Shown: in pieces, positions 1 through 64,000 of the stretch
Layout of the letters: each line of letters opens with the position of its first letter
Numbering within the stretch: the first letter of the stretch is position 1
Assembly (NCBI RefSeq): GCF_014636315.1
Contig: NZ_BMED01000005.1
Span: 124,001-188,000, forward strand
Direction: 5' to 3'
DNA length: 64,000 nucleotides
Source of the DNA: Parundibacterium terreum
GTDB lineage: Bacteria > Pseudomonadota > Gammaproteobacteria > Burkholderiales > Burkholderiaceae_D
Made by a program: the position numbers and the translations under genes
Notes under the pieces: generated by a model
The model's database searches: none
Seen by the model: the letters and a program-made list of their open reading frames with translations, nothing else
What the model was told of the DNA's origin: nothing

Positions 1-651
1 GTCTTCCACCAGGATGATTTCGCCTTTGCGGATCACGCCTATGCGGTCGGCCATCTCTTCGGCTTCCTCGATATAGTGAGTCGTGAGGATGATGGTGACG
101 CCGCTTTCCCGCAAGCCGCGCACCATTTTCCACATGTCGCGGCGCAGTTCCACGTCCACGCCGGCGGTAGGTTCATCCAGGAACAGGATATGCGGTTCAT
201 GCGACAGCGCTTTGGCGATCATCACCCGGCGCTTCATGCCGCCTGACAAGGTCCTGATGCGCGCATCCTTTTTGTCCCACAGCGACAGGTCGCGCAGCAC
301 TTTTTCTATATGAGCTGGATTCGGCGCTTTGCCGAACAGGCCACGGCTGAAGCTGACCGTACTCCATACGCTTTCAAATGCATCGGTCGCAAGCTCTTGC
401 GGCACCAGGCCTATCTTGGAGCGTGCGGCGCGGAAATCAGTAATCACATTGTGTCCATCTGCGAGGATGCTACCGCTGCTGGGATTGACGATGCCGCAGA
501 TGATATTGATCAGTGTGGTCTTGCCGGCACCGTTTGGCCCCAGCAGTGCAAAGATTTCTCCTTGCCGTATATCCAGATCGACGCCTTTTAGCGCCTGAAA
601 GCCCGAGGCATAAGCCTTGGTGAGATTTTTTATTGAGATGATCGCCTGCAT
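1..651 (-). CDS. ABC-2 type transporter ATP-binding protein, partial (C-terminus outside window)
   Basis: Reading the minus strand from an ATG at 651 gives 217 uninterrupted codons that run off the window edge. The visible protein has a Walker A motif GPNGAGKTT near residue 38, the signature LSGGMKRR near residue 137, Walker [13 protein letters not shown] and an H-loop TTHYIEEAE. This is the order of a complete ABC ATPase. The spacing and the MKRR signature fit the ABC-2 (YadG/CcmA-like) export class, whose permease is normally the next gene downstream, here beyond position 1. Only the last part of the protein is missing. The family is clear; the substrate cannot be read from this sequence. 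Confidence 0.93.
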
Positions 652-921
652 GCGATGTCCTTGTTATTGCTTTGAATGGCGGTGATTGTATTATGAATCG
701 CGAATGCGGTACGGGCAGGGCATCAATAAGCCGGTTTGGTCTATATGTTGTGTAGATGGACCCGGCACATTAGGCGGGACTTGGACTGCACGCATGTTCT
801 GGCTGTGTTGTTGCAGTAAGACAATGTGATAGGGAGGTTTTCTTTGTTATCTTCTTTCATTGCTCTCTATTTTTGATCTAAATTCGGTTATTGCGCTCCC
901 ATTTTTTGCTAAATCTACACT

Positions 922-3900
922 GTGGTCTTGTATTTTATTTCTCCGTGGAAATTTATCGGCATTATTGGCAAGCAAGAATGTAAAGTGCGCTGCCAGGGCC
1001 TCTCGTCGACGTTCCCGGATATGTTAGACTGGCAGCAATATCTCAGGCAGAAAGTGGGGCGCATGCTGCACGAAGTGCTGGGCGCATACCTTCGCCTCCA
1101 GACTGTGCGGAAGGATGGCCTCGCTGCTCTGGTATTGCAATCCGGTAACAGGAAAAAAGTGACTGCGCTTTACGAATCTTACGAATACGATATTGTCGAA
1201 CGGCTGCACGTTAGTGATCGATCGCTGGTTTATCGCGCCCTGTCTGCGCAGGGCAAGTTCCCTGTCATTGTCAAAATTCCCAGCAAGGATTTCCCTTCGT
1301 TCCAGGAGGTGGCTCAGTTCAAGCGGGAGTACGCTATCGCGCGCCGCTGCGAGCATGAGGGGATAGTACGTCCCATCGCATTGCGGCAGGTAGTTGGGCG
1401 CTGGACCATGATGCAGGAAGATATAGGCGGCCAGTCCCTGCAACAATTGCTGCGCGAATACCGGGCAAGCAAACAAGAGTTGGAGACGCAGACGGCAATC
1501 CCGCTGGCAGATTTTTTTGACATTGCCCTGCAGCTCTGCGATGCACTAGAAGTCGTGCATGCCAATCACATCATTCATAAAGACATTAACCCCTCCAACC
1601 TGATCTGGAATAGCGGAAAGCGGCTATTGCAGCTGATTGACTTCGGCATCGCCAGCGAGCTGGGCCAAGAGACCACAGGCATCAGCCATCCCAATACGCT
1701 GGAAGGCACGCTGCGTTACATGGCGCCGGAGCAAACCGGGCGTATGAACCGCATTGTTGATTACCGCGCGGACTATTACGCAGTAGGGGCGACCTTTTAT
1801 GAGTTGCTGGCAGGGCAACCGCCTTTTGCCGTTACCGACGCGATGGAGCTGGTGCATTGCCATATCGCGCGCGCGCCGGACTGGACCTTGCTCTCATTGA
1901 AAAACCTGCCGGGTCCATTGCTGCAGATAGTTCAGCGTCTGCTGGAGAAAAATGCAGAGCAGCGCTACCAGAGCATACAGGGTTTGAAGAAAGACCTGGA
2001 GCTATGTCGTGCGATAGCGCAGCAACCTGTGCAGCAGCCGGCCCATTTCACGGGCCTTACCGATCACAGCGGGAAATTTCTGATTCCGCAAAAGCTCTAT
2101 GGTAGGGAGGGCGAAGTTGAAGTGTTGCTCGCCGCATTTGAGCGCATTTCTGATGGCCCCGCTGAGATGTTGCTGGTGGGGGGCTATTCAGGTATAGGCA
2201 AATCGGCGCTGATCAACGAAGTGCACAAACCGATTGTTGCCAGGCGCGGCTGTTTTGTTTCTGGTAAATTCGATCAGTACAGGCGTGATATTCCATATGC
2301 CTCGCTGATTCAGGCTTTTCAGGAATTGATACGACAATTGTTGAGCGAGCCCGAAGCGCAATTGCAGTCATGGGCAGCCAAGCTGCATAACGCGATGGGC
2401 GCCAATCTGGGTGTGATGGCGGAGCTGATTCCGGAGCTGGCGCTGATCGTCGGCAGCATCGAGCCCGTGGCAGAATTGCCGCCGGTGGAGTCGCAAAACC
2501 GACTGAGCCGCAGCTTCTTGCAATTTGTTGGCGTGTTTTCTGCCAAAGACCACCCGCTGGTGATTTTTCTCGATGATTTGCAATGGGCGGATGCGCCCAC
2601 GCTGCGGATCATAGAGCAATTCATGCGCGATGCCAGTGCGTGCCATTTATTGTTTATTGGCGCTTACCGCGACAATGAAGTCAGCCCTGCTCATCCGCTG
2701 ATGAGCCTATGCGATACCTTGCACACACATGGCGCGCCTCTGCATACATTGATGCTGGCGCCGCTGACGGAGCACAACGTCGCCCAACTTAATGCCGATG
2801 CGCTGCGCGTTTCCATGGCGGAGTGTGCTCCGCTGACCCGGCTGTGCTACCAGAAAACCCGCGGCAACCCTTTCTTCCTGAACCAGTTCCTGCAGACTAT
2901 CCACGAGGCGGGCCACCTGACTTATCGCTTCGACCAAAACTGCTGGCAATGGGATATGCAGTCTTTGGAACGCACCGATTACACGCATAATGTTGTCGAA
3001 CTGATGCTGGAAAAAATCCGGCGATTACCACTTTTGACCCAACACATCGTGCAACTGGCGGCCTCGCTGGGTAATCGCTTTGAGTTGGAAACGCTGGCCG
3101 TCATCAGCGAGAGAACGTCTTATCAGGCACAGCAGGATTTGTGGCCTGCACTAAAGGCTGGCCTGATTCATCCACTAGATCATAGCTATAAATACCTGGA
3201 AGAAGAAGAGCCGACAACGCAGATTGCGTACCGTTTCTTGCATGATCGTGTGCAGCAGGCCGCTTACGCTGTAGTCGATGAGGATGCGCGCCGGCAAAAC
3301 CATCTCTGCATAGGCCGTCTTTTGCTGAGGCACGCAACGTCGCGGACGCTGGAAGATCAATTGTTTGCCGTTGTCGAACAATTGAATGCCGGACGTGATC
3401 TGATCCAGGATGGTGACGAACGCCTGCAATTGGCTGCGCTCAATCACCGTGCGGGCGGTAAGGCGAGCGGCGCGGCGGCGTTCCAGGCAGCATTGCGTTA
3501 TATGCGAACAGGCGTATCTTTGCTACCGGATTCCGCTCCGCTGCAGCATATTGAGTTGTATCTGAACCTGCAACTTGGCGTTGCGGAGTCGGCCTACCTG
3601 TGCGGCGAATTTGCGGCTGCGGAAGCAATTTATCCCCTGGCCCTTGCGCATTGCATAACGGAGTTGCAAAAGGTTCGCTGCCTGACCATCCAGGCCCATC
3701 AGTACCAGCTACAGGGGCGCCTGCTGGACGCCATCTCCATCTTGCGTAAAGGCCTGGCCTTGCTGCAGATAGACATTCCCGGCGACGATGCTGTACTACA
3801 GGCGAATATCCCCGCCTTGTTTGCCGATACAGACAAGTTGTGTGCCGGCCGCAGTATCGGCGAACTGCTGATAGCGGAAGAAATGAGCGATCCTGTTTCT

Positions 3901-6294
3901 GTTGCTGCCATGCGGATGATGCAGGGTTTGTGGATGGCGAGCTATTATGCCGGCCAGCAAAATCTGAGCATGACAATGATATTGAGTATGACACGCTTAT
4001 CGCTGCAAAAAGGCAATAGCGACTTCACTTCTGTCGGCTACGTAGGCTTTGCATTTTCGCTTGCCATTCATACGAGAAATGATGAGCGCTCCTATCAGTT
4101 TGGCGCCATGTCCTTGGACCTGGCCAAGCGCCGCACCAACCTGCAGGCGCGTTCCCTCACTTGCTTGATGTTTGCCGCGCTGGTCAATCACTGGAGCCGT
4201 TCCTTGCGGAGTTGCGACGTGTTGTATGAGGATGCGCTCAACTGGGCGCTTGAGAGCGGTGATTTTGTGCAGGTAGGTGTGGTTGCTGCCGTGCGTGCAA
4301 CCGACAGGCTGATCATGGGCCAATACCTGCCTGACTTGCTGCAATCGGCAGAGCGCGACCTGGTGTTGATGCGTGCAAACGGTCAAATGGATATGGTGGA
4401 TTGCTCCATTGCCGGCGCCGTGCAAGCGGCCAAATGCCTGATGGGGCTGACGCCGGATCACGCCAGTTATGATGACGACAGTTTTAGCGAACAAGACTTC
4501 CTGGCAAGCTACGGGCACTCTCGGTTGTTCAGGGCCTATTTTTTGCAGGGCAAGATTCGTAATGCCTACCTGTTTGATAGTGCCGATGCCGAAGCGCTGG
4601 CGGAGCAGCTGGAGGTCGTCACGCAATTGATGCGTGGCCAGGCCAAGGTCGCGGAAGCTACTTTTTATGCGGCCTTGATTTGCATCCGCGCATTGCGGCG
4701 TGCGCCCCAACGCACTGACGCTACCGCCTTGCTGACTCGTATCAGTGCGATGGAAAAAAATCTGGCCGCCTGGGCAGTGCTGGGGCCAGACAATGTCTCC
4801 GCCAAGCACTTGCTGATGCAGGCTGAGTGCGCGCGCTACCGGGAACACATGCAGGATGCGATAGCGTACTACCAGCAAGCGATCGACAGTGCCCGCGATA
4901 CCGGCTATATCAATATCCAGGCGCTGGCCAATGAACTGTGCGGCGAATTCTGGCTGGAGCAAGGACAGCAGCGTATCGCGGAAATTTTCTTGCAGGATGC
5001 GTTAACCCATTACCGCCAGTGGGGCGCGGAGGGCAAGGCCACGCAGTTGGCTGCACGCTACGATTTTCTGAAAGAGCTTGCTTCCGGACGCGCTGGCACC
5101 AGGGTGCGGCATACCACGGCTGCGGTGGCGGCAGGGCACACCATGCTCAAGTCCACCGTCGGCAAGGCAAGTATCACGACCGTCACCAATGCCACTTCCG
5201 TCAATGCTACGCTGGATCTGGCGTCTATCGTCAAGGCTTCGCATGCGCTATCGAACGAGATAGGCTTACGCAACGTGCTGCAAAGGCTGATCGCCATCGT
5301 GCGAGAAAATTCCGGCGCCCAGGTGGCCCGGCTGCTGCTGTTGCACGATGACATATGGCGGATGGAGGCTGACATTTCCGGCGATACGCTTTCCGTGCTG
5401 CAGGCCAGGCACATCAGGCTGGATGCCGATAGCGATAGCCTGTTTCCTCTGTCTCTGCTGCGCTACGTCATACGTAGCGGTGCAGAAGTGATAGAAGACC
5501 GCATAGCAGTTTCACCCCGCTTTGCATTGGATGCCTATGTACAAGCCCACCAGCCCAAGTCGGTGATGTGCCTGCCGATCAAGCAGGGTGGTCGGGTGAG
5601 CGGCATGCTATACCTGGAAAACAATCTGGCGGAGGCTTCCTTCACTGCAGAACGTGTCGAGTTCTTGCGCATTCTGGGTGGCCAGGCGATGATCTCCATC
5701 TCCCACGCCCGTTTGCACGACAGCCTGGAGCAGCGGGTCGCCGAGCGTACCGCTCAGTTGGAAGAAGCCAATCACAAGCTGGCAACCCTGTCTGCCACCG
5801 ATGGCCTCACTGGCCTTGCAAACCGCCGCCGCTTTGACGAGGCGCTGGCCAGCGAATGGAGCAGGGCCACACGTACCCAGCAGCCGCTTGCCGTGATCAT
5901 GATCGACGTGGATCACTTCAAGAAGTACAACGACTGCTACGGCCACCAGGCCGGCGACGAATGCCTGAAAACCGTCGCCCGCGTCTTGCAGGAGGGTACC
6001 CGCCGCATAAGCGATCTCGCCGCACGGTATGGCGGAGAAGAGTTTTCTATTGTGCTGCCCAATACAGAAGCGGACGTCGCCCACAATATCGCCGAATCCA
6101 TGCGCTATGCGATAGAGGCACTCAACATGCGGCATGAGCAATCCCCATTGGGACGGGTCACGGTCAGTATTGGCGTCGCTCTTAAATCGACAGGCTATAG
6201 CGGCGATGCCGAGGGCTTGGTTCGTGCAGCGGACGAGGCCCTGTACCAGGCCAAGGATCAAGGGCGGAATTGCGTGGTTTTGACTGCAGGGTAA
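922..6294 (+). CDS. Giant hybrid signalling protein: Ser/Thr kinase - AAA ATPase - TPR-like - GAF - GGDEF
   Basis: One frame of up to 1790 codons. Domains in order (numbered from 922): an Hanks-type kinase at about 85-370 with lysine in VIVKIPS, HKDINPSN catalytic loop, DFGIAS and MAPEQTGRMNR. An ATPase follows at about 395-680, with Walker A GGYSGIGKSA and Walker B VIFLDDLQWAD. A helical TPR-like stretch runs to about 1400, then a GAF domain at about 1430-1600 and a diguanylate cyclase at about 1625-1789. The cyclase has an intact GGEEF and an RISD inhibitory site five residues before it, so c-di-GMP synthesis with product inhibition is expected. The true start is uncertain. The frame opens at GTG 922, but GTG 1159, preceded by AGGA, begins where family members usually begin; ATG 1021 is another option. 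Such proteins usually end in a histidine kinase or cyclase output. The ligand is unknown. Confidence 0.93.
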   Translation: MVLYFISPWKFIGIIGKQECKVRCQGLSSTFPDMLDWQQYLRQKVGRMLHEVLGAYLRLQTVRKDGLAALVLQSGNRKKVTALYESYEYDIVERLHVSDRSLVYRALSAQGKFPVIVKIPSKDFPSFQEVAQFKREYAIARRCEHEGIVRPIALRQVVGRWTMMQEDIGGQSLQQLLREYRASKQELETQTAIPLADFFDIALQLCDALEVVHANHIIHKDINPSNLIWNSGKRLLQLIDFGIASELGQETTGISHPNTLEGTLRYMAPEQTGRMNRIVDYRADYYAVGATFYELLAGQPPFAVTDAMELVHCHIARAPDWTLLSLKNLPGPLLQIVQRLLEKNAEQRYQSIQGLKKDLELCRAIAQQPVQQPAHFTGLTDHSGKFLIPQKLYGREGEVEVLLAAFERISDGPAEMLLVGGYSGIGKSALINEVHKPIVARRGCFVSGKFDQYRRDIPYASLIQAFQELIRQLLSEPEAQLQSWAAKLHNAMGANLGVMAELIPELALIVGSIEPVAELPPVESQNRLSRSFLQFVGVFSAKDHPLVIFLDDLQWADAPTLRIIEQFMRDASACHLLFIGAYRDNEVSPAHPLMSLCDTLHTHGAPLHTLMLAPLTEHNVAQLNADALRVSMAECAPLTRLCYQKTRGNPFFLNQFLQTIHEAGHLTYRFDQNCWQWDMQSLERTDYTHNVVELMLEKIRRLPLLTQHIVQLAASLGNRFELETLAVISERTSYQAQQDLWPALKAGLIHPLDHSYKYLEEEEPTTQIAYRFLHDRVQQAAYAVVDEDARRQNHLCIGRLLLRHATSRTLEDQLFAVVEQLNAGRDLIQDGDERLQLAALNHRAGGKASGAAAFQAALRYMRTGVSLLPDSAPLQHIELYLNLQLGVAESAYLCGEFAAAEAIYPLALAHCITELQKVRCLTIQAHQYQLQGRLLDAISILRKGLALLQIDIPGDDAVLQANIPALFADTDKLCAGRSIGELLIAEEMSDPVSVAAMRMMQGLWMASYYAGQQNLSMTMILSMTRLSLQKGNSDFTSVGYVGFAFSLAIHTRNDERSYQFGAMSLDLAKRRTNLQARSLTCLMFAALVNHWSRSLRSCDVLYEDALNWALESGDFVQVGVVAAVRATDRLIMGQYLPDLLQSAERDLVLMRANGQMDMVDCSIAGAVQAAKCLMGLTPDHASYDDDSFSEQDFLASYGHSRLFRAYFLQGKIRNAYLFDSADAEALAEQLEVVTQLMRGQAKVAEATFYAALICIRALRRAPQRTDATALLTRISAMEKNLAAWAVLGPDNVSAKHLLMQAECARYREHMQDAIAYYQQAIDSARDTGYINIQALANELCGEFWLEQGQQRIAEIFLQDALTHYRQWGAEGKATQLAARYDFLKELASGRAGTRVRHTTAAVAAGHTMLKSTVGKASITTVTNATSVNATLDLASIVKASHALSNEIGLRNVLQRLIAIVRENSGAQVARLLLLHDDIWRMEADISGDTLSVLQARHIRLDADSDSLFPLSLLRYVIRSGAEVIEDRIAVSPRFALDAYVQAHQPKSVMCLPIKQGGRVSGMLYLENNLAEASFTAERVEFLRILGGQAMISISHARLHDSLEQRVAERTAQLEEANHKLATLSATDGLTGLANRRRFDEALASEWSRATRTQQPLAVIMIDVDHFKKYNDCYGHQAGDECLKTVARVLQEGTRRISDLAARYGGEEFSIVLPNTEADVAHNIAESMRYAIEALNMRHEQSPLGRVTVSIGVALKSTGYSGDAEGLVRAADEALYQAKDQGRNCVVLTAG

Positions 6295-6469
6295 ATATAG
6301 CCAGCCAGCACATCGCCTTTTCTTCGAAAAATATGAAATGGCCCGATTACCGCGCACTTGATTTTAGTTGTCTTTTTGAATGCAAAATAAATTCATTTAA
6401 TTTCCTTTGGGTAATATTGTAAAATGCGAATGTAGGATGAAACATGACATTTATTCAAAAGGGATTTCC

Positions 6470-6643
6470 ATGAAAAAAGAATCTATCGCCATGCTGCAAC
6501 AAGCATTGGCAAGCGGTGCAACCTCTGTCGATTTCAAGCAAAGTGTGGAACAAACAGCCATGGGTTTTATTACGATTGAGCAAACTGCGATGGGTATTGT
6601 TCCTTCTCCAGTTGAGCAAACAGCCATGGGTTATGTTGCCTAA
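6470..6643 (+). CDS. Candidate RiPP precursor peptide with three EQTAMG core repeats (57 aa)
   Basis: ATG at 6470 follows AAAAGGGA at a good distance. An in-frame ATG at 6437 is less well placed. The product has a helical, charged leader of about 25 residues beginning MKKESIAMLQQAL, then VEQTAMGF, IEQTAMGI and VEQTAMGY joined by short linkers, and ends YVA. A leader plus repeated near-identical cores is the layout of multi-core RiPP precursors, such as the actinobacterial thiovarsolins. Sulfur-carrier, YcaO and TfuA genes lie directly downstream, so the repeats are the likely substrate of backbone thioamidation. The repeats lack Cys and Ser, so azole formation is unlikely, although one Thr per unit could in principle be cyclised. 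A TAAAAT at 6420-6425 could be a -10 element, but no good -35 is visible. The function of the mature product is unknown. Confidence 0.75.
   Translation: MKKESIAMLQQALASGATSVDFKQSVEQTAMGFITIEQTAMGIVPSPVEQTAMGYVA
6545..6631 (+). repeat. Three 21-nt coding repeats encoding [VI]EQTAMG
   Basis: Units lie at 6545-6565, 6575-6595 and 6611-6631, so starts are 30 and 36 nt apart (10 and 12 residues). Units 1 and 3 share CAAACAGCCATGGGT. Unit 2 uses different third bases (ACT GCG) yet encodes the same EQTAMG, which suggests selection on the peptide. Confidence 0.9.
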
Positions 6644-6679
6644 GTCTACTGAGACTAGCCAATACGATTGAAGTTGCGA

Positions 6680-6712
6680 AGCGGGCCGATTTAGATCGGC
6701 CCGCTATTTTTT
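6680..6712 (+). terminator. Strong intrinsic terminator or attenuator after the precursor gene
   Basis: An 11-bp perfect stem pairs 6680-6690 (AGCGGGCCGAT) with 6695-6705 around a TTAG loop and is followed by ATTTTTT. It sits 36 nt after the precursor stop and before the maturation genes. It could therefore give abundant precursor transcript with limited read-through. Confidence 0.9.
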
Positions 6713-6831
6713 GTGAAGCTGAACTCGCTTCGGAGCTTGAGCAGAAACAACCACGACACCTGTTTTTCTCTAAAAATCTACTCCGCAAAGCGATCTCTGG
6801 CACAGACTTAAATTACAGAAAAAAGACAGGC

Positions 6832-7107
6832 ATGCCCACTATTTTATTACCACGGCAATTGGCTCAGCGCGCGAGCGGAAATACGCGCATTGATATCAAT
6901 GCCGAAAATATGCAGGTTCTTATCACTAAGCTGTGCGACGAACACCCCTCTTTAAGAGAAGTGCTGCTTGACGGCAAAGGTCGCATTTCCTCATTCATAG
7001 GCGTGTTTATCGATGGCCGGCAGCTTGGTGGAGATACCACCCTGAGCGAAGTCACTCTGGAACCCGACAACTCGATTCAATTGGTAGCAGCGATAGCCGG
7101 AGGCTAG
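6832..7107 (+). CDS. MoaD/ThiS-type ubiquitin-like sulfur carrier protein in the RiPP locus
   Basis: This 91-residue protein has the beta-grasp carrier pattern: an N-terminal strand MPTILLPRQLA, a central HPSLREVLLD, the strand FIGVFIDGR and a C-terminal AAIAGG ending exactly in Gly-Gly. In MoaD, ThiS and relatives that tail is adenylated and converted to a thiocarboxylate, which donates sulfur. No E1-like (MoeB/ThiF) gene lies in the window, so activation would need an enzyme encoded elsewhere. AAGACAGG precedes the ATG. The gene follows a terminator and is tightly joined to the next three genes, with the 40-aa frame starting 3 nt after its stop. I infer that it supplies sulfur to the YcaO/TfuA pair. 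It also resembles the carrier at 12881. Confidence 0.85.
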   Translation: MPTILLPRQLAQRASGNTRIDINAENMQVLITKLCDEHPSLREVLLDGKGRISSFIGVFIDGRQLGGDTTLSEVTLEPDNSIQLVAAIAGG

Positions 7108-7110
7108 ATC

Positions 7111-7233
7111 ATGCAGCAAGAACAGGTGAAAAACCTGCCGACCAGAGGATGCGTTGCTTGTTTGAGGAATCACGACCGGCAGTTTCAGACGCTGGTTGAT
7201 AGTCATAATCACATACCATTCCCCGCTATATGA
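7111..7233 (+). CDS. 40-residue CxxC peptide, translationally coupled to the YcaO gene
   Basis: ATG at 7111 is preceded by GGAGG at 7099-7103 with 7-nt spacing, among the best ribosome binding sites in this region. The stop TGA at 7231-7233 overlaps the YcaO start in an ATGA arrangement. The peptide contains CVAC followed by LRNHD and several histidines (DSHNH), so it could bind metal or carry persulfide. I do not recognise a family. Position, ribosome binding site and 4-nt overlap all argue that it is translated. It could instead be only a leader that couples translation into the YcaO gene. It is too short to be picked up by most gene callers. Confidence 0.6.
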   Translation: MQQEQVKNLPTRGCVACLRNHDRQFQTLVDSHNHIPFPAI

Positions 7234-8483
7234 AAGAAGACGCTCACAGCATGAGCCCGGCAGCGGCAGCTATACGTATGAATTCCAGCCTGCGCGTGCG
7301 CCCCATTGCCGAAAGCCTGAAATACGCCAAGGAGCTGGCGGTCTTGCGAGGTATTACGCGGGTCACAGACACCACCCCTTTGGATCGCATAGGCATTCCT
7401 GTGTTTGCCAGCATACGGCCTGGAGCCGTCGAAGGGTCTTTATGTGTTAACGCAGGAAAGGGTTTGCTGCCGGAGGAAGCCCAGATCGGTGCTTATATGG
7501 AATCGATAGAGTTTTCCTTCGCGGAGGAGGGCGGCGCGCATGTCGGTTTTCAACAATCCACCATTGCGGAGATGCTTGCATCTTATGATGGTCAATTGGA
7601 GCTGAGCGATTTCTCGCCATTGATGGGAAAGACCGCAGGACCAAGTGACAAAATCAAGGTGACACCGGCAGAACTTGTGGGGACGGGCAAAGCGGTTCTA
7701 GTTCCGTCGGAACTGGTATTCCTACCTTTTTTGAGCGCCGATGCAGAGCCGCTGTTTGGTCGAGGTACATCATGCGGGCTGGCATCGGGAAATAGCGTGG
7801 AGGAAGCAAGCGTTCATGCCTTGGCCGAGCTGATTGAACATGACATCGCATCTTTTGAGTTTATCCATGACACCTCCAGTTTGATCGATACTACGCAATT
7901 GACGGGCGCGGCGAGAGCATTGGTTGAAAAAATCGAGCAGGCCGATTTTCATGTTTATCTGCGTCACGTGGAGAATTGCTTTGGAATGCCTTACTTCCAT
8001 GCTGTTATTGCAGAGAACTCCGAGTTTGCAGCAGTTAACATTTGCGGCGGCTATGGAGTGCATCCGGTGAAGGAAATCGCCGCAATCCGGGCACTTGCCG
8101 AGGCCGCTCAATCCCGCTTGAGCACCATTCATGGCGGGAGGGATGATTTAAGTAAATATCCCAAACTGTGGGGTGAATTAGGTCGTGCGGCAGAGCTGGC
8201 AGCTATTGCCGAGTACCGCGCCGAGCTCGCGGATAATTCGCGAGAGGTTGATTTTGAGTCTATCGCCGATTGGTCCGGAAGCGAACTCAGCCTGGATGCG
8301 GCATGGACCGCAATGGTGGATGCGTTGAACAAAAACGGCATCCATCAAATTATTCGCGTGGTATTTACAGAGCCGCAACACAAGCTGCAGGTCGTTAAGC
8401 TGATCGTGCCGAAGATGGAGGATTGCCACTCAGGCTCCATGCGCTTCGGTCCCCGGTTGCGCGCCTACGTCAATTCTTTCTGA
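7230..8483 (+). CDS. YcaO-domain protein (ATP-dependent peptide backbone-modifying enzyme)
   Basis: This 417-residue protein carries the YcaO hallmarks: NAGKGL then YMESIE near residues 89-94, GLASGNSVEEASVHALAELI with IEHD near 182-205, and EAAQSR with GGRDD near 291-304. The glutamates that hold Mg-ATP in this family are present. The C-terminus lacks the PxPxP ending typical of azoline-forming YcaOs. YcaO enzymes phosphorylate a peptide amide oxygen, and with a TfuA partner they install thioamides (thioviridamide type, McrA thioglycine). The start at 7230 overlaps the 40-aa gene and probably relies on coupling; ATG 7251 is an alternative. Likely substrate: the repeat peptide encoded at 6470. 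Confidence 0.92.
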   Translation: MKEDAHSMSPAAAAIRMNSSLRVRPIAESLKYAKELAVLRGITRVTDTTPLDRIGIPVFASIRPGAVEGSLCVNAGKGLLPEEAQIGAYMESIEFSFAEEGGAHVGFQQSTIAEMLASYDGQLELSDFSPLMGKTAGPSDKIKVTPAELVGTGKAVLVPSELVFLPFLSADAEPLFGRGTSCGLASGNSVEEASVHALAELIEHDIASFEFIHDTSSLIDTTQLTGAARALVEKIEQADFHVYLRHVENCFGMPYFHAVIAENSEFAAVNICGGYGVHPVKEIAAIRALAEAAQSRLSTIHGGRDDLSKYPKLWGELGRAAELAAIAEYRAELADNSREVDFESIADWSGSELSLDAAWTAMVDALNKNGIHQIIRVVFTEPQHKLQVVKLIVPKMEDCHSGSMRFGPRLRAYVNSF

Positions 8484-8488
8484 GTGTC

Positions 8489-9160
8489 ATGCACGTGTCA
8501 AATTACGAAAATACTTTTCTATATGTGGGGCCTACGGGCTTTGATGTTGACCTGGATGCGTTGGGCGTTGATGGACTCGTAATCAGGCCGCCTGTCAGGC
8601 GCGGCGACATCCATGCTCTGCTGAATGAGGTTGCTGAGCCTGGCCGCCTTATCATCGTTGATGGGACCTATTTTTCTTTTCCTGCCGTCGGGCATATCGA
8701 ATTGCGGCAGGCTATCGAAGCAGGATGGGAAGTATGGGGTATCTGCTCCATGGGCGCTGTACGTGCATACGAGATGCGTAATCTTGGAATGCGCGGCTAC
8801 GGCAGAGCGTACCAGTCCTTTTTCGAGTACGAGGATTTTCAGGATGATGAGGTTGCGCTGCTACATGGGGATGAACCACCATATTTGTCGATGAGCGAGC
8901 CGCTACTGCATTTGCGAGGCGCAATTTCTGAATTGCTAGCTGACGGGCGCATTTCCAAAGAGATTGCTGAGGCCATCGTGGGAGAGCTTAAGGCAATGTG
9001 GTTCGGCAAGAGAACCTTGCCCAAGGTACGTGACATGCTCGCTGCTCACGGAAGTGTGTTAGGCATATCAGAATTCGAATCGCTGGTGGCTCGGCATCGC
9101 ATCAAGAGGCAGGACTTTCTGCAATTTTTTGAGACTAAACCCTGGCTCAAGTTTGCCTAA
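8489..9160 (+). CDS. TfuA-like protein, YcaO partner
   Basis: This 223-residue protein has the TfuA pattern: LYVGPTGFD near residue 11, PPVRRGDI near 36-43, IIVDGTYF near 55, GICSMGAVRAYE near 84-95 and DDEVALLHGDE near 118-128. TfuA proteins accompany YcaO enzymes that make thioamides and are thought to help deliver sulfur. ATG 8489 lies 5 nt after the YcaO stop. The frame is open further upstream to 8423, but that part overlaps YcaO coding sequence, so I reject it. There is no clear ribosome binding site, which fits coupling to YcaO. This is the last gene of the putative RiPP operon. No protease or exporter gene follows. Confidence 0.9.
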   Translation: MHVSNYENTFLYVGPTGFDVDLDALGVDGLVIRPPVRRGDIHALLNEVAEPGRLIIVDGTYFSFPAVGHIELRQAIEAGWEVWGICSMGAVRAYEMRNLGMRGYGRAYQSFFEYEDFQDDEVALLHGDEPPYLSMSEPLLHLRGAISELLADGRISKEIAEAIVGELKAMWFGKRTLPKVRDMLAAHGSVLGISEFESLVARHRIKRQDFLQFFETKPWLKFA

Positions 9161-9554
9161 CTGGCTTACCGTCCAAACACTTACTGGTTTGGAGTTCTAA
9201 GCGCTTTCGGCAAGAGTACATGCAAGCAAAATCACCTGAGGTTGAATCATTTCTCTTGTGTGATAAACGCCTTCTGTGGGCCGGCTGGAATCGTGGGACA
9301 GAGAAGTAAGTCGCACAACTCAGCCAGTTGCGGAACCGCGCCGCACTATACCTTCGTCCCAAATCAACTACCAACAATAGCTGCACCTGATTCAACGGGA
9401 ATGCTCTGAGATTGGGAGTTGATTGATTACACGAGGTAACAAGTATTGTTCCCATACCTGCCTTTAAGCGCAACGGTGCCGGTAGTAGAGTGAGCATCAC
9501 CGGGACTTGATGCAAGTCCGGCTTTTCAAACAACACTCTTTTCGAAAGCACATC
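9161..9554. other. 394-nt intergenic region after the RiPP locus, no supported gene
   Basis: No convincing reading frame is present. Two weak structures are visible. TCCAAAC/GTTTGGA at about 9171-9192 is a stem without a T-run. CCGGGACTT/AAGTCCGG at about 9499-9520 has one bulge and a CTTTTC tail, just before the SDR gene. Neither is a strong terminator. Confidence 0.5.
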
Positions 9555-10283
9555 ATGACTCAACAGAAAAAAACCATCATCGTAACTGGCGCATCCCAAG
9601 GTATCGGCGCAGGCGTTGCCAATGCCTTCCTGGCGCGTGGCTACAACGTTGTAGCGACTTCGCGTAACGTCAGCAAATCAAGCGACTTGCAGGCATCGGC
9701 CAATCTGGCCGTAGTGGACGGCGACATCGGTGACGCCGCTGTCGCAGCCAAAGTTGTAGAGACCGCAGTGCAGCGTTTCGGCGGCGTGGATGGCCTGGTC
9801 AACAATGCCGGCATCTTCATTGCCAAGCCTTTCACCGACTACACCAGCGAAGATTTTCATAATCTGGTGCATACCAACCTGGAAGGCTATCTGTACGTTA
9901 CCCAATATGCCTTGAAGCAAATGCTGGCGCAAAAGCGCGGCGGTAGCGTGGTTGGCATCACCACTACCTTGCTCACCAATCCGGTAGCGGGCCTGCCAGT
10001 GGGCGTGGCGATGATGACCAAGGGCGGCATGGCCGGCGCCAGTATCAATCTGGCAACCGAATACGCCAAGGACCATATCCGCTTTAACCTGGTGGCGCCT
10101 GGCGCTGTCGATACTCCGCTGCACAAGGATACTCCAAGGGACTTCATGAAATCCCTGTCGCCTATGGGCACTATCGCCACTACGCAGCAGATTGCTGATG
10201 CCGTGCTGTATCTGACCGAAGCGACTCAGGTAACTGGCGAAACCCTGAACGTAGGCGGCGGCGCGCAGCACGGTCGCTGGTAA
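9555..10283 (+). CDS. SDR-family oxidoreductase-like protein lacking the catalytic tyrosine
   Basis: This 242-residue Rossmann protein has the cofactor motif TGASQGIGAG near residues 12-21 and NNAGIF in the usual place. Where a classical SDR has YxxxK, this one reads AMMTK, so the lysine is kept but the tyrosine is replaced by alanine. The serine of the catalytic triad lies in a run of threonines (ITTTLL). The VAPGAVDTP loop and the GGGAQHGRW ending are otherwise normal. It may be a degenerate-active-site subfamily or may use another proton donor. ATG 9555 is chosen over an upstream in-frame start at 9507 because that stretch contains a stem-loop. Whether it belongs with the RiPP genes is unclear, since 394 nt separate them. 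Confidence 0.85.
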   Translation: MTQQKKTIIVTGASQGIGAGVANAFLARGYNVVATSRNVSKSSDLQASANLAVVDGDIGDAAVAAKVVETAVQRFGGVDGLVNNAGIFIAKPFTDYTSEDFHNLVHTNLEGYLYVTQYALKQMLAQKRGGSVVGITTTLLTNPVAGLPVGVAMMTKGGMAGASINLATEYAKDHIRFNLVAPGAVDTPLHKDTPRDFMKSLSPMGTIATTQQIADAVLYLTEATQVTGETLNVGGGAQHGRW

Positions 10284-10465
10284 TCCCTGCGACAGCAGCA
10301 TGAGCACTGAGCGCCGTCCGCCTCCGAATCCGGTGGGCGGCGGCGCTTGTTTGCCTGCCCAGCTTCTGCTCCTGAAATTCCGGCAAGCTTGGTGATGCAG
10401 GCGTTTGGCAGGGTGATTCCTTTCCGGCGTATAATTTTGTTGCAATCTCAACTAAAGAGGACAAT

Positions 10466-10762
10466 ATGAACAAAGGATATTGGGTAGTAGCGTACCGGTC
10501 AGTGTCGGATAAAGCTGCAATGGATGCATACGGCAAACTGGCCAAGCCGGTGATTGATGCCTTTGGTGGCTCCTTGCTGGTGTTTTCCGGCGATGTCGTC
10601 GAGGCGCGCGAAGCCGGCCTGAAGCAGCTAACTGTCGTCGTCGAATTCTCCAGCTATGAGCAGGCCCAGAAGGCCTATGCCAGCGATGCATATCTGGAAG
10701 CGCTTAAAGCACTGGGAAATGGCGCTGAGCGTGATTTCCGTATTGTTGAGGGTTTGGCATAA
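10466..10762 (+). CDS. DUF1330 family protein
   Basis: This 98-residue protein begins MNKGYWVVAYRSVSD and contains FGGSLLVFSGDV and VVVEFSSYEQAQKAY, the ferredoxin-like alpha/beta dimer fold signature of DUF1330 (dimeric alpha-beta barrel superfamily). AGAGGA precedes the ATG at good spacing. It is a single gene between the SDR and a tRNA gene. A GC-rich imperfect inverted repeat at about 10307-10352, followed by TTGTTT, separates it from the SDR and may end that transcript. The biochemical role is not established for the family. Confidence 0.9.
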   Translation: MNKGYWVVAYRSVSDKAAMDAYGKLAKPVIDAFGGSLLVFSGDVVEAREAGLKQLTVVVEFSSYEQAQKAYASDAYLEALKALGNGAERDFRIVEGLA

Positions 10763-10828
10763 GAGTGATGAAACCACTGGTCAAGGATTATTAGCTGCTC
10801 GATAGGAACAAATAATTGCATGCGAGCA

Positions 10829-10857
10829 TGGCAAAAAATCTATTGATCCGCTATAAT
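10829..10857 (+). promoter_or_regulatory. Probable sigma-70 promoter of tRNA-Pro
   Basis: A perfect TATAAT lies at 10852-10857, 14 nt before the first tRNA base. A weak TGGCAA -35 lies 17 nt upstream at 10829-10834. Confidence 0.65.
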
Positions 10858-10871
10858 CCGCAACTCAGTGT

Positions 10872-10948
10872 CGGGGCGTAGCGCAGCCTGGTAGCGTACT
10901 TGCATGGGGTGCAAGGGGTCGGAAGTTCGAATCTTCTCGCCCCGACCA
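10872..10948 (+). tRNA. tRNA-Pro, anticodon GGG
   Basis: A 77-nt cloverleaf. The acceptor CGGGGCG pairs fully with CGCCCCG. The D-arm contains AGCCTGGTAGCG. The anticodon stem CTTGC/GCAAG encloses ATGGGGT, giving GGG at 34-36. The T-arm is GGAAG-TTCGAAT-CTTCT, and the 3' CCA is encoded. It reads CCC and CCU. Confidence 0.97.
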
Positions 10949-10964
10949 ATAAAATCAATGACTT

Positions 10965-10991
10965 AGGCCAATCTCAGGATTGGCCTTTTTC
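10965..10991 (+). terminator. Intrinsic terminator downstream of tRNA-Pro
   Basis: A 9-bp perfect stem AGGCCAATC/GATTGGCCT with a TCAG loop is followed by TTTTC, 17 nt after the tRNA end. Confidence 0.88.
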
Positions 10992-11216
10992 ATTTCTGAA
11001 GTGGGATAGGACCCGATATCCCCACTTCGTTGGTCAAACTATTTACCTATTTTTCGTTGGAATGCGCAGTCTTTCCTCGCCGCATTAGTTTATCTACCGG
11101 ATTTGTATGGTTTTCTTTGAGAAAATTGTCAAAAGGCGTGAAAATACAGGTCTCTGCGCCATCGCGCATTTTTCGAATTCAAATCCCGAATTTATACATT
11201 TTTTCCAAGAGTCATT

Positions 11217-12350
11217 ATGTCCATCAAAATCAGTCAGAACTTTGACGCAGGTGCTATTGAAGTTGTCCGTGCAGAGCAGGCGGGTTCCATTGAGTTGAAG
11301 CTGCGCAAGGATTCGCATGCCGATATCGCGCAGTGGTTTTATTTTCGTTTGCAGGGCGCACGCGGTGAGTCTGCGGTAATGCGCATCACCAATGCCGGCG
11401 AATCCACCTATCCAAAAGGATGGGAAAACTATCGCGCGGTGGCCAGCTATGATCGCGAAGAGTGGTTCCGTGTAGACACCGAGTTCGACGGCAAGACGAT
11501 GACGATACGCCATACACCGGAAGGCGATAGCGTGTACTACGCGTATTTTGAGCCATATAGCTGGGAACGCCATCTGGCGCTGCTGGGCAGCGTCGAGCAT
11601 TCTGCGCTGGCGCGTGTGGTGGACTTGGGCAATACCGTGGACGGCCGCGATCTGAACATGGTGGTGGTTGGCGATCCTTCTGCGAAGAAAAAAGTATGGA
11701 TCATCGCGCGCCAGCATCCGGGCGAGACGATGGCGGAGTGGCTGGTAGAAGGTACGCTGAATGCCTTGCTGGATCCCGCCAATCCGATTGCGCGCCGTAT
11801 CCTGGACAATGCTGTTTTGTATATCGTGCCCAACATGAATCCGGATGGCTCCTACCGCGGCAACCTGCGTACTAATGCTGCGGGCGCCAACTTGAACCGC
11901 GAGTGGATGACGCCGTCGATGGAAACCAGCCCGGAAGTTTTCCTGGTCAAAAACAAGATAATGGAAACCGGCTGCGACCTGTTCCTGGACGTGCATGGCG
12001 ATGAAGCCTTGCCATATGTGTTTGTTGCCGGCAGCGAGATGCTGGAAGGTTTTACCGAGAAGCAGGCCGCACAGCAAAAAGAATTCGTCGATAGCTTTGT
12101 TGCCGCCAGCCCGGATTTCCAGACAGAAGTGGGTTATCTCGCCAGCAAATACAATGAAGATGTGCTGAAGCTGGCCTCCAAGTTTATCGGCCATCAGTTC
12201 AAGTGCGTATCGCTAACTCTGGAATTGCCGTTCAAGGACAATGACAATCTGCCGGATGCGGAAGTGGGCTGGGATGGCGCGCGCAGCATCAAGCTGGGTG
12301 AGGCCATGCTGCAGCCTATCCTCGCCTCGCTGACATCCAAGCTGGGTTGA
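11217..12350 (+). CDS. M14-family zinc carboxypeptidase (cytosolic CCP-like)
   Basis: This 377-residue protein has no signal peptide. An N-terminal beta-sandwich-like segment of about 125 residues (QWFYFRLQG, YPKGWENYRA) precedes the peptidase domain, as in cytosolic carboxypeptidases. Zinc ligands are H167 and E170 in RQHPGETMAEW and H260 in DVHGDEALPY. PNMNPDGSYRGN and GANLNREW contribute substrate-binding residues. E336 in LTLELPFKDN is the catalytic base. Eukaryotic relatives trim glutamates from tubulin; the bacterial substrate is unknown. AAGAG lies 6 nt before the ATG. The CYTH gene follows after 12 nt, so the two are probably cotranscribed. Confidence 0.92.
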   Translation: MSIKISQNFDAGAIEVVRAEQAGSIELKLRKDSHADIAQWFYFRLQGARGESAVMRITNAGESTYPKGWENYRAVASYDREEWFRVDTEFDGKTMTIRHTPEGDSVYYAYFEPYSWERHLALLGSVEHSALARVVDLGNTVDGRDLNMVVVGDPSAKKKVWIIARQHPGETMAEWLVEGTLNALLDPANPIARRILDNAVLYIVPNMNPDGSYRGNLRTNAAGANLNREWMTPSMETSPEVFLVKNKIMETGCDLFLDVHGDEALPYVFVAGSEMLEGFTEKQAAQQKEFVDSFVAASPDFQTEVGYLASKYNEDVLKLASKFIGHQFKCVSLTLELPFKDNDNLPDAEVGWDGARSIKLGEAMLQPILASLTSKLG

Positions 12351-12362
12351 GCCGAGTACACC

Positions 12363-12860
12363 ATGGGCATAGAAATCGAACGCAAGTTTCTGGTCGCCAA
12401 TGAGGGCTGGAGGCAGGACGCAGAAAATACGCCTGGCGCGCATTCTACCTTGATGTGCCAGGGGTATCTGTCGTCCAACGCGGACCGCATTGTCCGCGTG
12501 CGTATCGATGGCGAGCAGGCTTTCCTGACGATCAAGGGTAGGGCGCAGGGCGGCATTGACAACATCAGCCGCGGGGAGTGGGAATACCCCATCCCTGTGG
12601 CTGATGCCCAGGATCTGCTGAAGCTGTGCGAGCAGCCTTTGATAGAAAAGACCCGTTACCGCATCCCTCACGAAGGCCATGTGTGGGAAGTGGATGAATT
12701 CTTTGCCGAAAATGCCGGGCTGATTGTGGCAGAGGTGGAACTGGAGTCTGAACAGCAGGCCTTCGCCCGGCCAGCGTGGCTGGGCGAAGAAGTCAGCCAC
12801 GACAAGCGTTATGCCAATGCGAATCTGCTGCGGCATCCGTTTAGCCAGTGGGATAAATAA
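12363..12860 (+). CDS. CYTH-domain triphosphate tunnel metalloenzyme
   Basis: This 165-residue single-domain protein starts with the ExExK signature EIERKFLV. It continues with RIVRVRIDG, AFLTIKG and EVDEFFAENAGLIVAEVELESE, the alternating charged strands that line the CYTH tunnel. Short bacterial members of this size (NeuTTM type) hydrolyse inorganic triphosphate using Mg. The C-terminal CHAD domain found in longer relatives is absent. It lies between the M14 peptidase and the sulfur-carrier gene in one direction with short gaps, so it is probably in the same transcript. Confidence 0.93.
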   Translation: MGIEIERKFLVANEGWRQDAENTPGAHSTLMCQGYLSSNADRIVRVRIDGEQAFLTIKGRAQGGIDNISRGEWEYPIPVADAQDLLKLCEQPLIEKTRYRIPHEGHVWEVDEFFAENAGLIVAEVELESEQQAFARPAWLGEEVSHDKRYANANLLRHPFSQWDK

Positions 12861-12880
12861 ACCTCTTACCCTCCATTATC

Positions 12881-13150
12881 ATGCCCCGCATCGTCTTCAC
12901 CCAGCAACTGAGCCGCTTCACTGAAGTGCCGGAGGTGGAGGCAGATGCGGCTAGCTTGCGCGAGCTGCTGGAAGCGGCTTTCGCGGTGAACCCCCGTTTG
13001 CGCGATTATGTGACAGACGAGCAGGGGCATATACGTTTTCATGTAGCAGTATTTATAGACGGTAGCCGGGTGCGTGATCGCAGCCGGCTCGACCATGCGC
13101 TGTCTCCGGACAGCACAGTTCATGTATTGCAGGCACTGTCAGGAGGCTGA
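12881..13150 (+). CDS. MoaD/ThiS-family sulfur carrier paired with a propeller protein
   Basis: This 89-residue beta-grasp protein starts MPRIVFTQQL and ends QALSGG with the Gly-Gly tail needed for thiocarboxylate formation. NPRLRDYVTDEQG and VAVFIDGSRV align with the carrier at 6832. Its stop TGA overlaps the start region of the next gene, and AGGAGG lies at its 3' end, so the two are cotranslated. It is not next to moaE, thiG or another cofactor gene, so classical molybdopterin or thiamine roles are unlikely. Its partner is the Asp-box propeller protein, a pairing I recall in other proteobacteria but cannot verify here. Confidence 0.87.
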   Translation: MPRIVFTQQLSRFTEVPEVEADAASLRELLEAAFAVNPRLRDYVTDEQGHIRFHVAVFIDGSRVRDRSRLDHALSPDSTVHVLQALSGG

Positions 13151-13152
13151 TG

Positions 13153-14238
13153 ATGAAAGCAATGGTGGCGACCCGTAAGGGCTTGTTTGAATTGAACCGT
13201 CAGCCTGGCGGCTGGGAACTCGGTGACTCCAGTTTTTTGGGGGAGCCGGTCAGCATGGTGCTACACGACAGGCGAGATGGTGCGACCTATGCAGCGCTGA
13301 ACCTGGGGCACTTTGGCAGCAAACTGCACAGGCGCGATGCCGGCAGCGGCACCTGGACGGAAATTGCAGTACCGGCTTATCCGCCGCAGCCGGAATCTGC
13401 CAAGGACGAGGTGGAGTGGAAGCTGCAATTTATCTGGACCCTCGCCGCTGGCGGGCCGGACCAGCCCGGTGTGCTGTGGGCCGGCACCTTGCCGGGCGGC
13501 CTGTTCCGGTCCAATGACAGAGGCGAGTCCTGGCAGTTGATGCGTTCTCTGTGGGATATGCCGCAACGTAAGGACTGGTTCGGCGGCGGTTATGATGTGC
13601 CCGGCATACATTCCATCTGTGTCGACCCTCGGGACAGCAATACGGTGCTGGTCGGAATTTCCTGTGGCGGTGCGTGGATCACGCGGGATGGCGGCGCCAG
13701 CTGGTCGCTGAGCGCAAAGGGCATGAGCGCCAACTATGTGCCGCCGGAGCGTGCCGATGATGAGGGCATACAGGATCCACACCTGATCAGCCGCTGTGCC
13801 TCTGCACCGGATGTGCTGTGGTGCCAGCATCACAATGGCATCTGGCGCAGTGAGGATGGCGGTGCTTTCTGGCAGCAATTGCATCCACAGGGTGGTTTGC
13901 CGGATTTTGGTTTTGCAGTGGCAACGCATCCGCATGATCCCAATACTGCCTGGTTTGTTCCTGCGCAGGCCGACCAGAGGCGTGTCCCTGCCGATGCAGC
14001 GCTGATGGTCACGCGCACCAGTGATGGCGGTAAAAGTTTTGAGGCGCTGCGCACGGGTTTGCCGCAGCAGCATTGCTATGACCTGATCTACCGGCATAGC
14101 CTCGTCGTGTCAGATGACGGTAATGCCTTGCTGATGGCGTCCACTACCGGCAGCCTGTGGGCGTCGGAAAGCGGCGGCGAGCAATGGCAGGAAGTGTCTT
14201 CCAACTTGCCGCCTATCTATGCAGTGCGCTTTTACTGA
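13153..14238 (+). CDS. Asp-box (BNR/sialidase-like) beta-propeller protein
   Basis: The protein of about 361 residues has no signal peptide. It contains repeated Asp-box motifs SNDRGESWQL, TRDGGASWSL, SEDGGAFWQQ, TSDGGKSFEA and SESGGEQWQE, spaced as in a six- or seven-bladed propeller. ATG 13153 sits 6 nt after AGGAGG and gives MKAMVATRKGLF; ATG 13150, which overlaps the previous stop, is the alternative. The arginine triad of true sialidases is not obvious, so annotation as a glycosidase would be premature. It is coupled to the sulfur-carrier gene and may be its acceptor or partner. Confidence 0.88.
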   Translation: MKAMVATRKGLFELNRQPGGWELGDSSFLGEPVSMVLHDRRDGATYAALNLGHFGSKLHRRDAGSGTWTEIAVPAYPPQPESAKDEVEWKLQFIWTLAAGGPDQPGVLWAGTLPGGLFRSNDRGESWQLMRSLWDMPQRKDWFGGGYDVPGIHSICVDPRDSNTVLVGISCGGAWITRDGGASWSLSAKGMSANYVPPERADDEGIQDPHLISRCASAPDVLWCQHHNGIWRSEDGGAFWQQLHPQGGLPDFGFAVATHPHDPNTAWFVPAQADQRRVPADAALMVTRTSDGGKSFEALRTGLPQQHCYDLIYRHSLVVSDDGNALLMASTTGSLWASESGGEQWQEVSSNLPPIYAVRFY

Positions 14239-14246
14239 GGCGTGGC

Positions 14247-14774
14247 ATGGATAAGATGGCCCGTTTGGGCGCTTCTGTAAAAACCGCCCATCTTCAATTT
14301 GTTCTCTGCCTGATTGCAGGTGTCGCGTTGCCTGCCTGGAGTGGCGAGGGCGATGAATTGAAAAACTGGTTCAACGATCCGTTCTTCCAGGTCAGCAGCG
14401 CGATTGCTGCCTGTCCGGTGCCGTTGGGGCCGTATATGCGCGAAGCGGAGATCAAGCAGGAAGAGCATGGCAGGGTGGAGCGTGGCACCAGTTGCTGGAT
14501 GGCGGGCCGCTGCGCCAAGCCGAATGCCTATATGTACGACGCCGATATCGGCAAGGCGGTACGGGATAAATTTGCACAAAGCAGCGCTTTTTCCGGCACC
14601 AGTTTGTGGGTGACGGTGAAGAGAAAATTTGTCTGGGTGGAAGGATGCATTGCCGACGCAAAGCAGGAACAAGCCTTGCAAAACCTGGTGCAGAGCGTGC
14701 CGGAGGTGGAGCATGTGCTGGTGAACGTGATGCAGGGCAGCTCGAAAAAGCCGCCCTATGAAGTGCGGCCGTAA
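14247..14774 (+). CDS. Secreted BON-domain-like protein
   Basis: The product has 175 residues. ATG 14247 gives MDKMARLGASVK followed by the hydrophobic stretch FVLCLIAGVALPAWS, a probable signal peptide. The frame is open further upstream but that part overlaps the propeller gene. The C-terminal half (ADIGKAVRDKFAQ, LWVTVKRKFVWVEGCIAD, VEHVLVNVMQG) has the alpha/beta pattern of a BON domain, which attaches to envelope membranes or peptidoglycan. The central section contains CxxxxxC-type cysteines (TSCWMAGRCAKP). It is the last gene of this plus-strand run and meets the MaoC operon tail to tail. No specific role can be assigned. Confidence 0.75.
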   Translation: MDKMARLGASVKTAHLQFVLCLIAGVALPAWSGEGDELKNWFNDPFFQVSSAIAACPVPLGPYMREAEIKQEEHGRVERGTSCWMAGRCAKPNAYMYDADIGKAVRDKFAQSSAFSGTSLWVTVKRKFVWVEGCIADAKQEQALQNLVQSVPEVEHVLVNVMQGSSKKPPYEVRP

Positions 14775-14834
14775 AATGGGAGAAGGAGGAATGTCAGTTT
14801 GCCGGGCTAATGACACTCCATTCTTGCCCTTACT

Positions 14835-15287
14835 TTAATACCTGCGTGAAATTGATTCCGCTACGCACGCCGGTTTGTCTTCACCTTCGCGTTCTATCGT
14901 CACTTCCCAGGTCATTTGTGCGCCGCCTGTGATGTCTTCCACGTTCAGCAGCTTCAGCTTGGCCCTGACCTTGCTGCCGGCAGGGACTGGTGCGGTGAAG
15001 CGAACCTTGTTCAGCCCGTAGTTGACGCCCATCTTGACATCGCTGAGATGGATTGCATTCGCCATCAGCATAGGTAGCAAGGACAAGGTCAGGAAGCCGT
15101 GCGCAATCGGGCCGCCGAAAGGGGATTCGCGTTTGCTGCGTTCTACGTCTATGTGTATCCATTGCAGGTCGCCGGTGGCTTCTGCAAACATGTTAATGCG
15201 TTCCTGGGTGACTGTGACCCAGTCCGACGTTGCCACTTCCTGACCGATCAGGGATTTTAATTCTGCCAAATTCTGAATTTCACGCAT
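14835..15287 (-). CDS. MaoC-like (R)-enoyl-CoA hydratase family protein
   Basis: This 150-residue hot-dog-fold protein carries the hydratase signature DLQWIHIDVERSKRESPFG, with the conserved Asp and His, and GPIAHGFLTLSLLP. It is close in pattern to single-domain MaoC proteins that hydrate trans-2-enoyl-CoA. It is the last of four co-directional genes: two acyl-CoA dehydrogenases and two MaoC proteins. It lies 47 nt after the preceding MaoC gene. It probably acts on the enoyl-CoA made by the dehydrogenases of the same operon. Confidence 0.92.
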   Translation of the reverse strand: MREIQNLAELKSLIGQEVATSDWVTVTQERINMFAEATGDLQWIHIDVERSKRESPFGGPIAHGFLTLSLLPMLMANAIHLSDVKMGVNYGLNKVRFTAPVPAGSKVRAKLKLLNVEDITGGAQMTWEVTIEREGEDKPACVAESISRRY

Positions 15288-15334
15288 GGATTTATCCGTA
15301 TAGGGTTGGACTGCTTGTGAAGTAAAGGGGGGGA

Positions 15335-15799
15335 CTAGTTTGCCGGACGCCGGCCAAACATGCCCTTGCCCTTGATGGTGGCAACCAGTTCGCCGTTCTG
15401 GTTAAAGGCTTTCCACATGGACAGCGTAACGCCGCGGTCCGGTTTTGAAGTGGAAGGCGTGCTCTCCAGCGTTTCTATCGACACCGTCAATGTATCGCCG
15501 GGGCGTACCGGCAAGATCCAGCGTATCTCTTCCACGCCGGGCGAGCCCATGCTGGCAGAGTCCTTGATAAAGCCGTCCACGACCAGCCGCATCATCATGC
15601 TGCAGGTATGCCAGCCGCTGGCTATCACGCCGCCGAAAATGGAGGCTGCTGCTGCGTCTTTGTCGATGTGGAAAGGTTGGGGATCAAACTGGCGTGCAAA
15701 GGAAAGAATTTCTTCTTCAGTGACGGTGCGCGTTCCCAACTGGATGATATTGCCGGGAACAAAATCTTCGAAATACCATTTATAGGTTTTTGCTGCCAT
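15335..15799 (-). CDS. MaoC-family dehydratase
   Basis: This 154-residue protein starts [13 protein letters not shown]. The ATG at 15799 is preceded by AGGAG at 6-nt spacing; the open frame extends 22 codons further upstream without such support. The hot-dog hydratase motif is [16 protein letters not shown], with Asp and His, then [16 protein letters not shown]. It differs clearly from the neighbouring MaoC protein, so the two are not a recent duplication; they may form a heteromer or act on different chain lengths. A long hairpin separates it from the dehydrogenase gene upstream in the operon. Confidence 0.92.
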
Positions 15800-15849
15800 T
15801 GCTGCTCCTGATGTTAATACGGGAACGCTTGTGATGGGAGGCGCGAAGC

Positions 15850-15879
15850 ACGCTCTCTCCCGCAAGCGGGAGAGAGCGT
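15850..15879. repeat. Intra-operon 14-bp stem-loop, REP-like
   Basis: ACGCTCTCTCCCGC pairs with GCGGGAGAGAGCGT around an AA centre. There is no T-run, so it is not a terminator. Its CTCCCGC/GCGGGAG core is of the kind that recurs between genes in beta- and gammaproteobacteria. It may stabilise the upstream dehydrogenase message. Confidence 0.7.
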
Positions 15880-15892
15880 AGGGTAGGAGGCT

Positions 15893-17032
15893 TTAAGCTG
15901 CCTGCTTGAAGCCGGGCTGTGCAATGAAGCGTGCCAGATGATGATCTGTATCGCCCAGCGTTACTTCTATCATGGTCAGACGCTTGAACATGTGCGCTGC
16001 CGGCAGTTCATTGGTCACGCCCATACCGCCATGCAGTTGCACCGCTTGCTGGCCGACATATTTTGCGGCCTGGCCAACGCGTGCCTTGGCTGCGGACACG
16101 GTGCGGCGGCGCTCTTCTGCATCGGTGGAGGATACCTTGACCGCTGCCAGGGTTGCCATTGAACGGGCTTGTTCCATTTCCATGAACATTTCCGCCATGC
16201 GATGTTGCAGCACCTGGAACTTGCCGATAGGCACGCCGAACTGCTGGCGTGTTTTCAGGTATTCCAGTGTGGCGCCGGTAATGGCTTCCATCAGGCCTAC
16301 TGCTTCGGCGCACAGCAAGGTCACGCCATAGTCTGAGGCGGCATCGATGATTTCCCAGCCTGCACCTGCTGCGCCGATCAGCGCACTGGCAGGAACCTGT
16401 ACATTGTTCAAGCTGATGTCGGCCGCATGCTGGCAATCGATGGTGCGGTAGTCGCGGCGGGTCAGGCCTGCGGTGTCTGCGTCAATCAGGAACAGGCTGA
16501 TGCCTGCGGTATCGCGCTGCGCGCCGCTGCTGCGCGCAGAGACGATCAGCTTGTCGGCCTGCGCACCATGCAAGACGACAGTCTTGGTGCCGTTCAGCAC
16601 ATAGCCGTCGGAATTTTTGGTGGCGGTGGCTGCAACGTCGAACGTATCGTGGCGCGATTGTTTTTCAGTCAGGGCTGTTGCCAGTTTTACTTCTCCGCCT
16701 GCTACCTGTTCCAGCACGCTGTCGTGGCCGCCGGCTTTTTTCAGGAATTCTGCACCCAGCACGGTGGCAAAGTAAGGCTCGATCACGATGCCGCGGCCCA
16801 GTTCCTGCATGACTACCATCATGTCGATGGCGGAGCCGCTGAAGCCGCCCTGGTCTTCTGGAATAGGCAACGCCGTCGCGCCCAGCTCTGCCAATGCCGC
16901 CCAAGCGGCGTCAGATACGCCGGCTTCGGATTCGACGATTTTCTTGCGGTGTTCGAAGGTGTAATCCTTCTCTACCCAGCGGCGTACCGATTCTGCAAAT
17001 TGCTTCTGTTCTTGAGTTAAGCTGAAATCCAT
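15893..17032 (-). CDS. Acyl-CoA dehydrogenase, small-subunit type (PimD-like)
   Basis: This 379-residue protein starts MDFSLTQEQKQFAESVRRWV. It has the ACAD N-terminal helical domain, a middle strand domain (YVLNGTKTVVLHGAQADKLIVSA) and the C-terminal FAD domain ending VQLHGGMGVTNELPAAHMFKRL. The pairing with a second, different dehydrogenase gene 18 nt upstream resembles the two-subunit pimeloyl-CoA dehydrogenase PimC/PimD. The typical conserved middle motif is shorter here, as in such small subunits. Likely function: alpha,beta-desaturation of an acyl-CoA thioester, with electrons passed to ETF. Confidence 0.92.
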   Translation of the reverse strand: MDFSLTQEQKQFAESVRRWVEKDYTFEHRKKIVESEAGVSDAAWAALAELGATALPIPEDQGGFSGSAIDMMVVMQELGRGIVIEPYFATVLGAEFLKKAGGHDSVLEQVAGGEVKLATALTEKQSRHDTFDVAATATKNSDGYVLNGTKTVVLHGAQADKLIVSARSSGAQRDTAGISLFLIDADTAGLTRRDYRTIDCQHAADISLNNVQVPASALIGAAGAGWEIIDAASDYGVTLLCAEAVGLMEAITGATLEYLKTRQQFGVPIGKFQVLQHRMAEMFMEMEQARSMATLAAVKVSSTDAEERRRTVSAAKARVGQAAKYVGQQAVQLHGGMGVTNELPAAHMFKRLTMIEVTLGDTDHHLARFIAQPGFKQAA

Positions 17033-17050
17033 GTTTGTCCCCTCTATCTT

Positions 17051-18241
17051 TTACAGGCCCAGGATCATCTGGGTGATGATATTTTTTTGTATCTCGTTCG
17101 AACCGCCGTAGATCGATGTCTTGCGGAAGTTGAAGTAGTAAGCGGCCAGCGGCGCAGCGTCATCGTCATTGGCGATGCTGTGCTCCTCTTTGCCTTCGAG
17201 GTAGTCATGGTCAAACGGTTGGCTGTAAGGGCCGATAGCTTCCACCATCAGCTCGGTCAGCCTTTGCTGGATCTCGGTACCCTTGATCTTCAGCAGCGAT
17301 GCTTCCGGGCCCGGACGTCCGCTGTCTTGCGAGATGACGCGCAGCACAGTGATTTCCAGCGCCATCAGTTCCACTTCCAGGCTGGCGATCTTGGATGCAT
17401 AGACAGGATCATCCAGCAGTGGCTTGCCGTTCTTGTGATGTTCTGTGGCGACACGTTTCAGGAACTGCAGTTCGCGCTTGGCGCGGCCTACGGCGGCGAT
17501 ATTGGTGCGTTCGTGGCCCAGCAGGTATTTGGCATAAGTCCAGCCCTTGTTTTCTTCTCCGATCAGGTTCTGTACCGGTACCTTCACATTGTCGAAGAAA
17601 ACTTCATTCACTTCATGCTCTTCATCCAGCATGATGATGGGGCGCACGGTAATGCCCGGTGTTTTCATGTCGATCAGCAGGAAGGAGATGCCTTCCTGTT
17701 TGCGCGCGCCGGTGTCTGTGCGCACCAGGCAGAAGATCATGTCGGCGTGCTGGGCCAGTGTGGTCCAGGTTTTTTGGCCGTTGACGATGTAGTAGTCGCC
17801 TTCGCGCTCTGCGCGGGTTTTCAGCGATGCGAGATCGGAGCCTGAGCCTGGCTCGGAATAACCCTGGCACCACCAGTCGTCGCAATTCAGGATGCGGGGC
17901 AGGTAGTAGTCTTTCTGTGCCTGGTTGCCGAAGGCCATGATGACCGGGGCCACCATCGCCACGCCAAAAGGCATGATGCCAGGTGTGCCGGCACGCGCGC
18001 ATTCTTCTTCAAAGATATGCCTTTGCGTTGCGGTCCAGCCGGTGCCGCCGTATTCCTTCGGCCAGCCTGTCGCTACCCAGCCTTGCTTGGCCAGGGTCTT
18101 GTGCCAGCGCACGAAGTCATCCTTGGACAGGCGCTTGTGATTGAGCACCTTGTGCTTCAGGTCTTCCGGCAGGTTGTCTGCGAGGTAGCTGCGTACCTGG
18201 TCACGGAATGCCAGGTCTTCCGACGTGTAATTCAAATCCAT
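17051..18241 (-). CDS. Acyl-CoA dehydrogenase, large-subunit type (PimC-like)
   Basis: This 396-residue protein starts MDLNYTSEDLAFRDQVRSYL. It contains the FAD-binding GYSEPGSGSDLASLKTRA, the substrate-domain motif YIVNGQKTWTTLAQHADMIFCLVRTD and the C-terminal IYGGSNEIQKNIITQMILG. It is the first gene of a four-gene minus-strand operon with the small dehydrogenase subunit and two MaoC hydratases. A promoter with TTTAGA and TATAGT (minus strand, 18315-18320 and 18292-18297) lies upstream, next to a palindromic operator also found before the operon at 23371. Dicarboxylic or branched acyl-CoA use is possible but not shown. Confidence 0.93.
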   Translation of the reverse strand: MDLNYTSEDLAFRDQVRSYLADNLPEDLKHKVLNHKRLSKDDFVRWHKTLAKQGWVATGWPKEYGGTGWTATQRHIFEEECARAGTPGIMPFGVAMVAPVIMAFGNQAQKDYYLPRILNCDDWWCQGYSEPGSGSDLASLKTRAEREGDYYIVNGQKTWTTLAQHADMIFCLVRTDTGARKQEGISFLLIDMKTPGITVRPIIMLDEEHEVNEVFFDNVKVPVQNLIGEENKGWTYAKYLLGHERTNIAAVGRAKRELQFLKRVATEHHKNGKPLLDDPVYASKIASLEVELMALEITVLRVISQDSGRPGPEASLLKIKGTEIQQRLTELMVEAIGPYSQPFDHDYLEGKEEHSIANDDDAAPLAAYYFNFRKTSIYGGSNEIQKNIITQMILGL

Positions 18242-18323
18242 GTTTCTTGTCTCCTTGGTTTTGTGCTCTTTGTTTGCTTTTAATAGCCTTAACTATAAGC
18301 CGGCACATGATTTTTCTAAAAAA

Positions 18324-18335
18324 GCACGACCGTTC
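18324..18335 (-). promoter_or_regulatory. Putative operator GAACGGTCGTGC upstream of the acyl-CoA dehydrogenase operon
   Basis: The minus strand reads GAACGGTCGTGC, matching 10 of 12 positions of the core GTACGGTCGTAC at 23430-23441. It lies just upstream of a TTTAGA -35 box, a typical place for a TetR-family site. Confidence 0.45.
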
Positions 18336-18418
18336 AGAACAATTGTACAATGGATTTTGGGTCGTGTGGCAAGCAAATGACTGGCTTTTTATTGGAAGCG
18401 ATTTTGGCACAAAATGCC

Positions 18419-18458
18419 ATAAAGGCAACAGAGCCGCCAGGGGCTCTGTTGCCTTTAT
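18419..18458. terminator. 17-bp perfect hairpin terminator after the DUF2863 gene
   Basis: 18419-18435 pairs perfectly with 18442-18458 around a 6-nt loop. The T-rich arm ends TTTAT on both strands. It lies 31 nt past the DUF2863 stop on the minus strand. Confidence 0.85.
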
Positions 18459-18488
18459 TTTCGTCCAGCCAAACTTATGCTGCTGGGC

Positions 18489-19745
18489 CTAGTGGAAGTG
18501 GCTGGAACCTTGTGGCGGTGCATCGTCCGGCATTTCGGCATGTACCAGTTCGGCATCCGCATCGGCGAACAGCGGAGCGCCGCAATCGTCGCAAAATTCC
18601 ATCGCAAACACGTCTTCCAGCTTTTTCACGCGCAGCACGCCGCATTCGGCCAGTACGGTAGGAATTTCACCTAGCAGGCTTTCCGCCAATGCGGAAGAGA
18701 GCTGCGAGAGCTGGCCCTGTTCGGGCTCCACTGCATTGAGCTGGTCGTCTTGCTGATAGATGGGCCAGATCACGCCATACACCACTTCCGGCGCATTGGC
18801 GACGCAGAAGCTGACGCGGTATTCGTCAATCTGGCCGTTATTGTCGGGATTACCGAAGGCGGCAATGATGACCGACAATTCGGACGGATCCACGCTGAGC
18901 ACATTGCTGAGGTAAAAGACGGCGGCGCGTATCGATACCGGCCGTATCTTGATATCGGCTTCCCGGCATACGGTGTAATAGGCTTCCGGCATCAGCAGTT
19001 CGATTCCGCAACCGGGCAGCAGGCGGCTGATGACCGGTGTTGCTTCTTCCTGCCAATTGACCAGTATTTCGGTCTTGGCGGCGGTGGTATCGAAAGGCGG
19101 TTTGACCAGTTGCCAGCGGAAGAAGGGCGTCAGCACAGGCGTTACGACAACGGCCAGCAGATAGCGTATATCAGCCAGGAAGGGAATGGTCTGCGGCAGC
19201 TCATGCTGCGGCTTCAGGACGGCGCCTTTCAACAGGCTGAGCGCCAGTTGCTCCGTCAGAGCAAAGGTGTCGCTATGGCTGCGCGGAAGCTGGTCTATCG
19301 AGTACAGCGTAGGCAATATCTGCAGCTGTGCATGATCTGCCAGGATGTGCGAGGCCATATGCGCGGAGATCAGCGTGACCGATTCTCCCGGGATGGGGCC
19401 GGACGGGATGTCGAAACGCGTCCATGCCAGTACCGGTGCGGCGATCAGCATCGCATCGTAGAACTTGTGCTCGTATTCCAGCCTGCATGAGGTACTGAGG
19501 GACTCCATGGTCTCCATCAGTACTTCATAGGAATTGGGATGGGTTTCAAACAAATGCTCGGACGCAGCGTCGAGCAAATCCTGATGGTGGCTCTTCAGGG
19601 TTTTTGCAACTAATAAATCAAGCTGCTCTTGCCAGGACAAGTCTTCCAGCCTGCTGCCGGATTGTGCTACTGCCTGTGCCAGGTTGGCGATACGCACACT
19701 GTCTGCCGCGAGCTTGATTCTGTTTTTCTTGGGTGGGCGGCGCAT
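18489..19745 (-). CDS. DUF2863 family protein (conserved betaproteobacterial hypothetical)
   Basis: This 418-residue soluble protein has the basic start MRRPPKKNRIKLAADSVRIA and a C-terminal FCDDCGAPLFADADAELVHAEM. The C-terminal CxxC could bind metal. No signal peptide or membrane segment is visible. The overall pattern matches what I recall of DUF2863, restricted to Burkholderiales-like bacteria, with no known activity. It is a single gene with its own terminator. The family assignment is from memory and is less certain than the reading frame. Confidence 0.85.
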   Translation of the reverse strand: MRRPPKKNRIKLAADSVRIANLAQAVAQSGSRLEDLSWQEQLDLLVAKTLKSHHQDLLDAASEHLFETHPNSYEVLMETMESLSTSCRLEYEHKFYDAMLIAAPVLAWTRFDIPSGPIPGESVTLISAHMASHILADHAQLQILPTLYSIDQLPRSHSDTFALTEQLALSLLKGAVLKPQHELPQTIPFLADIRYLLAVVVTPVLTPFFRWQLVKPPFDTTAAKTEILVNWQEEATPVISRLLPGCGIELLMPEAYYTVCREADIKIRPVSIRAAVFYLSNVLSVDPSELSVIIAAFGNPDNNGQIDEYRVSFCVANAPEVVYGVIWPIYQQDDQLNAVEPEQGQLSQLSSALAESLLGEIPTVLAECGVLRVKKLEDVFAMEFCDDCGAPLFADADAELVHAEMPDDAPPQGSSHFH

Positions 19746-19927
19746 ACATGTAAACCTGCTGTGGAAACGACTTGATTGTAAGACTATTTGACAACTTGGC
19801 GTAGATTTTGTGTGTGCAAAAGAAACTGATGTTGAAATAGTGAAGGAGGGGACAAGATGCTGGAAACAGCAACGGCTATTTCCAGCAGGTACGGCTTTAG
19901 CTCACTGGGGTACTAGCTCCTGGCGCA

Positions 19928-20620
19928 TTATCTTTTCTGGTACTGCGTACTGCCAAACAGGATTTCCTTGGCCTTCTCGTCCTGGATAGGCTTGCGCAGG
20001 TCTGCCAGCACTGCAACGCCGCGTTGCACCGCAGGGCGGGCGTCAATTGCATCAAACCATCGCTTGGCGTTGGGAAACTCGTTCCAGTCTATGCCCTGGT
20101 TGGCGGCAGAACGTGTCCAGGGGAAGGCCGCAATGTCGGCAATCGTGTATTCATCGCCGGCCAGGTATTCGGTCTTGGACAATTGCTTGTCGAGCACACC
20201 GTACAGGCGCTTGGATTCGTTGGTGTAGCGGTCTACCGCGTAGTCAATTTTTTTCGGTGCATAGATGCGGAAATGATGCGCCTGGCCCAGCATGGGACCC
20301 AGGCCGCCCATCTGGAACATCAGCCATTGCAGTGCATTAAATTTCTCCCTGTCGGTCTTGCCCAGAAACTTACCGGTCTTGCCGGCCAGATACACCAGGA
20401 TGGCGCCGGATTCAAACAGCGAAATCGGTTTACCGTCCGGGCCATCGGCATCAACGATGGCCGGAATCTTGTTGTTCGGGGAGATTGCCAGAAAATCCGG
20501 CGTGAACTGGTCTCCGGCACCGATATTGATCGGGATTGCACGGTAAGGCAGTTCGCATTCTTCCAGCATGATGTGGACTTTGTGACCGTTAGGCGTGGGC
20601 CAGGAGTAAGCATCAATCAT
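19928..20620 (-). CDS. Glutathione S-transferase family protein (YfcG/Nu-like)
   Basis: This 230-residue protein has an N-terminal thioredoxin-like domain, starting MIDAYSWPTPNGHKVHIMLE, with NKIPAIVD and LFESGAILVYLA for glutathione binding. The all-helical C-terminal domain includes QMGGLGPMLGQAHHF and YTIADIAAFPW. QMGGLGPMxGQ is characteristic of the YfcG/YghU (Nu) class, which shows glutathione-dependent disulfide reductase activity. It is monocistronic, between two terminator-like hairpins. Confidence 0.93.
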   Translation of the reverse strand: MIDAYSWPTPNGHKVHIMLEECELPYRAIPINIGAGDQFTPDFLAISPNNKIPAIVDADGPDGKPISLFESGAILVYLAGKTGKFLGKTDREKFNALQWLMFQMGGLGPMLGQAHHFRIYAPKKIDYAVDRYTNESKRLYGVLDKQLSKTEYLAGDEYTIADIAAFPWTRSAANQGIDWNEFPNAKRWFDAIDARPAVQRGVAVLADLRKPIQDEKAKEILFGSTQYQKR

Positions 20621-20705
20621 CGAGTTCCTCTCTAGTATCCTTCAGGATCTATGGCGCGAATACAGTCGCTGGCTTTGATAGTGAAAGATTTTCTTCGGTT
20701 AATAA

Positions 20706-20743
20706 AAAATCCCAAACGCTATTATGCAGACGTTTGGGATTTT
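20706..20743. terminator. Bidirectional-looking terminator between acyl-CoA dehydrogenase and GST genes
   Basis: The 13-bp stem AAAATCCCAAACG/CGTTTGGGATTTT has a 12-nt loop. The A/T ends give a T-run on either strand. It follows the minus-strand dehydrogenase gene ending at 20811. Confidence 0.85.
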
Positions 20744-20810
20744 GCGCAGAAACTCAGATTTTGCCGTACTGCAGCATTGGCCGCAGTGCCTGTTGCCTTA
20801 GCTGGAGGTA

Positions 20811-22073
20811 TTAGCCCCTTGTAATCGGCGGGCTCAGGTCTTCACCCGGCAAGCTCATGTGCTTTGCCAGTTCCAGCTTGGCGATCGCATTGCGGTGCAC
20901 CTCGTCCGGGCCGTCGGCGATGCGCAAGGTGCGGTTGCCTGCCCATTGCGCGGCCAGCGGGAAATCGTCCGACACGCCGCCGGCGCCATGCGCCTGGATG
21001 GCCCAGTCCAGCACCTGTTGCGTGACATTCGGTGCCAGCACCTTGATCATCGCGATCTCTGCTTGTGCCAGTTTATTGCCTACGGTATCCATCATGTAGG
21101 CGGCCTTCAGTGTCAGCAGGCGTGTGGTGTCGATCTGGATGCGGGCTTCGGCGATGCGTTCACGCCAGATGCTTTGCTCGGATACTTTTTTGCCGAAAGC
21201 AACGCGACTGTTCAAGCGTTTGCACATCAGTTCCAATGCACGTTCTGCAACGCCGATGGCGCGCATGCAGTGATGGATACGGCCAGGTCCAAGTCGGCCC
21301 TGGGCGATTTCAAAGCCGCGGCCTTCACCCAGCAGGATGTTGGATGCAGGTACGCGTACGTTTTCAAACAGGATTTCGCAGTGGCCATGCGGTGCATCGT
21401 CATAGCCGAAAACCGGCAACGGGCGCTTGACGGTAATGCCCGGTGTGTTGGCATCCACCAGTATCATTGATTGCTGCGAATGGCGGGCGGCCGTGAAGTC
21501 GGTCTTGCCCATCAGGATGTAGACCTTGCAACGTGGATCGCCGGCGCCGGAAATCCACCATTTGTGGCCGTTGATCACATAGTGGTCGCCATCACGTTCT
21601 ATGCGGGTTTCGATGTTGGTAGCATCGGAAGAGGCTACGCCGGGTTCTGTCATCGCGAATGCGGAACGGATTTCGCCGCGCAGCAGCGGCTCCAGCCAGG
21701 TGCGCTTGTGTTCTTCGGTACCGTAGCGTTCTATGGTTTCCATATTGCCGGTATCCGGTGCGGCGCAGTTGAATACTTCCGGCGCCCAGCTCACGCGGCC
21801 CATGATTTCGCACAGCGGCGCATAGTCCAGATTGGACAAGCCTTCTGGCGCGCGCACCGATTTAGGCAAGAACAGATTCCACAAGCCTTGTTCCCTGGCT
21901 TTCGGTTTCAGCTCTTCTATCAGTTGGGTAGGAATCCAGCGGTTGCCTTTTTCCAGTCCGTTCTTGTTGACCTCTGCCTTGAAGGCCTTTTCATTTGGAT
22001 AGATGTAATCATCCATGAATTTAAGCAGCTTGCCTTGCAATTCCTTGCAGCGGTCTGAGTATTCGAATTCCAT
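20811..22073 (-). CDS. Acyl-CoA dehydrogenase (ACAD10/11-like)
   Basis: This 420-residue protein starts [20 protein letters not shown]. It has [23 protein letters not shown] for FAD binding, [25 protein letters not shown], and the C-terminal [18 protein letters not shown] with [16 protein letters not shown]. Its length and the neighbouring aminoglycoside-phosphotransferase-like gene match the two halves of animal ACAD10/ACAD11, where the kinase and dehydrogenase are fused and degrade 4-hydroxy fatty acids. In this window they are separate genes on one strand. A 230-nt gap upstream shows no clear promoter or terminator. Confidence 0.93.
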
Positions 22074-22303
22074 ACTGTGTCTCCTGGTTTTGTTCTGTTG
22101 TGATAAAACCTGTTACTTCAAACGGATTCTTTGTTTTTAAACGTATTTGAGATCTGTAGCGAGCGGGTGTCAGCGGGGTATATGTTGCAATAGCGGCAGC
22201 GCAAAAAGCGGAATGTGTTAATTAGTGCATGAGCATCGCTTCTTCAACTATTTGCAGTGCATGAGCCCCGATCACGCCCGCGCAGTAAGATATCAAATAC
22301 GTT

Positions 22304-23371
22304 TTATTTGTTGGCGTAGCTCCAGCCCATCTCCGCCATCGGGCGGGCAGCTTCACCGGATTTTTTCGCTTGCGCGCTGGATGCAGTGCCGTCCACATAA
22401 CGCTTCATGATGCCCTGCAAGATGCCGGCCATGCGGAACATGTTGTAGGCGAGGTAAAAGGAAAAATCTTCCTGGCGTATGGTCTTGCCGGTGCGTTCGC
22501 AGTATTTGGCGATGTACTCTTGTTCGCTTGGTATGCCCAGCGCCTTGAAGTCCAGGCCGGCGATGCCACGGAACTGCCCTGGACCGATATGCCAGCTCAT
22601 GCAGTGGTAGGAGAAGTCCGCCAGCGGATGGCCCAGCGTGGACAATTCCCAATCCAGGATCGCCATGATGCGCGGCTCGGTCTTGTGGAACATCATATTG
22701 TCCAGACGGTAGTCGCCATGCACAATGCTGGTGTCGTCACCCGCTGGAATGTTATTCGGCAGCCAGGCGATCAGATTATCCATCGCCTCGATTTTTTCAG
22801 TTTCAGATGCCTTGTATTGCTTGGTCCAGCGGTCGATCTGGCGTGCGAAATAATTGCCGGGTTTGCCGTAATCGGCCAGGCCGATGGCGGCGTAATCGAT
22901 AGTATGAAGCTGGGCAATGACGCGGTTCATCTCGTCATAAATTTCGGAGCGCTGTACCGGCGTCATGTCGGGCAGGGACTGGTCCCACAGCACGCGGCCA
23001 TCGACAAATTCCATGATGTAGAAAGCGCGGCCGATCACGTCTTCATCGGTGCAGATTGCATATTGTTTTGCGGCAGGGAAGCCGGCTTTGTTCAAGGCAT
23101 TCATGACCTTGAATTCACGTTCAATCGCGTGGGCGGAAGGCAGCAGCTTGGCAACCGGTCCCGGCTTGGCGCGCATCACATAACGCTGGTCGCCGGCGCT
23201 CAGCTTGAAGGTGGGATTGGATTGGCCGCCCTTGAATTGCTCTACGATCAGCTTGTCAGCGTCTTTGGCATCAAAACCTTCCACGTGCTGGCGCATGTAG
23301 TCTGCCAGGGCGCCGACATCAAACTTCTGGCGATCGGCCACCGGCATGGTTCCCATGAATTCTTCAAACAT
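22304..23371 (-). CDS. APH-like phosphotransferase family protein (ACAD10/11 kinase type)
   Basis: This 355-residue protein contains FKGGQSNPTFKLSAG near residue 47 (nucleotide loop), YVMRAKP with the conserved lysine, SIVHGDYRLDNMMFH (catalytic loop) and ILDWELSTLGHPLADFSY (metal-binding Asp). This is the aminoglycoside phosphotransferase/choline kinase fold. Next to an acyl-CoA dehydrogenase it most likely phosphorylates a 4-hydroxyacyl-CoA, by analogy with ACAD10/11; antibiotic resistance is unlikely. AGGAGA precedes the ATG. A large palindrome lies 46 nt upstream of the start and probably controls this gene and the dehydrogenase. Confidence 0.92.
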   Translation of the reverse strand: MFEEFMGTMPVADRQKFDVGALADYMRQHVEGFDAKDADKLIVEQFKGGQSNPTFKLSAGDQRYVMRAKPGPVAKLLPSAHAIEREFKVMNALNKAGFPAAKQYAICTDEDVIGRAFYIMEFVDGRVLWDQSLPDMTPVQRSEIYDEMNRVIAQLHTIDYAAIGLADYGKPGNYFARQIDRWTKQYKASETEKIEAMDNLIAWLPNNIPAGDDTSIVHGDYRLDNMMFHKTEPRIMAILDWELSTLGHPLADFSYHCMSWHIGPGQFRGIAGLDFKALGIPSEQEYIAKYCERTGKTIRQEDFSFYLAYNMFRMAGILQGIMKRYVDGTASSAQAKKSGEAARPMAEMGWSYANK

Positions 23372-23416
23372 TTTGTCTCCTGCATGAATAATTTTTTTAC
23401 TGGATCAGCCTATTCT

Positions 23417-23454
23417 ATATCAATAAATCGTACGGTCGTACTATTTATTGATAT
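23417..23454. promoter_or_regulatory. 38-bp near-perfect palindromic operator
   Basis: Arms 23417-23434 and 23437-23454 are inverted repeats with one mismatch (23429/23442) around a central GT. The core is GTACGGTCGTAC. A -10-like TAGAAT lies directly downstream on the minus strand, so bound protein would block the phosphotransferase/dehydrogenase promoter. The form fits a TetR-family site; no such regulator gene is in the window. Confidence 0.75.
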
Positions 23455-23468
23455 TTTTCTTGGGCCCG

Positions 23469-23501
23469 TCTTGGACTTATCTTGGTCTTATCTTGGACTT
23501 A
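23469..23501. repeat. Three tandem 11-bp repeats TCTTGGACTTA
   Basis: Units at 23469-23479, 23480-23490 (one change: TCTTGGTCTTA) and 23491-23501. They lie between the palindrome and the end of the histidine phosphatase gene. The period is close to one helical turn. Confidence 0.85.
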
Positions 23502-23531
23502 ATAAGGATAGCAGGGATGGGCGAAAGCTTC

Positions 23532-24251
23532 TCAGGCTGCGCGTACGCCGCGCGACTTCTTGTATTGTTCCAGCAGGGTTTCCATCGTTGTCGTGCGGGA
23601 CTCGTCCTGCAACTCCGACAGCGGTGAATAGTTCAGCACGCGCAATACCCAGTCCTGCGCTTCGCTGCCCACATCCAGCACATTGATGCAGCCGGCGGTT
23701 TGCGCCAGGTTGCCCAGGAACAGCCTTTGCCCTGTCAATGCATAAGACAGGATGGCGCGGTTGACGCCGCCGTGCAGCACCAGCAGTACGCAATCCCAGT
23801 CCGGGTCAGAGCGCAGTTGCAAGATGCCGGGGTGGATGCGGTCCATGAACTCGCCTATCGCCTCGCCGCCGAGAAATTGCTTGTCCTCTGAGACCACGCC
23901 TTCAAAAGCGCCGACGAAGGCATCTTTCAATTGTGCATCCGAGATGGCGGCGAGTTTTCCTCCACGTAATTCCTCCCATTGCGGCCAGACTTCCAGTGCT
24001 ATCTGCTGGCCTGTTTCAGCGAGTACCGCTTTGGCGGTTTCTACGGTGCGGGGCAGGCCTGACACAATGACGCGGTCAAACTTGATCTGCTTTTGCGCAA
24101 ACACTTTGCCTGCCGCATGGGCTTGCTGGCGTCCCTGTTCATTCAGTGGCACGGATTCCGGCAGGAAGGGTTTGCCGGCTTCATCAAAATAGCTGACACT
24201 GCCGTGCCGCATCAGGTAGATGCGGCGGCGCTGGGAAGGAAGGGAGCTCAT
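23532..24251 (-). CDS. Histidine phosphatase family protein
   Basis: This 239-residue protein has the phosphohistidine motif YLMRHGSVSYFD near residue 12, RVIVSGLPRTVETA (second Arg), an acidic catalytic region WPQWEELRGGKL and LLVLHGGVNRAILSYAL (second His). It belongs to the phosphoglycerate mutase-like branch 1. The start MSSLPSQRRRIYLMRHG lies 3 nt after the enoyl-CoA hydratase stop, so the two are cotranscribed. The substrate is unknown; a role in acyl-CoA metabolism is only suggested by context. Confidence 0.92.
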   Translation of the reverse strand: MSSLPSQRRRIYLMRHGSVSYFDEAGKPFLPESVPLNEQGRQQAHAAGKVFAQKQIKFDRVIVSGLPRTVETAKAVLAETGQQIALEVWPQWEELRGGKLAAISDAQLKDAFVGAFEGVVSEDKQFLGGEAIGEFMDRIHPGILQLRSDPDWDCVLLVLHGGVNRAILSYALTGQRLFLGNLAQTAGCINVLDVGSEAQDWVLRVLNYSPLSELQDESRTTTMETLLEQYKKSRGVRAA

Positions 24252-24254
24252 TAT

Positions 24255-25034
24255 TTACTTGTAGTTGGCTTTGCGTTTTTCCAGGAAGGACTGTATGCCC
24301 TCCAGCGCATCACGATGATGCAGGCTCTCGACGAAGCTATGCTTCTCTGCCTCAAAATGCTGGGGCAGGGAATTGGTTTCAGCGTCGCTGATCAGGGTTT
24401 TGATGCGGGTAACCGCGTTGGGCGACAGTTCCGCCAGTTGGTCCGCCCACTCCAGTGCAGAACTGAGCGCGCTGCCATCTGGCACTAGTTTATTGACCAG
24501 GCCGAAATCATGCAGGCGGCTTGCCGGCACTGGCTTGCCTTCCATGATGATTTCTGTTGCCAATTGGCGCGGTAGTGCCTGTGTCAAAAACCAGGAGCCT
24601 CCGCCATCCGGTGTCAGGCCCACCTTGACATAGGCCATCACAAACTTTGCCGTGGTGCCCGCCACGATCAGGTCGCAAGCCAGTGCCAGCGAAAAGCCAG
24701 CACCGGCTGCCGCGCCTTCCACGGCGGCAATCACGGGTTTGCTGCAGTTACGCAGCGCATCTATCCAGCCGTTCAGATTGTCAATGGAATCCGCTTGCAC
24801 GGTCCTGTCCTTGCTGCGATTTTCCAGCAGTCGGTTCAGGTTGCCGCCGGAGCAGAAAAAATTGTCGGCGCCGGTCAGTATCACGACATCGATGGAATCG
24901 TCGCGCTCCGCGATGGAAAGCATTTCTATCGCTGCTGCATACATGTCGGGATGCAGCGCATTCTTGGCGCCGGGGTTGGACAAGGTCAGTATCAGGGTGC
25001 CGTTGTGGCGCGAAGACTTGAGTTCTGCAGACAT
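24255..25034 (-). CDS. Enoyl-CoA hydratase/isomerase family protein
   Basis: This 259-residue crotonase-fold protein begins MSAELKSSRHNGTLILTLSN. The frame stays open upstream to 25280, but that stretch crosses a terminator, so ATG 25034 is chosen. The oxyanion-hole segments are GADNFFCSGGNLN and VEGAAAGAGFSLALACD. VGLTPDGGGSWFL carries an Asp where classical hydratases have the second catalytic Glu; the first Glu position (AAAGAGFS) is also non-acidic. This pattern is more like the isomerase or PaaG-type branches. It forms an operon with the histidine phosphatase. Confidence 0.92.
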   Translation of the reverse strand: MSAELKSSRHNGTLILTLSNPGAKNALHPDMYAAAIEMLSIAERDDSIDVVILTGADNFFCSGGNLNRLLENRSKDRTVQADSIDNLNGWIDALRNCSKPVIAAVEGAAAGAGFSLALACDLIVAGTTAKFVMAYVKVGLTPDGGGSWFLTQALPRQLATEIIMEGKPVPASRLHDFGLVNKLVPDGSALSSALEWADQLAELSPNAVTRIKTLISDAETNSLPQHFEAEKHSFVESLHHRDALEGIQSFLEKRKANYK

Positions 25035-25075
25035 ATTGTTTTGTATTCCGGAGAAACTGCTACAAAATGAGCCTG

Positions 25076-25112
25076 GAGCCTGGCTGGGTGCAGCGGCGCC
25101 AGGCTCTTTTTT
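25076..25112 (-). terminator. Terminator following the small membrane protein gene
   Basis: The 9-bp stem GAGCCTGGC/GCCAGGCTC has a 13-nt loop. It is flanked by T-rich sequence on both strands, best on the plus side (TTTTTTAT). It separates the minus-strand gene ending at 25121 from the hydratase operon. Confidence 0.65.
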
Positions 25113-25120
25113 ATGATCCC

Positions 25121-25483
25121 TTATTCGGGCATGGCTTTGTTGACGTTCAAGTCCATCAAGCCTTTCAACAGCCTGTAGGCTTTCCATAGCCATGCGCAGA
25201 ACCAGACCAGGTAAGCCAGCGGGATGCCGATGATGGTCGCGAACAGCACCCCGCCGACAATGATCCACAGCAGATACCACCAGAAGGAGCGGATTTGCCA
25301 GCTATGGTGGCTATAGACGAAAGTGCCTGCGGCGTCGCCGCGTTTCAGGTAGCTGATGATCAGCGGGATCCAGGAAAAGGCACCGAGGGAAAATACCAGG
25401 CTCACTGCATGAAAAATATATAGCCACCAGGCCAGGTTTTTCATCGAGTTCAGTTTGTCGTCAAACACCAGCTCTTGAGTCAT
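25121..25483 (-). CDS. Small integral membrane protein (COG3671/DUF4870-like)
   Basis: This 120-residue protein has three hydrophobic segments: LAWWLYIFHAVSLVFSLGAF, then WIPLIISYL, and WWYLLWIIVGGVLFATIIGI, followed by YLVWFCAWLW. Between them is the polar RGDAAGTFVYSHHSWQIRSFW loop, typical of the COG3671 group. The gene stands alone between two longer genes. No function is known for the family; the family name is from pattern memory. Confidence 0.82.
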   Translation of the reverse strand: MTQELVFDDKLNSMKNLAWWLYIFHAVSLVFSLGAFSWIPLIISYLKRGDAAGTFVYSHHSWQIRSFWWYLLWIIVGGVLFATIIGIPLAYLVWFCAWLWKAYRLLKGLMDLNVNKAMPE

Positions 25484-25571
25484 TGATGCTCCATAGTTAT
25501 GTGAACAAGCTACTACATTACGACGGCTAACGGGAGATAGTACGACTGTATCCAGGTATTCTGCAAAGCTC

Positions 25572-26414
25572 CTAAGAAAACAGGTTCAGGATGCCATCTA
25601 ATCCGACAAAATTCAAGGCCACGTTGGCCTGGGCCCTGACGACGGGTTTGGCGCGGAAGGCGACCGACAAGCCGGCAATATGCATCATCTTCAGGTCGTT
25701 GGCGCCGTCACCCATGACGATGGCTTCGCTGGTTTCTATGCCCATCTCTATGCAGATGCGTTCCACCGTACGCTGCTTTTCATCCGCGTCGACGATGCCG
25801 CCTATAACCTTGCCGGTCAGCTTGCCGCTTTCTATTTCCAGGACGTTGGAATGGGTGTAATCCAGTCCCAGGCGGGTTTTCATGCGGTCGGTGAAGAAGG
25901 TAAAGCCGCCGGAGACCAGTAGGGTCTTCAGACCCGCAAACTGTACCGCATTCAGCATTTTTTGCGCACCCAGCGATAGCTGCAGGCGCTCGTCATACAC
26001 CTTTTGCAATGCACCTGCCTCCAGACCCTTGAGCAGTGCCACGCGGCGTATCAGGCTTTCGCGGAATTCGATTTCGCCGCGCATAGCGGCTTCCGTGATT
26101 TCGGCCACTTGCGGTTTCAGGCCCTGCATGTCAGCGATTTCATCGATGCATTCTATCGTGATCAACGTGGAATCCATGTCCATCGCCACCAGCTTGAAAT
26201 CGCTGAGCTTGCGCCCGGCATCGATGAAGGTCGCATCCAGTTGCGCCGCATAGGCTTCAGCTTCTATCTGCGCCCGCAGTTCGCCGGTATAGCTGAATCC
26301 TTCGCAGCGCATCGCATTTGCGTTGATGGAAACAATGCTGCGTGCATGCGTGAGTGCGGCAACACGTGCCAGGGTAGTGGGATCGGGATTGAGTCCCTGC
26401 AGGATCAGGTTCAT
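25572..26414 (-). CDS. serB: Phosphoserine phosphatase
   Basis: This 280-residue HAD hydrolase has an N-terminal ACT-like section of about 75 residues and then the catalytic motif DMDSTLITIECIDEIAD. The nucleophile is the first Asp and the acid the second. Next come LLVSGGFTFFTDRMKTRLG (motif II Ser) and VMGDGANDLKMMHIAGLSVAFRAKP (motif IV). Length and motif order are standard for SerB, the last step of serine synthesis. It lies directly downstream of mfd on the same strand with a 26-nt gap, a frequent order in this group. Confidence 0.97.
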   Translation of the reverse strand: MNLILQGLNPDPTTLARVAALTHARSIVSINANAMRCEGFSYTGELRAQIEAEAYAAQLDATFIDAGRKLSDFKLVAMDMDSTLITIECIDEIADMQGLKPQVAEITEAAMRGEIEFRESLIRRVALLKGLEAGALQKVYDERLQLSLGAQKMLNAVQFAGLKTLLVSGGFTFFTDRMKTRLGLDYTHSNVLEIESGKLTGKVIGGIVDADEKQRTVERICIEMGIETSEAIVMGDGANDLKMMHIAGLSVAFRAKPVVRAQANVALNFVGLDGILNLFS

Positions 26415-26440
26415 GGCAAAATCTTCAGTCTAGTTTAGTC

Positions 26441-29400
26441 TTAGTGCAATGCGCGCATCGTCGTCTTGACCTGGGCCACGCGGGAGGCCAGGTCAGGCAT
26501 ATTGGCAGTGATGCGCAACTTGTCCTGCCCATTCAGCTTGATGTGCTTGTTTTTCTGTACCAGCTCGATGATGCGCATGGCGTCAATCGGCGGCTGGGGT
26601 TCAAACTGCAGGGAAGCGGCTTCGCCGTGCACATCAATCTTGATGATGCCCAGCAGCTTGGCTGCTATGCGCAGCCTGTGCGTTTCCAGCAGCGCTTTCA
26701 CCGGTTCCGGCAATTTGCCGAAGCGGTCTATCAACTCTTCCTGCATATCGTCTATGGCATCCTGCTTGCTGCAATTGGCCAGGCGTTTATAGATGGACAG
26801 GCGTTCATGGACATCACCGCAAAAATCATTCGGCAGCAGGGCAGGGATATGCAGGTTGATCTCGGTCGTTGTGGACAGTGGCGCTGCCAGATCGGGTTCC
26901 TTGCCGTTTTTCAGCGAGCGTACCGCCTCATTGAGCATATCGGAATACATCTGGAAACCGATCTCATGCATTTCGCCCGACTGGTTGTCGCCCAGCACTT
27001 CACCAGCGCCGCGAATCTCCAGATCATGCATGGCCAGGTAAAAGCCGCTGCCCAGTTCTTCCATTTGCTGAATGGCATCCAGGCGGCGCGAGGCTTGCTT
27101 GGTCAGGCTTTGCAGGTCATGCACCAGCAGGTAGGCATAAGCCTGGTGATGTGAGCGGCCTACACGGCCGCGCAACTGGTGCAACTGTGCCAGGCCGAAC
27201 TTGTCGGCCCTGTGCATGATGATGGTGTTGGCGGTCGGTACGTCGATACCGGTTTCAATAATGGTCGTACACAGCAGGATATTATGCCGCTGCGCAACGA
27301 AATCACGCATGACCTTTTCCAGGTCCCGCTCATTCATCTGGCCGTGAGCGACTACGACGCGTGCTTCAGGCAGCAGGGCTTCCAGCATTGCCTTGCGGTT
27401 CTGGATAGTCTCTACCTCATTGTGCAGGAAATACACCTGGCCGCCGCGTTTCAGTTCGCGCAGGCAGGCTTCGCGTATTACCGATTCGCCCTCGCTGCGG
27501 ACAAAAGTCTTGATTGCCAGACGCTTCTGCGGGGCAGTTGCGATGATGGAAAAATCGCGCAAGCCTTCCAGCGCCATGCCCAGCGTACGCGGTATAGGGG
27601 TGGCGGTCAGTGTCAGTACATCAACCTCGGCGCGTAGCGCCTTCAGCGCTTCTTTCTGGCGCACGCCAAAGCGGTGCTCCTCGTCGATGATGACCAGGCC
27701 CAGGCGCGAGAACTTCACGTCATCCGACAATAGCTTGTGCGTGCCGATCACGATATCTATCGTGCCGTCGCCCATGCCTTTCATCGCTTGCGTAATTTCC
27801 TTGGAGGTGCGGAAACGTGACAACTCTGCAATGCGTACCGGCCAGTTGGCGAAACGGTCAGCGAAGGTCTGTGCATGTTGTTCCGCCAGCAGCGTGGTCG
27901 GCGCCAGGATGGCAACCTGCTTGCCACCCATGACGGCTACGAATGCCGCGCGCAGCGCAACCTCGGTCTTGCCAAAGCCGACGTCGCCGCAGATCAGCCT
28001 GTCCATAGGCTTGCCGGAGGTCATGTCTTCAATCACGGCCTTGATGGCAGCGGCCTGGTCGGCAGTTTCTTCAAAGCCGAAACTGTCGGCAAAGGTCTCG
28101 TAATCCCTGGCAGAATACTCAAACGCATGACCCTGGCGCAAAGCACGGCGCGCATACAGGTTCAGCAGTTCGGCAGCGGTATCGCGTATCTGCTGTGCGG
28201 CGCGGCGCTTGGCTTTTTCCCACTGGCCGGAACCTAGTGCATGCAAGGGCGCATCATCGGGAGATGCGCCGGAGTAGCGCGAGATTACGTGCAGTTGCGC
28301 GACCGGCACATAGAGTTTGGTGTCTTTGGCGTATTCCAGATGCAGGAACTCGGTTTCGCCTTCACCCAGGTCCATGCTGATCAGGCCCATGTAGCGGCCT
28401 ATGCCATGGTTGCTATGAACGACAGGATCGCCTATCTTCAGTTCGGACAGATCGCGCACCATGTGCTCGACCTGCGTCACGGCCTCCTGTTTTTTGCGTC
28501 CTATCCGTTTTCCCGAGCCGGCATACAGCTCGGTTTCTGTAATGAAGGCGAGGTCTTCGGCCAGCATGAAACCGGCGTGCAAAGGCGCGACGCCCAGCAC
28601 CAGCTTGGAATCTGAGGTAATGAAGTCGGTATAGCCTTCACACAGATCCAGGCTGATATTGTATTCGGTGAAGTATTGCTGCAGGGTTTCGCGCCGGCCC
28701 AGAGTTTCAGCGCAGATCATCACGCGCTTGCCGGTTTGCAGCAGGAAAGAACGCAGATTGGTCAGCGGATCGTCGGCCCGGCGGTTGACTGCGACATCGG
28801 GAATGGGCGCCGATATTTCCGACGCTGCGCCGCCACTTTGTATGGCCCAGCGAGGATGCGGTTTCAAGGTCGCGAAAAAATCTTCATCGCGCAGGAACAG
28901 CGATTCCGGCGGCAGGATGGGCCGCTCGCGGTCGGATTTCAGGAATTGATAGCGGGAGCGGGTATCTACCCAGAAGCGCTGAATAGCCTCGTCAATATCG
29001 CCGACCAGCGCAAACGTCGTTTCCTTGGGCAGGTAGTTGAACAGCGTGGCTGTTTCTTCAAAAAACAGCGGCAGATAGTATTCAATACCGGCAGACGCGA
29101 TACCGTTGCCAATATCCTTGTAGATTGCGGAACGGGAAGGATCCCCCTCGAATTGCTCGCGCCAGCGGCTGCGGAATGCAGTGCGTGCTGCCTCATCCAT
29201 GGGAAATTCACGGCCGGGCAACAGACGCACTTCCTTGACGGGGTACAGCGAGCGCTGGCTGTCGGCATCAAAAGTGCGTATGGTTTCTATCGTGTCGCCA
29301 AACAGGTCCAGCCGGTAGGGCAGTGCAGAACCCATGGGAAACAGGTCGATCAGTCCGCCACGCACCGAATATTCGCCCGGCGACATCACTTGTGAAACAT

Positions 29401-29869
29401 GGGTATAGCCAGCCAGCGTCAACTGGGTTTTCAGCCTGGCTTCATCCAGGGTTTCGCCCTGCTTGAAAAAGAAGGTATAGGCCGCCAGGAAAGACGGCGG
29501 AGCCATTCTTACCACCGCGGAAGTGACCGGTACGATCAGCACGTCGCAATGGCCGCTTTGTATCTCGTACAGCGTGGCCAGGCGTTCGGAGACCAGGTCC
29601 TGATGCGGGGAAAAGGCGTCGTAAGGCAGGGTTTCCCAATCCGGCAGCAGATGGCAGCGCAAGCTATGGGCCGCACCAAACCAGGGAATTTCATCCAGCA
29701 GACGCTGGCCGTCGGTCGCATTGGCGACAAATACCGTCAACAGGCGTTGCTGGGCTTTCAGGGAGGCGGCTGCCTGCGCCAGTGCGTAAGCGTCGGCGGA
29801 GCCATGAAGCTGGGGTAAAGCTACTCTGTGTCCGGCCTTGGGTAAAGCTTTTATGAGATCAAATGACAT
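26441..29869 (-). CDS. mfd: Transcription-repair coupling factor
   Basis: This 1142-residue protein has the usual Mfd length. The N-terminal UvrB-like modules start MSFDLIKALPKAGHRVALP. The RNA polymerase-interacting (CarD-like) domain is around residues 475-570 (LKIGDPVVHSNHGIGRYMGL). RecG-like helicase motifs follow: Walker A GDVGFGKTEVALRAAF near 626 and DEEHRFGVRQKE near 726. TATPIPRTLGMALEGLRDFS and QLRGRVGRSHHQAYAYLL complete the motor, and a C-terminal TRCF domain closes the protein. It removes RNA polymerase stalled at lesions and recruits UvrA. It is divergent from ispD. Confidence 0.98.
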   Translation of the reverse strand: MSFDLIKALPKAGHRVALPQLHGSADAYALAQAAASLKAQQRLLTVFVANATDGQRLLDEIPWFGAAHSLRCHLLPDWETLPYDAFSPHQDLVSERLATLYEIQSGHCDVLIVPVTSAVVRMAPPSFLAAYTFFFKQGETLDEARLKTQLTLAGYTHVSQVMSPGEYSVRGGLIDLFPMGSALPYRLDLFGDTIETIRTFDADSQRSLYPVKEVRLLPGREFPMDEAARTAFRSRWREQFEGDPSRSAIYKDIGNGIASAGIEYYLPLFFEETATLFNYLPKETTFALVGDIDEAIQRFWVDTRSRYQFLKSDRERPILPPESLFLRDEDFFATLKPHPRWAIQSGGAASEISAPIPDVAVNRRADDPLTNLRSFLLQTGKRVMICAETLGRRETLQQYFTEYNISLDLCEGYTDFITSDSKLVLGVAPLHAGFMLAEDLAFITETELYAGSGKRIGRKKQEAVTQVEHMVRDLSELKIGDPVVHSNHGIGRYMGLISMDLGEGETEFLHLEYAKDTKLYVPVAQLHVISRYSGASPDDAPLHALGSGQWEKAKRRAAQQIRDTAAELLNLYARRALRQGHAFEYSARDYETFADSFGFEETADQAAAIKAVIEDMTSGKPMDRLICGDVGFGKTEVALRAAFVAVMGGKQVAILAPTTLLAEQHAQTFADRFANWPVRIAELSRFRTSKEITQAMKGMGDGTIDIVIGTHKLLSDDVKFSRLGLVIIDEEHRFGVRQKEALKALRAEVDVLTLTATPIPRTLGMALEGLRDFSIIATAPQKRLAIKTFVRSEGESVIREACLRELKRGGQVYFLHNEVETIQNRKAMLEALLPEARVVVAHGQMNERDLEKVMRDFVAQRHNILLCTTIIETGIDVPTANTIIMHRADKFGLAQLHQLRGRVGRSHHQAYAYLLVHDLQSLTKQASRRLDAIQQMEELGSGFYLAMHDLEIRGAGEVLGDNQSGEMHEIGFQMYSDMLNEAVRSLKNGKEPDLAAPLSTTTEINLHIPALLPNDFCGDVHERLSIYKRLANCSKQDAIDDMQEELIDRFGKLPEPVKALLETHRLRIAAKLLGIIKIDVHGEAASLQFEPQPPIDAMRIIELVQKNKHIKLNGQDKLRITANMPDLASRVAQVKTTMRALH

Positions 29870-29913
29870 TAGTGAATGACAGCTATGGTCTGCAAAAGAG
29901 CCACAGACCCGAT

Positions 29914-29943
29914 TTGACTTTAGAATGAGAGCTACATTATAAA
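29914..29943 (+). promoter_or_regulatory. Probable sigma-70 promoter of ispD
   Basis: TTGACT (29914-29919), an 18-bp spacer and TATAAA (29938-29943), each one change from consensus, lie 49 nt before the ispD start. Confidence 0.6.
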
Positions 29944-29992
29944 CGAAGGCGTATTTTGAAAGCCTTTACATTTACCGCTCAGCTATCACTTA

Positions 29993-30742
29993 ATGAATAG
30001 TCCCCAAAGCCTCAAAAAATCTGGTCAGGCCCGTTATTTTGCACTGATCCCTGCCGCTGGCGTCGGTTCCCGCATGGGTGGCGCCACCCCGAAGCAATAT
30101 TTAAGCTTGTCCGGTGTGCCTATCCTGCAACATACGGTGGACGCCTTCCTGAATACACCGCAAATCGCGCACACTGCCGTAGTGGTCAGTGCCGAGGATG
30201 GCTATGTGGATGACGCACTTGGCGTTTCTTCCTTGGCCCGGGCTGATTTGTCCGTTTTCAGATGCGGCGGCGATACCCGCAAGGAATCGGTCAGGAATGG
30301 ACTGGAAGCGCTGAAAAACCTGCCCGGCCTTGAGATTGCAGAGGATGACTGGGTCCTGGTGCATGATGCGGCCCGGCCGGGACTGACCCCGGCCTTGATC
30401 GCCAAACTGATACAGCAGGTGGCGGACCATGCGGTAGGCGGCTTGCTGGCTTTGCCGGTAGTGGATACCGTCAAACGGGTGGCGGGCGGCACAGTCACTA
30501 CGGTGCCAAGGGATGGCTTGTGGCTGGCACAGACGCCGCAGATGTTCCGCTACCGTGTACTCTGCGATGCATTGGATGCAGCTTCCGAGGTCACTGATGA
30601 GGCCAGTGCGATCGAGGCTGCCGGGCTTGTGCCTTTATTGGTTGAGGGGCACGCGCGCAATTTAAAAGTGACCTTGCCGTCTGATCTTGCCTTGGCGCAA
30701 TTATATGTATCCGGGCAAAATGACGGCGTAAAGCAAAACTGA
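29993..30742 (+). CDS. ispD: 2-C-methyl-D-erythritol 4-phosphate cytidylyltransferase
   Basis: This 249-residue protein has the CTP-binding start IPAAGVGSRMGGATPKQYL, then GGDTRKESVRNGLEAL, VLVHDAARPGLTP and DGLWLAQTPQMFR. This is the full set of IspD motifs. It carries out the third step of the MEP isoprenoid pathway: MEP + CTP gives CDP-ME. ispD is usually followed directly by ispF. Here an unrelated secreted protein gene lies between them on the same strand. Confidence 0.97.
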   Translation: MNSPQSLKKSGQARYFALIPAAGVGSRMGGATPKQYLSLSGVPILQHTVDAFLNTPQIAHTAVVVSAEDGYVDDALGVSSLARADLSVFRCGGDTRKESVRNGLEALKNLPGLEIAEDDWVLVHDAARPGLTPALIAKLIQQVADHAVGGLLALPVVDTVKRVAGGTVTTVPRDGLWLAQTPQMFRYRVLCDALDAASEVTDEASAIEAAGLVPLLVEGHARNLKVTLPSDLALAQLYVSGQNDGVKQN

Positions 30743-30822
30743 TGCAATTGGCTGGTGCGCAGGATTACGAATAGCAGGCATATAAGCAAGCATACAAGCA
30801 GGTTCATAAAAAAGGAGGAGCA

Positions 30823-31812
30823 ATGCGATTCAAGTGGAACATGGCGCGTCTGGCGCTGTGCGCGTTGTTGATTGCAGCCTCGTCGCTGCAGGCCAGCGCG
30901 GCGGATCTTTCGTTGGCGCAAAGAGCGCAGGCGGCACAATCGACTGCGGAGGGTAGCCAAAGCTGCCGCTCGGCCAAGCCGTTTTATTGGGAAATAGGCG
31001 ATGCCGAAAAAACCTTGGCGCACGGCCGGGTCGGCTTGCGGGCGCCGCAGGCGGATACGCTGATGCCGATTGCATCGTCCTCCAAATGGATCTATGCGGC
31101 ATACGTAGCGGAATTACGGGCAGGGAAGCTGACAGCCGAGGATATTGAATTCCTGACCTTTCGCAGCGGATATACGCGCTTCAAACGCTGCCTGTCGTCC
31201 GATACCGTTGATAGCTGCCTGAAAACCCTGACGAATGGAAATCAGGATGCTGCCACCAAAGGAAAATTTTTTTATAATGGTGGCCATATGCAAAAGCATG
31301 CGGCGCTGAATGGCTTGGGTGCGCTGGATAATCATGCTCTCGCGGCGCAAATGCGCAAGGTACTGGGAACCGGCATTCCCGTGTCTTTTAGCCAGCCTCA
31401 GCTTGCGGGCGGCATTGTCGGCAGCGCCAGCACCTATGCCGATTTTCTGCGCATGCTGTTATCCGGCAAGCTGGCGCTGTCTTCCATGCTGGGGTCGCAT
31501 GCAGTCTGCACCAACCCTGCAACTTGCGATCAGGCGGCGAGTACGCCTATCCCGTCGCGCCTGAGCTGGCATTACAGCCTGGGGCACTGGGTGGAAGACG
31601 ATCCGCAAAATGGCGATGGCGCATTCAGCAGTGCCGGCCTATTCGGTTTTTATCCCTGGATAGATGCCAGCCGGACCTACTATGGGGTGATTGCGCGCGC
31701 CAACTTGCTGGGTGCCATATTGAGTGGTGAGGGCCAGCGGCCAGCGCTGGAATCTGTCGAATGCGGACATCAGATACGCAAGGCCTGGGCCACTGGTGCG
31801 GCGCAGGGCTGA
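30823..31812 (+). CDS. Secreted serine-hydrolase-like (beta-lactamase/PBP fold) protein
   Basis: This 329-residue protein has a clear signal peptide (MRFKWNMARLALCALLIAASSLQASAAD region, cleavage after ASA). The mature part contains PIASSSKWIYAAYV, which fits the SxxK nucleophile motif of beta-lactamase and penicillin-binding-fold hydrolases. FFYNGGHMQKHAALNGLG lies where these proteins have YxN followed by a helix. A KTG-like third motif is not evident. Cysteines (SCRS, KRCLSS, DSCLK, AVCTNPATCD) may form disulfides in the periplasm. AGGAGG precedes the ATG. It lies between ispD and ispF. The substrate is unknown and antibiotic hydrolysis is not implied. Confidence 0.82.
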   Translation: MRFKWNMARLALCALLIAASSLQASAADLSLAQRAQAAQSTAEGSQSCRSAKPFYWEIGDAEKTLAHGRVGLRAPQADTLMPIASSSKWIYAAYVAELRAGKLTAEDIEFLTFRSGYTRFKRCLSSDTVDSCLKTLTNGNQDAATKGKFFYNGGHMQKHAALNGLGALDNHALAAQMRKVLGTGIPVSFSQPQLAGGIVGSASTYADFLRMLLSGKLALSSMLGSHAVCTNPATCDQAASTPIPSRLSWHYSLGHWVEDDPQNGDGAFSSAGLFGFYPWIDASRTYYGVIARANLLGAILSGEGQRPALESVECGHQIRKAWATGAAQG

Positions 31813-31872
31813 ATGACATAAAGCCTGCATGGTCGGGCAAGAAGAGCACTTTTAATTTGAAGCAAGGATGCA

Positions 31873-32394
31873 ATGACTACACCAACACCATCGTTACCAC
31901 CGATACCGCCGATGCCACCATTTCGCATAGGCCAGGGCTATGATTGCCACGCGCTGGTGCCGGGGCGCAAACTGATCATTGGCGGCGTAACTATTCCGCA
32001 CAGCACCGGCTTGCTGGGGCATTCCGATGCGGATGTCTTGCTGCATGCGATCACCGATGCGCTATTTGGCGCGGCTGGACTGGGCGACATAGGCCGGCAT
32101 TTTCCAGATACCGACAAGCAGTTTTCAGGTGCCGATTCGCGTGTCTTGCTGCGTGAGTGCGCTGCCCGCGTACGCCAGGCCGGTTATCTGATCGGTAATG
32201 TGGATGCAACCATCATCGCTCAGGCGCCGAAAATGGCGCCGCATATAGGCTCCATGGTGGAAAACATCGCAGCCGACCTGGGCCTGGATGCAAACAGGGT
32301 CAATATCAAGGCCAAGACCAACGAGCGTCTGGGCTATCTGGGCAGGGAAGAGGGCATTGCTTCAGAAGCAATAGCGCTGGTCTTTAATGCCTAG
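31873..32394 (+). CDS. ispF: 2-C-methyl-D-erythritol 2,4-cyclodiphosphate synthase
   Basis: The IspF core starts [16 protein letters not shown], with the zinc ligands Asp and His. It continues with [35 protein letters not shown] and [18 protein letters not shown]. With 173 residues it is slightly longer than usual because of a proline/threonine-rich leader ([15 protein letters not shown]). AAGGATG before ATG 31873 supports the long form; ATG 31912 would give the typical length. It forms cyclic MEcPP in the MEP pathway. Confidence 0.97.
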
Positions 32395-32445
32395 ACGTAC
32401 TAAACTGAAAGTGTAAATATTCCCAGAGCCAAAAGGAGACCGGGC

Positions 32446-32718
32446 ATGGACAGAGAAAATCTGAAGGACTTACTGAAGCAACTGCATGAAGGTCTTAATT
32501 CCACCGATGAAGTGGATGGCGAGCTCAAAACCTTGCTGCAGGAACTGGATGGCGATATCCAGCATCTGCTGAGCGCCGAGAAATCGCCGGATGATCCTAT
32601 CTTTGCGGGATTGACCGAACGCTCGCAGGCTTTATCTGCGCAGTTTGCTGCCAAGCATCCGCGCCTGGAGCCGGTGCTGAGGGAGTTGGGTGGGATGCTG
32701 GAAAAGATAGGCGTCTGA
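32446..32718 (+). CDS. DUF4404 family protein
   Basis: This 90-residue acidic helical protein starts MDRENLKDLLKQLHEGLNS and contains LLQELDGDIQHLL and RLEPVLRELGGMLEKIGV, the pattern of DUF4404. It is probably a small coiled-coil dimer; no enzymatic residues stand out. AAGGAGA precedes the ATG. It follows ispF by 51 nt, ends at a strong terminator, and so is probably the last gene of the ispD transcript. Confidence 0.88.
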   Translation: MDRENLKDLLKQLHEGLNSTDEVDGELKTLLQELDGDIQHLLSAEKSPDDPIFAGLTERSQALSAQFAAKHPRLEPVLRELGGMLEKIGV

Positions 32719-32757
32719 AGCCATTGCAGGCGGTGCTTATTTTCTGCATCTGCAAAC

Positions 32758-32785
32758 AAAAGCGCCCGAAAGGGCGCTTTTTTCT
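32758..32785. terminator. Bidirectional terminator between DUF4404 and LysR genes
   Basis: The 10-bp stem AAAAGCGCCC/GGGCGCTTTT with a GAAA tetraloop has T-runs on both strands. It serves the converging genes. Confidence 0.93.
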
Positions 32786-32800
32786 TGTGCAAAGATTTTT

Positions 32801-33727
32801 TTAATTTGCAAATTTAGCTGTCCACTTGCGCTCGAAATCCATGTCCTGGAAATGCTGGACGATAAAATCAATGAAGACCCTGGTTCTGGCGGGCAGGTGG
32901 CTGCGATTCTGGTACGCGATATTGATCGCCAGCCGCGGCAAGTCCCAGTCGTCCAGCACCGGCACCAGGCGGCCGGCAACAACGTCGTCAAAGACTATGT
33001 AGTTGGGCTGGACCAGGATGCCCAGGCCTTCCAGTGCCGCTGAGCGCAAGATCTGGCCGTCGTTGGCTTCCAACAGGCTCTGCACTTTGACGATCCTGGT
33101 CTTGCCATCGCGGCTGAGGTGCAATTCGCTGGGGTTGTTGGCATGGGTGTAGGTCAGCAGCTTATGGGCGGATAGTTCTTCCAGCCTGGTTGGCGTGCCG
33201 TTGCGCGCAAGATAGGCCGGGGATGCGGCCAGGATGCGCCGGGTCCACGCCAGCTTGCGCACGGTGATATTGGAATCGGATTCATATTCCTTGGTCCTGA
33301 TTGCGATGTCTATGCCGCTCTCTATGAGGTCGAAGTAGCGGTTTGCCGCATCCAGTTGCACATTAATTTGCGGATAGCGCCGCGTAAATTCCGGTAGCAG
33401 CGGTGCAATATGCTTCATGCAAAATGACAGTGACCCGGTAATTCGCAAGGTGCCGCTGGCGACGACCGTGGTTGCGCTGGTGGTGGCTTCCGCCTCTTTC
33501 ATGTCGGCCAGTATGCTCTTGCAGCGCCGGTAAAAAATCTCGCCGGCCTGTGTCAGCCCTAGCCGCCTGGTGTTGCGTTCCACCAGTCGGGCGTTCAGCC
33601 GGTTTTCCAGCGAGACCAGTCCGCGGCTGGCTGCCGCATTGGACATGCCCAGGGCCTCTGCCGCGCGGGACAGGCTGCCCAGCTCCGCCGTTTGTACAAA
33701 CAGCTCAAATTCGCTCCAGCGATCCAT
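32801..33727 (-). CDS. LysR-type transcriptional regulator of the hydroxyquinol genes
   Basis: This 308-residue protein has an N-terminal winged helix (LSRAAEALGMSNAAASRGLVSLE region) and a C-terminal effector domain (ATTVVASGTLRITGSLSFCM onward) typical of LysR proteins. It is transcribed away from the dioxygenase gene, with 130 nt between. A symmetrical T-N11-A site in that gap is the likely operator. By the usual LysR logic it would activate the dioxygenase and reductase genes in response to a pathway intermediate and repress itself. Confidence 0.93.
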   Translation of the reverse strand: MDRWSEFELFVQTAELGSLSRAAEALGMSNAAASRGLVSLENRLNARLVERNTRRLGLTQAGEIFYRRCKSILADMKEAEATTSATTVVASGTLRITGSLSFCMKHIAPLLPEFTRRYPQINVQLDAANRYFDLIESGIDIAIRTKEYESDSNITVRKLAWTRRILAASPAYLARNGTPTRLEELSAHKLLTYTHANNPSELHLSRDGKTRIVKVQSLLEANDGQILRSAALEGLGILVQPNYIVFDDVVAGRLVPVLDDWDLPRLAINIAYQNRSHLPARTRVFIDFIVQHFQDMDFERKWTAKFAN

Positions 33728-33751
33728 GTTCCTCTACTCTCAGCTTCTCAG

Positions 33752-33770
33752 TTTTCCACTCAGCGGAAAA
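33752..33770. promoter_or_regulatory. LysR-type operator TTTTCC-N7-GGAAAA
   Basis: A perfect 6-bp inverted repeat contains T-N11-A, the LysR consensus. It sits 43 nt before a TATAGT -10 element (33813-33818) with a poor -35, as expected for an activator-dependent promoter of the dioxygenase gene. Confidence 0.7.
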
Positions 33771-33857
33771 GACATTTGCAAAATCGCCATTTTCTTCCAA
33801 TATTGATGCGTTTATAGTACCTCAGGCAATGAAAAAGAGTCGATGGAGACACGAAAC

Positions 33858-34736
33858 ATGAGAAATTTGGACGAAGACAATATTACCCAGGCCGTGCTGG
33901 CCCGCCATGCGGCGATGCCGGATGAGCGGCTGCGCGAGATCATGACCTCGCTGGTGCAGCACTTGCATTCCTTTGCCCGCGAAGTGAAGCTGACCGAGGA
34001 AGAGTGGTTTGCAGGCATACAATTCTTGACCGAGACCGGGCAGATATGTTCCGACAAGCGGCAGGAATTTATCCTGCTGTCCGACACCCTGGGTTTATCG
34101 ATGCTGGTCACAGCGCTGAATAATCGCAAGCCGCAGGGCTGTACGGAATCGACGGTATTCGGTCCTTTTCACGTAGAAGGTTCTCCGGAATATGCGCTGG
34201 GCGATAATGTTGCTGAAGGCGTAAAGGGCGAGCCCTGTTTCGTGCGCGGTACCGTACGCGATATCAACGGCGAACCGGTACCGCATGCCAGCATGGAAGT
34301 ATGGCAGGCAGATGCCGACGGGTTTTATGACGTGCAGTATGAGCATCTGGAAGCTCACCAGGGGCGCGGAACTTTCCGCAGCGGCCCGCAGGGAGAATTC
34401 CATTTCCGTTCCGTCAGGGCCGAGGCCTATCCTATTCCTTACGACGGCACAGTGGGTCGCATGCTGAAAGCGCTGTCGCGCCACCCGTGGCGGCCTGCGC
34501 ATCTGCATTTCCTGATCAAGGCGGAGGGCTATGAAACTTTGATTACCCATGTATTCCGCGACGGCGATCAATATCTGGATTCGGACGCGGTATTCGGCGT
34601 GCGCTCTTCCTTGATTGCCGATTGGGTGTGGCATGAGGCCGGTATTGCGCCGGACGGCAGCCGTGTTGACGTACCGTTTTATACGCTGGACTTCGACTTT
34701 GTGTTGAATCCAGTACAGGCTGGCAAGGCAGCATAG
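33858..34736 (+). CDS. Intradiol dioxygenase, hydroxyquinol 1,2-dioxygenase type
   Basis: This protein of about 292 residues has the dioxygenase N-terminal dimerisation domain (RLREIMTSLVQHLHSFAREV) and the intradiol core. Iron ligands are expected in GFYDVQY (Tyr), YPIPYDG (Tyr) and RPAHLHFLIKA (two His). CTESTVFGPFHVEGSP is also typical. The adjacent maleylacetate reductase gene makes hydroxyquinol (1,2,4-trihydroxybenzene) the most likely substrate, giving maleylacetate; a chlorocatechol enzyme is less likely because no cycloisomerase or dienelactone hydrolase is present. ATG 33858 follows GGAGA at 8 nt; ATG 33843 is an alternative. Confidence 0.92.
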   Translation: MRNLDEDNITQAVLARHAAMPDERLREIMTSLVQHLHSFAREVKLTEEEWFAGIQFLTETGQICSDKRQEFILLSDTLGLSMLVTALNNRKPQGCTESTVFGPFHVEGSPEYALGDNVAEGVKGEPCFVRGTVRDINGEPVPHASMEVWQADADGFYDVQYEHLEAHQGRGTFRSGPQGEFHFRSVRAEAYPIPYDGTVGRMLKALSRHPWRPAHLHFLIKAEGYETLITHVFRDGDQYLDSDAVFGVRSSLIADWVWHEAGIAPDGSRVDVPFYTLDFDFVLNPVQAGKAA

Positions 34737-34738
34737 AC

Positions 34739-35800
34739 ATGCAAAATTTTATTTACAGCGGTAGTTCTTCCCGTATCGTGTTTGGCGCCAGCAGCTTGCA
34801 GCATCTGGTGCGGGAAGTGGAGGCGCTAGGGGCGCAGCGGGCGCTGGTGCTGTGCACACCGCGCCAGCGCGAAGGGGCGCAGCGTATCGCTGAACTGCTC
34901 GGTAACCGCTGCGCCGGTATTTTCGACGGTGCAGTAATGCATGTGCCGATAGAAGTGGCCCGGCAGGCCAGGGAGCATGCACAGGCGCTGAATGCCGATT
35001 GTGCGATTGCCGTCGGCGGCGGTTCCACGATAGGCCTGGGTAAGGCAATCGCACTGGAATCGTCCTTGCCTATCCTGGCGATCCCGACCACCTATGCCGG
35101 CAGCGAGATGACGCCGATTTACGGCATTACCGAAGCCGGCTTGAAAAAGACCGGCCGCGATGCGCGCGTGTTGCCGAAGACCGTGATCTACGATCCTGAG
35201 CTATCCTTGGATTTGCCTGCGCAGATTTCCGCGACCAGCGGCATCAATGCGATAGCCCACGCCGCAGAGGGCCTGTATGCGCACGACGGCAATCCCATCA
35301 CTTCGCTGATGGCGCAGGAGGGGATACGCGCGCTGGCGCAAGCCTTGCCCCAATTGATGGATGCGCCGCATGAGTTGGAGGCGCGCAGCGCAGCTTTGTA
35401 TGGCGCATGGCTGTGCGGCTCGGTGCTGGGCAGCGTCAGCATGGGTCTGCACCATAAACTGTGCCATACGCTGGGCGGCAGCTACGGGTTGCCACATGCC
35501 GAGACGCATACCATCGTCCTGCCGCATGCACTGCACTACAATGCGCAGGCGGCGCCGGTTGCGATGCAGCGCATTGGTGATGCCCTGGGAGCATCCGGCG
35601 CTGCCCAGGGTGTGTATGATCTGGCGCTGTCGCTGAAGGTGCCTATGAGCCTGAAGGAAATCGGCATGCCGGAAGCGGAGCTGGATCGTTGCAGTGAAAT
35701 TGCAACGCAAAATGCGTATGCGAATCCTCGACCGATTGAAAAAGCAGCGATACGCGCGCTGCTGGAATACGCCTATCATGGCAGACGGCCGGGAATGTAA
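34739..35800 (+). CDS. Maleylacetate reductase
   Basis: This 353-residue iron-type alcohol dehydrogenase-fold protein starts MQNFIYSGSSSRIVFGASSLQ. It has the nucleotide-binding AVGGGSTIGLGKAIAL, PTTYAGSEMTPIYGITEAG and the C-terminal HHKLCHTLGGSYGLPHAETH, matching maleylacetate reductases rather than alcohol dehydrogenases. It reduces maleylacetate to 3-oxoadipate. It begins 2 nt after the dioxygenase stop, so the genes are coupled. Further 3-oxoadipate genes and the hydroxylase that would make hydroxyquinol are not in the window. Confidence 0.93.
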   Translation: MQNFIYSGSSSRIVFGASSLQHLVREVEALGAQRALVLCTPRQREGAQRIAELLGNRCAGIFDGAVMHVPIEVARQAREHAQALNADCAIAVGGGSTIGLGKAIALESSLPILAIPTTYAGSEMTPIYGITEAGLKKTGRDARVLPKTVIYDPELSLDLPAQISATSGINAIAHAAEGLYAHDGNPITSLMAQEGIRALAQALPQLMDAPHELEARSAALYGAWLCGSVLGSVSMGLHHKLCHTLGGSYGLPHAETHTIVLPHALHYNAQAAPVAMQRIGDALGASGAAQGVYDLALSLKVPMSLKEIGMPEAELDRCSEIATQNAYANPRPIEKAAIRALLEYAYHGRRPGM

Positions 35801-35828
35801 AGCCGTGTCGGACCACGCAAGCCAAAAT

Positions 35829-35863
35829 AAAAAGCCCGCCGAAAAAAAATCGGGGGGCTTTTT
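35829..35863. terminator. Terminator between maleylacetate reductase and alcohol dehydrogenase genes
   Basis: A 14-position stem, AAAAAGCCCGCCGA with TCGGGGGGCTTTTT, has one mismatch and a 7-A loop. T-runs on both sides serve the converging genes. Confidence 0.88.
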
Positions 35864-35894
35864 GATTTGTTGCTGATTAAAGCTTAGCGCAAAA

Positions 35895-37055
35895 TTACAG
35901 ACTCAATTCCAACACTTTGCGGCTGACATCCAGCGTGACATCGCGGTTTTCGCCCAAGGCCACCATGCGGTGATTTTCCAGTGCCGACAGGATAGGATCG
36001 ATGTTGCCGGCATTGAGCGAATAATCGCCCAAACGGGTCTTGACGCCGACTGACTCAAAGAATTCCTGAGTGCGGGCAATTGCGGCATCTATCCTGCTGT
36101 TCTCGTCGCCGTCGCGCAGATCCCATACGCGCTCTGCGTATTGCAGCAGCTTGGCGCGCTTGCTTTCCTTGCGCACGCGCAGCATGCTAGGCAAGACGAT
36201 GGCCAGGGTTTGCGCATGATCCAGGCCGTGCAGCGCCGTCAGCTCATGGCCTACCATATGCGTAGCCCAGTCTTGAGGCACGCCGGTGGAAATGACGCCA
36301 TTCAATGCCATCGTGGCGCACCACATGATATTGGCGCGGGTGTCGTAGTCTTCCGGATTGGCCAATGCTTTCGGGCCTTCTTCGATCAAGGTCCGCAACA
36401 AGCCTTCGGCAAACCTGTCCTGCACCGGCGAGTTGACCGGGTAAGTCATGTACTGTTCCATCACGTGTGCATAGGCATCGACCACGCCGTTGCCGATCTG
36501 GCGTACGGGCAGGGTAAAGGTCGTGGTCGGGTCCAGCACCGAGAATTGCGGGAAGCAATGGCGGCTGGAGAAAGCCATCTTCGCCTTGATCGATTTGCGG
36601 GTAACGACGCTGCCGCTATTCATTTCAGAGCCGGTTGCCGGCAATGTCAGCACAGAGCCGAAAGGCAAGGCCTTGGTGATATTGCTGCCGCGTTTTTCCA
36701 GGATGGCCCATGGGTCGTCGCCTTCAAAACAGGCCGCCGCTGCGACGAACTTGGTGCCGTCAATCACGGAACCGCCGCCGACTGCCAGCAGGAAATCAAT
36801 GTTTTCTTTCTTGATCAGATCGACCGCACCCATCAGGGTTTCGTAGGTCGGATTGGGTTCGATGCCGGTGAACTCGACGACGGAGCGCGAGCCCAGTGCC
36901 GCCATCACCTGATCAAATACACCGTTTTGCTTGATGCTGCCGCCGCCATACAAAACCAGTACTTTCGCGTCCGCAGGCACGACTTTATTCAGGTCGGCGA
37001 TGCGGCCTTTTCCAAACAAGATCTGGGTAGGGTTGTAAAAATCAAAATTCAGCAT
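35895..37055 (-). CDS. Iron-containing alcohol dehydrogenase, YqhD-like aldehyde reductase
   Basis: This 386-residue protein starts MLNFDFYNPTQILFGKGRIADL. It has VLVLYGGGSIKQNG and LAVGGGSVIDGTKFVAAA for NADP(H) binding. Metal ligands lie in VVDAYAHVMEQYMT and MVGHELTALHGLDHAQTLAI. The start and GGGSIKQNGV are typical of YqhD/BdhA enzymes, which use NADPH to reduce short aldehydes. It converges on the hydroxyquinol genes and is not part of that operon. Upstream, to 37266, no promoter is obvious; TATGC/GCATA near 37168 is a short stem only. Confidence 0.94.
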   Translation of the reverse strand: MLNFDFYNPTQILFGKGRIADLNKVVPADAKVLVLYGGGSIKQNGVFDQVMAALGSRSVVEFTGIEPNPTYETLMGAVDLIKKENIDFLLAVGGGSVIDGTKFVAAAACFEGDDPWAILEKRGSNITKALPFGSVLTLPATGSEMNSGSVVTRKSIKAKMAFSSRHCFPQFSVLDPTTTFTLPVRQIGNGVVDAYAHVMEQYMTYPVNSPVQDRFAEGLLRTLIEEGPKALANPEDYDTRANIMWCATMALNGVISTGVPQDWATHMVGHELTALHGLDHAQTLAIVLPSMLRVRKESKRAKLLQYAERVWDLRDGDENSRIDAAIARTQEFFESVGVKTRLGDYSLNAGNIDPILSALENHRMVALGENRDVTLDVSRKVLELSL

Positions 37056-37266
37056 TCCGGTCTCCTTGGAAAAAAATGGGGAGGCTCCGCTTGCCAGTGA
37101 AGTATTGCTTGCGGAGCCATGCCTGTGTGTTGTTGCTTATGATTGTTTATATGCTACTCAGCACGCTATGCTAGCGCATATCCGGGATTAAGGTTGAAGC
37201 AGGCTTCAAACAGCTAAAAATATAGTCCCGGTTGCGGTGAGGCTAGTTCCGGGCTGATTGCCTGAT

Positions 37267-38019
37267 TTAGTCCGCCAGGAATAAAAACACAGTAGGTTTT
37301 TTATGGAAATCCGGTGCTTGCCCTGATTTCAGGCGCGCTTTCCACTCGGTCGCGGTTTTGGTCTGCACGGATTCGGTCGGCAGGCTGAGGTCGGTGGCAA
37401 CACAGATCAAAGTGTTGCTATTGCAGCTAGTCGCCAACGCTTCCAGCATGGCGGCGTTGCGATAGGGTGTTTCTATCAGCAACTGGGTTTGCTTCTCTTT
37501 CTTTGAACGCTCCTCCAGTTCCTTGATGCGCTTGCTGCGCAGGGCGGCATCGGTTGGTAAGTACCCGTGAAAGGCGAAACTTTGTCCATTCAGGCCGCTG
37601 GCCATCAGGCTCAACAACAGTGAGGAAGGGCCGACCAGTGGCCTTACCGTGATGCCGCGCTGATGCGCCAGACGCACCAGGTTGGCGCCGGGATCGGCGA
37701 CTGCCGGAACGCCGGCTTCCGAAATCAGGCCGGCATCATGGCCCGCAACTAACGGCGCGAGCAAGGCTTCGAGGTCTTTTTCCGGGGTGTTGACGTTCAA
37801 TTCGCTGATCTGGATTTCTTGCAAGGCTCTGCCCAGCGGGTGATTTTGCGCCAACAGTTTCAGGTAGGCGCGGGTGGTCTTGGCGTTTTCTGCAATCAGG
37901 TAAGGCAAGTTGGCGCTCATGCTTTGCACCGTGTCGGGGATGATGCGTGCCAGCAGGCCTTCCTGTTGGCCTTCTGAGTAACCCAGCGTATTGGGAATGA
38001 GATAAAGTGTGCCTGGCAT
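37267..38019 (-). CDS. Tetrapyrrole-methylase-fold SAM-dependent methyltransferase (RsmI-like paralogue)
   Basis: This 250-residue protein begins MPGTLYLIPNTLGY, close to the RsmI start, and contains AGLISEAGVPAVADPGANLVRLAHQ and VGPSSLLLSLMASGLNGQSFAFHGYLP with LLIETPYRN. These are the SAM-binding features of the RsmI branch. It lacks the length and C-terminal part of true RsmI (about 280-290 residues) and has an altered N-terminus (NTLGYSEGQQ), so I regard it as the paralogue often seen next to maf. The target is unknown. Its stop-to-start distance from maf is 11 nt. Confidence 0.9.
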   Translation of the reverse strand: MPGTLYLIPNTLGYSEGQQEGLLARIIPDTVQSMSANLPYLIAENAKTTRAYLKLLAQNHPLGRALQEIQISELNVNTPEKDLEALLAPLVAGHDAGLISEAGVPAVADPGANLVRLAHQRGITVRPLVGPSSLLLSLMASGLNGQSFAFHGYLPTDAALRSKRIKELEERSKKEKQTQLLIETPYRNAAMLEALATSCNSNTLICVATDLSLPTESVQTKTATEWKARLKSGQAPDFHKKPTVFLFLAD

Positions 38020-38030
38020 TTTCTTGAAAT

Positions 38031-38687
38031 TTAATTATTTTGTTGGATGGTTGATGGATTGCTGCCGGCGAAGAAGTTTACTCCTGCATGACGCAGCATC
38101 GTCGTTAGTGCAATCAACGGCAGGCCGGTCAGGGCAGTGGGGTCGCTGCTTTCTATCTTCTCTATAATAGCGATGCCCAAGCCCTCATTTTTTGCGCTGC
38201 CGGCGCAGTCATACGGTTGTTCTATATGCAGGTAAGCGTCCAGCTCGGCATCCGGCAAATCACGGAAGCTGACCAGGGTTTGTACATTGATCAATTGTGT
38301 GCCGTATTCCGATTCCGGCGCGGCTGCATTGAGCAGGCACAGGGCAGTATGGAAAATGACTTCGCGCCCGCGCATTTTCTGCAATTGTTTCAATGCGTTG
38401 GCATGATCGCCCGGCTTGCCGATTTGTTCACCGTCCAGCGTGGCGACCTGGTCTGATCCTATAATCAACGCATCGGGTGCCTTCCTGGCGATGGCGAGTG
38501 CTTTTTCCTTTGCCAGTCGCAGGGCGGTTTGTTCCGGCGTTTCGCCGGCACGTGGGGTTTCGTCGATATCGGGGCTGATGACTTCGAAAGGTAATTGCAA
38601 TCTGGATAAGAGTTCGCGGCGGTAAATCGAGCTGGAGCCGAGGATAAGCCTTGTTTTGGGCTTGCCGGCAAGGGTGTTGAGTGACAT
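38031..38687 (-). CDS. Maf/YceF-type nucleoside triphosphate pyrophosphatase
   Basis: This 218-residue protein has ILGSSSIYRRELLSRLQLPF (substrate loop), SPDIDETPRAGETPEQTALRLAKEKA, the catalytic IIGSDQVATLDGEQIGKPG and DCAGSAKNEGLGIAI. The DQVA motif and the ALRLAKEKA region follow the YceF subfamily, which hydrolyses m7GTP and related modified nucleotides. It lies in the conserved Maf-YceD-RpmF neighbourhood, divergent from yceD. Confidence 0.94.
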   Translation of the reverse strand: MSLNTLAGKPKTRLILGSSSIYRRELLSRLQLPFEVISPDIDETPRAGETPEQTALRLAKEKALAIARKAPDALIIGSDQVATLDGEQIGKPGDHANALKQLQKMRGREVIFHTALCLLNAAAPESEYGTQLINVQTLVSFRDLPDAELDAYLHIEQPYDCAGSAKNEGLGIAIIEKIESSDPTALTGLPLIALTTMLRHAGVNFFAGSNPSTIQQNN

Positions 38688-38800
38688 TTTTATAATTTTG
38701 CTTGAATAAATGTGTGTGCTTCGCGGATAATGTCGCTAAGTCTTTGACGAGCAAGGTGCATTCCTGTTATTATCGCAGGTTTTCTGGGTTCAAATATCCT

Positions 38801-39316
38801 ATGCAAGCAATTGTGATCGACGCCTTTTCGTTTTGCCAACTCAAAGAGCACCGCGAAGGTAGCATCCTGATCGCAGATTTGCCTCGTCTTTCGGCAGAGA
38901 GCGCATCCAATAGCGGTGCTCTTGATTGGTCATTGACAGGCGGCACGGATAAGATGGGGCACCCACAGTTGATTCTGACTGTAAAAGGTGCCGTGCAATT
39001 GATGTGCCAGCGTTGCCTGACACCCTTTGCTTTTGACGTCGACTCGGAATCAGTATTGATACTCGCCAAAACCGAAGATAATGCGGATGAAATTGAAGCA
39101 TTGCTGGAGGATGACGAGATTGATGTAGTAGTGGGCAGCAAGACATTCAATGTCATCGATTTGATAGAGGATGAGGCGCTGCTGGAAATACCCCAATCGC
39201 CCAAACATGCAGTATGCCCCAAGGATTCTCCAGAGGCAGTAGCGGTTGAAGCTCATGCAAACAGCAAGAAGGAATCACCGTTCGCTGTGCTGAAGAACAT
39301 CAATGGGCGTACCTAG
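38801..39316 (+). CDS. yceD: YceD family protein (DUF177, 23S rRNA accumulation protein)
   Basis: This 171-residue protein starts MQAIVIDAFSFCQLKEHREG at ATG 38801; a longer open frame to 38702 lacks support. It contains LMCQRCLTPFAFDVDSESV with the paired cysteines and DEIDVVVGSKTFNVIDLIEDEALLEIPQSPKH typical of DUF177. In many bacteria yceD is immediately upstream of rpmF, as here, and is needed for normal 23S rRNA levels in plants and E. coli. Its C-terminal SPFAVLKNI is also conserved. Confidence 0.95.
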   Translation: MQAIVIDAFSFCQLKEHREGSILIADLPRLSAESASNSGALDWSLTGGTDKMGHPQLILTVKGAVQLMCQRCLTPFAFDVDSESVLILAKTEDNADEIEALLEDDEIDVVVGSKTFNVIDLIEDEALLEIPQSPKHAVCPKDSPEAVAVEAHANSKKESPFAVLKNINGRT

Positions 39317-39436
39317 TGGCATTATTCTGAAATAACACGTAGGTCGGGATTATTAGGGATTCTTGACGGACAAGTTTTTAGTTTGGTCAGGTGTGTTAAA
39401 TTTTTAGAAACATTTTTTGAAGTATTAGGAGTTATC

Positions 39437-39619
39437 ATGGCCGTTCAGCAAAACAAAAAATCACCATCCAAGCGTGGTATGCACCGTTCACACGATTTTC
39501 TGACTGCACCGCAGTTGGGTATCGAGCCAACAACTGGCGAAACGCATCTGCGTCACCACATCAGCCCAAATGGCTTCTACCGTGGTCGTAAAGTATTGAA
39601 AACCAAGAACGACGAATAA
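39437..39619 (+). CDS. rpmF: 50S ribosomal protein L32
   Basis: This 60-residue basic protein, [20 protein letters not shown], continues with [25 protein letters not shown] lies at 39427-39431, just upstream of ATG 39437; an earlier in-frame start at 39383 would add an unrelated tail. The zinc-binding cysteines of some L32 forms are absent, as in the C-minus type. It stands between yceD and plsX, the normal start of this lipid gene cluster. Confidence 0.97.
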
Positions 39620-39638
39620 TCTGTCTGCTTGGTCAAAG

Positions 39639-39677
39639 GCGGCGTGGCAAGTTTTATACTTGGCGCCGCTTTTTTTG
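39639..39677 (+). terminator. Terminator after rpmF
   Basis: GCGGCG (39639-39644) pairs with CGCCGC (39664-39669), with an inner CAAG/CTTG. The stem is followed by eight T. It lies upstream of plsX, so plsX probably has its own promoter or receives read-through. Confidence 0.7.
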
Positions 39678-39812
39678 TGCGCGCAAGAAATGCAATTCTT
39701 GCAAAATTGTTATGTAAAGTATTTTATTTTCTTGAATGAGAATGAAATCATGTGATGGATTTCTTCAGTCTTGATAAGATGCGCGTTCCGAGATGAAGTG
39801 TTGAATTACTAA

Positions 39813-40910
39813 ATGACAATAAAAATCTCCATTGACTGCATGGGCGGCGATCATGGCCCCGCAGTTACGGTAGCTGCGGCAGTGTCTTTCGCCAATCGCG
39901 AACCGGATTCCGAGTTCATCCTGGTTGGGCTTGAGTCTGTGATTCATGCAGAGCTGAAAAAAAATCGCGCCAGCAATCATCCCCGCATGACGGTCGTCAA
40001 TGCAACCGAGGTCATCACGATGGATGATCCGGTGGAAATTGCGCTGCGCAAGAAAAAAGATTCCTCCATGCGGGTCGCTGTCAACCAGGTCAAGGAAGGT
40101 CTGGCCCAGGTATGCGTATCCGCCGGCAACACCGGCGCATTGATGGCGGTTTCCCGCTATGTGCTGAAAACCATGCAGGGCGTAGATCGTCCGGCTATCT
40201 GCGGTTTGTTGCCAAATCAAAAAAATCGTCCTACCTATATGCTGGACCTCGGCGCCAATGTCGACTGCGAACCGCTGCACCTGCATCAGTTTGCGATCAT
40301 GGGCTCCGCGCTGGTGTCTGCGGTCGAAGGCAATAAGTCCAAGCCGACCATAGGCTTGCTGAATGTTGGCGAAGAAGACATCAAAGGTAATGATGTCGTC
40401 AAGAAAACTGCGCAATTATTGCGCGCCGACCATGAAAAAGGCTTGCTGAACTTTTACGGCAATGTCGAGGGCAATGATATTTTCAAAGGCACCACAGATA
40501 TCATCGTCTGCGACGGCTTTGTCGGCAACGTGACGCTGAAGGCGGCTGAGGGTTTGGGACGTTTCTTCAAGACGACGCTGACCAGCGAATTCAAGAGCAA
40601 CCCTTTGAATTTGTTGGGCGCTATAATTGCCCGGGGCGCGCTGAAGGCGATCTCGGGTAAGATGAACCCTTCCAACTACAATGGCGGTTGCCTGCTGGGC
40701 TTGCGTGGCCTGGTATTCAAGAGCCATGGTGGTGCAGACAAGTATAGTTATGAGTGGGCAATACAGCGTGCATTTGATGCCGTGAAAAATGATGTATTGA
40801 CCCGTATCTCGACATCGATGGCGGAACTGATGCCTATAGAGCCAGCAGTAGAAGCTCCGGCAGTGGCATCGATGCAAACCAATGAACCTATAGCACAGAA
40901 AACCGCATGA
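39813..40910 (+). CDS. plsX: Phosphate acyltransferase PlsX
   Basis: This 365-residue protein starts [20 protein letters not shown]. It contains [50 protein letters not shown] and [18 protein letters not shown], all typical of PlsX. It converts acyl-ACP to acyl-phosphate for phospholipid synthesis. The C-terminal about 20 residues ([19 protein letters not shown]) are a low-complexity extension. The ATG of fabH overlaps its stop by 4 nt. Confidence 0.97.
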
Positions 40911-41893
40911 CTTTCTATAGCAAAATTATCGGTACCGGCAGCTATCTGCCACCTAAAAAAGTAAGCAACAACGAGCTGGCAGAGCAATTGGCCTTGAAGG
41001 GCATAGAAACCTCCGATGAGTGGATTTTTTCCCGCAGCGGTATTTCTGCACGCCATTACGCCGAGCCGGACGTGCTGTCCAGCGACCTGGCGATAGAGGC
41101 GGCAAAGCGCGCGCTGGAAGCAGCTGATCTGCAGGCAAATGATATCGACCTGATCATCATGGCGACATCGACGCCGGATCACTTCGGCGGCTTTCCAAGT
41201 ACTGCCTGCGTAGTGCAGAACAAGCTCGGCATTACCAATGGTGCTGCTGCGATGGACGTGCAGGCGGTGTGCAGCGGTTTTGTGTATGCGATGTCAATTG
41301 CTGACAGCATGATCAAGACCGGTTCGCACAAGAATGTACTGGTGATCGGTGCAGAGGTATTCTCGCGCATCCTGAATTTTGAAGATCGCACGACTTGCGT
41401 GCTGTTTGGTGATGGCGCCGGTGCGATTGTCATGACGCGCTCGACTGAGCCTGGTGTACTCGCCACCAAGCTGCACGCGGACGGCAGCCACGCCAGTATC
41501 CTGTGTGTGCCGGGTAGTGTGAATGCAGGTGTGGTTGCGGGTAGCGCTTTCCTGTATATGGATGGCCAGGCGGTATTCAAGCTGGCAGTCTCCGTGCTGG
41601 AAAAAGTCGCGAATGAAGCGATGGAAATCGCCGGCCTGGATGCGTCGCAAATAGATTGGCTGGTGCCGCACCAGGCTAACATCCGTATCATGCAAAGCAC
41701 CGCGAAGAAATTGCGCCTGCCTATGGAAAAAGTCGTAGTGACCGTGGACCAGCATGGCAATACCTCCGCGGCCTCCATTCCGCTGGCACTGGATGCTGCG
41801 GTCAGGGATGGCCGCATCAAGCCGGGCCACACCGTGATGGTCGAAGGCGTCGGCGGTGGCTTCACCTGGGGTGCTGCGATAGTAAAGATGTAA
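40907..41893 (+). CDS. fabH: 3-oxoacyl-ACP synthase III
   Basis: This 328-residue thiolase-fold enzyme has catalytic C122 in [13 protein letters not shown], His in [13 protein letters not shown] and Asn in [17 protein letters not shown]. It condenses acetyl-CoA with malonyl-ACP to start fatty acid synthesis. It overlaps plsX by 4 nt (ATGA), which implies coupling. Length and motifs are standard. Confidence 0.97.
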
Positions 41894-41973
41894 TTGCTCG
41901 TGCCGGCGGTATGATGCCGGCAACAAGCTACGCAAGCCAAGCAGAATAACTAAACACTTAAAATTTGATCCAC

Positions 41974-42915
41974 ATGACTCAATTTGCATTTGTTTTTCCA
42001 GGCCAGGGTTCGCAGGCGATAGGCATGCTGAACGGCTTTGCCGATAACGCAATCGTGAAGCAGACGGTCGCAGAAGCGTCCGACGCACTGCAGTTCGACC
42101 TTGGCGCACTGATTGCGCAAGGACCTAAAGAAGAGCTGGACCTGACTACCAATACCCAGCCTGTAATGCTGACTGCGGCGGTAGCCTGCTATCGCGCATG
42201 GATTGCCGCTGGTGGCAAGGCGCCGTCTATCGTCGCAGGCCATAGCCTGGGTGAATACTCGGCGCTGGTGGCGGCTGGCGTCATTGCATTCAAGGATGCT
42301 GTTCCGCTGGTGCGTTTTCGCGCACAGGCAATGCAGAGCGCAGTACCTGTAGGGCAGGGCGGTATGGCCGCGATCCTCGGTTTGTCCGATGAAGACGTCA
42401 AGGCTGCCTGTGCGGAGGCCGTCGCCGGCACGCCTGGCGAGGTGGTCGAAGCAGTTAACTTCAATGCACCGGCTCAGGTAGTGATTGCCGGTAGCAAGGC
42501 TGCCGTGGAGCGCGCCTGTGAGATCGCCAAGGCCAAGGGCGCCAAGCGCGCATTGCCTTTGCCGGTTTCCGCCCCTTTCCATTCTTCGCTGCTGAAGCCT
42601 GCATCGGACAAATTGCGCGAGTTCATGGCCAGCCTGAATTTTTCGGCGCCTGCCATTCCGCTGATTAACAACGTTGACGTCGCCATCGTTAATGACACTG
42701 CTGCAATCAAGGATGCGCTGGTGCGCCAGGCTGCGAGCCCGGTACGCTGGGTGGAGACTGTGCAAAAAATCGGCGCCGGCGGCGTGACGCATATCATTGA
42801 ATGCGGTCCGGGCAAGGTTCTTGCCGGTTTGACCAAGCGCATCAATGGTGATCTGATTGGCGAGGCCATGTTTGACCAGGCTTCCCTCGAAAAAGTAATG
42901 GAAATTTTGAAATGA
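41974..42915 (+). CDS. fabD: Malonyl-CoA:ACP transacylase
   Basis: This 313-residue protein starts MTQFAFVFPGQGSQAIGML. The nucleophile is S91 in VAGHSLGEYSALVAAG; VRFRAQAMQ and SAPFHSSLLKPA supply the Arg and His. An in-frame TTG at 41965 is possible but ATG 41974 matches the family. The fabG ATG overlaps its stop (ATGA). It loads malonyl groups onto ACP. Confidence 0.97.
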   Translation: MTQFAFVFPGQGSQAIGMLNGFADNAIVKQTVAEASDALQFDLGALIAQGPKEELDLTTNTQPVMLTAAVACYRAWIAAGGKAPSIVAGHSLGEYSALVAAGVIAFKDAVPLVRFRAQAMQSAVPVGQGGMAAILGLSDEDVKAACAEAVAGTPGEVVEAVNFNAPAQVVIAGSKAAVERACEIAKAKGAKRALPLPVSAPFHSSLLKPASDKLREFMASLNFSAPAIPLINNVDVAIVNDTAAIKDALVRQAASPVRWVETVQKIGAGGVTHIIECGPGKVLAGLTKRINGDLIGEAMFDQASLEKVMEILK

Positions 42916-43664
42916 CACAACAATTAGCAAATCAGGTCGCGTTGGTTACCGGCGCATCGCGCGGCATAGGCAAGGCAATAGCGGTTGCACTGGCCAAGGC
43001 TGGTGCGCGCGTCATCGGCACGGCAACTTCAGAATCCGGCGCTGCCGCAATCTCGGAATATCTGGCTGAAGTCGGCCCTGATGCGGGCAAGGGCGTAGCT
43101 TTCAATGTCAATGATGTGGCGCGCTGCTCATCGCTGGTTGAGGAGATTCAAAAGGAATATGGCAGCTTGTCTATTCTGGTGAATAATGCGGGCATTACCC
43201 AGGATCAACTGGCGATGCGCATGAAAGAAGAAGAGTGGGATAATGTCATTTCTACCAATCTGAGTTCGGTCGGGCGCCTGTCGCGCGCGGTGCTGCGTGG
43301 CATGATGAAGGCCAAGCATGGACGCATCATTAATATTACTTCGGTAGTCGGCTCTGCCGGCAATCCCGGCCAGATGAACTATGCTGCCGCCAAGGCGGGT
43401 GTTGCCGGCATGAGCCGTGCGCTGGCCAGGGAAATCGGCAGTCGCAACATTACTGTTAATTGTATTGCACCGGGGTTTATTGATACCGATATGACCAAGG
43501 CGCTGACGGACGATCAAAAGACTGCGATCCTGCAGCAGATTCCTATGGCCAGGTTGGGCTTGCCGGAAGACATCGCGGCTGCCACTTTGTTCCTCGCATC
43601 GCCCGGTGCGGGCTATATTACTGGAACAACCTTGCATGTAAATGGTGGCATGTACGTTAGTTAA
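42912..43664 (+). CDS. fabG: 3-oxoacyl-ACP reductase
   Basis: This 250-residue classical SDR has VTGASRGIGKAIAV near residue 12, NNAGITQDQLAMRM and the full catalytic set SVVGSAGNPGQMNYAAAKAG (Ser, Tyr, Lys), then APGFIDTDMTKAL. Unlike the SDR at 9555 it keeps the catalytic Tyr. It overlaps fabD by 4 nt and reduces 3-oxoacyl-ACP with NADPH. Confidence 0.97.
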   Translation: MTQQLANQVALVTGASRGIGKAIAVALAKAGARVIGTATSESGAAAISEYLAEVGPDAGKGVAFNVNDVARCSSLVEEIQKEYGSLSILVNNAGITQDQLAMRMKEEEWDNVISTNLSSVGRLSRAVLRGMMKAKHGRIINITSVVGSAGNPGQMNYAAAKAGVAGMSRALAREIGSRNITVNCIAPGFIDTDMTKALTDDQKTAILQQIPMARLGLPEDIAAATLFLASPGAGYITGTTLHVNGGMYVS

Positions 43665-43733
43665 ATTGATTTTTATAAGAAATTATTGGGTAAATCACTG
43701 GAATTAACCGAAGATATGCCTGATAATGCATAA

Positions 43734-43763
43734 TTGCTTTTTCTCGCGCAAACCTGCTAAAAT
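43734..43763 (+). promoter_or_regulatory. Probable promoter of acpP
   Basis: TTGCTT (43734-43739), an 18-bp spacer and TAAAAT (43758-43763) lie in the fabG-acpP gap. A separate promoter for ACP suits its high expression. Confidence 0.5.
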
Positions 43764-43798
43764 GCGCGCACTTTCTGTAACCTCTACTGGAGACACAC

Positions 43799-44038
43799 AT
43801 GTCCGATATCGAACAACGCGTTAAGAAAATCGTCGCTGAACAACTGGGCGTCGCCGAAGCAGACATCAAGATTGAATCCTCTTTCGTGGACGATCTGGGT
43901 GCTGACTCCCTGGACACAGTTGAACTGGTAATGGCTCTCGAAGACGAATTCGAAATGGAAATCCCGGACGAACAAGCCGAGAAAATCACTACTGTGCAGC
44001 AAGCGATCGATTACGCTAAAGCACACGTTAAGGCCTAA
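43799..44038 (+). CDS. acpP: Acyl carrier protein
   Basis: This 79-residue acidic protein has the phosphopantetheine site S37 in [18 protein letters not shown]. It starts [18 protein letters not shown], as ACP does. TGGAGA precedes the ATG. It is the carrier for the surrounding Fab enzymes. Codon use is strongly biased, as expected for a highly expressed gene. Confidence 0.98.
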
Positions 44039-44071
44039 TCAGCCACTCGTTATCGACTCTAGGAGAAGCGT

Positions 44072-45313
44072 TTGAGCCGTACGCGTGAACGTCGTGTCGT
44101 TGTTACCGGTCTCGGTTGCATTTCCCCTGTTGGCAATAATATTGCCGATAGCTGGGGTGCTATCACCGCAGGCAAATCGGGCATAGCGACCATTACCAAA
44201 TTTGACGCAACCCCTTTTACGACGCACTTTGCCGGCGAAGTGAAGGGCTTCAATATCGAGGATTACATCCCCGCCAAGGAAGCCCGGAACATGGATACCT
44301 TTATCCATTTCGGCATTGCTGCAGGGGTGCAGGCGATTCAGGATAGTGGCCTGACAGTCACTGAAGAAAACGCTGAGCGCATTGGCGTCATCGTGGGTTC
44401 CGGTATCGGCGGCTTGCCGCTGATCGAAGATACCCATGCGACGCTGACTGAGCGCGGGCCTCGCCGTATCAGCCCATTCTTTGTCCCTGCTTCCATCATC
44501 AACATGATCTCAGGACACCTGTCGATCAAGTTCGGTCTCAAGGGACCTAATTTGGCGATTGTGACTGCATGTACTACCGGTTTGCATTGCATAGGCACAG
44601 CCGCTCGCATGATCGAGTACGGCGATGCCGATGTGATGGTGGCCGGCGGTGCGGAATCGACGATTTCTCCTCTGGGCCTGGGTGGTTTTGCTTCCGCCCG
44701 CGCTCTGTCTACCCGTAATGACGATCCTGCTACGGCATCCCGTCCATGGGATAAGGACAGGGATGGCTTCATCCTCGGCGAAGGTGCAGGGGTGATGGTG
44801 CTGGAAGAGTATGAACACGCCAAGGCGCGTGGCGCCAAGATTTATGGCGAAGTACTCGGTTTCGGCATGAGTGGCGATGCTTATCACATCACTTCACCGA
44901 CGATGGATGGTCCACGCCGCAGCATGATCAATGCAATGAAAAATGCAGGGATCAATGGCGACCAGATCAACTATCTGAACGCACATGGCACGTCGACTTC
45001 CATCGGTGACCAGAACGAAACCGATGCGATCAAGGCGACCTTCGGCGATCACGCATACAAGCTGACCGTCAACTCGACCAAGTCGATGACAGGTCACTTG
45101 CTGGGTGGTGCCGGCGGCCTGGAATCGGTATTTACCGTTCTGGCATTGCACAATCAGATTTCGCCTCCGACGACGAATATCTTTAATCAGGATCCGGCAT
45201 GTGATCTCGATTATTGCGCCAATATTGCAAGAGAGATGCCCATCAATTTTGCAATGAAAAATTCCTTCGGCTTCGGCGGAACGAACGGCACCCTGATCTT
45301 CGGTAAGATCTAA
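44072..45313 (+). CDS. fabF: 3-oxoacyl-ACP synthase II
   Basis: This 413-residue ketosynthase has C167 in [12 protein letters not shown], His in [16 protein letters not shown] and Lys/His in [15 protein letters not shown]. The start is TTG at 44072, with AGGAGA just upstream; no ATG fits the conserved N-terminus [15 protein letters not shown]. The rare UUG start may limit FabF relative to ACP. It elongates acyl-ACP and adjusts unsaturation. Confidence 0.97.
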
Positions 45314-45325
45314 GCTTCTGAATCC

Positions 45326-45360
45326 AGGCATTCTCCTATCGGAGAGTGCCTGTTCTTTTT
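45326..45360 (+). terminator. Terminator after fabF
   Basis: AGGCATTCTCC pairs with GGAGAGTGCCT (one G-T pair) around a TATC loop, followed by GTTCTTTTT. It lies 12 nt after the fabF stop. Confidence 0.8.
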
Positions 45361-45378
45361 CTGCCTTCCGGCAATCCC

Positions 45379-45894
45379 ATGTCCATTGCGGTCACAGCAA
45401 ATATCGCGCCGTCACGCAGCCTGCTCCTTGCAGTGTGCTTTATGTGCGTGCTGGCTTGTGCTGCCGGGATACTGTCTGCATCCTCTCCTGATCTGTATTG
45501 GCCCCTGAGGCTATTGATCTTGCTGATGAGTTGCCTGTGCTCCTTGTTTGTCCTGCTGAATTTTCTGCGTACCCGTATCCCCGTCCGGCTGGATATTGGC
45601 GGGGAGGGGGAGATTGTCTTGCGCACGGCGGCGCCGCTTCCGTGGGGATATCCCTTGCGAAGGCCGGGGCTTAGTCAGGAATCGTATTCTTACCATGTCA
45701 GCCTGAGTGAGAGCAGTACCTTGTGGCCCAATTTCCTGCTGCTGAATCTGCTTGCAGACGACGGCAGGCTACACATCTTGCCAATATTATGGGATAGTGT
45801 ACAACCTGCAACTTTCAGGGCATTATCCGTCGCTTTGCGGTGGATAGCGGTCCGGGAGCAGTCCGCGAAGCCACAAAAAGGTGACTTCTTGTAA
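45379..45894 (+). CDS. Small membrane protein upstream of rpoE (YgfX-like position)
   Basis: This protein of about 171 residues has two adjacent hydrophobic helices (LLLAVCFMCVLACAAGILSA; LRLLILLMSCLCSLFVLLNF) and a soluble tail with RPGLSQESYSYHVSLSESS and LLLNLLADDGRLHILPILWDSV. The short two-helix plus beta-tail layout resembles YgfX-type proteins, but I cannot confirm the family. The frame is open from GTG 45346, which lies inside the fabF terminator, so ATG 45379 is preferred. It ends just before the sigma-E promoter. Confidence 0.7.
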   Translation: MSIAVTANIAPSRSLLLAVCFMCVLACAAGILSASSPDLYWPLRLLILLMSCLCSLFVLLNFLRTRIPVRLDIGGEGEIVLRTAAPLPWGYPLRRPGLSQESYSYHVSLSESSTLWPNFLLLNLLADDGRLHILPILWDSVQPATFRALSVALRWIAVREQSAKPQKGDFL

Positions 45895-45910
45895 CTTGGC
45901 AAGCTTTTGG

Positions 45911-45938
45911 GGAACTTTGAAAGTCTTGCCCAATCTAC
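45911..45938 (+). promoter_or_regulatory. Sigma-E (RpoE) promoter, probable autoregulation
   Basis: GGAACTT (45911-45917), 16 nt, then TCTAC matches the sigma-E consensus GGAACTT-N16-TCTAA almost exactly. It lies about 55 nt before the rpoE start. Confidence 0.8.
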
Positions 45939-45993
45939 TTAAGAGATCGCGTGTGTTGCCAATATGGGCTTGATAGCAATAGGATATGATTGA

Positions 45994-46596
45994 GTGACGA
46001 CAGAACGCGACATAGATCAACTACTGGTTGAACGCGTCCAGCGTGGTGATAAAAAGGCATTTGAGCTTCTGGTTTCCAAATATCAAAGGAAATTAATGCG
46101 GCTCGTGTCCAGGCTCGTCCATGATCAGGCAGAGGCAGAAGATGTCGTGCAGGAATCGTTTATCAAGGCTTATCGGGCCCTGGCGAATTTTCGCGGCGAA
46201 TCGGCCTTTTATACATGGCTGTACCGGATAGGCGTCAATACGGCAAAAAACTATCTGGTGACCCAGGGGCGCAGAGCGCCGACGTCAACCGATGCCGACA
46301 TAGAAGAGGCAGAAACTTTTGTCGATGCCGATGGACTAAGGGATATAAACACTCCTGAATCCCTGCTCGCCAGCAAGCAGATCGCCGAGACAGTGAATGC
46401 AGCAATGGCGGCGTTGCCGGAAGAGTTGCGCAATGCGATTACCTTGCGCGAGATCGAGGGCTTGAGCTATGACGAGATTGCCGAGGTCATGCTGTGCCCC
46501 ATAGGGACAGTGAGAAGCCGGATATTCCGCGCGCGTGAGGCAATCGCAGAGAAATTAAGGCCGGTACTAGGAACAGCGCTGGATCAGAGGTGGTAG
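45994..46596 (+). CDS. rpoE: RNA polymerase sigma factor RpoE (AlgU type)
   Basis: This 200-residue ECF sigma factor has region 2 (YQRKLMRLVSRLVHDQAEAEDVVQESFIKAYRAL and FYTWLYRIGVNTAKNYLV) and region 4 (LREIEGLSYDEIAEVMLCPIGTVRSRIFRARE). The start is GTG 45994, with AGGA nearby. It is followed by rseA, rseB and mucD, the standard envelope stress operon, and is itself preceded by a sigma-E-type promoter. Confidence 0.97.
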   Translation: MTTERDIDQLLVERVQRGDKKAFELLVSKYQRKLMRLVSRLVHDQAEAEDVVQESFIKAYRALANFRGESAFYTWLYRIGVNTAKNYLVTQGRRAPTSTDADIEEAETFVDADGLRDINTPESLLASKQIAETVNAAMAALPEELRNAITLREIEGLSYDEIAEVMLCPIGTVRSRIFRAREAIAEKLRPVLGTALDQRW

Positions 46597-46678
46597 TACT
46601 ACACGGTTATCAGGCAAAAATAGTACTGGTTCAAACAAATTGAGTTGCACAGAAGTTAGCATATAGATTGCGGGTACG

Positions 46679-47386
46679 ATGATGAAAACAGATACAAGTA
46701 AACAAGAACATATTTCAGCATTGCTGGATGGCGAGCTGAGCGGGCATGACTGCGACGCGGTCATTGTCAGCCTGGCAGCAGCCGAAAGCCGCGAAGCCTG
46801 GAATGTGTATCATCAGATCGGCGATGCCCTGAGGTCGGACGACCTTGCGGTTAATCTGAGTGCAGATTTTTCTTCCCGCTTTTCTGCTCTGCTGGATGCC
46901 GAGCCTGTCATCCTCGCTCCCAAAACCAGGCCGGTGGCTGAACAGCCGGAAATGCCGGCAATTGGCCAGCAAGCGAATGGCGCGGCCATCGTCAAGCCGC
47001 GCTTTAGCTGGAATGTGGCGATTGCCAGCATGGCCGCCGCAGCGGCGGTGGCATTTATCATGGCTCCGCAAGTGACAGCCATGTTTGGCGGCGGTGCTGC
47101 ACCCGGTTTGCAAATGGCCAAGGTCAATGACAATCCGGGCAAACCTGCGTCGCAGCAGAGTGGACCGGTACAGCTGGTGGCTGATGCCAGTGTCAATCCG
47201 GAGTCGCAAGCCCGCCCGAGTGATGAACCCGACATGCTCAGGGATCCCCGTATCGACAGCTATCTGCTGGCACATCAGCGCTTTTCTCCTGCGATCAGTA
47301 ATGCCGCGCAAACGACGCAATTTGCTGCCCGCGGCGTAGACCGTGATGACGCCGCCCGCGCAAGTTCCTCAGCCTCGGACAAATAA
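46679..47386 (+). CDS. rseA: Anti-sigma-E factor RseA (MucA type)
   Basis: This 235-residue protein has an N-terminal anti-sigma domain (QEHISALLDGELSGHDCDAVI; WNVYHQIGDALRSDDLA), a single membrane segment near residues 105-127 (VAIASMAAAAAVAFIMAP) and a periplasmic tail. It holds sigma E at the membrane until regulated proteolysis. Two ATGs in a row (46679, 46682) are possible starts. Confidence 0.95.
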   Translation: MMKTDTSKQEHISALLDGELSGHDCDAVIVSLAAAESREAWNVYHQIGDALRSDDLAVNLSADFSSRFSALLDAEPVILAPKTRPVAEQPEMPAIGQQANGAAIVKPRFSWNVAIASMAAAAAVAFIMAPQVTAMFGGGAAPGLQMAKVNDNPGKPASQQSGPVQLVADASVNPESQARPSDEPDMLRDPRIDSYLLAHQRFSPAISNAAQTTQFAARGVDRDDAARASSSASDK

Positions 47387-47392
47387 AACGAT

Positions 47393-48406
47393 ATGTCGCT
47401 TCAGCGTGTAAAGCTTTCCGTCCTGGCATCCTTGCTGGGCATGGCGTCGATGATGCATTTTGCTCACAGTGCCGAGACACAGGAAGACAAGCGGGAGACG
47501 CAAAATCTCTTGCAAAAGATACGGTCCGCAGCGCAAAAGCTGAATTACTCCGGCACCTTCGTTTATCAGCAAGCCAGCCAGATCAGGACTTCGCGCATCA
47601 CCCATCTGGTCGATGCCAGCGGTGAAGTCGAAAAACTGGAAATCCTGGACGGCAAGCCCAGGGAATACATACGCCATAATGATGAGGTTGCCTGCTATCT
47701 GCCGGACACCAAGACCATACAGGTAGAAAAGAACGTTACGCAGGAAGTATTCCCGGCGATGCTGGCCAATAATGCTGCGCTGTTACCGGATATTTACGCG
47801 ATCCGTAAGCAGGACATGGGGCGAGTTGCGGGCATGCCGTGCCAGATCGTCAGCTTTGAGCCGCGCGATGCCTTCCGTTACGGCTATCGCCTGTGCATGG
47901 ACAATAGCAGCGGTTTGTTACTTCGCGCACAGACCGTCAACAATAAAAACGAGATCATCGAGCAAATTGCATTTACGCAGATTTCCATCGGTGACATCGA
48001 TAAGAGTCGCGTCAAATCAAGTTTTCCCAATACCAGCCAGTGGCAGACGGAAAACTTGACTGTGCAATCGAACGCCAATTCGGGTTGGATAGTAAAATCC
48101 TTACCAGCCGGCTTTAAAAAAACGCGTGAAATGAAGCGTTTGATCCCCATATCACCAGCAGCAGCGGCAAATAGTACCGAGGCCAAAGCACATCAAGTCA
48201 TACAAATGATTTTTTCGGATGGGCTGGCGGCAATTTCCGTGTTTATCGAACCCGACTCCCAAGGCCGTAGCGAGGGAAGCTTGCAGCAGGGGGCGATGAC
48301 CATCATGGTAAAGCGCCATGGCGACTATTGGCTGACTGTTGTCGGTGAAGTGCCTTTCCCGGCGATTAAACAAGTAATGAACTCGATTGAATATAAACCT
48401 AAGTAA
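47393..48406 (+). CDS. rseB: Sigma-E regulatory protein RseB/MucB
   Basis: This 337-residue periplasmic protein starts with a signal peptide (MSLQRVKLSVLASLLGMASMMHFAHSAE). It contains LNYSGTFVYQQASQIRTSRITHLVD and EYIRHNDEVACYLPDTKTI, typical of MucB, with a C-terminal domain ending FPAIKQVMNSIEYKP. It shields RseA from protease and senses envelope damage. It begins 6 nt after rseA, and its stop overlaps the mucD ATG (TAATG). Confidence 0.96.
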   Translation: MSLQRVKLSVLASLLGMASMMHFAHSAETQEDKRETQNLLQKIRSAAQKLNYSGTFVYQQASQIRTSRITHLVDASGEVEKLEILDGKPREYIRHNDEVACYLPDTKTIQVEKNVTQEVFPAMLANNAALLPDIYAIRKQDMGRVAGMPCQIVSFEPRDAFRYGYRLCMDNSSGLLLRAQTVNNKNEIIEQIAFTQISIGDIDKSRVKSSFPNTSQWQTENLTVQSNANSGWIVKSLPAGFKKTREMKRLIPISPAAAANSTEAKAHQVIQMIFSDGLAAISVFIEPDSQGRSEGSLQQGAMTIMVKRHGDYWLTVVGEVPFPAIKQVMNSIEYKPK

Positions 48407-49944
48407 TGACTAATGACGCCATGAAAACATCCCAAATTTTTCCTGTCGAGAAGTTGATTTCCACTTTAGTCCTGACGGCCTGTGTGGGGTTTGTCGCTCC
48501 CGGTATTGTCGGGGCTTTGCCTCAGGCGGAGGCGGCTGCTACCGGCGCGGTTGCGGGTTTGCCCGATTTCACCGACCTGGTGGACAAGGTCGGCCCCGCT
48601 GTTGTCAATATTCGTACCAGCGAAAAAATTTCGCAATTGCAATCCGGTGACGGCTCCGATGATGAGCAGATGCAGGAATTTTTCCGCCGCTTCTTCGGTA
48701 TTCCCGTTCCTAAGCAACAGCAGCAGCCTACGCCCAAAGGCCGCAAAAAAGCACCTCAGCCACAGCAGGAAGAACAAGAAGTGCCGCGTGGCGTCGGTTC
48801 CGGCCTGCTGATCTCTGCGGATGGTTATATCCTGACCAATGCACACGTTGTGGACGGTGCTGACGAAGTGGTCGTCCGTTTGACGGACAAGCGTGAATTC
48901 AAAGCCAAGGTAATCGGTGTCGACAAGGTCAGAAACGATGGCCGTGGCTCCGACATCGCCGTGCTGAAAATTGAAGGTAGCAAGTTGCCGCATGTTGTGA
49001 TCGGCGATTCGGACAAGATACGCGCGGGCGAATGGGTGATCGCCATCGGTTCACCGTTTGACCTGGAAAACACGGTGACGGCGGGTATCATCTCGGCCAA
49101 GGCGCGCGATACCGGCGACGAAACACCGCTGATCCAGACCGACGTTGCCGTCAATCCGGGCAATTCAGGCGGGCCCTTGATCAATATGCGTGGCGAAGTG
49201 GTTGGCATCAACTCGCAGATCTATAGCCGTTCCGGTGGCTACATGGGGATCTCGTTTGCGATTCCTATCAATGAGGCAATGCGCGTTGCTGAGCAATTGA
49301 AATCTTCCGGCAAGGTGACACGTGGCCGTATAGGCGTACAGATCCAGTCGGTATCCAAGGAAATTGCCGAATCCATAGGCCTGAAAACTCCTCAGGGTGC
49401 TTTCATCGCTGCAGTGGAGCCGGGTGCTCCGGCAGAGAAGGCAGGCTTGCAGGGCGGTGACGTGATCCTGAAATTCAATGGCGTCGCCATCGATAAGTCG
49501 ATAGACCTGTCTCGCCTGGTCGGCGGTACCAAGCCTGGCACCAAGGCCAGCGTTTCAATCTGGAGAAACGGCGCTATCCGCGAAATGAGCGTGACCGTTG
49601 CTGAAGTCGTCACAGAAAAAGATAAGGCTCCGCAAAAATCCGAGAAAAAAGGCAAGAAGGAGCAGGCTGCCAATGCGATAGGCGTTACCGTCAGCGACCT
49701 CAGTGATGCGCAAAAGAAAGAGCTGCATGTCACTAGCGGAGTCGTTGTGGAGACGGTAGATGGGCCGGCAGAGCGCGCAGGTCTGCAGCCAGGCGATGTT
49801 ATTTTGACCATGAATAATCTCGAGGTCAAAGATGCCAAGCAGTTTTCCGCCATGCTGGCGAAGGCCGACACCAAGAAAGCGGTAGTTTTGCTGGTGCGCC
49901 GCGATGGTATTTCGCAATTCGTGCCTATCCGTCCTTTGCAGTAA
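48406..49944 (+). CDS. mucD: Periplasmic serine protease MucD/DegP-like
   Basis: This 512-residue protein has a signal peptide after MTNDAMKTSQIFPVEK and a trypsin-like domain with H147 (LTNAHVVDGADE), D183 (GSDIAVLKIEG) and S254 (NPGNSGGPLINM). It has two C-terminal PDZ domains (PQGAFIAAVEPGAPAEKAGLQ; SGVVVETVDGPAERAGLQPGD). A Gln/Pro/Lys-rich loop follows residue 100. It degrades misfolded envelope proteins and closes the rpoE operon; ATG 48421 is an alternative start. Confidence 0.96.
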   Translation: MTNDAMKTSQIFPVEKLISTLVLTACVGFVAPGIVGALPQAEAAATGAVAGLPDFTDLVDKVGPAVVNIRTSEKISQLQSGDGSDDEQMQEFFRRFFGIPVPKQQQQPTPKGRKKAPQPQQEEQEVPRGVGSGLLISADGYILTNAHVVDGADEVVVRLTDKREFKAKVIGVDKVRNDGRGSDIAVLKIEGSKLPHVVIGDSDKIRAGEWVIAIGSPFDLENTVTAGIISAKARDTGDETPLIQTDVAVNPGNSGGPLINMRGEVVGINSQIYSRSGGYMGISFAIPINEAMRVAEQLKSSGKVTRGRIGVQIQSVSKEIAESIGLKTPQGAFIAAVEPGAPAEKAGLQGGDVILKFNGVAIDKSIDLSRLVGGTKPGTKASVSIWRNGAIREMSVTVAEVVTEKDKAPQKSEKKGKKEQAANAIGVTVSDLSDAQKKELHVTSGVVVETVDGPAERAGLQPGDVILTMNNLEVKDAKQFSAMLAKADTKKAVVLLVRRDGISQFVPIRPLQ

Positions 49945-49976
49945 TTCCTCATTATCCTGCGCTAGCCAGTGCATAT

Positions 49977-50008
49977 AAAGCTGCCCACGGAAGTGGGCAG
50001 CTTTTTTT
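49977..50008 (+). terminator. Terminator of the rpoE-mucD operon
   Basis: The 12-bp perfect stem AAAGCTGCCCAC/GTGGGCAGCTTT with a GGAA loop is followed by TTTT, 33 nt after mucD. Confidence 0.93.
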
Positions 50009-50102
50009 ATAACAGGCTTGGGTCGTCAAGACTTATAATGCAGCCGTTATTGTTGTTTCTTCCAATTCCGCCGCCCAGGCGTTGTTTACCTGTTCTACCT
50101 CC

Positions 50103-50351
50103 ATGATCCAGTTCACTCTCTATTCGCGAAGCTATTGCCACCTCTGCGACGACATGCTGCAAGCCCTGCAGGCCTATAATGCTGAGCAGGCATTTACCGT
50201 CAAAGTTGTGGATGTGGACGCCGATGATGCCTTGGTCGCGCTGTATGATGAGCTGGTACCGGTGTTGATCGGTAAAAAGGGCGACGGTGAGGAGCAGCAA
50301 ATCTGCCATTACTTCCTGGATCACGCAAAGCTGAAAGATTTCCTGTCATGA
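50103..50351 (+). CDS. Glutaredoxin-like protein (DUF836 type)
   Basis: This 82-residue thioredoxin-fold protein starts [19 protein letters not shown], with a CHLC redox motif, and continues [23 protein letters not shown] with the cis-Pro position. ATG 50103 is chosen over an open-frame extension to 50082. Its stop overlaps the rnhB ATG (4 nt). In related genomes this gene often sits between mucD and lepA; lepA is not here. Confidence 0.92.
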
Positions 50352-50965
50352 GCAAAGCCGGCGCTACGCTACCCTTATTCGACCTGTTCGACTACGAAGG
50401 CGAAATTATCTGCGGAGTCGACGAGGCAGGCCGCGGCCCGCTGGCCGGCCCGGTAATGGCGGCTGCGGTAATACTGGATCCGGCACGGCCCATTGCCGGC
50501 TTGCGCGATTCCAAAAAACTGACTGAGCAGAAGCGCGACTTGCTGGCCCTGGAGATCAAGCAATATGCGCTGGCCTGGGCTGTTGCCGAATGCTCGGAGC
50601 AGGAAATCGATGAATTGAATATCCTGCAGGCGAGCATGCTGGCGATGCGGCGCGCTGTAGAGGCGCTGAAGATCGTGCCGACGCTAGCCCTGATAGATGG
50701 TAACCGCTGCCCGGTGATGGCGATACGCTCAGAGGCCATCGTCAAGGGGGATGACAAGGTTGCTGCCATTTCTGCCGCATCAATACTGGCCAAGACCGCG
50801 CGCGACCTGGCTTTGGCGAAGCTGCATGAAATCTATCCGCAATATGCGCTGGACCAGCACAAGGGCTATCCTACTGCCTTGCACCTGGAACGCCTGCGCG
50901 AGCACGGCGTATCGGCGATACACAGAAAATCCTATGCCCCGGTAAGGGCATTGCTGAACATATGA
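50348..50965 (+). CDS. rnhB: Ribonuclease HII
   Basis: This 205-residue protein has the catalytic acidic motif [30 protein letters not shown] and [21 protein letters not shown]. These supply the metal-binding Asp/Glu set. It removes ribonucleotides from DNA-RNA junctions. It overlaps both neighbours by 4 nt, so glutaredoxin, rnhB and the methyltransferase form one coupled unit. Confidence 0.97.
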
Positions 50966-51744
50966 AATCCATCACCTCACGCGATAATCCGCTCTACAAA
51001 GAGCTGAGGCACCTTGCCACCAGTTCGCAGGCGCGCCGCAAGGCCGAGCGCACGCTGCTGGACGGCGTGCACTTGTGCGAAGCCTATCTGCAGCATGGCG
51101 GCGTGCCGCAGTTGTGCGTCGTCGCCGAAAGCTGCCTCGCCCACCATGAAGTGGACCCTTTGCTGGCGCGTTGTGCGGCTAGCGGCACGCAAACCATTTG
51201 CCTGCCGGACGTGCTCTACAATGCGCTGAGCCAGGTAGAGCATGGCGTAGGACTGATGTTCATCATCGCCACGCCCAATCCTGCGTTGCCCAAGAGCGTG
51301 GACCAGTCCTCGGTAGTGCTGGATAATTTGCAGGACCCGGGCAACCTGGGGTCTATCCTGCGCAGCGCGGCAGCGGCAGGCATCAAGAATATATTTTGCA
51401 GTTCAGGCACGGTCTTTTCCTGGTCGCCCAAGGTCATGCGTTCCGGCATGGGCGCGCATTTTCTGCTGAATATTTACGAGAATGTGCATCTGGAAGAATT
51501 GCTGAAAGATGTGCGCATACCGGTGCTGGCAACCAGCTCCCATGCGGCGGAAACTATTTACCAGGTCGACCTGAATCAGCCCGTGGTATGGCTGTTCGGT
51601 CATGAGGGGCAGGGGGTTGCGCCGGAACTGATGGACCTCGCGACGCATAATGTCACGATACCCCAGCGCGGAGAAATAGAGTCGCTGAACGTGGCAGCGA
51701 GCGCCGCGATCTGCTTCTTTGAGCAAGTCAGGCAGAGCCTGTAA
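50962..51744 (+). CDS. TrmH/SpoU family RNA 2'-O-methyltransferase
   Basis: This 260-residue protein has an N-terminal substrate-binding domain ([23 protein letters not shown]) and SPOUT motifs: [22 protein letters not shown] (motif 1), [16 protein letters not shown] (motif 2) and [22 protein letters not shown] (motif 3). It methylates ribose 2'-OH in rRNA or tRNA; the exact target cannot be read here. It overlaps rnhB by 4 nt. Confidence 0.95.
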
Positions 51745-51776
51745 AAAAAACCGGCCGAGCATGCACTGCTGGCCGG
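51743..51776 (-). terminator. Terminator of ppsR, shared with the methyltransferase gene
   Basis: CCGGCC/GGCCGG with inner AGCA/TGCT is followed on the minus strand by eight T. It lies 13 nt past the ppsR stop. Confidence 0.85.
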
Positions 51777-51789
51777 GTATTTGTTTGTC

Positions 51790-52638
51790 TTAGTACACTC
51801 GTACGTCTGATTTGATCTCTTGCAAAATAGTCGTCGAGATTTCCTCGATTGATTTTGCCGTCGAAGACAGCCAGCGTATGCCTTCCCGCTTCATCATGGC
51901 TTCTGCCTCATTGATCTCATAGCGGCAATTTTCCAGTGATGCATATTTGCTGCCGGGGCGCCGTTCATTGCGTATCTCGGACAGGCGTTCCGCAGCAATA
52001 CTCAATCCAAATATTTTTCCCTTGAATTCCGGCAGCGCCGAAGGCAGTTTACCGCGCTCGAAATCATCAGGTATCAGCGGGTAGTTTGCCGCCTTGATAC
52101 CGTACTGCATCGCCAGATACAGGCTGGTTGGTGTTTTACCCGAGCGGGATACGCCGACCAGTATCACGTCGGCAGTGGACAAATTCTTGTTGGATTGTCC
52201 ATCATCATGCGCCAGTGAAAAATTGATCGCCTCGATGCGATTTTTGTATTCTTCCGAATCGGCGATATTGTGGCTGCGTCCTATTGTATGGGTAGACTTC
52301 ACGCCCAGCTCTTGCTCCAGAGGCGAGACAAAGGTCTGGATCAGGTCCATATGCATGCCTTTGGACTTGAATACGACATTGGCCAGGTCGGTCTTGACCA
52401 GGGTGGAAAAAACGATGGGGCGCTTGCCATCCGGCGTGACCGCCTCATTGATGCGGCGTACGGCATCATGGGCCTTTTCCAAAGTGTCGATGAAGGGCAG
52501 GCGTACCTGCTTGAATTTCATGTCAAACTGGGTCAATACGGAGTGACCGAAGGTTTCCGCAGTGATGCCTGTGCCGTCCGATACAAAAAATACGGTGCGA
52601 TTGGCGGAAGGCAAGGGCTGATTGATTTTATCGGTCAT
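51790..52638 (-). CDS. ppsR: PEP synthase regulatory kinase/pyrophosphorylase (DUF299)
   Basis: This 282-residue protein starts near [22 protein letters not shown] and has the nucleotide-binding [23 protein letters not shown]. Both motifs are typical of the bifunctional PSRP family, which inactivates and reactivates PpsA by phosphorylating a Thr next to the catalytic His. It is divergent from ppsA across a 343-nt region, the conserved arrangement. Confidence 0.96.
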
Positions 52639-52747
52639 GGTATTGGCTGGGTGCTTAATAAAGGAAGCAGAATAAGGGAAACAAACAAAAATATTGCTTT
52701 TAAGAACTAATATTGTTTAAAAAATTTTCAATATATCAACCCAGGCG

Positions 52748-52921
52748 ATGAATAAGCTTATATATAAGTTGGTAAATGAATTGGCAAACAAGTCCGCAAA
52801 TAAGCTGATAAATATTGAAACAAAAAAGACGCTAAATTCTAATGTCCCTACAGTAAATTTTGCAGCACACCATGTAAAATGGCAGCCAACAGGATTTACA
52901 GTTCTCTTGCGCCAAGAATAA
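52748..52921 (+). CDS. Possible 57-residue helical peptide in the ppsA leader
   Basis: An ATG frame at 52748-52921 (57 codons) begins MNKLIYKLVNELANKSANKL. Its first 24 residues show a four-residue period ([NYA]K-L-[IVA]) produced by a 12-bp DNA repeat. The ribosome binding site is poor (AGG only 2 nt before ATG), so it may be an accident of the repeat. It lies 60 nt before ppsA. Confidence 0.25.
   Translation: MNKLIYKLVNELANKSANKLINIETKKTLNSNVPTVNFAAHHVKWQPTGFTVLLRQE
52752..52823. repeat. Six degenerate 12-bp repeats upstream of ppsA
   Basis: Successive 12-mers from 52752 follow ATAAGYTGGYAA loosely: ATAAGCTTATAT, ATAAGTTGGTAA, ATGAATTGGCAA, ACAAGTCCGCAA, ATAAGCTGATAA and ATATTGAAACAA. The rest of the 343-nt ppsR-ppsA gap is A/T-rich, with no clear promoter. 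Confidence 0.55.
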
Positions 52922-52981
52922 CAAAAAAAGAGCAATGGACGAAGCAGCACGAAAGATTTCTTACCATCAAAAGAGGTTGTT

Positions 52982-55411
52982 ATGTCCAACGCAGTTACGA
53001 CAGGAGGGGCTGACGGCAAGTACGTCGCTTCGTTCGAGCATTTACGCATGACGGATGTTGAGTCCGTCGGCGGCAAGAATGCATCCTTAGGCGAAATGAT
53101 CAGCCAGCTGGCCACAGCCGGCGTTCGTGTACCGGGTGGTTTTGCTACCACGGCACAGGCATTCCGCGATTTTCTTTCCTACAGCGAAAACGGCGGCACA
53201 ACACTGGCCGCACGTATTGCCAGCCGCCTGGAAACCCTGGATATCGAAGACGTCAAGGAACTGGCGAAAGCCGGCGCTGAAATACGTCAATGGATCATTG
53301 ATACGCCGTTCCAGCCACGCCTGCAACAGGAAATCGACGAATTTTATAAAAAATTGGTGGCCGATTCTGTCGGTGAAGTCTCTTTTGCGGTGCGCTCGTC
53401 TGCGACAGCGGAAGACTTGCCGGATGCTTCTTTTGCCGGCCAGCAAGAAACTTTCCTGAACGTTGTCGGCATAGAAAACGTGCTGGAAGCGATGAAGCAT
53501 GTGTTTGCATCGCTTTACAACGACCGTGCGATTTCCTACCGTGTACATAAGGGCTTTACCCACGCTGAAGTCGCCTTGTCTGCCGGCGTGCAGCGCATGG
53601 TACGTTCCGACCTGGGCGCGGCAGGCGTGATGTTCACGATTGATACCGAGTCCGGCTTCAAGGACGTGGTATTCATCACTTCCAGCTACGGCCTGGGTGA
53701 AACTGTCGTGCAGGGCGCGGTGAACCCGGACGAATTCTATGTGCACAAGCCAATGCTGGAACAGGGCAAGCTGCCTGTGATTCGCCGCAATATCGGCTCC
53801 AAGCTGATCAAGATGGAATTCACCGGCGAAGCCAAGGCTGGCCGGTCCGTGAAAACTGTTGACGTGCCGGTAGAACTGCGCAACCGCTATTCGCTGAATG
53901 ACAATGAGATTGTCGAGCTGGCGAAATATGCGGTGATCATCGAAAACCATTACGGCCGTCCTATGGACATCGAATGGGGTAAAGATGGCCGCGACGGCAA
54001 GCTGTACATCCTGCAGGCGCGTCCTGAGACAGTGAAGTCGCAGCAAAAGGCGACCGATGCGCAACAACGTTTCAAACTGAAGGGTACTAGCAGCGTCCTG
54101 GTATCTGGCCGCGCTATCGGCCAGAAGATCGGTGCCGGCCGCGTACGCGTGATCCATGATCCTTCCGAAATGGAAAAAGTGCAGCCGGGCGACGTGCTGG
54201 TAGCCGATATGACCGACCCTAACTGGGAACCGGTAATGAAACGCGCTTCCGCTATCGTCACCAACCGGGGCGGCCGTACCTGCCACGCGGCGATTATCGC
54301 GCGCGAACTCGGTGTGCCGGCGGTAGTCGGCTGCGGTGACGCGACCGACGTGCTGAAAGACGGCACATTGGTCACAGTCTCCTGCGCTGAGGGCGACGAA
54401 GGCAAGATCTATGACGGTTTGCTGGAAACCGAAGTGACAGAAGTCGCCCGCGGCGAGTTGCCCAAACTGCCTCTGAAAATCATGCTGAACGTTGGTAACC
54501 CGCAACTGGCATTTGATTTCCAATCGGTGCCGAATGCCGGTGTGGGCCTGGCCCGTCTGGAATTCATCATCAACAATAATATCGGCGTACATCCCAAGGC
54601 TATCCTGGAATACCCGAACATTGATGCCGACCTGAAAAAAGCGGTGGAATCGGTAGCTCGCGGCCACGCATCGCCAAAGGCATTCTATGTAGACAAACTG
54701 GCGGAAGGTATCGCCACCATTGCGGCGGCATTCTGGCCTAAACCTGTCATCGTGCGTTTGTCCGACTTCAAGTCCAACGAATACAAGAAACTGATAGGCG
54801 GTTCCCGTTACGAACCGGATGAAGAAAATCCTATGCTGGGCTTCCGTGGCGCAGCGCGCTACCTGGCCAAGGATTTTGCCGAGTCTTTCGAAATGGAATG
54901 CCAGGCGATGAAACGCGTCAGGAACGATATGGGCCTGACCAACGTTGAGATCATGGTGCCTTTCGTGCGTACGCTGGGGCAGGCCGAGAAAGTGGTCAAC
55001 TTGCTCGGTAAAAACGGCCTGAAGCGTGGCGAGAACGGCTTGCGCCTGATCATGATGTGCGAAGTGCCTTCCAATGCAATCCTGGCTGATCAGTTCCTGG
55101 AATTCTTTGACGGCTTCTCTATCGGCTCCAATGACCTGACCCAGTTGACACTGGGCCTGGACAGGGATTCGGGTATGGAGTTGCTGGCAGCAGACTTCGA
55201 CGAGCGCGATCCAGCGGTGCGCGCCTTGTTGTCGCAGGCCATCGCATCATGCCGCAAATTGGGCAAGTATGTGGGTATCTGCGGCCAGGGCCCATCGGAT
55301 CATCCGGATTTTGCAGAATGGCTGATGAAGGAAGGGATAGAGTCCATTTCCCTGAATCCTGATTCAGTGATTGATACATGGCAAAAACTGGCGGCGGTCA
55401 GCAAGTCTTGA
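52982..55411 (+). CDS. ppsA: Phosphoenolpyruvate synthase (pyruvate, water dikinase)
   Basis: This 809-residue protein has an N-terminal ATP-grasp domain ([43 protein letters not shown]), the swivelling phosphohistidine domain with H435 in [15 protein letters not shown], and a C-terminal PEP barrel ([45 protein letters not shown]). The Thr two residues before the His (RTCH) is the PpsR target. It makes PEP from pyruvate and ATP for gluconeogenesis. The N-terminus [20 protein letters not shown] suits the family. Confidence 0.98.
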
Positions 55412-55439
55412 TCTTTGCGCCGGATTGATGGATAAAAAT

Positions 55440-55469
55440 GCGGGCTGATGTTGATAGCCCGCGTTTTTT
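55440..55469 (+). terminator. Terminator of ppsA
   Basis: The GCGGGCT/AGCCCGC stem with a 9-nt loop is followed by GTTTTTTG, 28 nt after the ppsA stop. Confidence 0.88.
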
Positions 55470-55511
55470 GTTGGAGCAATACAACAGGCCGGCCTTCATG
55501 ATGTGAAACGG

Positions 55512-55627
55512 TTGAATTCCTGAAAAAACAGACTACACTGCAAGCATTGAAACAAAACAAGAAAAATATCAATACCAGTCATCTCTATTTGAAAGCCCCT
55601 GTCACTTACCGGTGATGGGGGCTTTTT
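55512..55627 (+). ncRNA. Candidate small RNA unit: orphan promoter plus terminator
   Basis: TTGAAT (55512-55517), 16 nt and TACACT (55534-55539) form a moderate promoter. About 50 nt later AAAGCCCC (55592-55599) pairs with GGGGCTTT (55618-55625) and ends in T5. There is no reading frame between ppsA (ending 55411) and the NfeD gene (starting 55721), so this 309-nt gap may hold an RNA of about 80 nt. It could also be a leader plus terminator with no function of its own. Confidence 0.3.
55592..55627 (+). terminator. Second intrinsic terminator in the ppsA-NfeD gap
   Basis: AAAGCCCC/GGGGCTTT, with further pairing inside the loop (TCAC/GGTGA), is followed by TTTTTG. Confidence 0.85.
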
Positions 55628-55720
55628 GTTTTGTGCTTGGGCCAATGGAAAGAGCCAGATGAGTGTTTTAACAGAAGGAGAAAACAAGAGTGCAGCACTG
55701 TTTGATAAGAGAGGAAATCA

Positions 55721-56152
55721 ATGAGTATCTGGATTAGCTGGATGGTGGCGGCAGGAGTGGTCGTTATTCTGGAGCTGTTCACCGGAACTTTTTATCTGTT
55801 GATGATCGCCATAGGCCTGGTGGCCGGCGGTCTGGTGGCGCTGATGGGCAGCGGCCATGAATTGCCCTATATCGTCGCTGGCATCGTCGGCGTGGCTGCG
55901 ACACTGGCCCTGCACCGCAGCAAGTATGGCTGGAAAAAGAACTCGGATGCGAGCCAGGATCCGAATGTGAACATGGACATAGGCCAGAGTATCACCGTCA
56001 AGGAGTGGCAGGATAACGGCAATGGCAAATTCTCGGCGCGCGCGATGTATCGCGGTGCTTTGTGGGATGTGGAGTTGGTCGCCCCGGCAGCGGCGGCAGG
56101 CGTGTTCACTATTGTGGAAGTGCAGGGCAGCCGCCTGATGGTGAGGGCTTGA
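55721..56152 (+). CDS. NfeD family membrane protein
   Basis: This 143-residue protein has N-terminal hydrophobic helices (ISWMVAAGVVVILELFTGTFYLLMIAIGLVAGGLV region and LPYIVAGIVGVAATLAL) followed by an OB-fold domain (IGQSITVKEWQDNGNGKFSARAMYRGALWDVEL). The short NfeD form commonly pairs with a stomatin-like gene, as here. AGAGGAAA precedes the ATG. It is thought to help assemble membrane microdomains. Confidence 0.94.
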   Translation: MSIWISWMVAAGVVVILELFTGTFYLLMIAIGLVAGGLVALMGSGHELPYIVAGIVGVAATLALHRSKYGWKKNSDASQDPNVNMDIGQSITVKEWQDNGNGKFSARAMYRGALWDVELVAPAAAAGVFTIVEVQGSRLMVRA

Positions 56153-56252
56153 ATGAAAACCCGGGCGAATAGGTGACCGCTCAAGCCCGTATCATTGCAG
56201 GCAGCAGACAGACGTCAAAGAATGACAGTAAATAATATTGAATGGAGAAGTC

Positions 56253-57203
56253 ATGGAATATTTTGGTAGTTTTGCGCTGGTCATATTTGTTATCGCCATC
56301 GTGTTCGTTTTTAAAACGATCAACGTCGTGCCGCAACAGCATGCATGGGTTGTAGAGCGCCTCGGCAAGTATCACAGCACGCTGGGGCCGGGACTCAGCA
56401 TCGTCGTGCCCTTCATCGATCGTATCGCCTACAAGCATGTACTGAAAGAGATCCCGCTGGATGTGCCGCCTCAGGTTTGCATTACTAGGGATAATACGCA
56501 GTTGCAGGTGGACGGCATACTGTATTTCCAGATCACCGATGCAATGCGCGCGTCCTACGGCTCTTCCAACTACATTGCGGCCATCACGCAACTGGCGCAG
56601 ACCACCTTGCGTTCTGTGATCGGCAAGATGGAGCTGGACAAAACCTTTGAAGAGCGCGATCACATCAATACCGCGATCGTCAATGCGATTGACGAATCCG
56701 CCGCCAACTGGGGCGTCAAGGTATTGCGCTATGAGATCAAGGATCTGACTCCGCCAAAAGAAATCCTGCATGCAATGCAGGCGCAGATCACGGCAGAGCG
56801 TGAAAAACGGGCGCTGATTGCCGCATCGGAAGGCCGCAAGCAGGAGCAGATCAATATCGCTACCGGCGAACGCGAGGCGTCAATCGCAAAATCCGAAGGC
56901 GAAAAGCAAGCCTCCATCAATCGCGCACAAGGCCAGGCCGCAGCCATCCTGGCTATCGCACAAGCCAGCTCGGAAGCGCTGCGCGTTACCGCAGCGGCGA
57001 TTCGCGAACCCGGCGGCTCCGATGCGATGAACCTGAAAGTGGCAGAGCAATACGTGGCAGCCTTCTCGCAATTGGCCAAGACCAATAACTCTGTCATCGT
57101 GCCGGCCAACTTGGGTGATATGAGCAGCCTGATTGCGAGTGCCCTGCAAGTCATGAAGTCGCAGAAAACCGATATCGTGAAGCCGGCGTCTTTGGGTAAA
57201 TAA
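56253..57203 (+). CDS. SPFH/stomatin-like protein (QmcA type)
   Basis: This 316-residue protein has an N-terminal membrane anchor (FGSFALVIFVIAIVFVFKTI), the SPFH domain starting VPQQHAWVVERLGKYHSTLGPG, and a long charged coiled coil (ITAEREKRALIAASEGRKQEQI). ATG 56253 follows GGAGAAG; an in-frame TTG at 56238 is rejected. Partner of the NfeD protein, it probably forms large membrane rings. The C-terminal AIREPGGSDAMNLKVAEQYV is typical of the QmcA group. Confidence 0.95.
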   Translation: MEYFGSFALVIFVIAIVFVFKTINVVPQQHAWVVERLGKYHSTLGPGLSIVVPFIDRIAYKHVLKEIPLDVPPQVCITRDNTQLQVDGILYFQITDAMRASYGSSNYIAAITQLAQTTLRSVIGKMELDKTFEERDHINTAIVNAIDESAANWGVKVLRYEIKDLTPPKEILHAMQAQITAEREKRALIAASEGRKQEQINIATGEREASIAKSEGEKQASINRAQGQAAAILAIAQASSEALRVTAAAIREPGGSDAMNLKVAEQYVAAFSQLAKTNNSVIVPANLGDMSSLIASALQVMKSQKTDIVKPASLGK

Positions 57204-57243
57204 AGCTCATCGGTAGAAGAGTACAGTAGCCGCATCCATCCCT

Positions 57244-57272
57244 GGCGAACGGCCTTGCCGTTCGCCATTTTT
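57244..57272 (+). terminator. Terminator of the NfeD-stomatin operon
   Basis: The 10-bp perfect stem GGCGAACGGC/GCCGTTCGCC with a CTT loop is followed by ATTTTT. Confidence 0.92.
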
Positions 57273-57324
57273 CACTTATTTTCACTTATGATGGCAGTCT
57301 GATTCCTTGTTTCCGTATACCGAT

Positions 57325-58026
57325 ATGAGTACCTCTGCGATTTGCAATGCGATACAGCTTGCGCTTGAACCCTGGGCAGATCCCGCCAGGGCACAGGGCA
57401 TGGCCGCCTATATGAAAGGACATTTTTCCTATATGGGTATCGCCACACCGCAAAGGCGGGCAGCGGTGGCGGCTGTGATGCGCGAATTGAAGTCGGCGTC
57501 AGCGAAAGAGCTGCTGGCCATTGCCGATGCCCTGTGGCGCCTGCCGCACAGGGAATACCAGTATGTCGCTATAGATATCCTTTCCAAATATAGCCGCAGC
57601 CTGGGCAGTAAGGACGTTCCTCACTTGCTGACTCTGGCACAAAAGAAATCCTGGTGGGACAGCGTGGATGGCTTGTCCGGCGCGATAAGGGATATCTTGC
57701 AGTGTGAACTGCCAAGCAACGGCAAAGTCCAGGTGATCATGGACGAGGCGCTGGAGCATTCGGACTTGTGGGTAAGGCGTATCGCAATGATCCACCAGCT
57801 AGGCTGGCGTGACGATACCAATACTGAAAGGCTATTCCGCTATGCGAAGCAGCTCGCGCATGAGCAGGAATTTTTTATACGCAAGGCGATAGGCTGGGCT
57901 TTACGTGATTATGCGTGGCATGATGCGGGGATGGTTGCCGGCTTTCTGGAGGAGAACAAAGCGCAATTGTCGGCGCTGACTTACCGGGAAGCAGGGAAGC
58001 ATCTGGAGCGTTTGCAGACTGGCTAA
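57325..58026 (+). CDS. DNA alkylation repair protein (AlkD-like HEAT-repeat glycosylase)
   Basis: This 233-residue all-helical protein has the AlkD pattern: FSYMGIATPQRRAAV, LWRLPHREYQYVAIDIL, KKSWWDSVDGLSGAI (Trp and Asp of the active site), LWVRRIAMIHQLGW and FIRKAIGWALRDYAWHD. AlkD removes 3- and 7-alkylpurines without base flipping. ATG 57325 is chosen over an in-frame TTG at 57307. It is monocistronic. Confidence 0.93.
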   Translation: MSTSAICNAIQLALEPWADPARAQGMAAYMKGHFSYMGIATPQRRAAVAAVMRELKSASAKELLAIADALWRLPHREYQYVAIDILSKYSRSLGSKDVPHLLTLAQKKSWWDSVDGLSGAIRDILQCELPSNGKVQVIMDEALEHSDLWVRRIAMIHQLGWRDDTNTERLFRYAKQLAHEQEFFIRKAIGWALRDYAWHDAGMVAGFLEENKAQLSALTYREAGKHLERLQTG

Positions 58027-58210
58027 GCCCACGCTTGTACATCTCGTCGCCCGCCATTATCCGGTCTTAGAAATTTCTCGGCACTCTTCAAATTTCCCCT
58101 GCTCCCCTCCGTCTGCCGATTGATGATCTTGGCGTGGAGGGAAGCAGAGCAGCGTAACGGCATAACCATATGGCGACATATCAGCCTATGGTTTTCAGAA
58201 CCAGAGGCAA

Positions 58211-60469
58211 CTAATTCGCAATAACCTGGCTGGAAAAAAGCCAGATGCCATTGGCATACGCGGCTTTGGGCAGATGGTTCGTGATGCTGGGTTGTACTTT
58301 CCAGGTAATGCCATCCGCACTGGTCGCAAAGTCGAGCAGGCCGCTGGCGATGAACTGGCCACCGCCATAACTGACGTTGAACAGCGAAGAACCCGGCAGG
58401 AGCTGGATGGATCGTGCAGTCCAATTGGCGCCGTCAGGGCTGGTGTAGATATTTCCGTAAGAGTTCGCGACGAAGACCCCGTTGCCGAAAGAGATATCCC
58501 AGGCGATATTAAGCTTAGGCGTGGTCTGGCTATTAGTTACCCAATTGACGCCGTCGGTGCTGTTCATAATCCAGCTCAAGGAGGTGGCAGCGTCGCTGCC
58601 CACCGTGACGAAGCGGCCGTTGCCGAAGGCGATAGCGTAGATATCTTTGGTGGGGTCATCAAAGGCCTTGTTCCAGCTTATGCCGTCAGTACTCGTCAAT
58701 ATCTTTGTTCCGTGCGTGAATATGCTGACGCGTGTGAAAGCGACATATTTGCCTTGCGCGTACACCATGCCTGCCGGACTTTGTAGCAGGGTATTGTCGT
58801 GACGGGTCCAGGCCAGGCCATCCGGGCTGCTAAAGGTGGCCAGGTTGCCTATTGCGGTGTAGTGCTGGTCGGCATACACGATAGCGCTGATATTATCGGC
58901 GCCAGGAACCATGCTGGCTGTCCAGCGCAAGCCGTCGGTGCTGACAGCTATTTTGTTGGGGGCCACTTGGAAGAAATGCTCGTTTGCTGAAAATGTAGTG
59001 CCGCCTTCAGGCAGTAGGGGAGTTGCCAGCGTCCAGTTGAGAGTATCCGTGCTACTGACGATGCTGGATCCATTGTCCACAGTGCGGTTAACGGCAATAA
59101 AGCGTCCGCCCAAATTTTGCAGGCCCGTAGATCCTAGCGTATTGGATACATCATAACCGGCAAGGGTCCAGTGAGTGCCATCCGTGCTGCTGGCCAGTGT
59201 GCGATCTACAGCGGAAAAACCGACGAATTTGCCGTTGGCATAGATCACATTATCCGGAGTGATGTTGGGTTGTGAAGCCGTCGCGGTCCATGTCTTGCCA
59301 TCCGCACTGGTCAGGATACTGGCAGGGCCGAGGGCGACATATTGATTGCCGGCATACAAAATGGGACCGTGAGTATCACTAAACTGCTGGGGGGCTTCAT
59401 TCCAGTGAACTGCATCGTCGCTCCACAAAATGTGGTAGTCGGATGCTGCTCCCTGGAGGGCATTGATATTTGCGCGGACAGCAAAGAATTTTCCGTTTGC
59501 ATAGGTCAAATTTTGGATCTGGAGCACGTTGGCAATCGTTGTGCTGTCCCAATCCACTCCATTTCTACTGGAGAAAATTTGGCGGCTGTTCGCCGTCACA
59601 AATTTGCCGCCGGCAAAAAAATCCGGATAGACGCGATAACCGGTCTGATCGATGAGCAAGTCATGCTGGTTCCAGTGCTGACCGTCATTGCTGGTGAACA
59701 GGACATCTTTGTCTATCGTGGCGCCGCAGGCCGTTCCCCTTTGCCCATATACGAGGTAAGTGCCATTGCCATACAAGGGCTTGCTCAGCTTGTAGCAAGT
59801 GCCGGTGCTTTGCGCGGTCCATGCCAGACCGTCGGGGCTGGTGGCAAAAGCACCGTTTTCTCCTACCGCAAGAAACTGGGTGCCTGAGAAAATCACGTCC
59901 TGGAATCCGGATGTGAAAATATAGTTTTGTAATGCCCAGTTCACGCCGTCCGTACTCGTATAGAAGCCTTGGTCGACTGCGGAGACATAGCGCCCATTAC
60001 CATAGGCAACTGCGCTAAGCAATTTGGAAACCTGGGGCGCGAACGCCAGTTTGATCTCTGATGGGGCCAAGGTAACATTGACAGCCTGGCTCGGCTGGCT
60101 GGACGCTCCGTCCTTGCTGGCGACTACGATCAGGGAATACGTCGTCCCATTCAGCAGGCCGGTAATGTTGAGCGGCGAGACTGCATTTGCAATGGATCGT
60201 CCTTGCGGTAGCTGGGCGGCATTCGCGGGCGTGACAGAGGGATCGGCTGCAAGATAGACGGTGTACGACATGCCGGGGCTGGTATCCCAGCGCAGGTTGA
60301 TCTGCTTTGCCGCAGGCGTGCCGTTCAGGCCTGTGGGTGCTGCAATACCCGCATCACTGGTGTTGCCACCTCCACTGCCGCCACAAGCGCTTAGCATCAC
60401 TGTCCCGAGCAACAAGGCGATCTGCATCCATGAAAATGCGCGTAAACTGATTCTGGAGATAAATCTCAT
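58211..60469 (-). CDS. Large lipoprotein with fibronectin-like domain and about 14 S-x-D-G-x-x-W repeats
   Basis: This 752-residue protein starts at ATG 60469, giving MRFISRISLRAFSW, a hydrophobic helix and the lipobox LSAC followed by GGSGGGN. An upstream frame to 60607 is rejected. After a fibronectin-type segment (about residues 45-135: APTGLNGTPAAKQINLRWDT, ITGLLNGTTYSLIVVAS) come about 14 blades ending in TSTDGVNWA, TSPDGLAWT, TSNDGQHWN, SSTDGTHWT, TSADGITWK and similar, each preceded by YGNGRYV-type strands. This suggests one or two Asp-box-like propellers on the outer membrane surface. It is isolated. Ligand unknown. Confidence 0.85.
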   Translation of the reverse strand: MRFISRISLRAFSWMQIALLLGTVMLSACGGSGGGNTSDAGIAAPTGLNGTPAAKQINLRWDTSPGMSYTVYLAADPSVTPANAAQLPQGRSIANAVSPLNITGLLNGTTYSLIVVASKDGASSQPSQAVNVTLAPSEIKLAFAPQVSKLLSAVAYGNGRYVSAVDQGFYTSTDGVNWALQNYIFTSGFQDVIFSGTQFLAVGENGAFATSPDGLAWTAQSTGTCYKLSKPLYGNGTYLVYGQRGTACGATIDKDVLFTSNDGQHWNQHDLLIDQTGYRVYPDFFAGGKFVTANSRQIFSSRNGVDWDSTTIANVLQIQNLTYANGKFFAVRANINALQGAASDYHILWSDDAVHWNEAPQQFSDTHGPILYAGNQYVALGPASILTSADGKTWTATASQPNITPDNVIYANGKFVGFSAVDRTLASSTDGTHWTLAGYDVSNTLGSTGLQNLGGRFIAVNRTVDNGSSIVSSTDTLNWTLATPLLPEGGTTFSANEHFFQVAPNKIAVSTDGLRWTASMVPGADNISAIVYADQHYTAIGNLATFSSPDGLAWTRHDNTLLQSPAGMVYAQGKYVAFTRVSIFTHGTKILTSTDGISWNKAFDDPTKDIYAIAFGNGRFVTVGSDAATSLSWIMNSTDGVNWVTNSQTTPKLNIAWDISFGNGVFVANSYGNIYTSPDGANWTARSIQLLPGSSLFNVSYGGGQFIASGLLDFATSADGITWKVQPSITNHLPKAAYANGIWLFSSQVIAN

Positions 60470-60762
60470 GATAAAGATGGTCTGGATAAAATGAATGGCC
60501 GCCAAGGGCTGACTCTGGGGACTCTTAAACCGGATACACAATCGCGCAACTGAGCCAATAGCATGTCTGCTTATCTGCACTGTCACTGAATGGTAACATA
60601 GTGACAATGTTTTGTTATGAAGTCAATAAATTAACTGGGTGAAACTCCACTCGCGAAGCTCACTACTATAAATAAACTCTGGGGCAGCAAACCAATGTGC
60701 GGCCGCATTGAGAGAACTCCCGGCGGAAGCACAGTGTTTCCTGCACAGTGTTTCCTGGGCAG

Positions 60763-62163
60763 TTAAACCACAGCAGCGCTAAACGACTCGGGTCGCCGCG
60801 CAAGCAGATGAGACAGCCTTTGAAGACCTGCCTGTAAGCGCCCACGGTCCCTGATGCTACCCAAAGAGATCCGAATTGCATTCACGGATCCGCTGCCAGT
60901 GGCGAATGCCTCCGCCGGTGTGACTGCTATGCCTTCGCTGTCGGCTGCACGTGCAAGCTGTGAGGGGTTCCAATACGCCGGCAACTCAATCCATACATGC
61001 AAGCCGTCTCCGGCGCCGCTGTACCGCCCCGCCAAAATATCGCTAGCCATCCGGTGGCGCAGGCGCGCTTCTTTGCGTACGCCTTCCATCAATCCGTCAG
61101 CCGAGCCGTCGAGTATCCACTGAGTGGCCAGTGCGGCCGTCAGAGGAGTGACCATCAGCGCAAATGATCTTAGCGCGACCAGGAAACGTTCGCGCTCGTG
61201 CGGATCGCGTATTAACACGAAGGCGACACGCAAGCCGGGCGTCAGGCATTTCGACAGGGTTGAGATGTAGCACACCTGTTCTGGGGCAAACGTGGCAATA
61301 GGTGGCGGCGGGGCATCGGCCAGGAGCCAGTAGGGATCGTCCTCGACGATGCGTACATTGCAGCGCTTCGCGATGCTGGCGAGCTCCTTGCGCCGGCGTT
61401 CCGGCATGGTGATGGCGGTTGGGTTCTGCAATGTCGGATTGAGGTAGACCAGCCCAGGCTTGTGCTGGCGGCATGCGTCCTCCAGCATCTCAGGCATCAT
61501 CCCGTGCTTGTCCGCTTCCACCGCAATGATGTGCCGGCCGAATTGGATCGCTGCGGCACGCAAGCCGGGATAAGTCGTTGGCTCTGCCAGGATAACATCG
61601 CCAGGCTCCGTCAACGCAAGGATCAATGCCGCGATAGCCGCTTGCGCACCCGGACAGACAACAAGCTGTCGAGAATCCAGATTTCCAAGCATCGGTGCCA
61701 GCCATTTGGCCCCAGCCTTACGATCGGAGTCGCTTCCTCCACCCAAGTGGTAAGTCATCAGCAATTCACTATCTGCCCTCATCAGTACTTGAGACAAACC
61801 TTGTTTCAACATGTCGTCGAAGTCCACGTCATCCGGCGGTGGCGGGGTATTCATGCTCAGGTCGAGGATGGCGGTCAATTCGACTTTCGGCGCCGCGACA
61901 TAGGTGCCTCGAGCGCCGCGCCCCTCCAACAGGTTGCGGCGCCTGGCTTCGTCGTATGCGCGTGTGATCGTCGTCAGGTCGACGTCCAGCTGTGCTGCCA
62001 ACTGGCGCTGCGGTGGTAGGCGGTCACCCGGTTTCAGCGATCCGTCTACCACCGCCGCCTGCAACGCATCCGCAATCTGCAAAAAACGTGGCCCGCCTTG
62101 CGCGGCCAATCGAGGTAACCATATTGGCAAATTTTTATCTTGTATGGTTTTCAACTGGGACAT
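60763..62163 (-). CDS. MocR-type regulator (GntR winged helix fused to aminotransferase fold)
   Basis: This 466-residue protein has an N-terminal GntR DNA-binding domain (LQIADALQAAVVDGSLKPGD; LPPQRQLAAQLDVDLTTITR) and a fold-type I aminotransferase domain. The PLP lysine K305 is in ISTLSKCLTPGLRVAF, with NPTLQNPTAITMPERRR and VEDDPYWLLAD upstream. MocR proteins sense PLP or amino compounds and usually control a divergent neighbour, here the small membrane protein at 62442. The 278-nt gap between them holds no other gene. Confidence 0.94.
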   Translation of the reverse strand: MSQLKTIQDKNLPIWLPRLAAQGGPRFLQIADALQAAVVDGSLKPGDRLPPQRQLAAQLDVDLTTITRAYDEARRRNLLEGRGARGTYVAAPKVELTAILDLSMNTPPPPDDVDFDDMLKQGLSQVLMRADSELLMTYHLGGGSDSDRKAGAKWLAPMLGNLDSRQLVVCPGAQAAIAALILALTEPGDVILAEPTTYPGLRAAAIQFGRHIIAVEADKHGMMPEMLEDACRQHKPGLVYLNPTLQNPTAITMPERRRKELASIAKRCNVRIVEDDPYWLLADAPPPPIATFAPEQVCYISTLSKCLTPGLRVAFVLIRDPHERERFLVALRSFALMVTPLTAALATQWILDGSADGLMEGVRKEARLRHRMASDILAGRYSGAGDGLHVWIELPAYWNPSQLARAADSEGIAVTPAEAFATGSGSVNAIRISLGSIRDRGRLQAGLQRLSHLLARRPESFSAAVV

Positions 62164-62441
62164 TTTGTCTCAATGTATGGAAATTGTTTTCAAGTAGTAT
62201 GTCTTAGAACCTGCAGCAATACCATCTTTGCATGGCAGTTGCTGAGGTTTTTTCCTCTCTCATCTGGATTCGGTAAATCACCCCGCTGGATGCCTTTGTT
62301 ATGTCACAGGTGGATGTAAAGAAAGATTCAAGCAGGATGCCTGGGGGAATGGTTGGAACAAAAAATGAAGCTGCTGAAGCAGCGTTTTGAGGTAGTGCTC
62401 CTCACGATAAATAGTCAAGTAATAGCCTGGAAATACTCAAA

Positions 62442-62675
62442 ATGATGGATTGGATCCCTATAGTCTTAGTTACATTCAAGGCTCTCGTGCTCGGCATAGG
62501 CATGTTTTTCGCCATCAAGTGGCATTACGATCAGGGGAATAGGCTGAAGGATAAGCTCGCGGTGCTACGCGCCGGCGGTAAGGTGGCCATCGTCTTCGTG
62601 CTAGCGCTGCTGGTCCTGGGGCTGGTCACCTTCGCCCTTGGCAGGAAGCTCGGTTTGGATTTGACCTTCCCATGA
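62442..62675 (+). CDS. Small two-helix membrane protein, unrecognised
   Basis: This 77-residue protein has two hydrophobic helices (IPIVLVTFKALVLGIGMFFAI and VAIVFVLALLVLGLVTFAL) joined by a charged loop KWHYDQGNRLKDKLAVLRAGGK. I do not recognise the family. There is no strong ribosome binding site; GGAAATAC lies before ATG 62442, and ATG 62445 is also possible. It is divergent from the MocR regulator. The 188 nt after it hold nothing recognisable. Confidence 0.6.
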   Translation: MMDWIPIVLVTFKALVLGIGMFFAIKWHYDQGNRLKDKLAVLRAGGKVAIVFVLALLVLGLVTFALGRKLGLDLTFP

Positions 62676-62863
62676 CGGCAAAGAATAGCCGGCCGATTCC
62701 AGTGATGCCACAACAATTCCCCGATGCGGCTATTGGGCAGCGTAGGCAGGCGGGCCAGATCAAGCCTCAGCTACTACAGCTAATATGAATCGATTTCGTC
62801 AGGGACGATTTCTTTGACCCAAATACTGCCGAATTTCGAAAAATTATGGTTTGAGCACCGCGC

Positions 62864-64000
62864 CTACAGTTTATTCTTACTCGTAAATGATTTGTTTTCG
62901 TCTTTTTCTATCGTTACTATTTCGGATGGTAGATAGATCGGTTTCGGCTTTTTACCATTTTGTTCCAAACATTGGTCTAGAAATCCTTCGAGCGCTAAAT
63001 AAAACGGCCGTTGCGCTTGCCCCTGTGAGACAAAGTGGGAGCCTTCGGGAAAAACCAAGAAACTTATGGGCATTTTTTCTTCTGTGGCTCTGTTCACAAA
63101 CGCCTTAATATCATCTATTGAGGCCGATCTATCCTTCGCACCGTGGAGCAGCAACAGTTTAGCTGTAAGGTTTTTCGTGCGAGAGATTGGCGATCGCTGA
63201 GCCATCCGGCTTCTAACGTCTTCTGAATCCGGGTTGCCGATTTGTGAATATAAATCATAGGCAAGTGCTTTATTGTTCGCCACATTAAATCGTACAAACG
63301 ACTCCAGATCTGCAGTAGCTGAATAGGCTACTGCACATTTAAACCCCTGGCGTACATCTGTAGCCGCCATTAACGTGAGGTAAACGCCATGGCTACCACC
63401 AATGACGGCCACTCTTTGCCTATCGAAGTTACCTGAAGAGAGGACATGCTTTGTAACGTCTTCAACGTCGTCCAGCATCCTCCCTCCCCATTCCCCGTCC
63501 GACAGATGCTCGAATACTTTTCCAAAGCCTCTTGAGCCCCGATAATTAATATTAAGGACTGCATAGCCTTTATTGGCAAGAAGAGCGTTTTCCCTTTGAA
63601 ATCCAATGCTGTCCCTGGCTTTCGGTCCACCGTGTAAATTCACTACCAGTGGGCAGCGATGCTTAGAATTACAACCAGTCTTACTCGGAAACGTCAGATA
63701 TGAAAGTATTTCGACGTTATCGGCTGTTTTGTAAACAAACGGCCGCATACTCGACGGATTTGAAAACTGAGCATTACCCTCGTTCAGCTGCTGGATTGGC
63801 TTAATCTCATTGAGATTAGTATCGTACAGGTAGTATTTCTTAAAGTTACTTTCATTCGAAAAAGTCGCCAGCCAGATGCGATCATCCTTGGATCGTGAAA
63901 TGGCACTCAAGTAGCCCGGCAATTCAGAAAGCTTATCGATAAAGGGAGCGATTCCCGATGTCAGAGAAATCCACTCCGGACTTTGAAAGTCTGTTTTCAC
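62864..64000 (-). CDS. Prolyl oligopeptidase (S9) family peptidase, N-terminus cut by window end
   Basis: The 378 visible C-terminal residues include the end of a beta-propeller (ISRSKDDRIWLATFSNESNFKKYYLYD) and the alpha/beta-hydrolase domain. The oxyanion region is LVVNLHGGPKARDS. The nucleophile Ser is in VIGGSHGVYLTLMAATD (about 63405), Asp in LLHGAKDRSAS and His in FPEGSHFVS. The usual GGSxGG reads GGSHGV. The ending is lysine-rich (ENKSFTSKNKL). GC and codon use look lower than in the neighbouring genes, possibly a sign of transfer. Confidence 0.9.
   Translation of the reverse strand: MKTDFQSPEWISLTSGIAPFIDKLSELPGYLSAISRSKDDRIWLATFSNESNFKKYYLYDTNLNEIKPIQQLNEGNAQFSNPSSMRPFVYKTADNVEILSYLTFPSKTGCNSKHRCPLVVNLHGGPKARDSIGFQRENALLANKGYAVLNINYRGSRGFGKVFEHLSDGEWGGRMLDDVEDVTKHVLSSGNFDRQRVAVIGGSHGVYLTLMAATDVRQGFKCAVAYSATADLESFVRFNVANNKALAYDLYSQIGNPDSEDVRSRMAQRSPISRTKNLTAKLLLLHGAKDRSASIDDIKAFVNRATEEKMPISFLVFPEGSHFVSQGQAQRPFYLALEGFLDQCLEQNGKKPKPIYLPSEIVTIEKDENKSFTSKNKL

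What the first reader, a model, noticed from the sequence alone, without database searches (positions are those of the whole stretch)
6470..9160. Compact YcaO-TfuA RiPP locus with a three-repeat EQTAMG precursor
A 57-aa leader-plus-repeat peptide, a GG-tail sulfur carrier, a CxxC micropeptide, YcaO and TfuA are packed within 2.7 kb on one strand. YcaO with TfuA is established for thioamide installation (thioviridamide family, McrA thioglycine). Known peptide products are mostly actinobacterial. A betaproteobacterial version with EQTAMG cores and its own sulfur carrier looks undescribed as far as I know. Inference: up to three small thioamidated peptides are released per precursor.
Basis: partly seen in the sequence, partly recalled or inferred. 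Interest (0 to 1): 0.92.

Follow-up and report, generated by a model that had tools for sequence, protein, structure and literature searches.

The report
Minimal thioamide-peptide locus with repeat precursor
A five-gene bacterial locus very probably makes a small peptide in which a six-residue motif, repeated three times, has sulfur put into its backbone; the enzymes belong to a known kind but the peptide is of a type not seen elsewhere in what was searched.

Summary
On one strand lie a 57-aa peptide with three EQTAMG copies, a terminator hairpin, a GG-tailed sulfur carrier, a 40-aa CxxC ORF, YcaO and TfuA. The repeats differ only at third codon positions. The YcaO model is nearest to the McrA-type M. 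jannaschii YcaO. Sister clusters (YcaO up to 46% identical; Pseudomonas, Glaciimonas, Herbaspirillum, Pantoea and others) typically run precursor, hairpin, YcaO, TfuA, HExxH protein, carrier, E1, exporter; the Pseudomonas version is in print. Their precursors carry H-x-[A/S]-N-N. The window keeps the enzymes and the precursor-hairpin order, but its precursor is unrelated and the last genes are missing. No homologue of the EQTAMG peptide was found in three overlapping genome samples, plasmids, phages or viral contigs. The YcaO is in 1 of 43 genus genomes, inside a variable block by tRNA-Pro. Best reading: a thioamide RiPP with a repeated core, modified at Met-Gly (as in ribosomal uL16) or Gly (as in McrA). 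Chemistry, release of three peptides and function are untested. New variant of a known kind.

The parts
6470..6643 (+). Putative RiPP precursor, 57 aa, leader about residues 1-25, then VEQTAMGF / IEQTAMGI / VEQTAMGY
   Evidence: AAGGG ribosome-binding-like site upstream; no Pfam or NCBIfam match up to E 0.1
6548..6565 (+). EQTAMG copy 1 (GAACAAACAGCCATGGGT)
6578..6595 (+). EQTAMG copy 2 (GAGCAAACTGCGATGGGT)
6614..6631 (+). EQTAMG copy 3 (GAGCAAACAGCCATGGGT)
6680..6705 (+). Intrinsic-terminator-like or attenuator hairpin (11 pairs, 8 GC, then a T run) between the precursor and the enzyme genes
   Evidence: (z -4.4, 0 of 200 shuffles as stable)
6832..7107 (+). Sulfur carrier protein, 91 aa, SAMP1/CysO/MoaD-like, C-terminal GG
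7111..7233 (+). CxxC ORF, 40 aa, with a GGAGG site lying in the carrier's last codons; role unknown; no tblastn match (E 1e-3) in the sister loci
7230..8483 (+). YcaO ATP-dependent backbone-activating enzyme, 417 aa (start uncertain: 7230, 7251 or 7278)
8489..9160 (+). TfuA partner, 223 aa, Ser87 and Lys206 shared with its kin

Best explanation
A compact ribosomal-peptide locus that installs backbone thioamides in a precursor carrying three core repeats. Proposed steps: (a) the precursor gene is transcribed strongly and mostly stops at the hairpin; read-through makes the enzymes (inferred from the anatomy). (b) The GG-tailed carrier is adenylated and loaded with sulfur at its C terminus by an E1/MoeB-type enzyme encoded elsewhere in the genome (inferred; candidates found). 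(c) TfuA hydrolyses the carrier thiocarboxylate and hands sulfide to YcaO (known for an archaeal TfuA; inferred here). (d) YcaO uses ATP to activate a backbone amide in each [VI]EQTAMG[FIY] unit and replaces O by S. The likeliest site is within A-M-G-[FIY]: the Met-Gly amide, as in ribosomal uL16 Met82-Gly83, or the Gly carbonyl before an aromatic or aliphatic residue, as in McrA. (e) Release and export are by general host functions, or the modified peptide works uncut. The enzyme set probably descends from, or shares an ancestor with, a cluster family with H-x-[A/S]-N-N precursors, and the precursor has been replaced.
For: YcaO and TfuA families; the best NCBIfam profiles are the McrA thioamidation pair, below cut-off; the YcaO model matches M. 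jannaschii YcaO in complex with peptide best. TfuA Ser87 and Lys206 are invariant in 22 of 22 aligned rows (8 of 30 collected rows were dropped as fused, broken or distant). The carrier folds like SAMP1/CysO. Three repeats with third-position differences only. The order peptide, hairpin, next gene is shared: a stable hairpin follows the precursor in the window (0 of 60 shuffles as stable) and in sister loci (18 of 21 with 0 of 100 shuffles, 2 with 1, 1 with 9; many are close Pseudomonas kin). Repeat-core precursor with YcaO-TfuA is established for thiovarsolin (PMC6511847); a Met82 thioamide made by a YcaO in uL16 (PMC13063428); carrier plus TfuA as sulfide route. E1-like (37%, 252-aa ORF) and rhodanese-region matches exist in the genome.
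Against: No homologue of the precursor, so no covariation of peptide and enzymes. Neither the EQTAMG peptide nor the CxxC ORF scores with a profile of 16 sister precursors. The window YcaO has His at position 204, where 24 of 25 aligned rows have Arg, and a long tree branch (1.61): it could be drifting. No E1, HExxH gene or exporter at the locus. The promoter scan found none on the + strand. No chemistry was tested.
Confidence: 0.72

Rival explanations
1. The enzymes act on another substrate: the EQTAMG peptide is not the YcaO substrate (for example a regulatory leader peptide, or a free-standing small protein), and the true precursor is the CxxC ORF or lies elsewhere.
For: The CxxC ORF sits immediately upstream of ycaO, where most sister precursors sit, and holds an SHN triplet; the hairpin between the peptide and the enzymes could be a leader attenuator.
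Against: The CxxC ORF does not score with the sister precursor profile (-1.4 bits, inside the noise of 503 window ORFs), though the EQTAMG peptide does not either (-0.4 bits). Repeated six-residue units are not expected of an attenuator peptide (general knowledge), and sister loci have the same precursor-then-hairpin order.
Confidence: 0.13
2. The locus is a decaying remnant: a sister-type cluster that lost its HExxH gene, E1 and exporter and is no longer functional.
For: Missing genes, Arg204 replaced by His, long branch, present in 1 of 43 genus genomes.
Against: All ORFs are open; every other YcaO position kept in at least 24 of 25 rows is kept in the window; repeats differ only at synonymous positions; a precursor that matches nothing in the sister family is not explained by decay.
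Confidence: 0.1
3. YcaO uses a side chain of the core as nucleophile and makes an azoline rather than a thioamide (Thr in EQTAMG).
For: Thr is in every repeat; other YcaO proteins make azolines (PMC5589413 passages).
Against: TfuA and a GG-tailed sulfur carrier are encoded, and no recognition-element or cyclodehydratase partner appears among the Pfam matches of the locus; the fold match is to the stand-alone archaeal YcaO.
Confidence: 0.05

Closest known systems
Pseudomonas 'YcaO cluster' (PMC8719888; one passage read) and its relatives found here, with H-x-[A/S]-N-N precursors
   Same: YcaO (46% identical at best), TfuA, GG-tailed ubiquitin-like carrier, precursor first and followed by a hairpin
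   Different: Window precursor unrelated and repeated; no HExxH protein, E1-rhodanese or MFS at the locus; carrier placed before YcaO instead of after the HExxH gene
Thiovarsolin cluster of Streptomyces varsoviensis (PMC6511847; abstract and passages read)
   Same: YcaO-TfuA acting on a precursor with tandem core repeats; no dedicated protease
   Different: Repeats hold APR, not EQTAMG; extra genes (heme oxygenase-like, amidinotransferase, ATP-grasp ligase); actinobacterial
McrA thioglycine pair of methanogens (PMC5589413; passages read)
   Same: Same enzyme pair and fold; Gly in the core
   Different: Substrate is a large enzyme; window proteins score below the McrA equivalog cut-offs
E. coli YcaO acting on uL16 Met82-Gly83 (PMC13063428; abstract and passages read)
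   Same: Met-Gly thioamide precedent for the A-M-G core
   Different: No TfuA, larger YcaO, folded protein substrate
std cluster, Asn thioamide (PMC13174530, preprint; passages read)
   Same: YcaO-TfuA on a short peptide motif
   Different: SNKEWQE motif, MNIO and carbamoyltransferase; no repeats mentioned in what was read

Membership tests
YcaO-TfuA thioamidated RiPP | Adjacent ycaO and tfuA genes | tested here: met
   5-nt gap, Pfam matches
YcaO-TfuA thioamidated RiPP | Small precursor gene beside them | tested here: met
   57-aa ORF with ribosome-binding-like site and terminator-like hairpin, same order as the sisters; expression not tested
YcaO-TfuA thioamidated RiPP | Thioamide in the product | not testable with these tools
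   needs mass spectrometry
H-x-[A/S]-N-N cluster family (Pseudomonas 'YcaO cluster' type) | YcaO of that clade | tested here: inconclusive
   46% identity at best; the tree groups the window with 8 of them with weak support 83/84 and a long branch
H-x-[A/S]-N-N cluster family (Pseudomonas 'YcaO cluster' type) | Precursor with H-x-[A/S]-N-N | tested here: not met
   profile of 16 precursors scores neither window peptide; such precursor stretches seen in 23 of 25 related loci
H-x-[A/S]-N-N cluster family (Pseudomonas 'YcaO cluster' type) | HExxH protein, E1-rhodanese and MFS genes | tested here: not met
   no tblastn match at the window locus; sisters 24, 21 and 22 of 25; HExxH gene not found in the own genome at E 1 (no positive control in that run)
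Thiovarsolin type | APR repeats and tailoring genes | tested here: not met
   EQTAMG repeats; neighbours given to Pfam are a kinase-GGDEF protein, an SDR and DUF1330
Thioviridamide-like thioamitides | Phosphotransferase and HopA1-like genes (PMC8153245 passages) and a related core | tested here: not met
   no such gene among the locus and neighbour proteins given to Pfam; precursor compared by eye from recall only
McrA thioglycine pair | NCBIfam equivalog scores | tested here: not met
   183.3 of 365 bits and 109.5 of 235.2 bits
Sulfur carrier protein (ThiS/MoaD/SAMP) | Beta-grasp fold and C-terminal GG | tested here: met
   the Pfam ThiS profile itself does not match
TfuA hydrolase | Ser-Lys pair (recalled from the abstract of a Nat Chem Biol 2021 paper, not held) | tested here: inconclusive
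   Ser87 and Lys206 invariant in 22 of 22 rows, but not mapped on the published pair: the alignment to 6xp8 ends before the Lys

The most novel reading that the evidence does not exclude
The enzymes of an H-x-N-N type cluster have been re-aimed at a wholly new substrate: a three-repeat peptide in which YcaO-TfuA makes Met-Gly thioamides, the same bond that housekeeping YcaO modifies in ribosomal protein uL16. The product works uncut, for example as a three-site soft-metal ligand combining Met thioether and thioamide sulfur, which would explain why HExxH and exporter genes are absent.
Probability: 0.1. Interest if true: 0.75.

Novelty: new variant of a known kind. Interest (0 to 1): 0.5.

Why it matters
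According to a 2021 survey, all thioamidated RiPPs then known from YcaO-TfuA came from actinobacteria (PMC8120280). A 2.7-kb locus with a repeated core and its own sulfur carrier would be an easy system in which to ask how YcaO chooses its amide, how TfuA takes sulfide from a carrier, and how one enzyme set can change substrate altogether. The sister clusters, with an H-x-[A/S]-N-N core in two phyla (Pseudomonadota, and Streptomyces in Actinomycetota), are a ready comparison set.

Tried and rejected
Searched for EQTAMG homologues: family, order and phylum samples (294, 399 and 398 genomes, own genome included in each, overlapping), 72,556 plasmid records, 50,697 phage records, viral contigs, paper text: none beyond the own genome. 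Five weak hits (E 0.003-0.04) lie inside long frames of 255 to 1131 aa and were set aside as chance, without further test. Viral contigs for YcaO: none.

CxxC ORF as a divergent H-x-N-N precursor (it holds SHN): rejected on profile score, though so short a peptide could be missed.

Empty site: a DNA search with the SDR gene found it in 1 of 43 genus genomes, so it could not anchor; the M14 gene did (40 of 43). In one search my SDR protein query was read in a wrong frame, so its absence there counts for nothing; the DNA comparison in the same call carries the point. Only one of the six relatives fetched (L058, from a genome 56% complete) shows both flanks.

A class search at E 1e-40 found only the own genome among 369; that threshold would have hidden weaker relatives.
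Full report
Observation. The window holds, on the + strand, a 57-aa ORF with three EQTAMG copies (6470-6643), a 91-aa GG-tailed protein (6832-7107), a 40-aa CxxC ORF (7111-7233), YcaO (7230-8483) and TfuA (8489-9160). Gaps are 188, 3, -4 and 5 nt. Pfam names YcaO and TfuA clearly. The repeats are not chance, and their only differences are at third codon positions: three variable sites, six pairwise differences. A terminator-like hairpin with an 11-pair stem and a T run follows the peptide gene. The simple promoter scan found no + strand promoter in 6250-9700.

What the proteins are. The carrier matches SAMP1 by sequence below the cut-off; its model (mean pLDDT 88.9) matches SAMP1, CysO and MoaD-type structures. 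The YcaO model (mean pLDDT 84.7, pTM 0.87) is nearest to the M. jannaschii YcaO, with the E. coli YcaO from rank 25 down. TfuA matches one solved structure by sequence, 6xp8. Ser87 and Lys206 are kept in all 22 rows aligned, of 30 rows collected. Of the YcaO positions kept in at least 24 of 25 rows (34 collected, 9 dropped), the window departs at one: His where the others have Arg204.

Relatives. Tblastn against plasmids (E 1e-30) gave two (Pantoea ananatis, Paraburkholderia megapolitana). A scan of GTDB species contigs with two motifs from an alignment of three YcaOs matched 164 stretches, of which 23 distinct loci encode relatives, the best 46% identical to the window; a relative lacking both motifs would be missed. 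Of these 25 loci, 25 have TfuA, 24 a homologue of a roughly 260-aa protein with HExxH, 20 a GG-tailed carrier, 21 a ThiF-type E1 and 22 an MFS protein; some contigs end early and some genes are in pieces. In the one member given to Pfam the E1 has a rhodanese domain, and the HExxH protein matches no family. HExxH was read in 24 of 26 collected rows; the two without it are pieces. In 23 of 25 a short H-x-[A/S]-N-N stretch (H-H-S-N-N in L024) lies near YcaO; not found in L027 and L028; in L014, L020 and L026 it was seen by tblastn only and the start of the ORF was not checked. I tested 21 of those 23 (not L020, L025) for a hairpin after the peptide: 18 had 0 of 100 shuffles as stable, L006 and L026 had 1, L015 had 9. 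Most Pseudomonas loci are near copies of each other, so these are not independent. The Pseudomonas form of this cluster is already listed in print (PMC8719888).

How the window differs. The EQTAMG peptide and the CxxC ORF do not score with a profile of 16 sister precursors (-0.4 and -1.4 bits, inside the noise of 503 window ORFs, of which the best scores 5.4). The carrier lies upstream of YcaO. There is no HExxH gene, E1 or exporter; the own genome has no HExxH homologue at E 1 (that run had no positive control, but the same query finds sisters at 29-38% identity by tblastn). It does have an E1-like ORF of 252 aa (37% over the ThiF part) and a match to the rhodanese part (41%). In the YcaO tree of 27 rows the window falls among the sister clusters with weak support (83/84) on a long branch.

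Distribution. YcaO at E 1e-15 is in 1 of 43 genus genomes and 7 of 392 family genomes, own included; at E 1e-40 in 1 of 369 of the class. Two of those seven sit on contigs with the lengths of Glaciimonas immobilis and Herbaspirillum autotrophicum contigs, which places the window in or near Oxalobacteraceae (inference). Of six genus relatives fetched, one (L058, 83-87% DNA identity in the flanks) matches both window 1-702 and 11100-14186 but carries other DNA between; in five of six (L058, L059, L060, L062, L063) the match to the tRNA-Pro region (tRNA at 10872-10948) is in the opposite orientation to the neighbouring M14 gene. So 703-10810 looks like a variable block, and the locus was probably acquired. 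GC is 43-55% across 6250-9249 against 54-60% in 3000-5999.

Mechanism. Shown: gene content, fold families, repeat, hairpin. Established elsewhere: YcaO-TfuA makes thioamides; an archaeal TfuA hydrolyses thiocarboxylated ThiS (quoted in PMC8153245; see also PMC13063428); a YcaO thioamidates Met82 before Gly83 in uL16; YcaO-TfuA is required for a thioglycine in McrA (PMC5589413); thiovarsolin has repeated cores and no cluster protease. Inferred: the modified bond lies in A-M-G-[FIY]. That McrA has a hydrophobic residue before and an aromatic after the modified Gly is recalled, not read. Whether the repeats are cut apart is open: by eye there are no basic or GG sites between them.

Novelty. Paper searches (open-licence library only): EQTAMG 0 papers; TfuA with Oxalobacteraceae 0; TfuA with YcaO, ThiF and MoaD 1; TfuA with ubiquitin-like, YcaO and Pseudomonas 2; TfuA with thioamide and RiPP from 2021 10; two more listings. 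Malit et al. (PMC8120280: abstract, passages and two sections read) report 797 precursor clusters and 2,972 singletons in supplements that I could not read, so this peptide may be among them unnamed. Verdict: a new variant of a known kind; the enzymes and sulfur carrier are known, the repeat precursor and the stripped-down arrangement are not among the relatives found here.

Noticed in passing
L004-L026 (precursor coordinates): A precursor family with an acidic leader and a conserved H-x-[A/S]-N-N core beside YcaO-TfuA-HExxH-carrier-E1-MFS in Pseudomonas, Enterobacterales, Burkholderiales, a Hoeflea and Streptomyces; product unknown to me.
   Followed up: partly
L042:9506-10909 (-): One 467-aa ORF reads as GG-containing carrier, rhodanese-like and ThiF-type E1 parts in a row, directly before YcaO and TfuA: the carrier's GG is internal.
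   Followed up: partly
window 12881-13150 and 13150-14238: A second GG-tailed ThiS-family protein next to a BNR/Vps10-like protein; the pair is kept in 5 of 6 genus relatives examined, so it looks core and separate from the RiPP locus.
   Followed up: partly
window 703-10810: Variable block next to tRNA-Pro(GGG); in L058 the equivalent stretch holds unrelated genes, and the tRNA region is inverted relative to 5 of 6 relatives.
   Followed up: partly
window 922-6294: 1790-aa protein kinase, AAA, GAF and GGDEF fusion just upstream of the locus.
   Followed up: no
window 9555-10283: SDR oxidoreductase about 395 nt downstream of TfuA, found in 1 of 43 genus genomes at DNA level; could be a tailoring enzyme, no evidence.
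   Followed up: no
L005:15112-17146: A second MFS and a second YcaO gene downstream of the Paraburkholderia plasmid cluster.
   Followed up: no
L016, L027 (Streptomyces): Sister clusters without a carrier or E1 match nearby, although YcaO, TfuA, the HExxH protein and MFS are kept; an H-E-A-N-N precursor was seen in L016 only.
   Followed up: no
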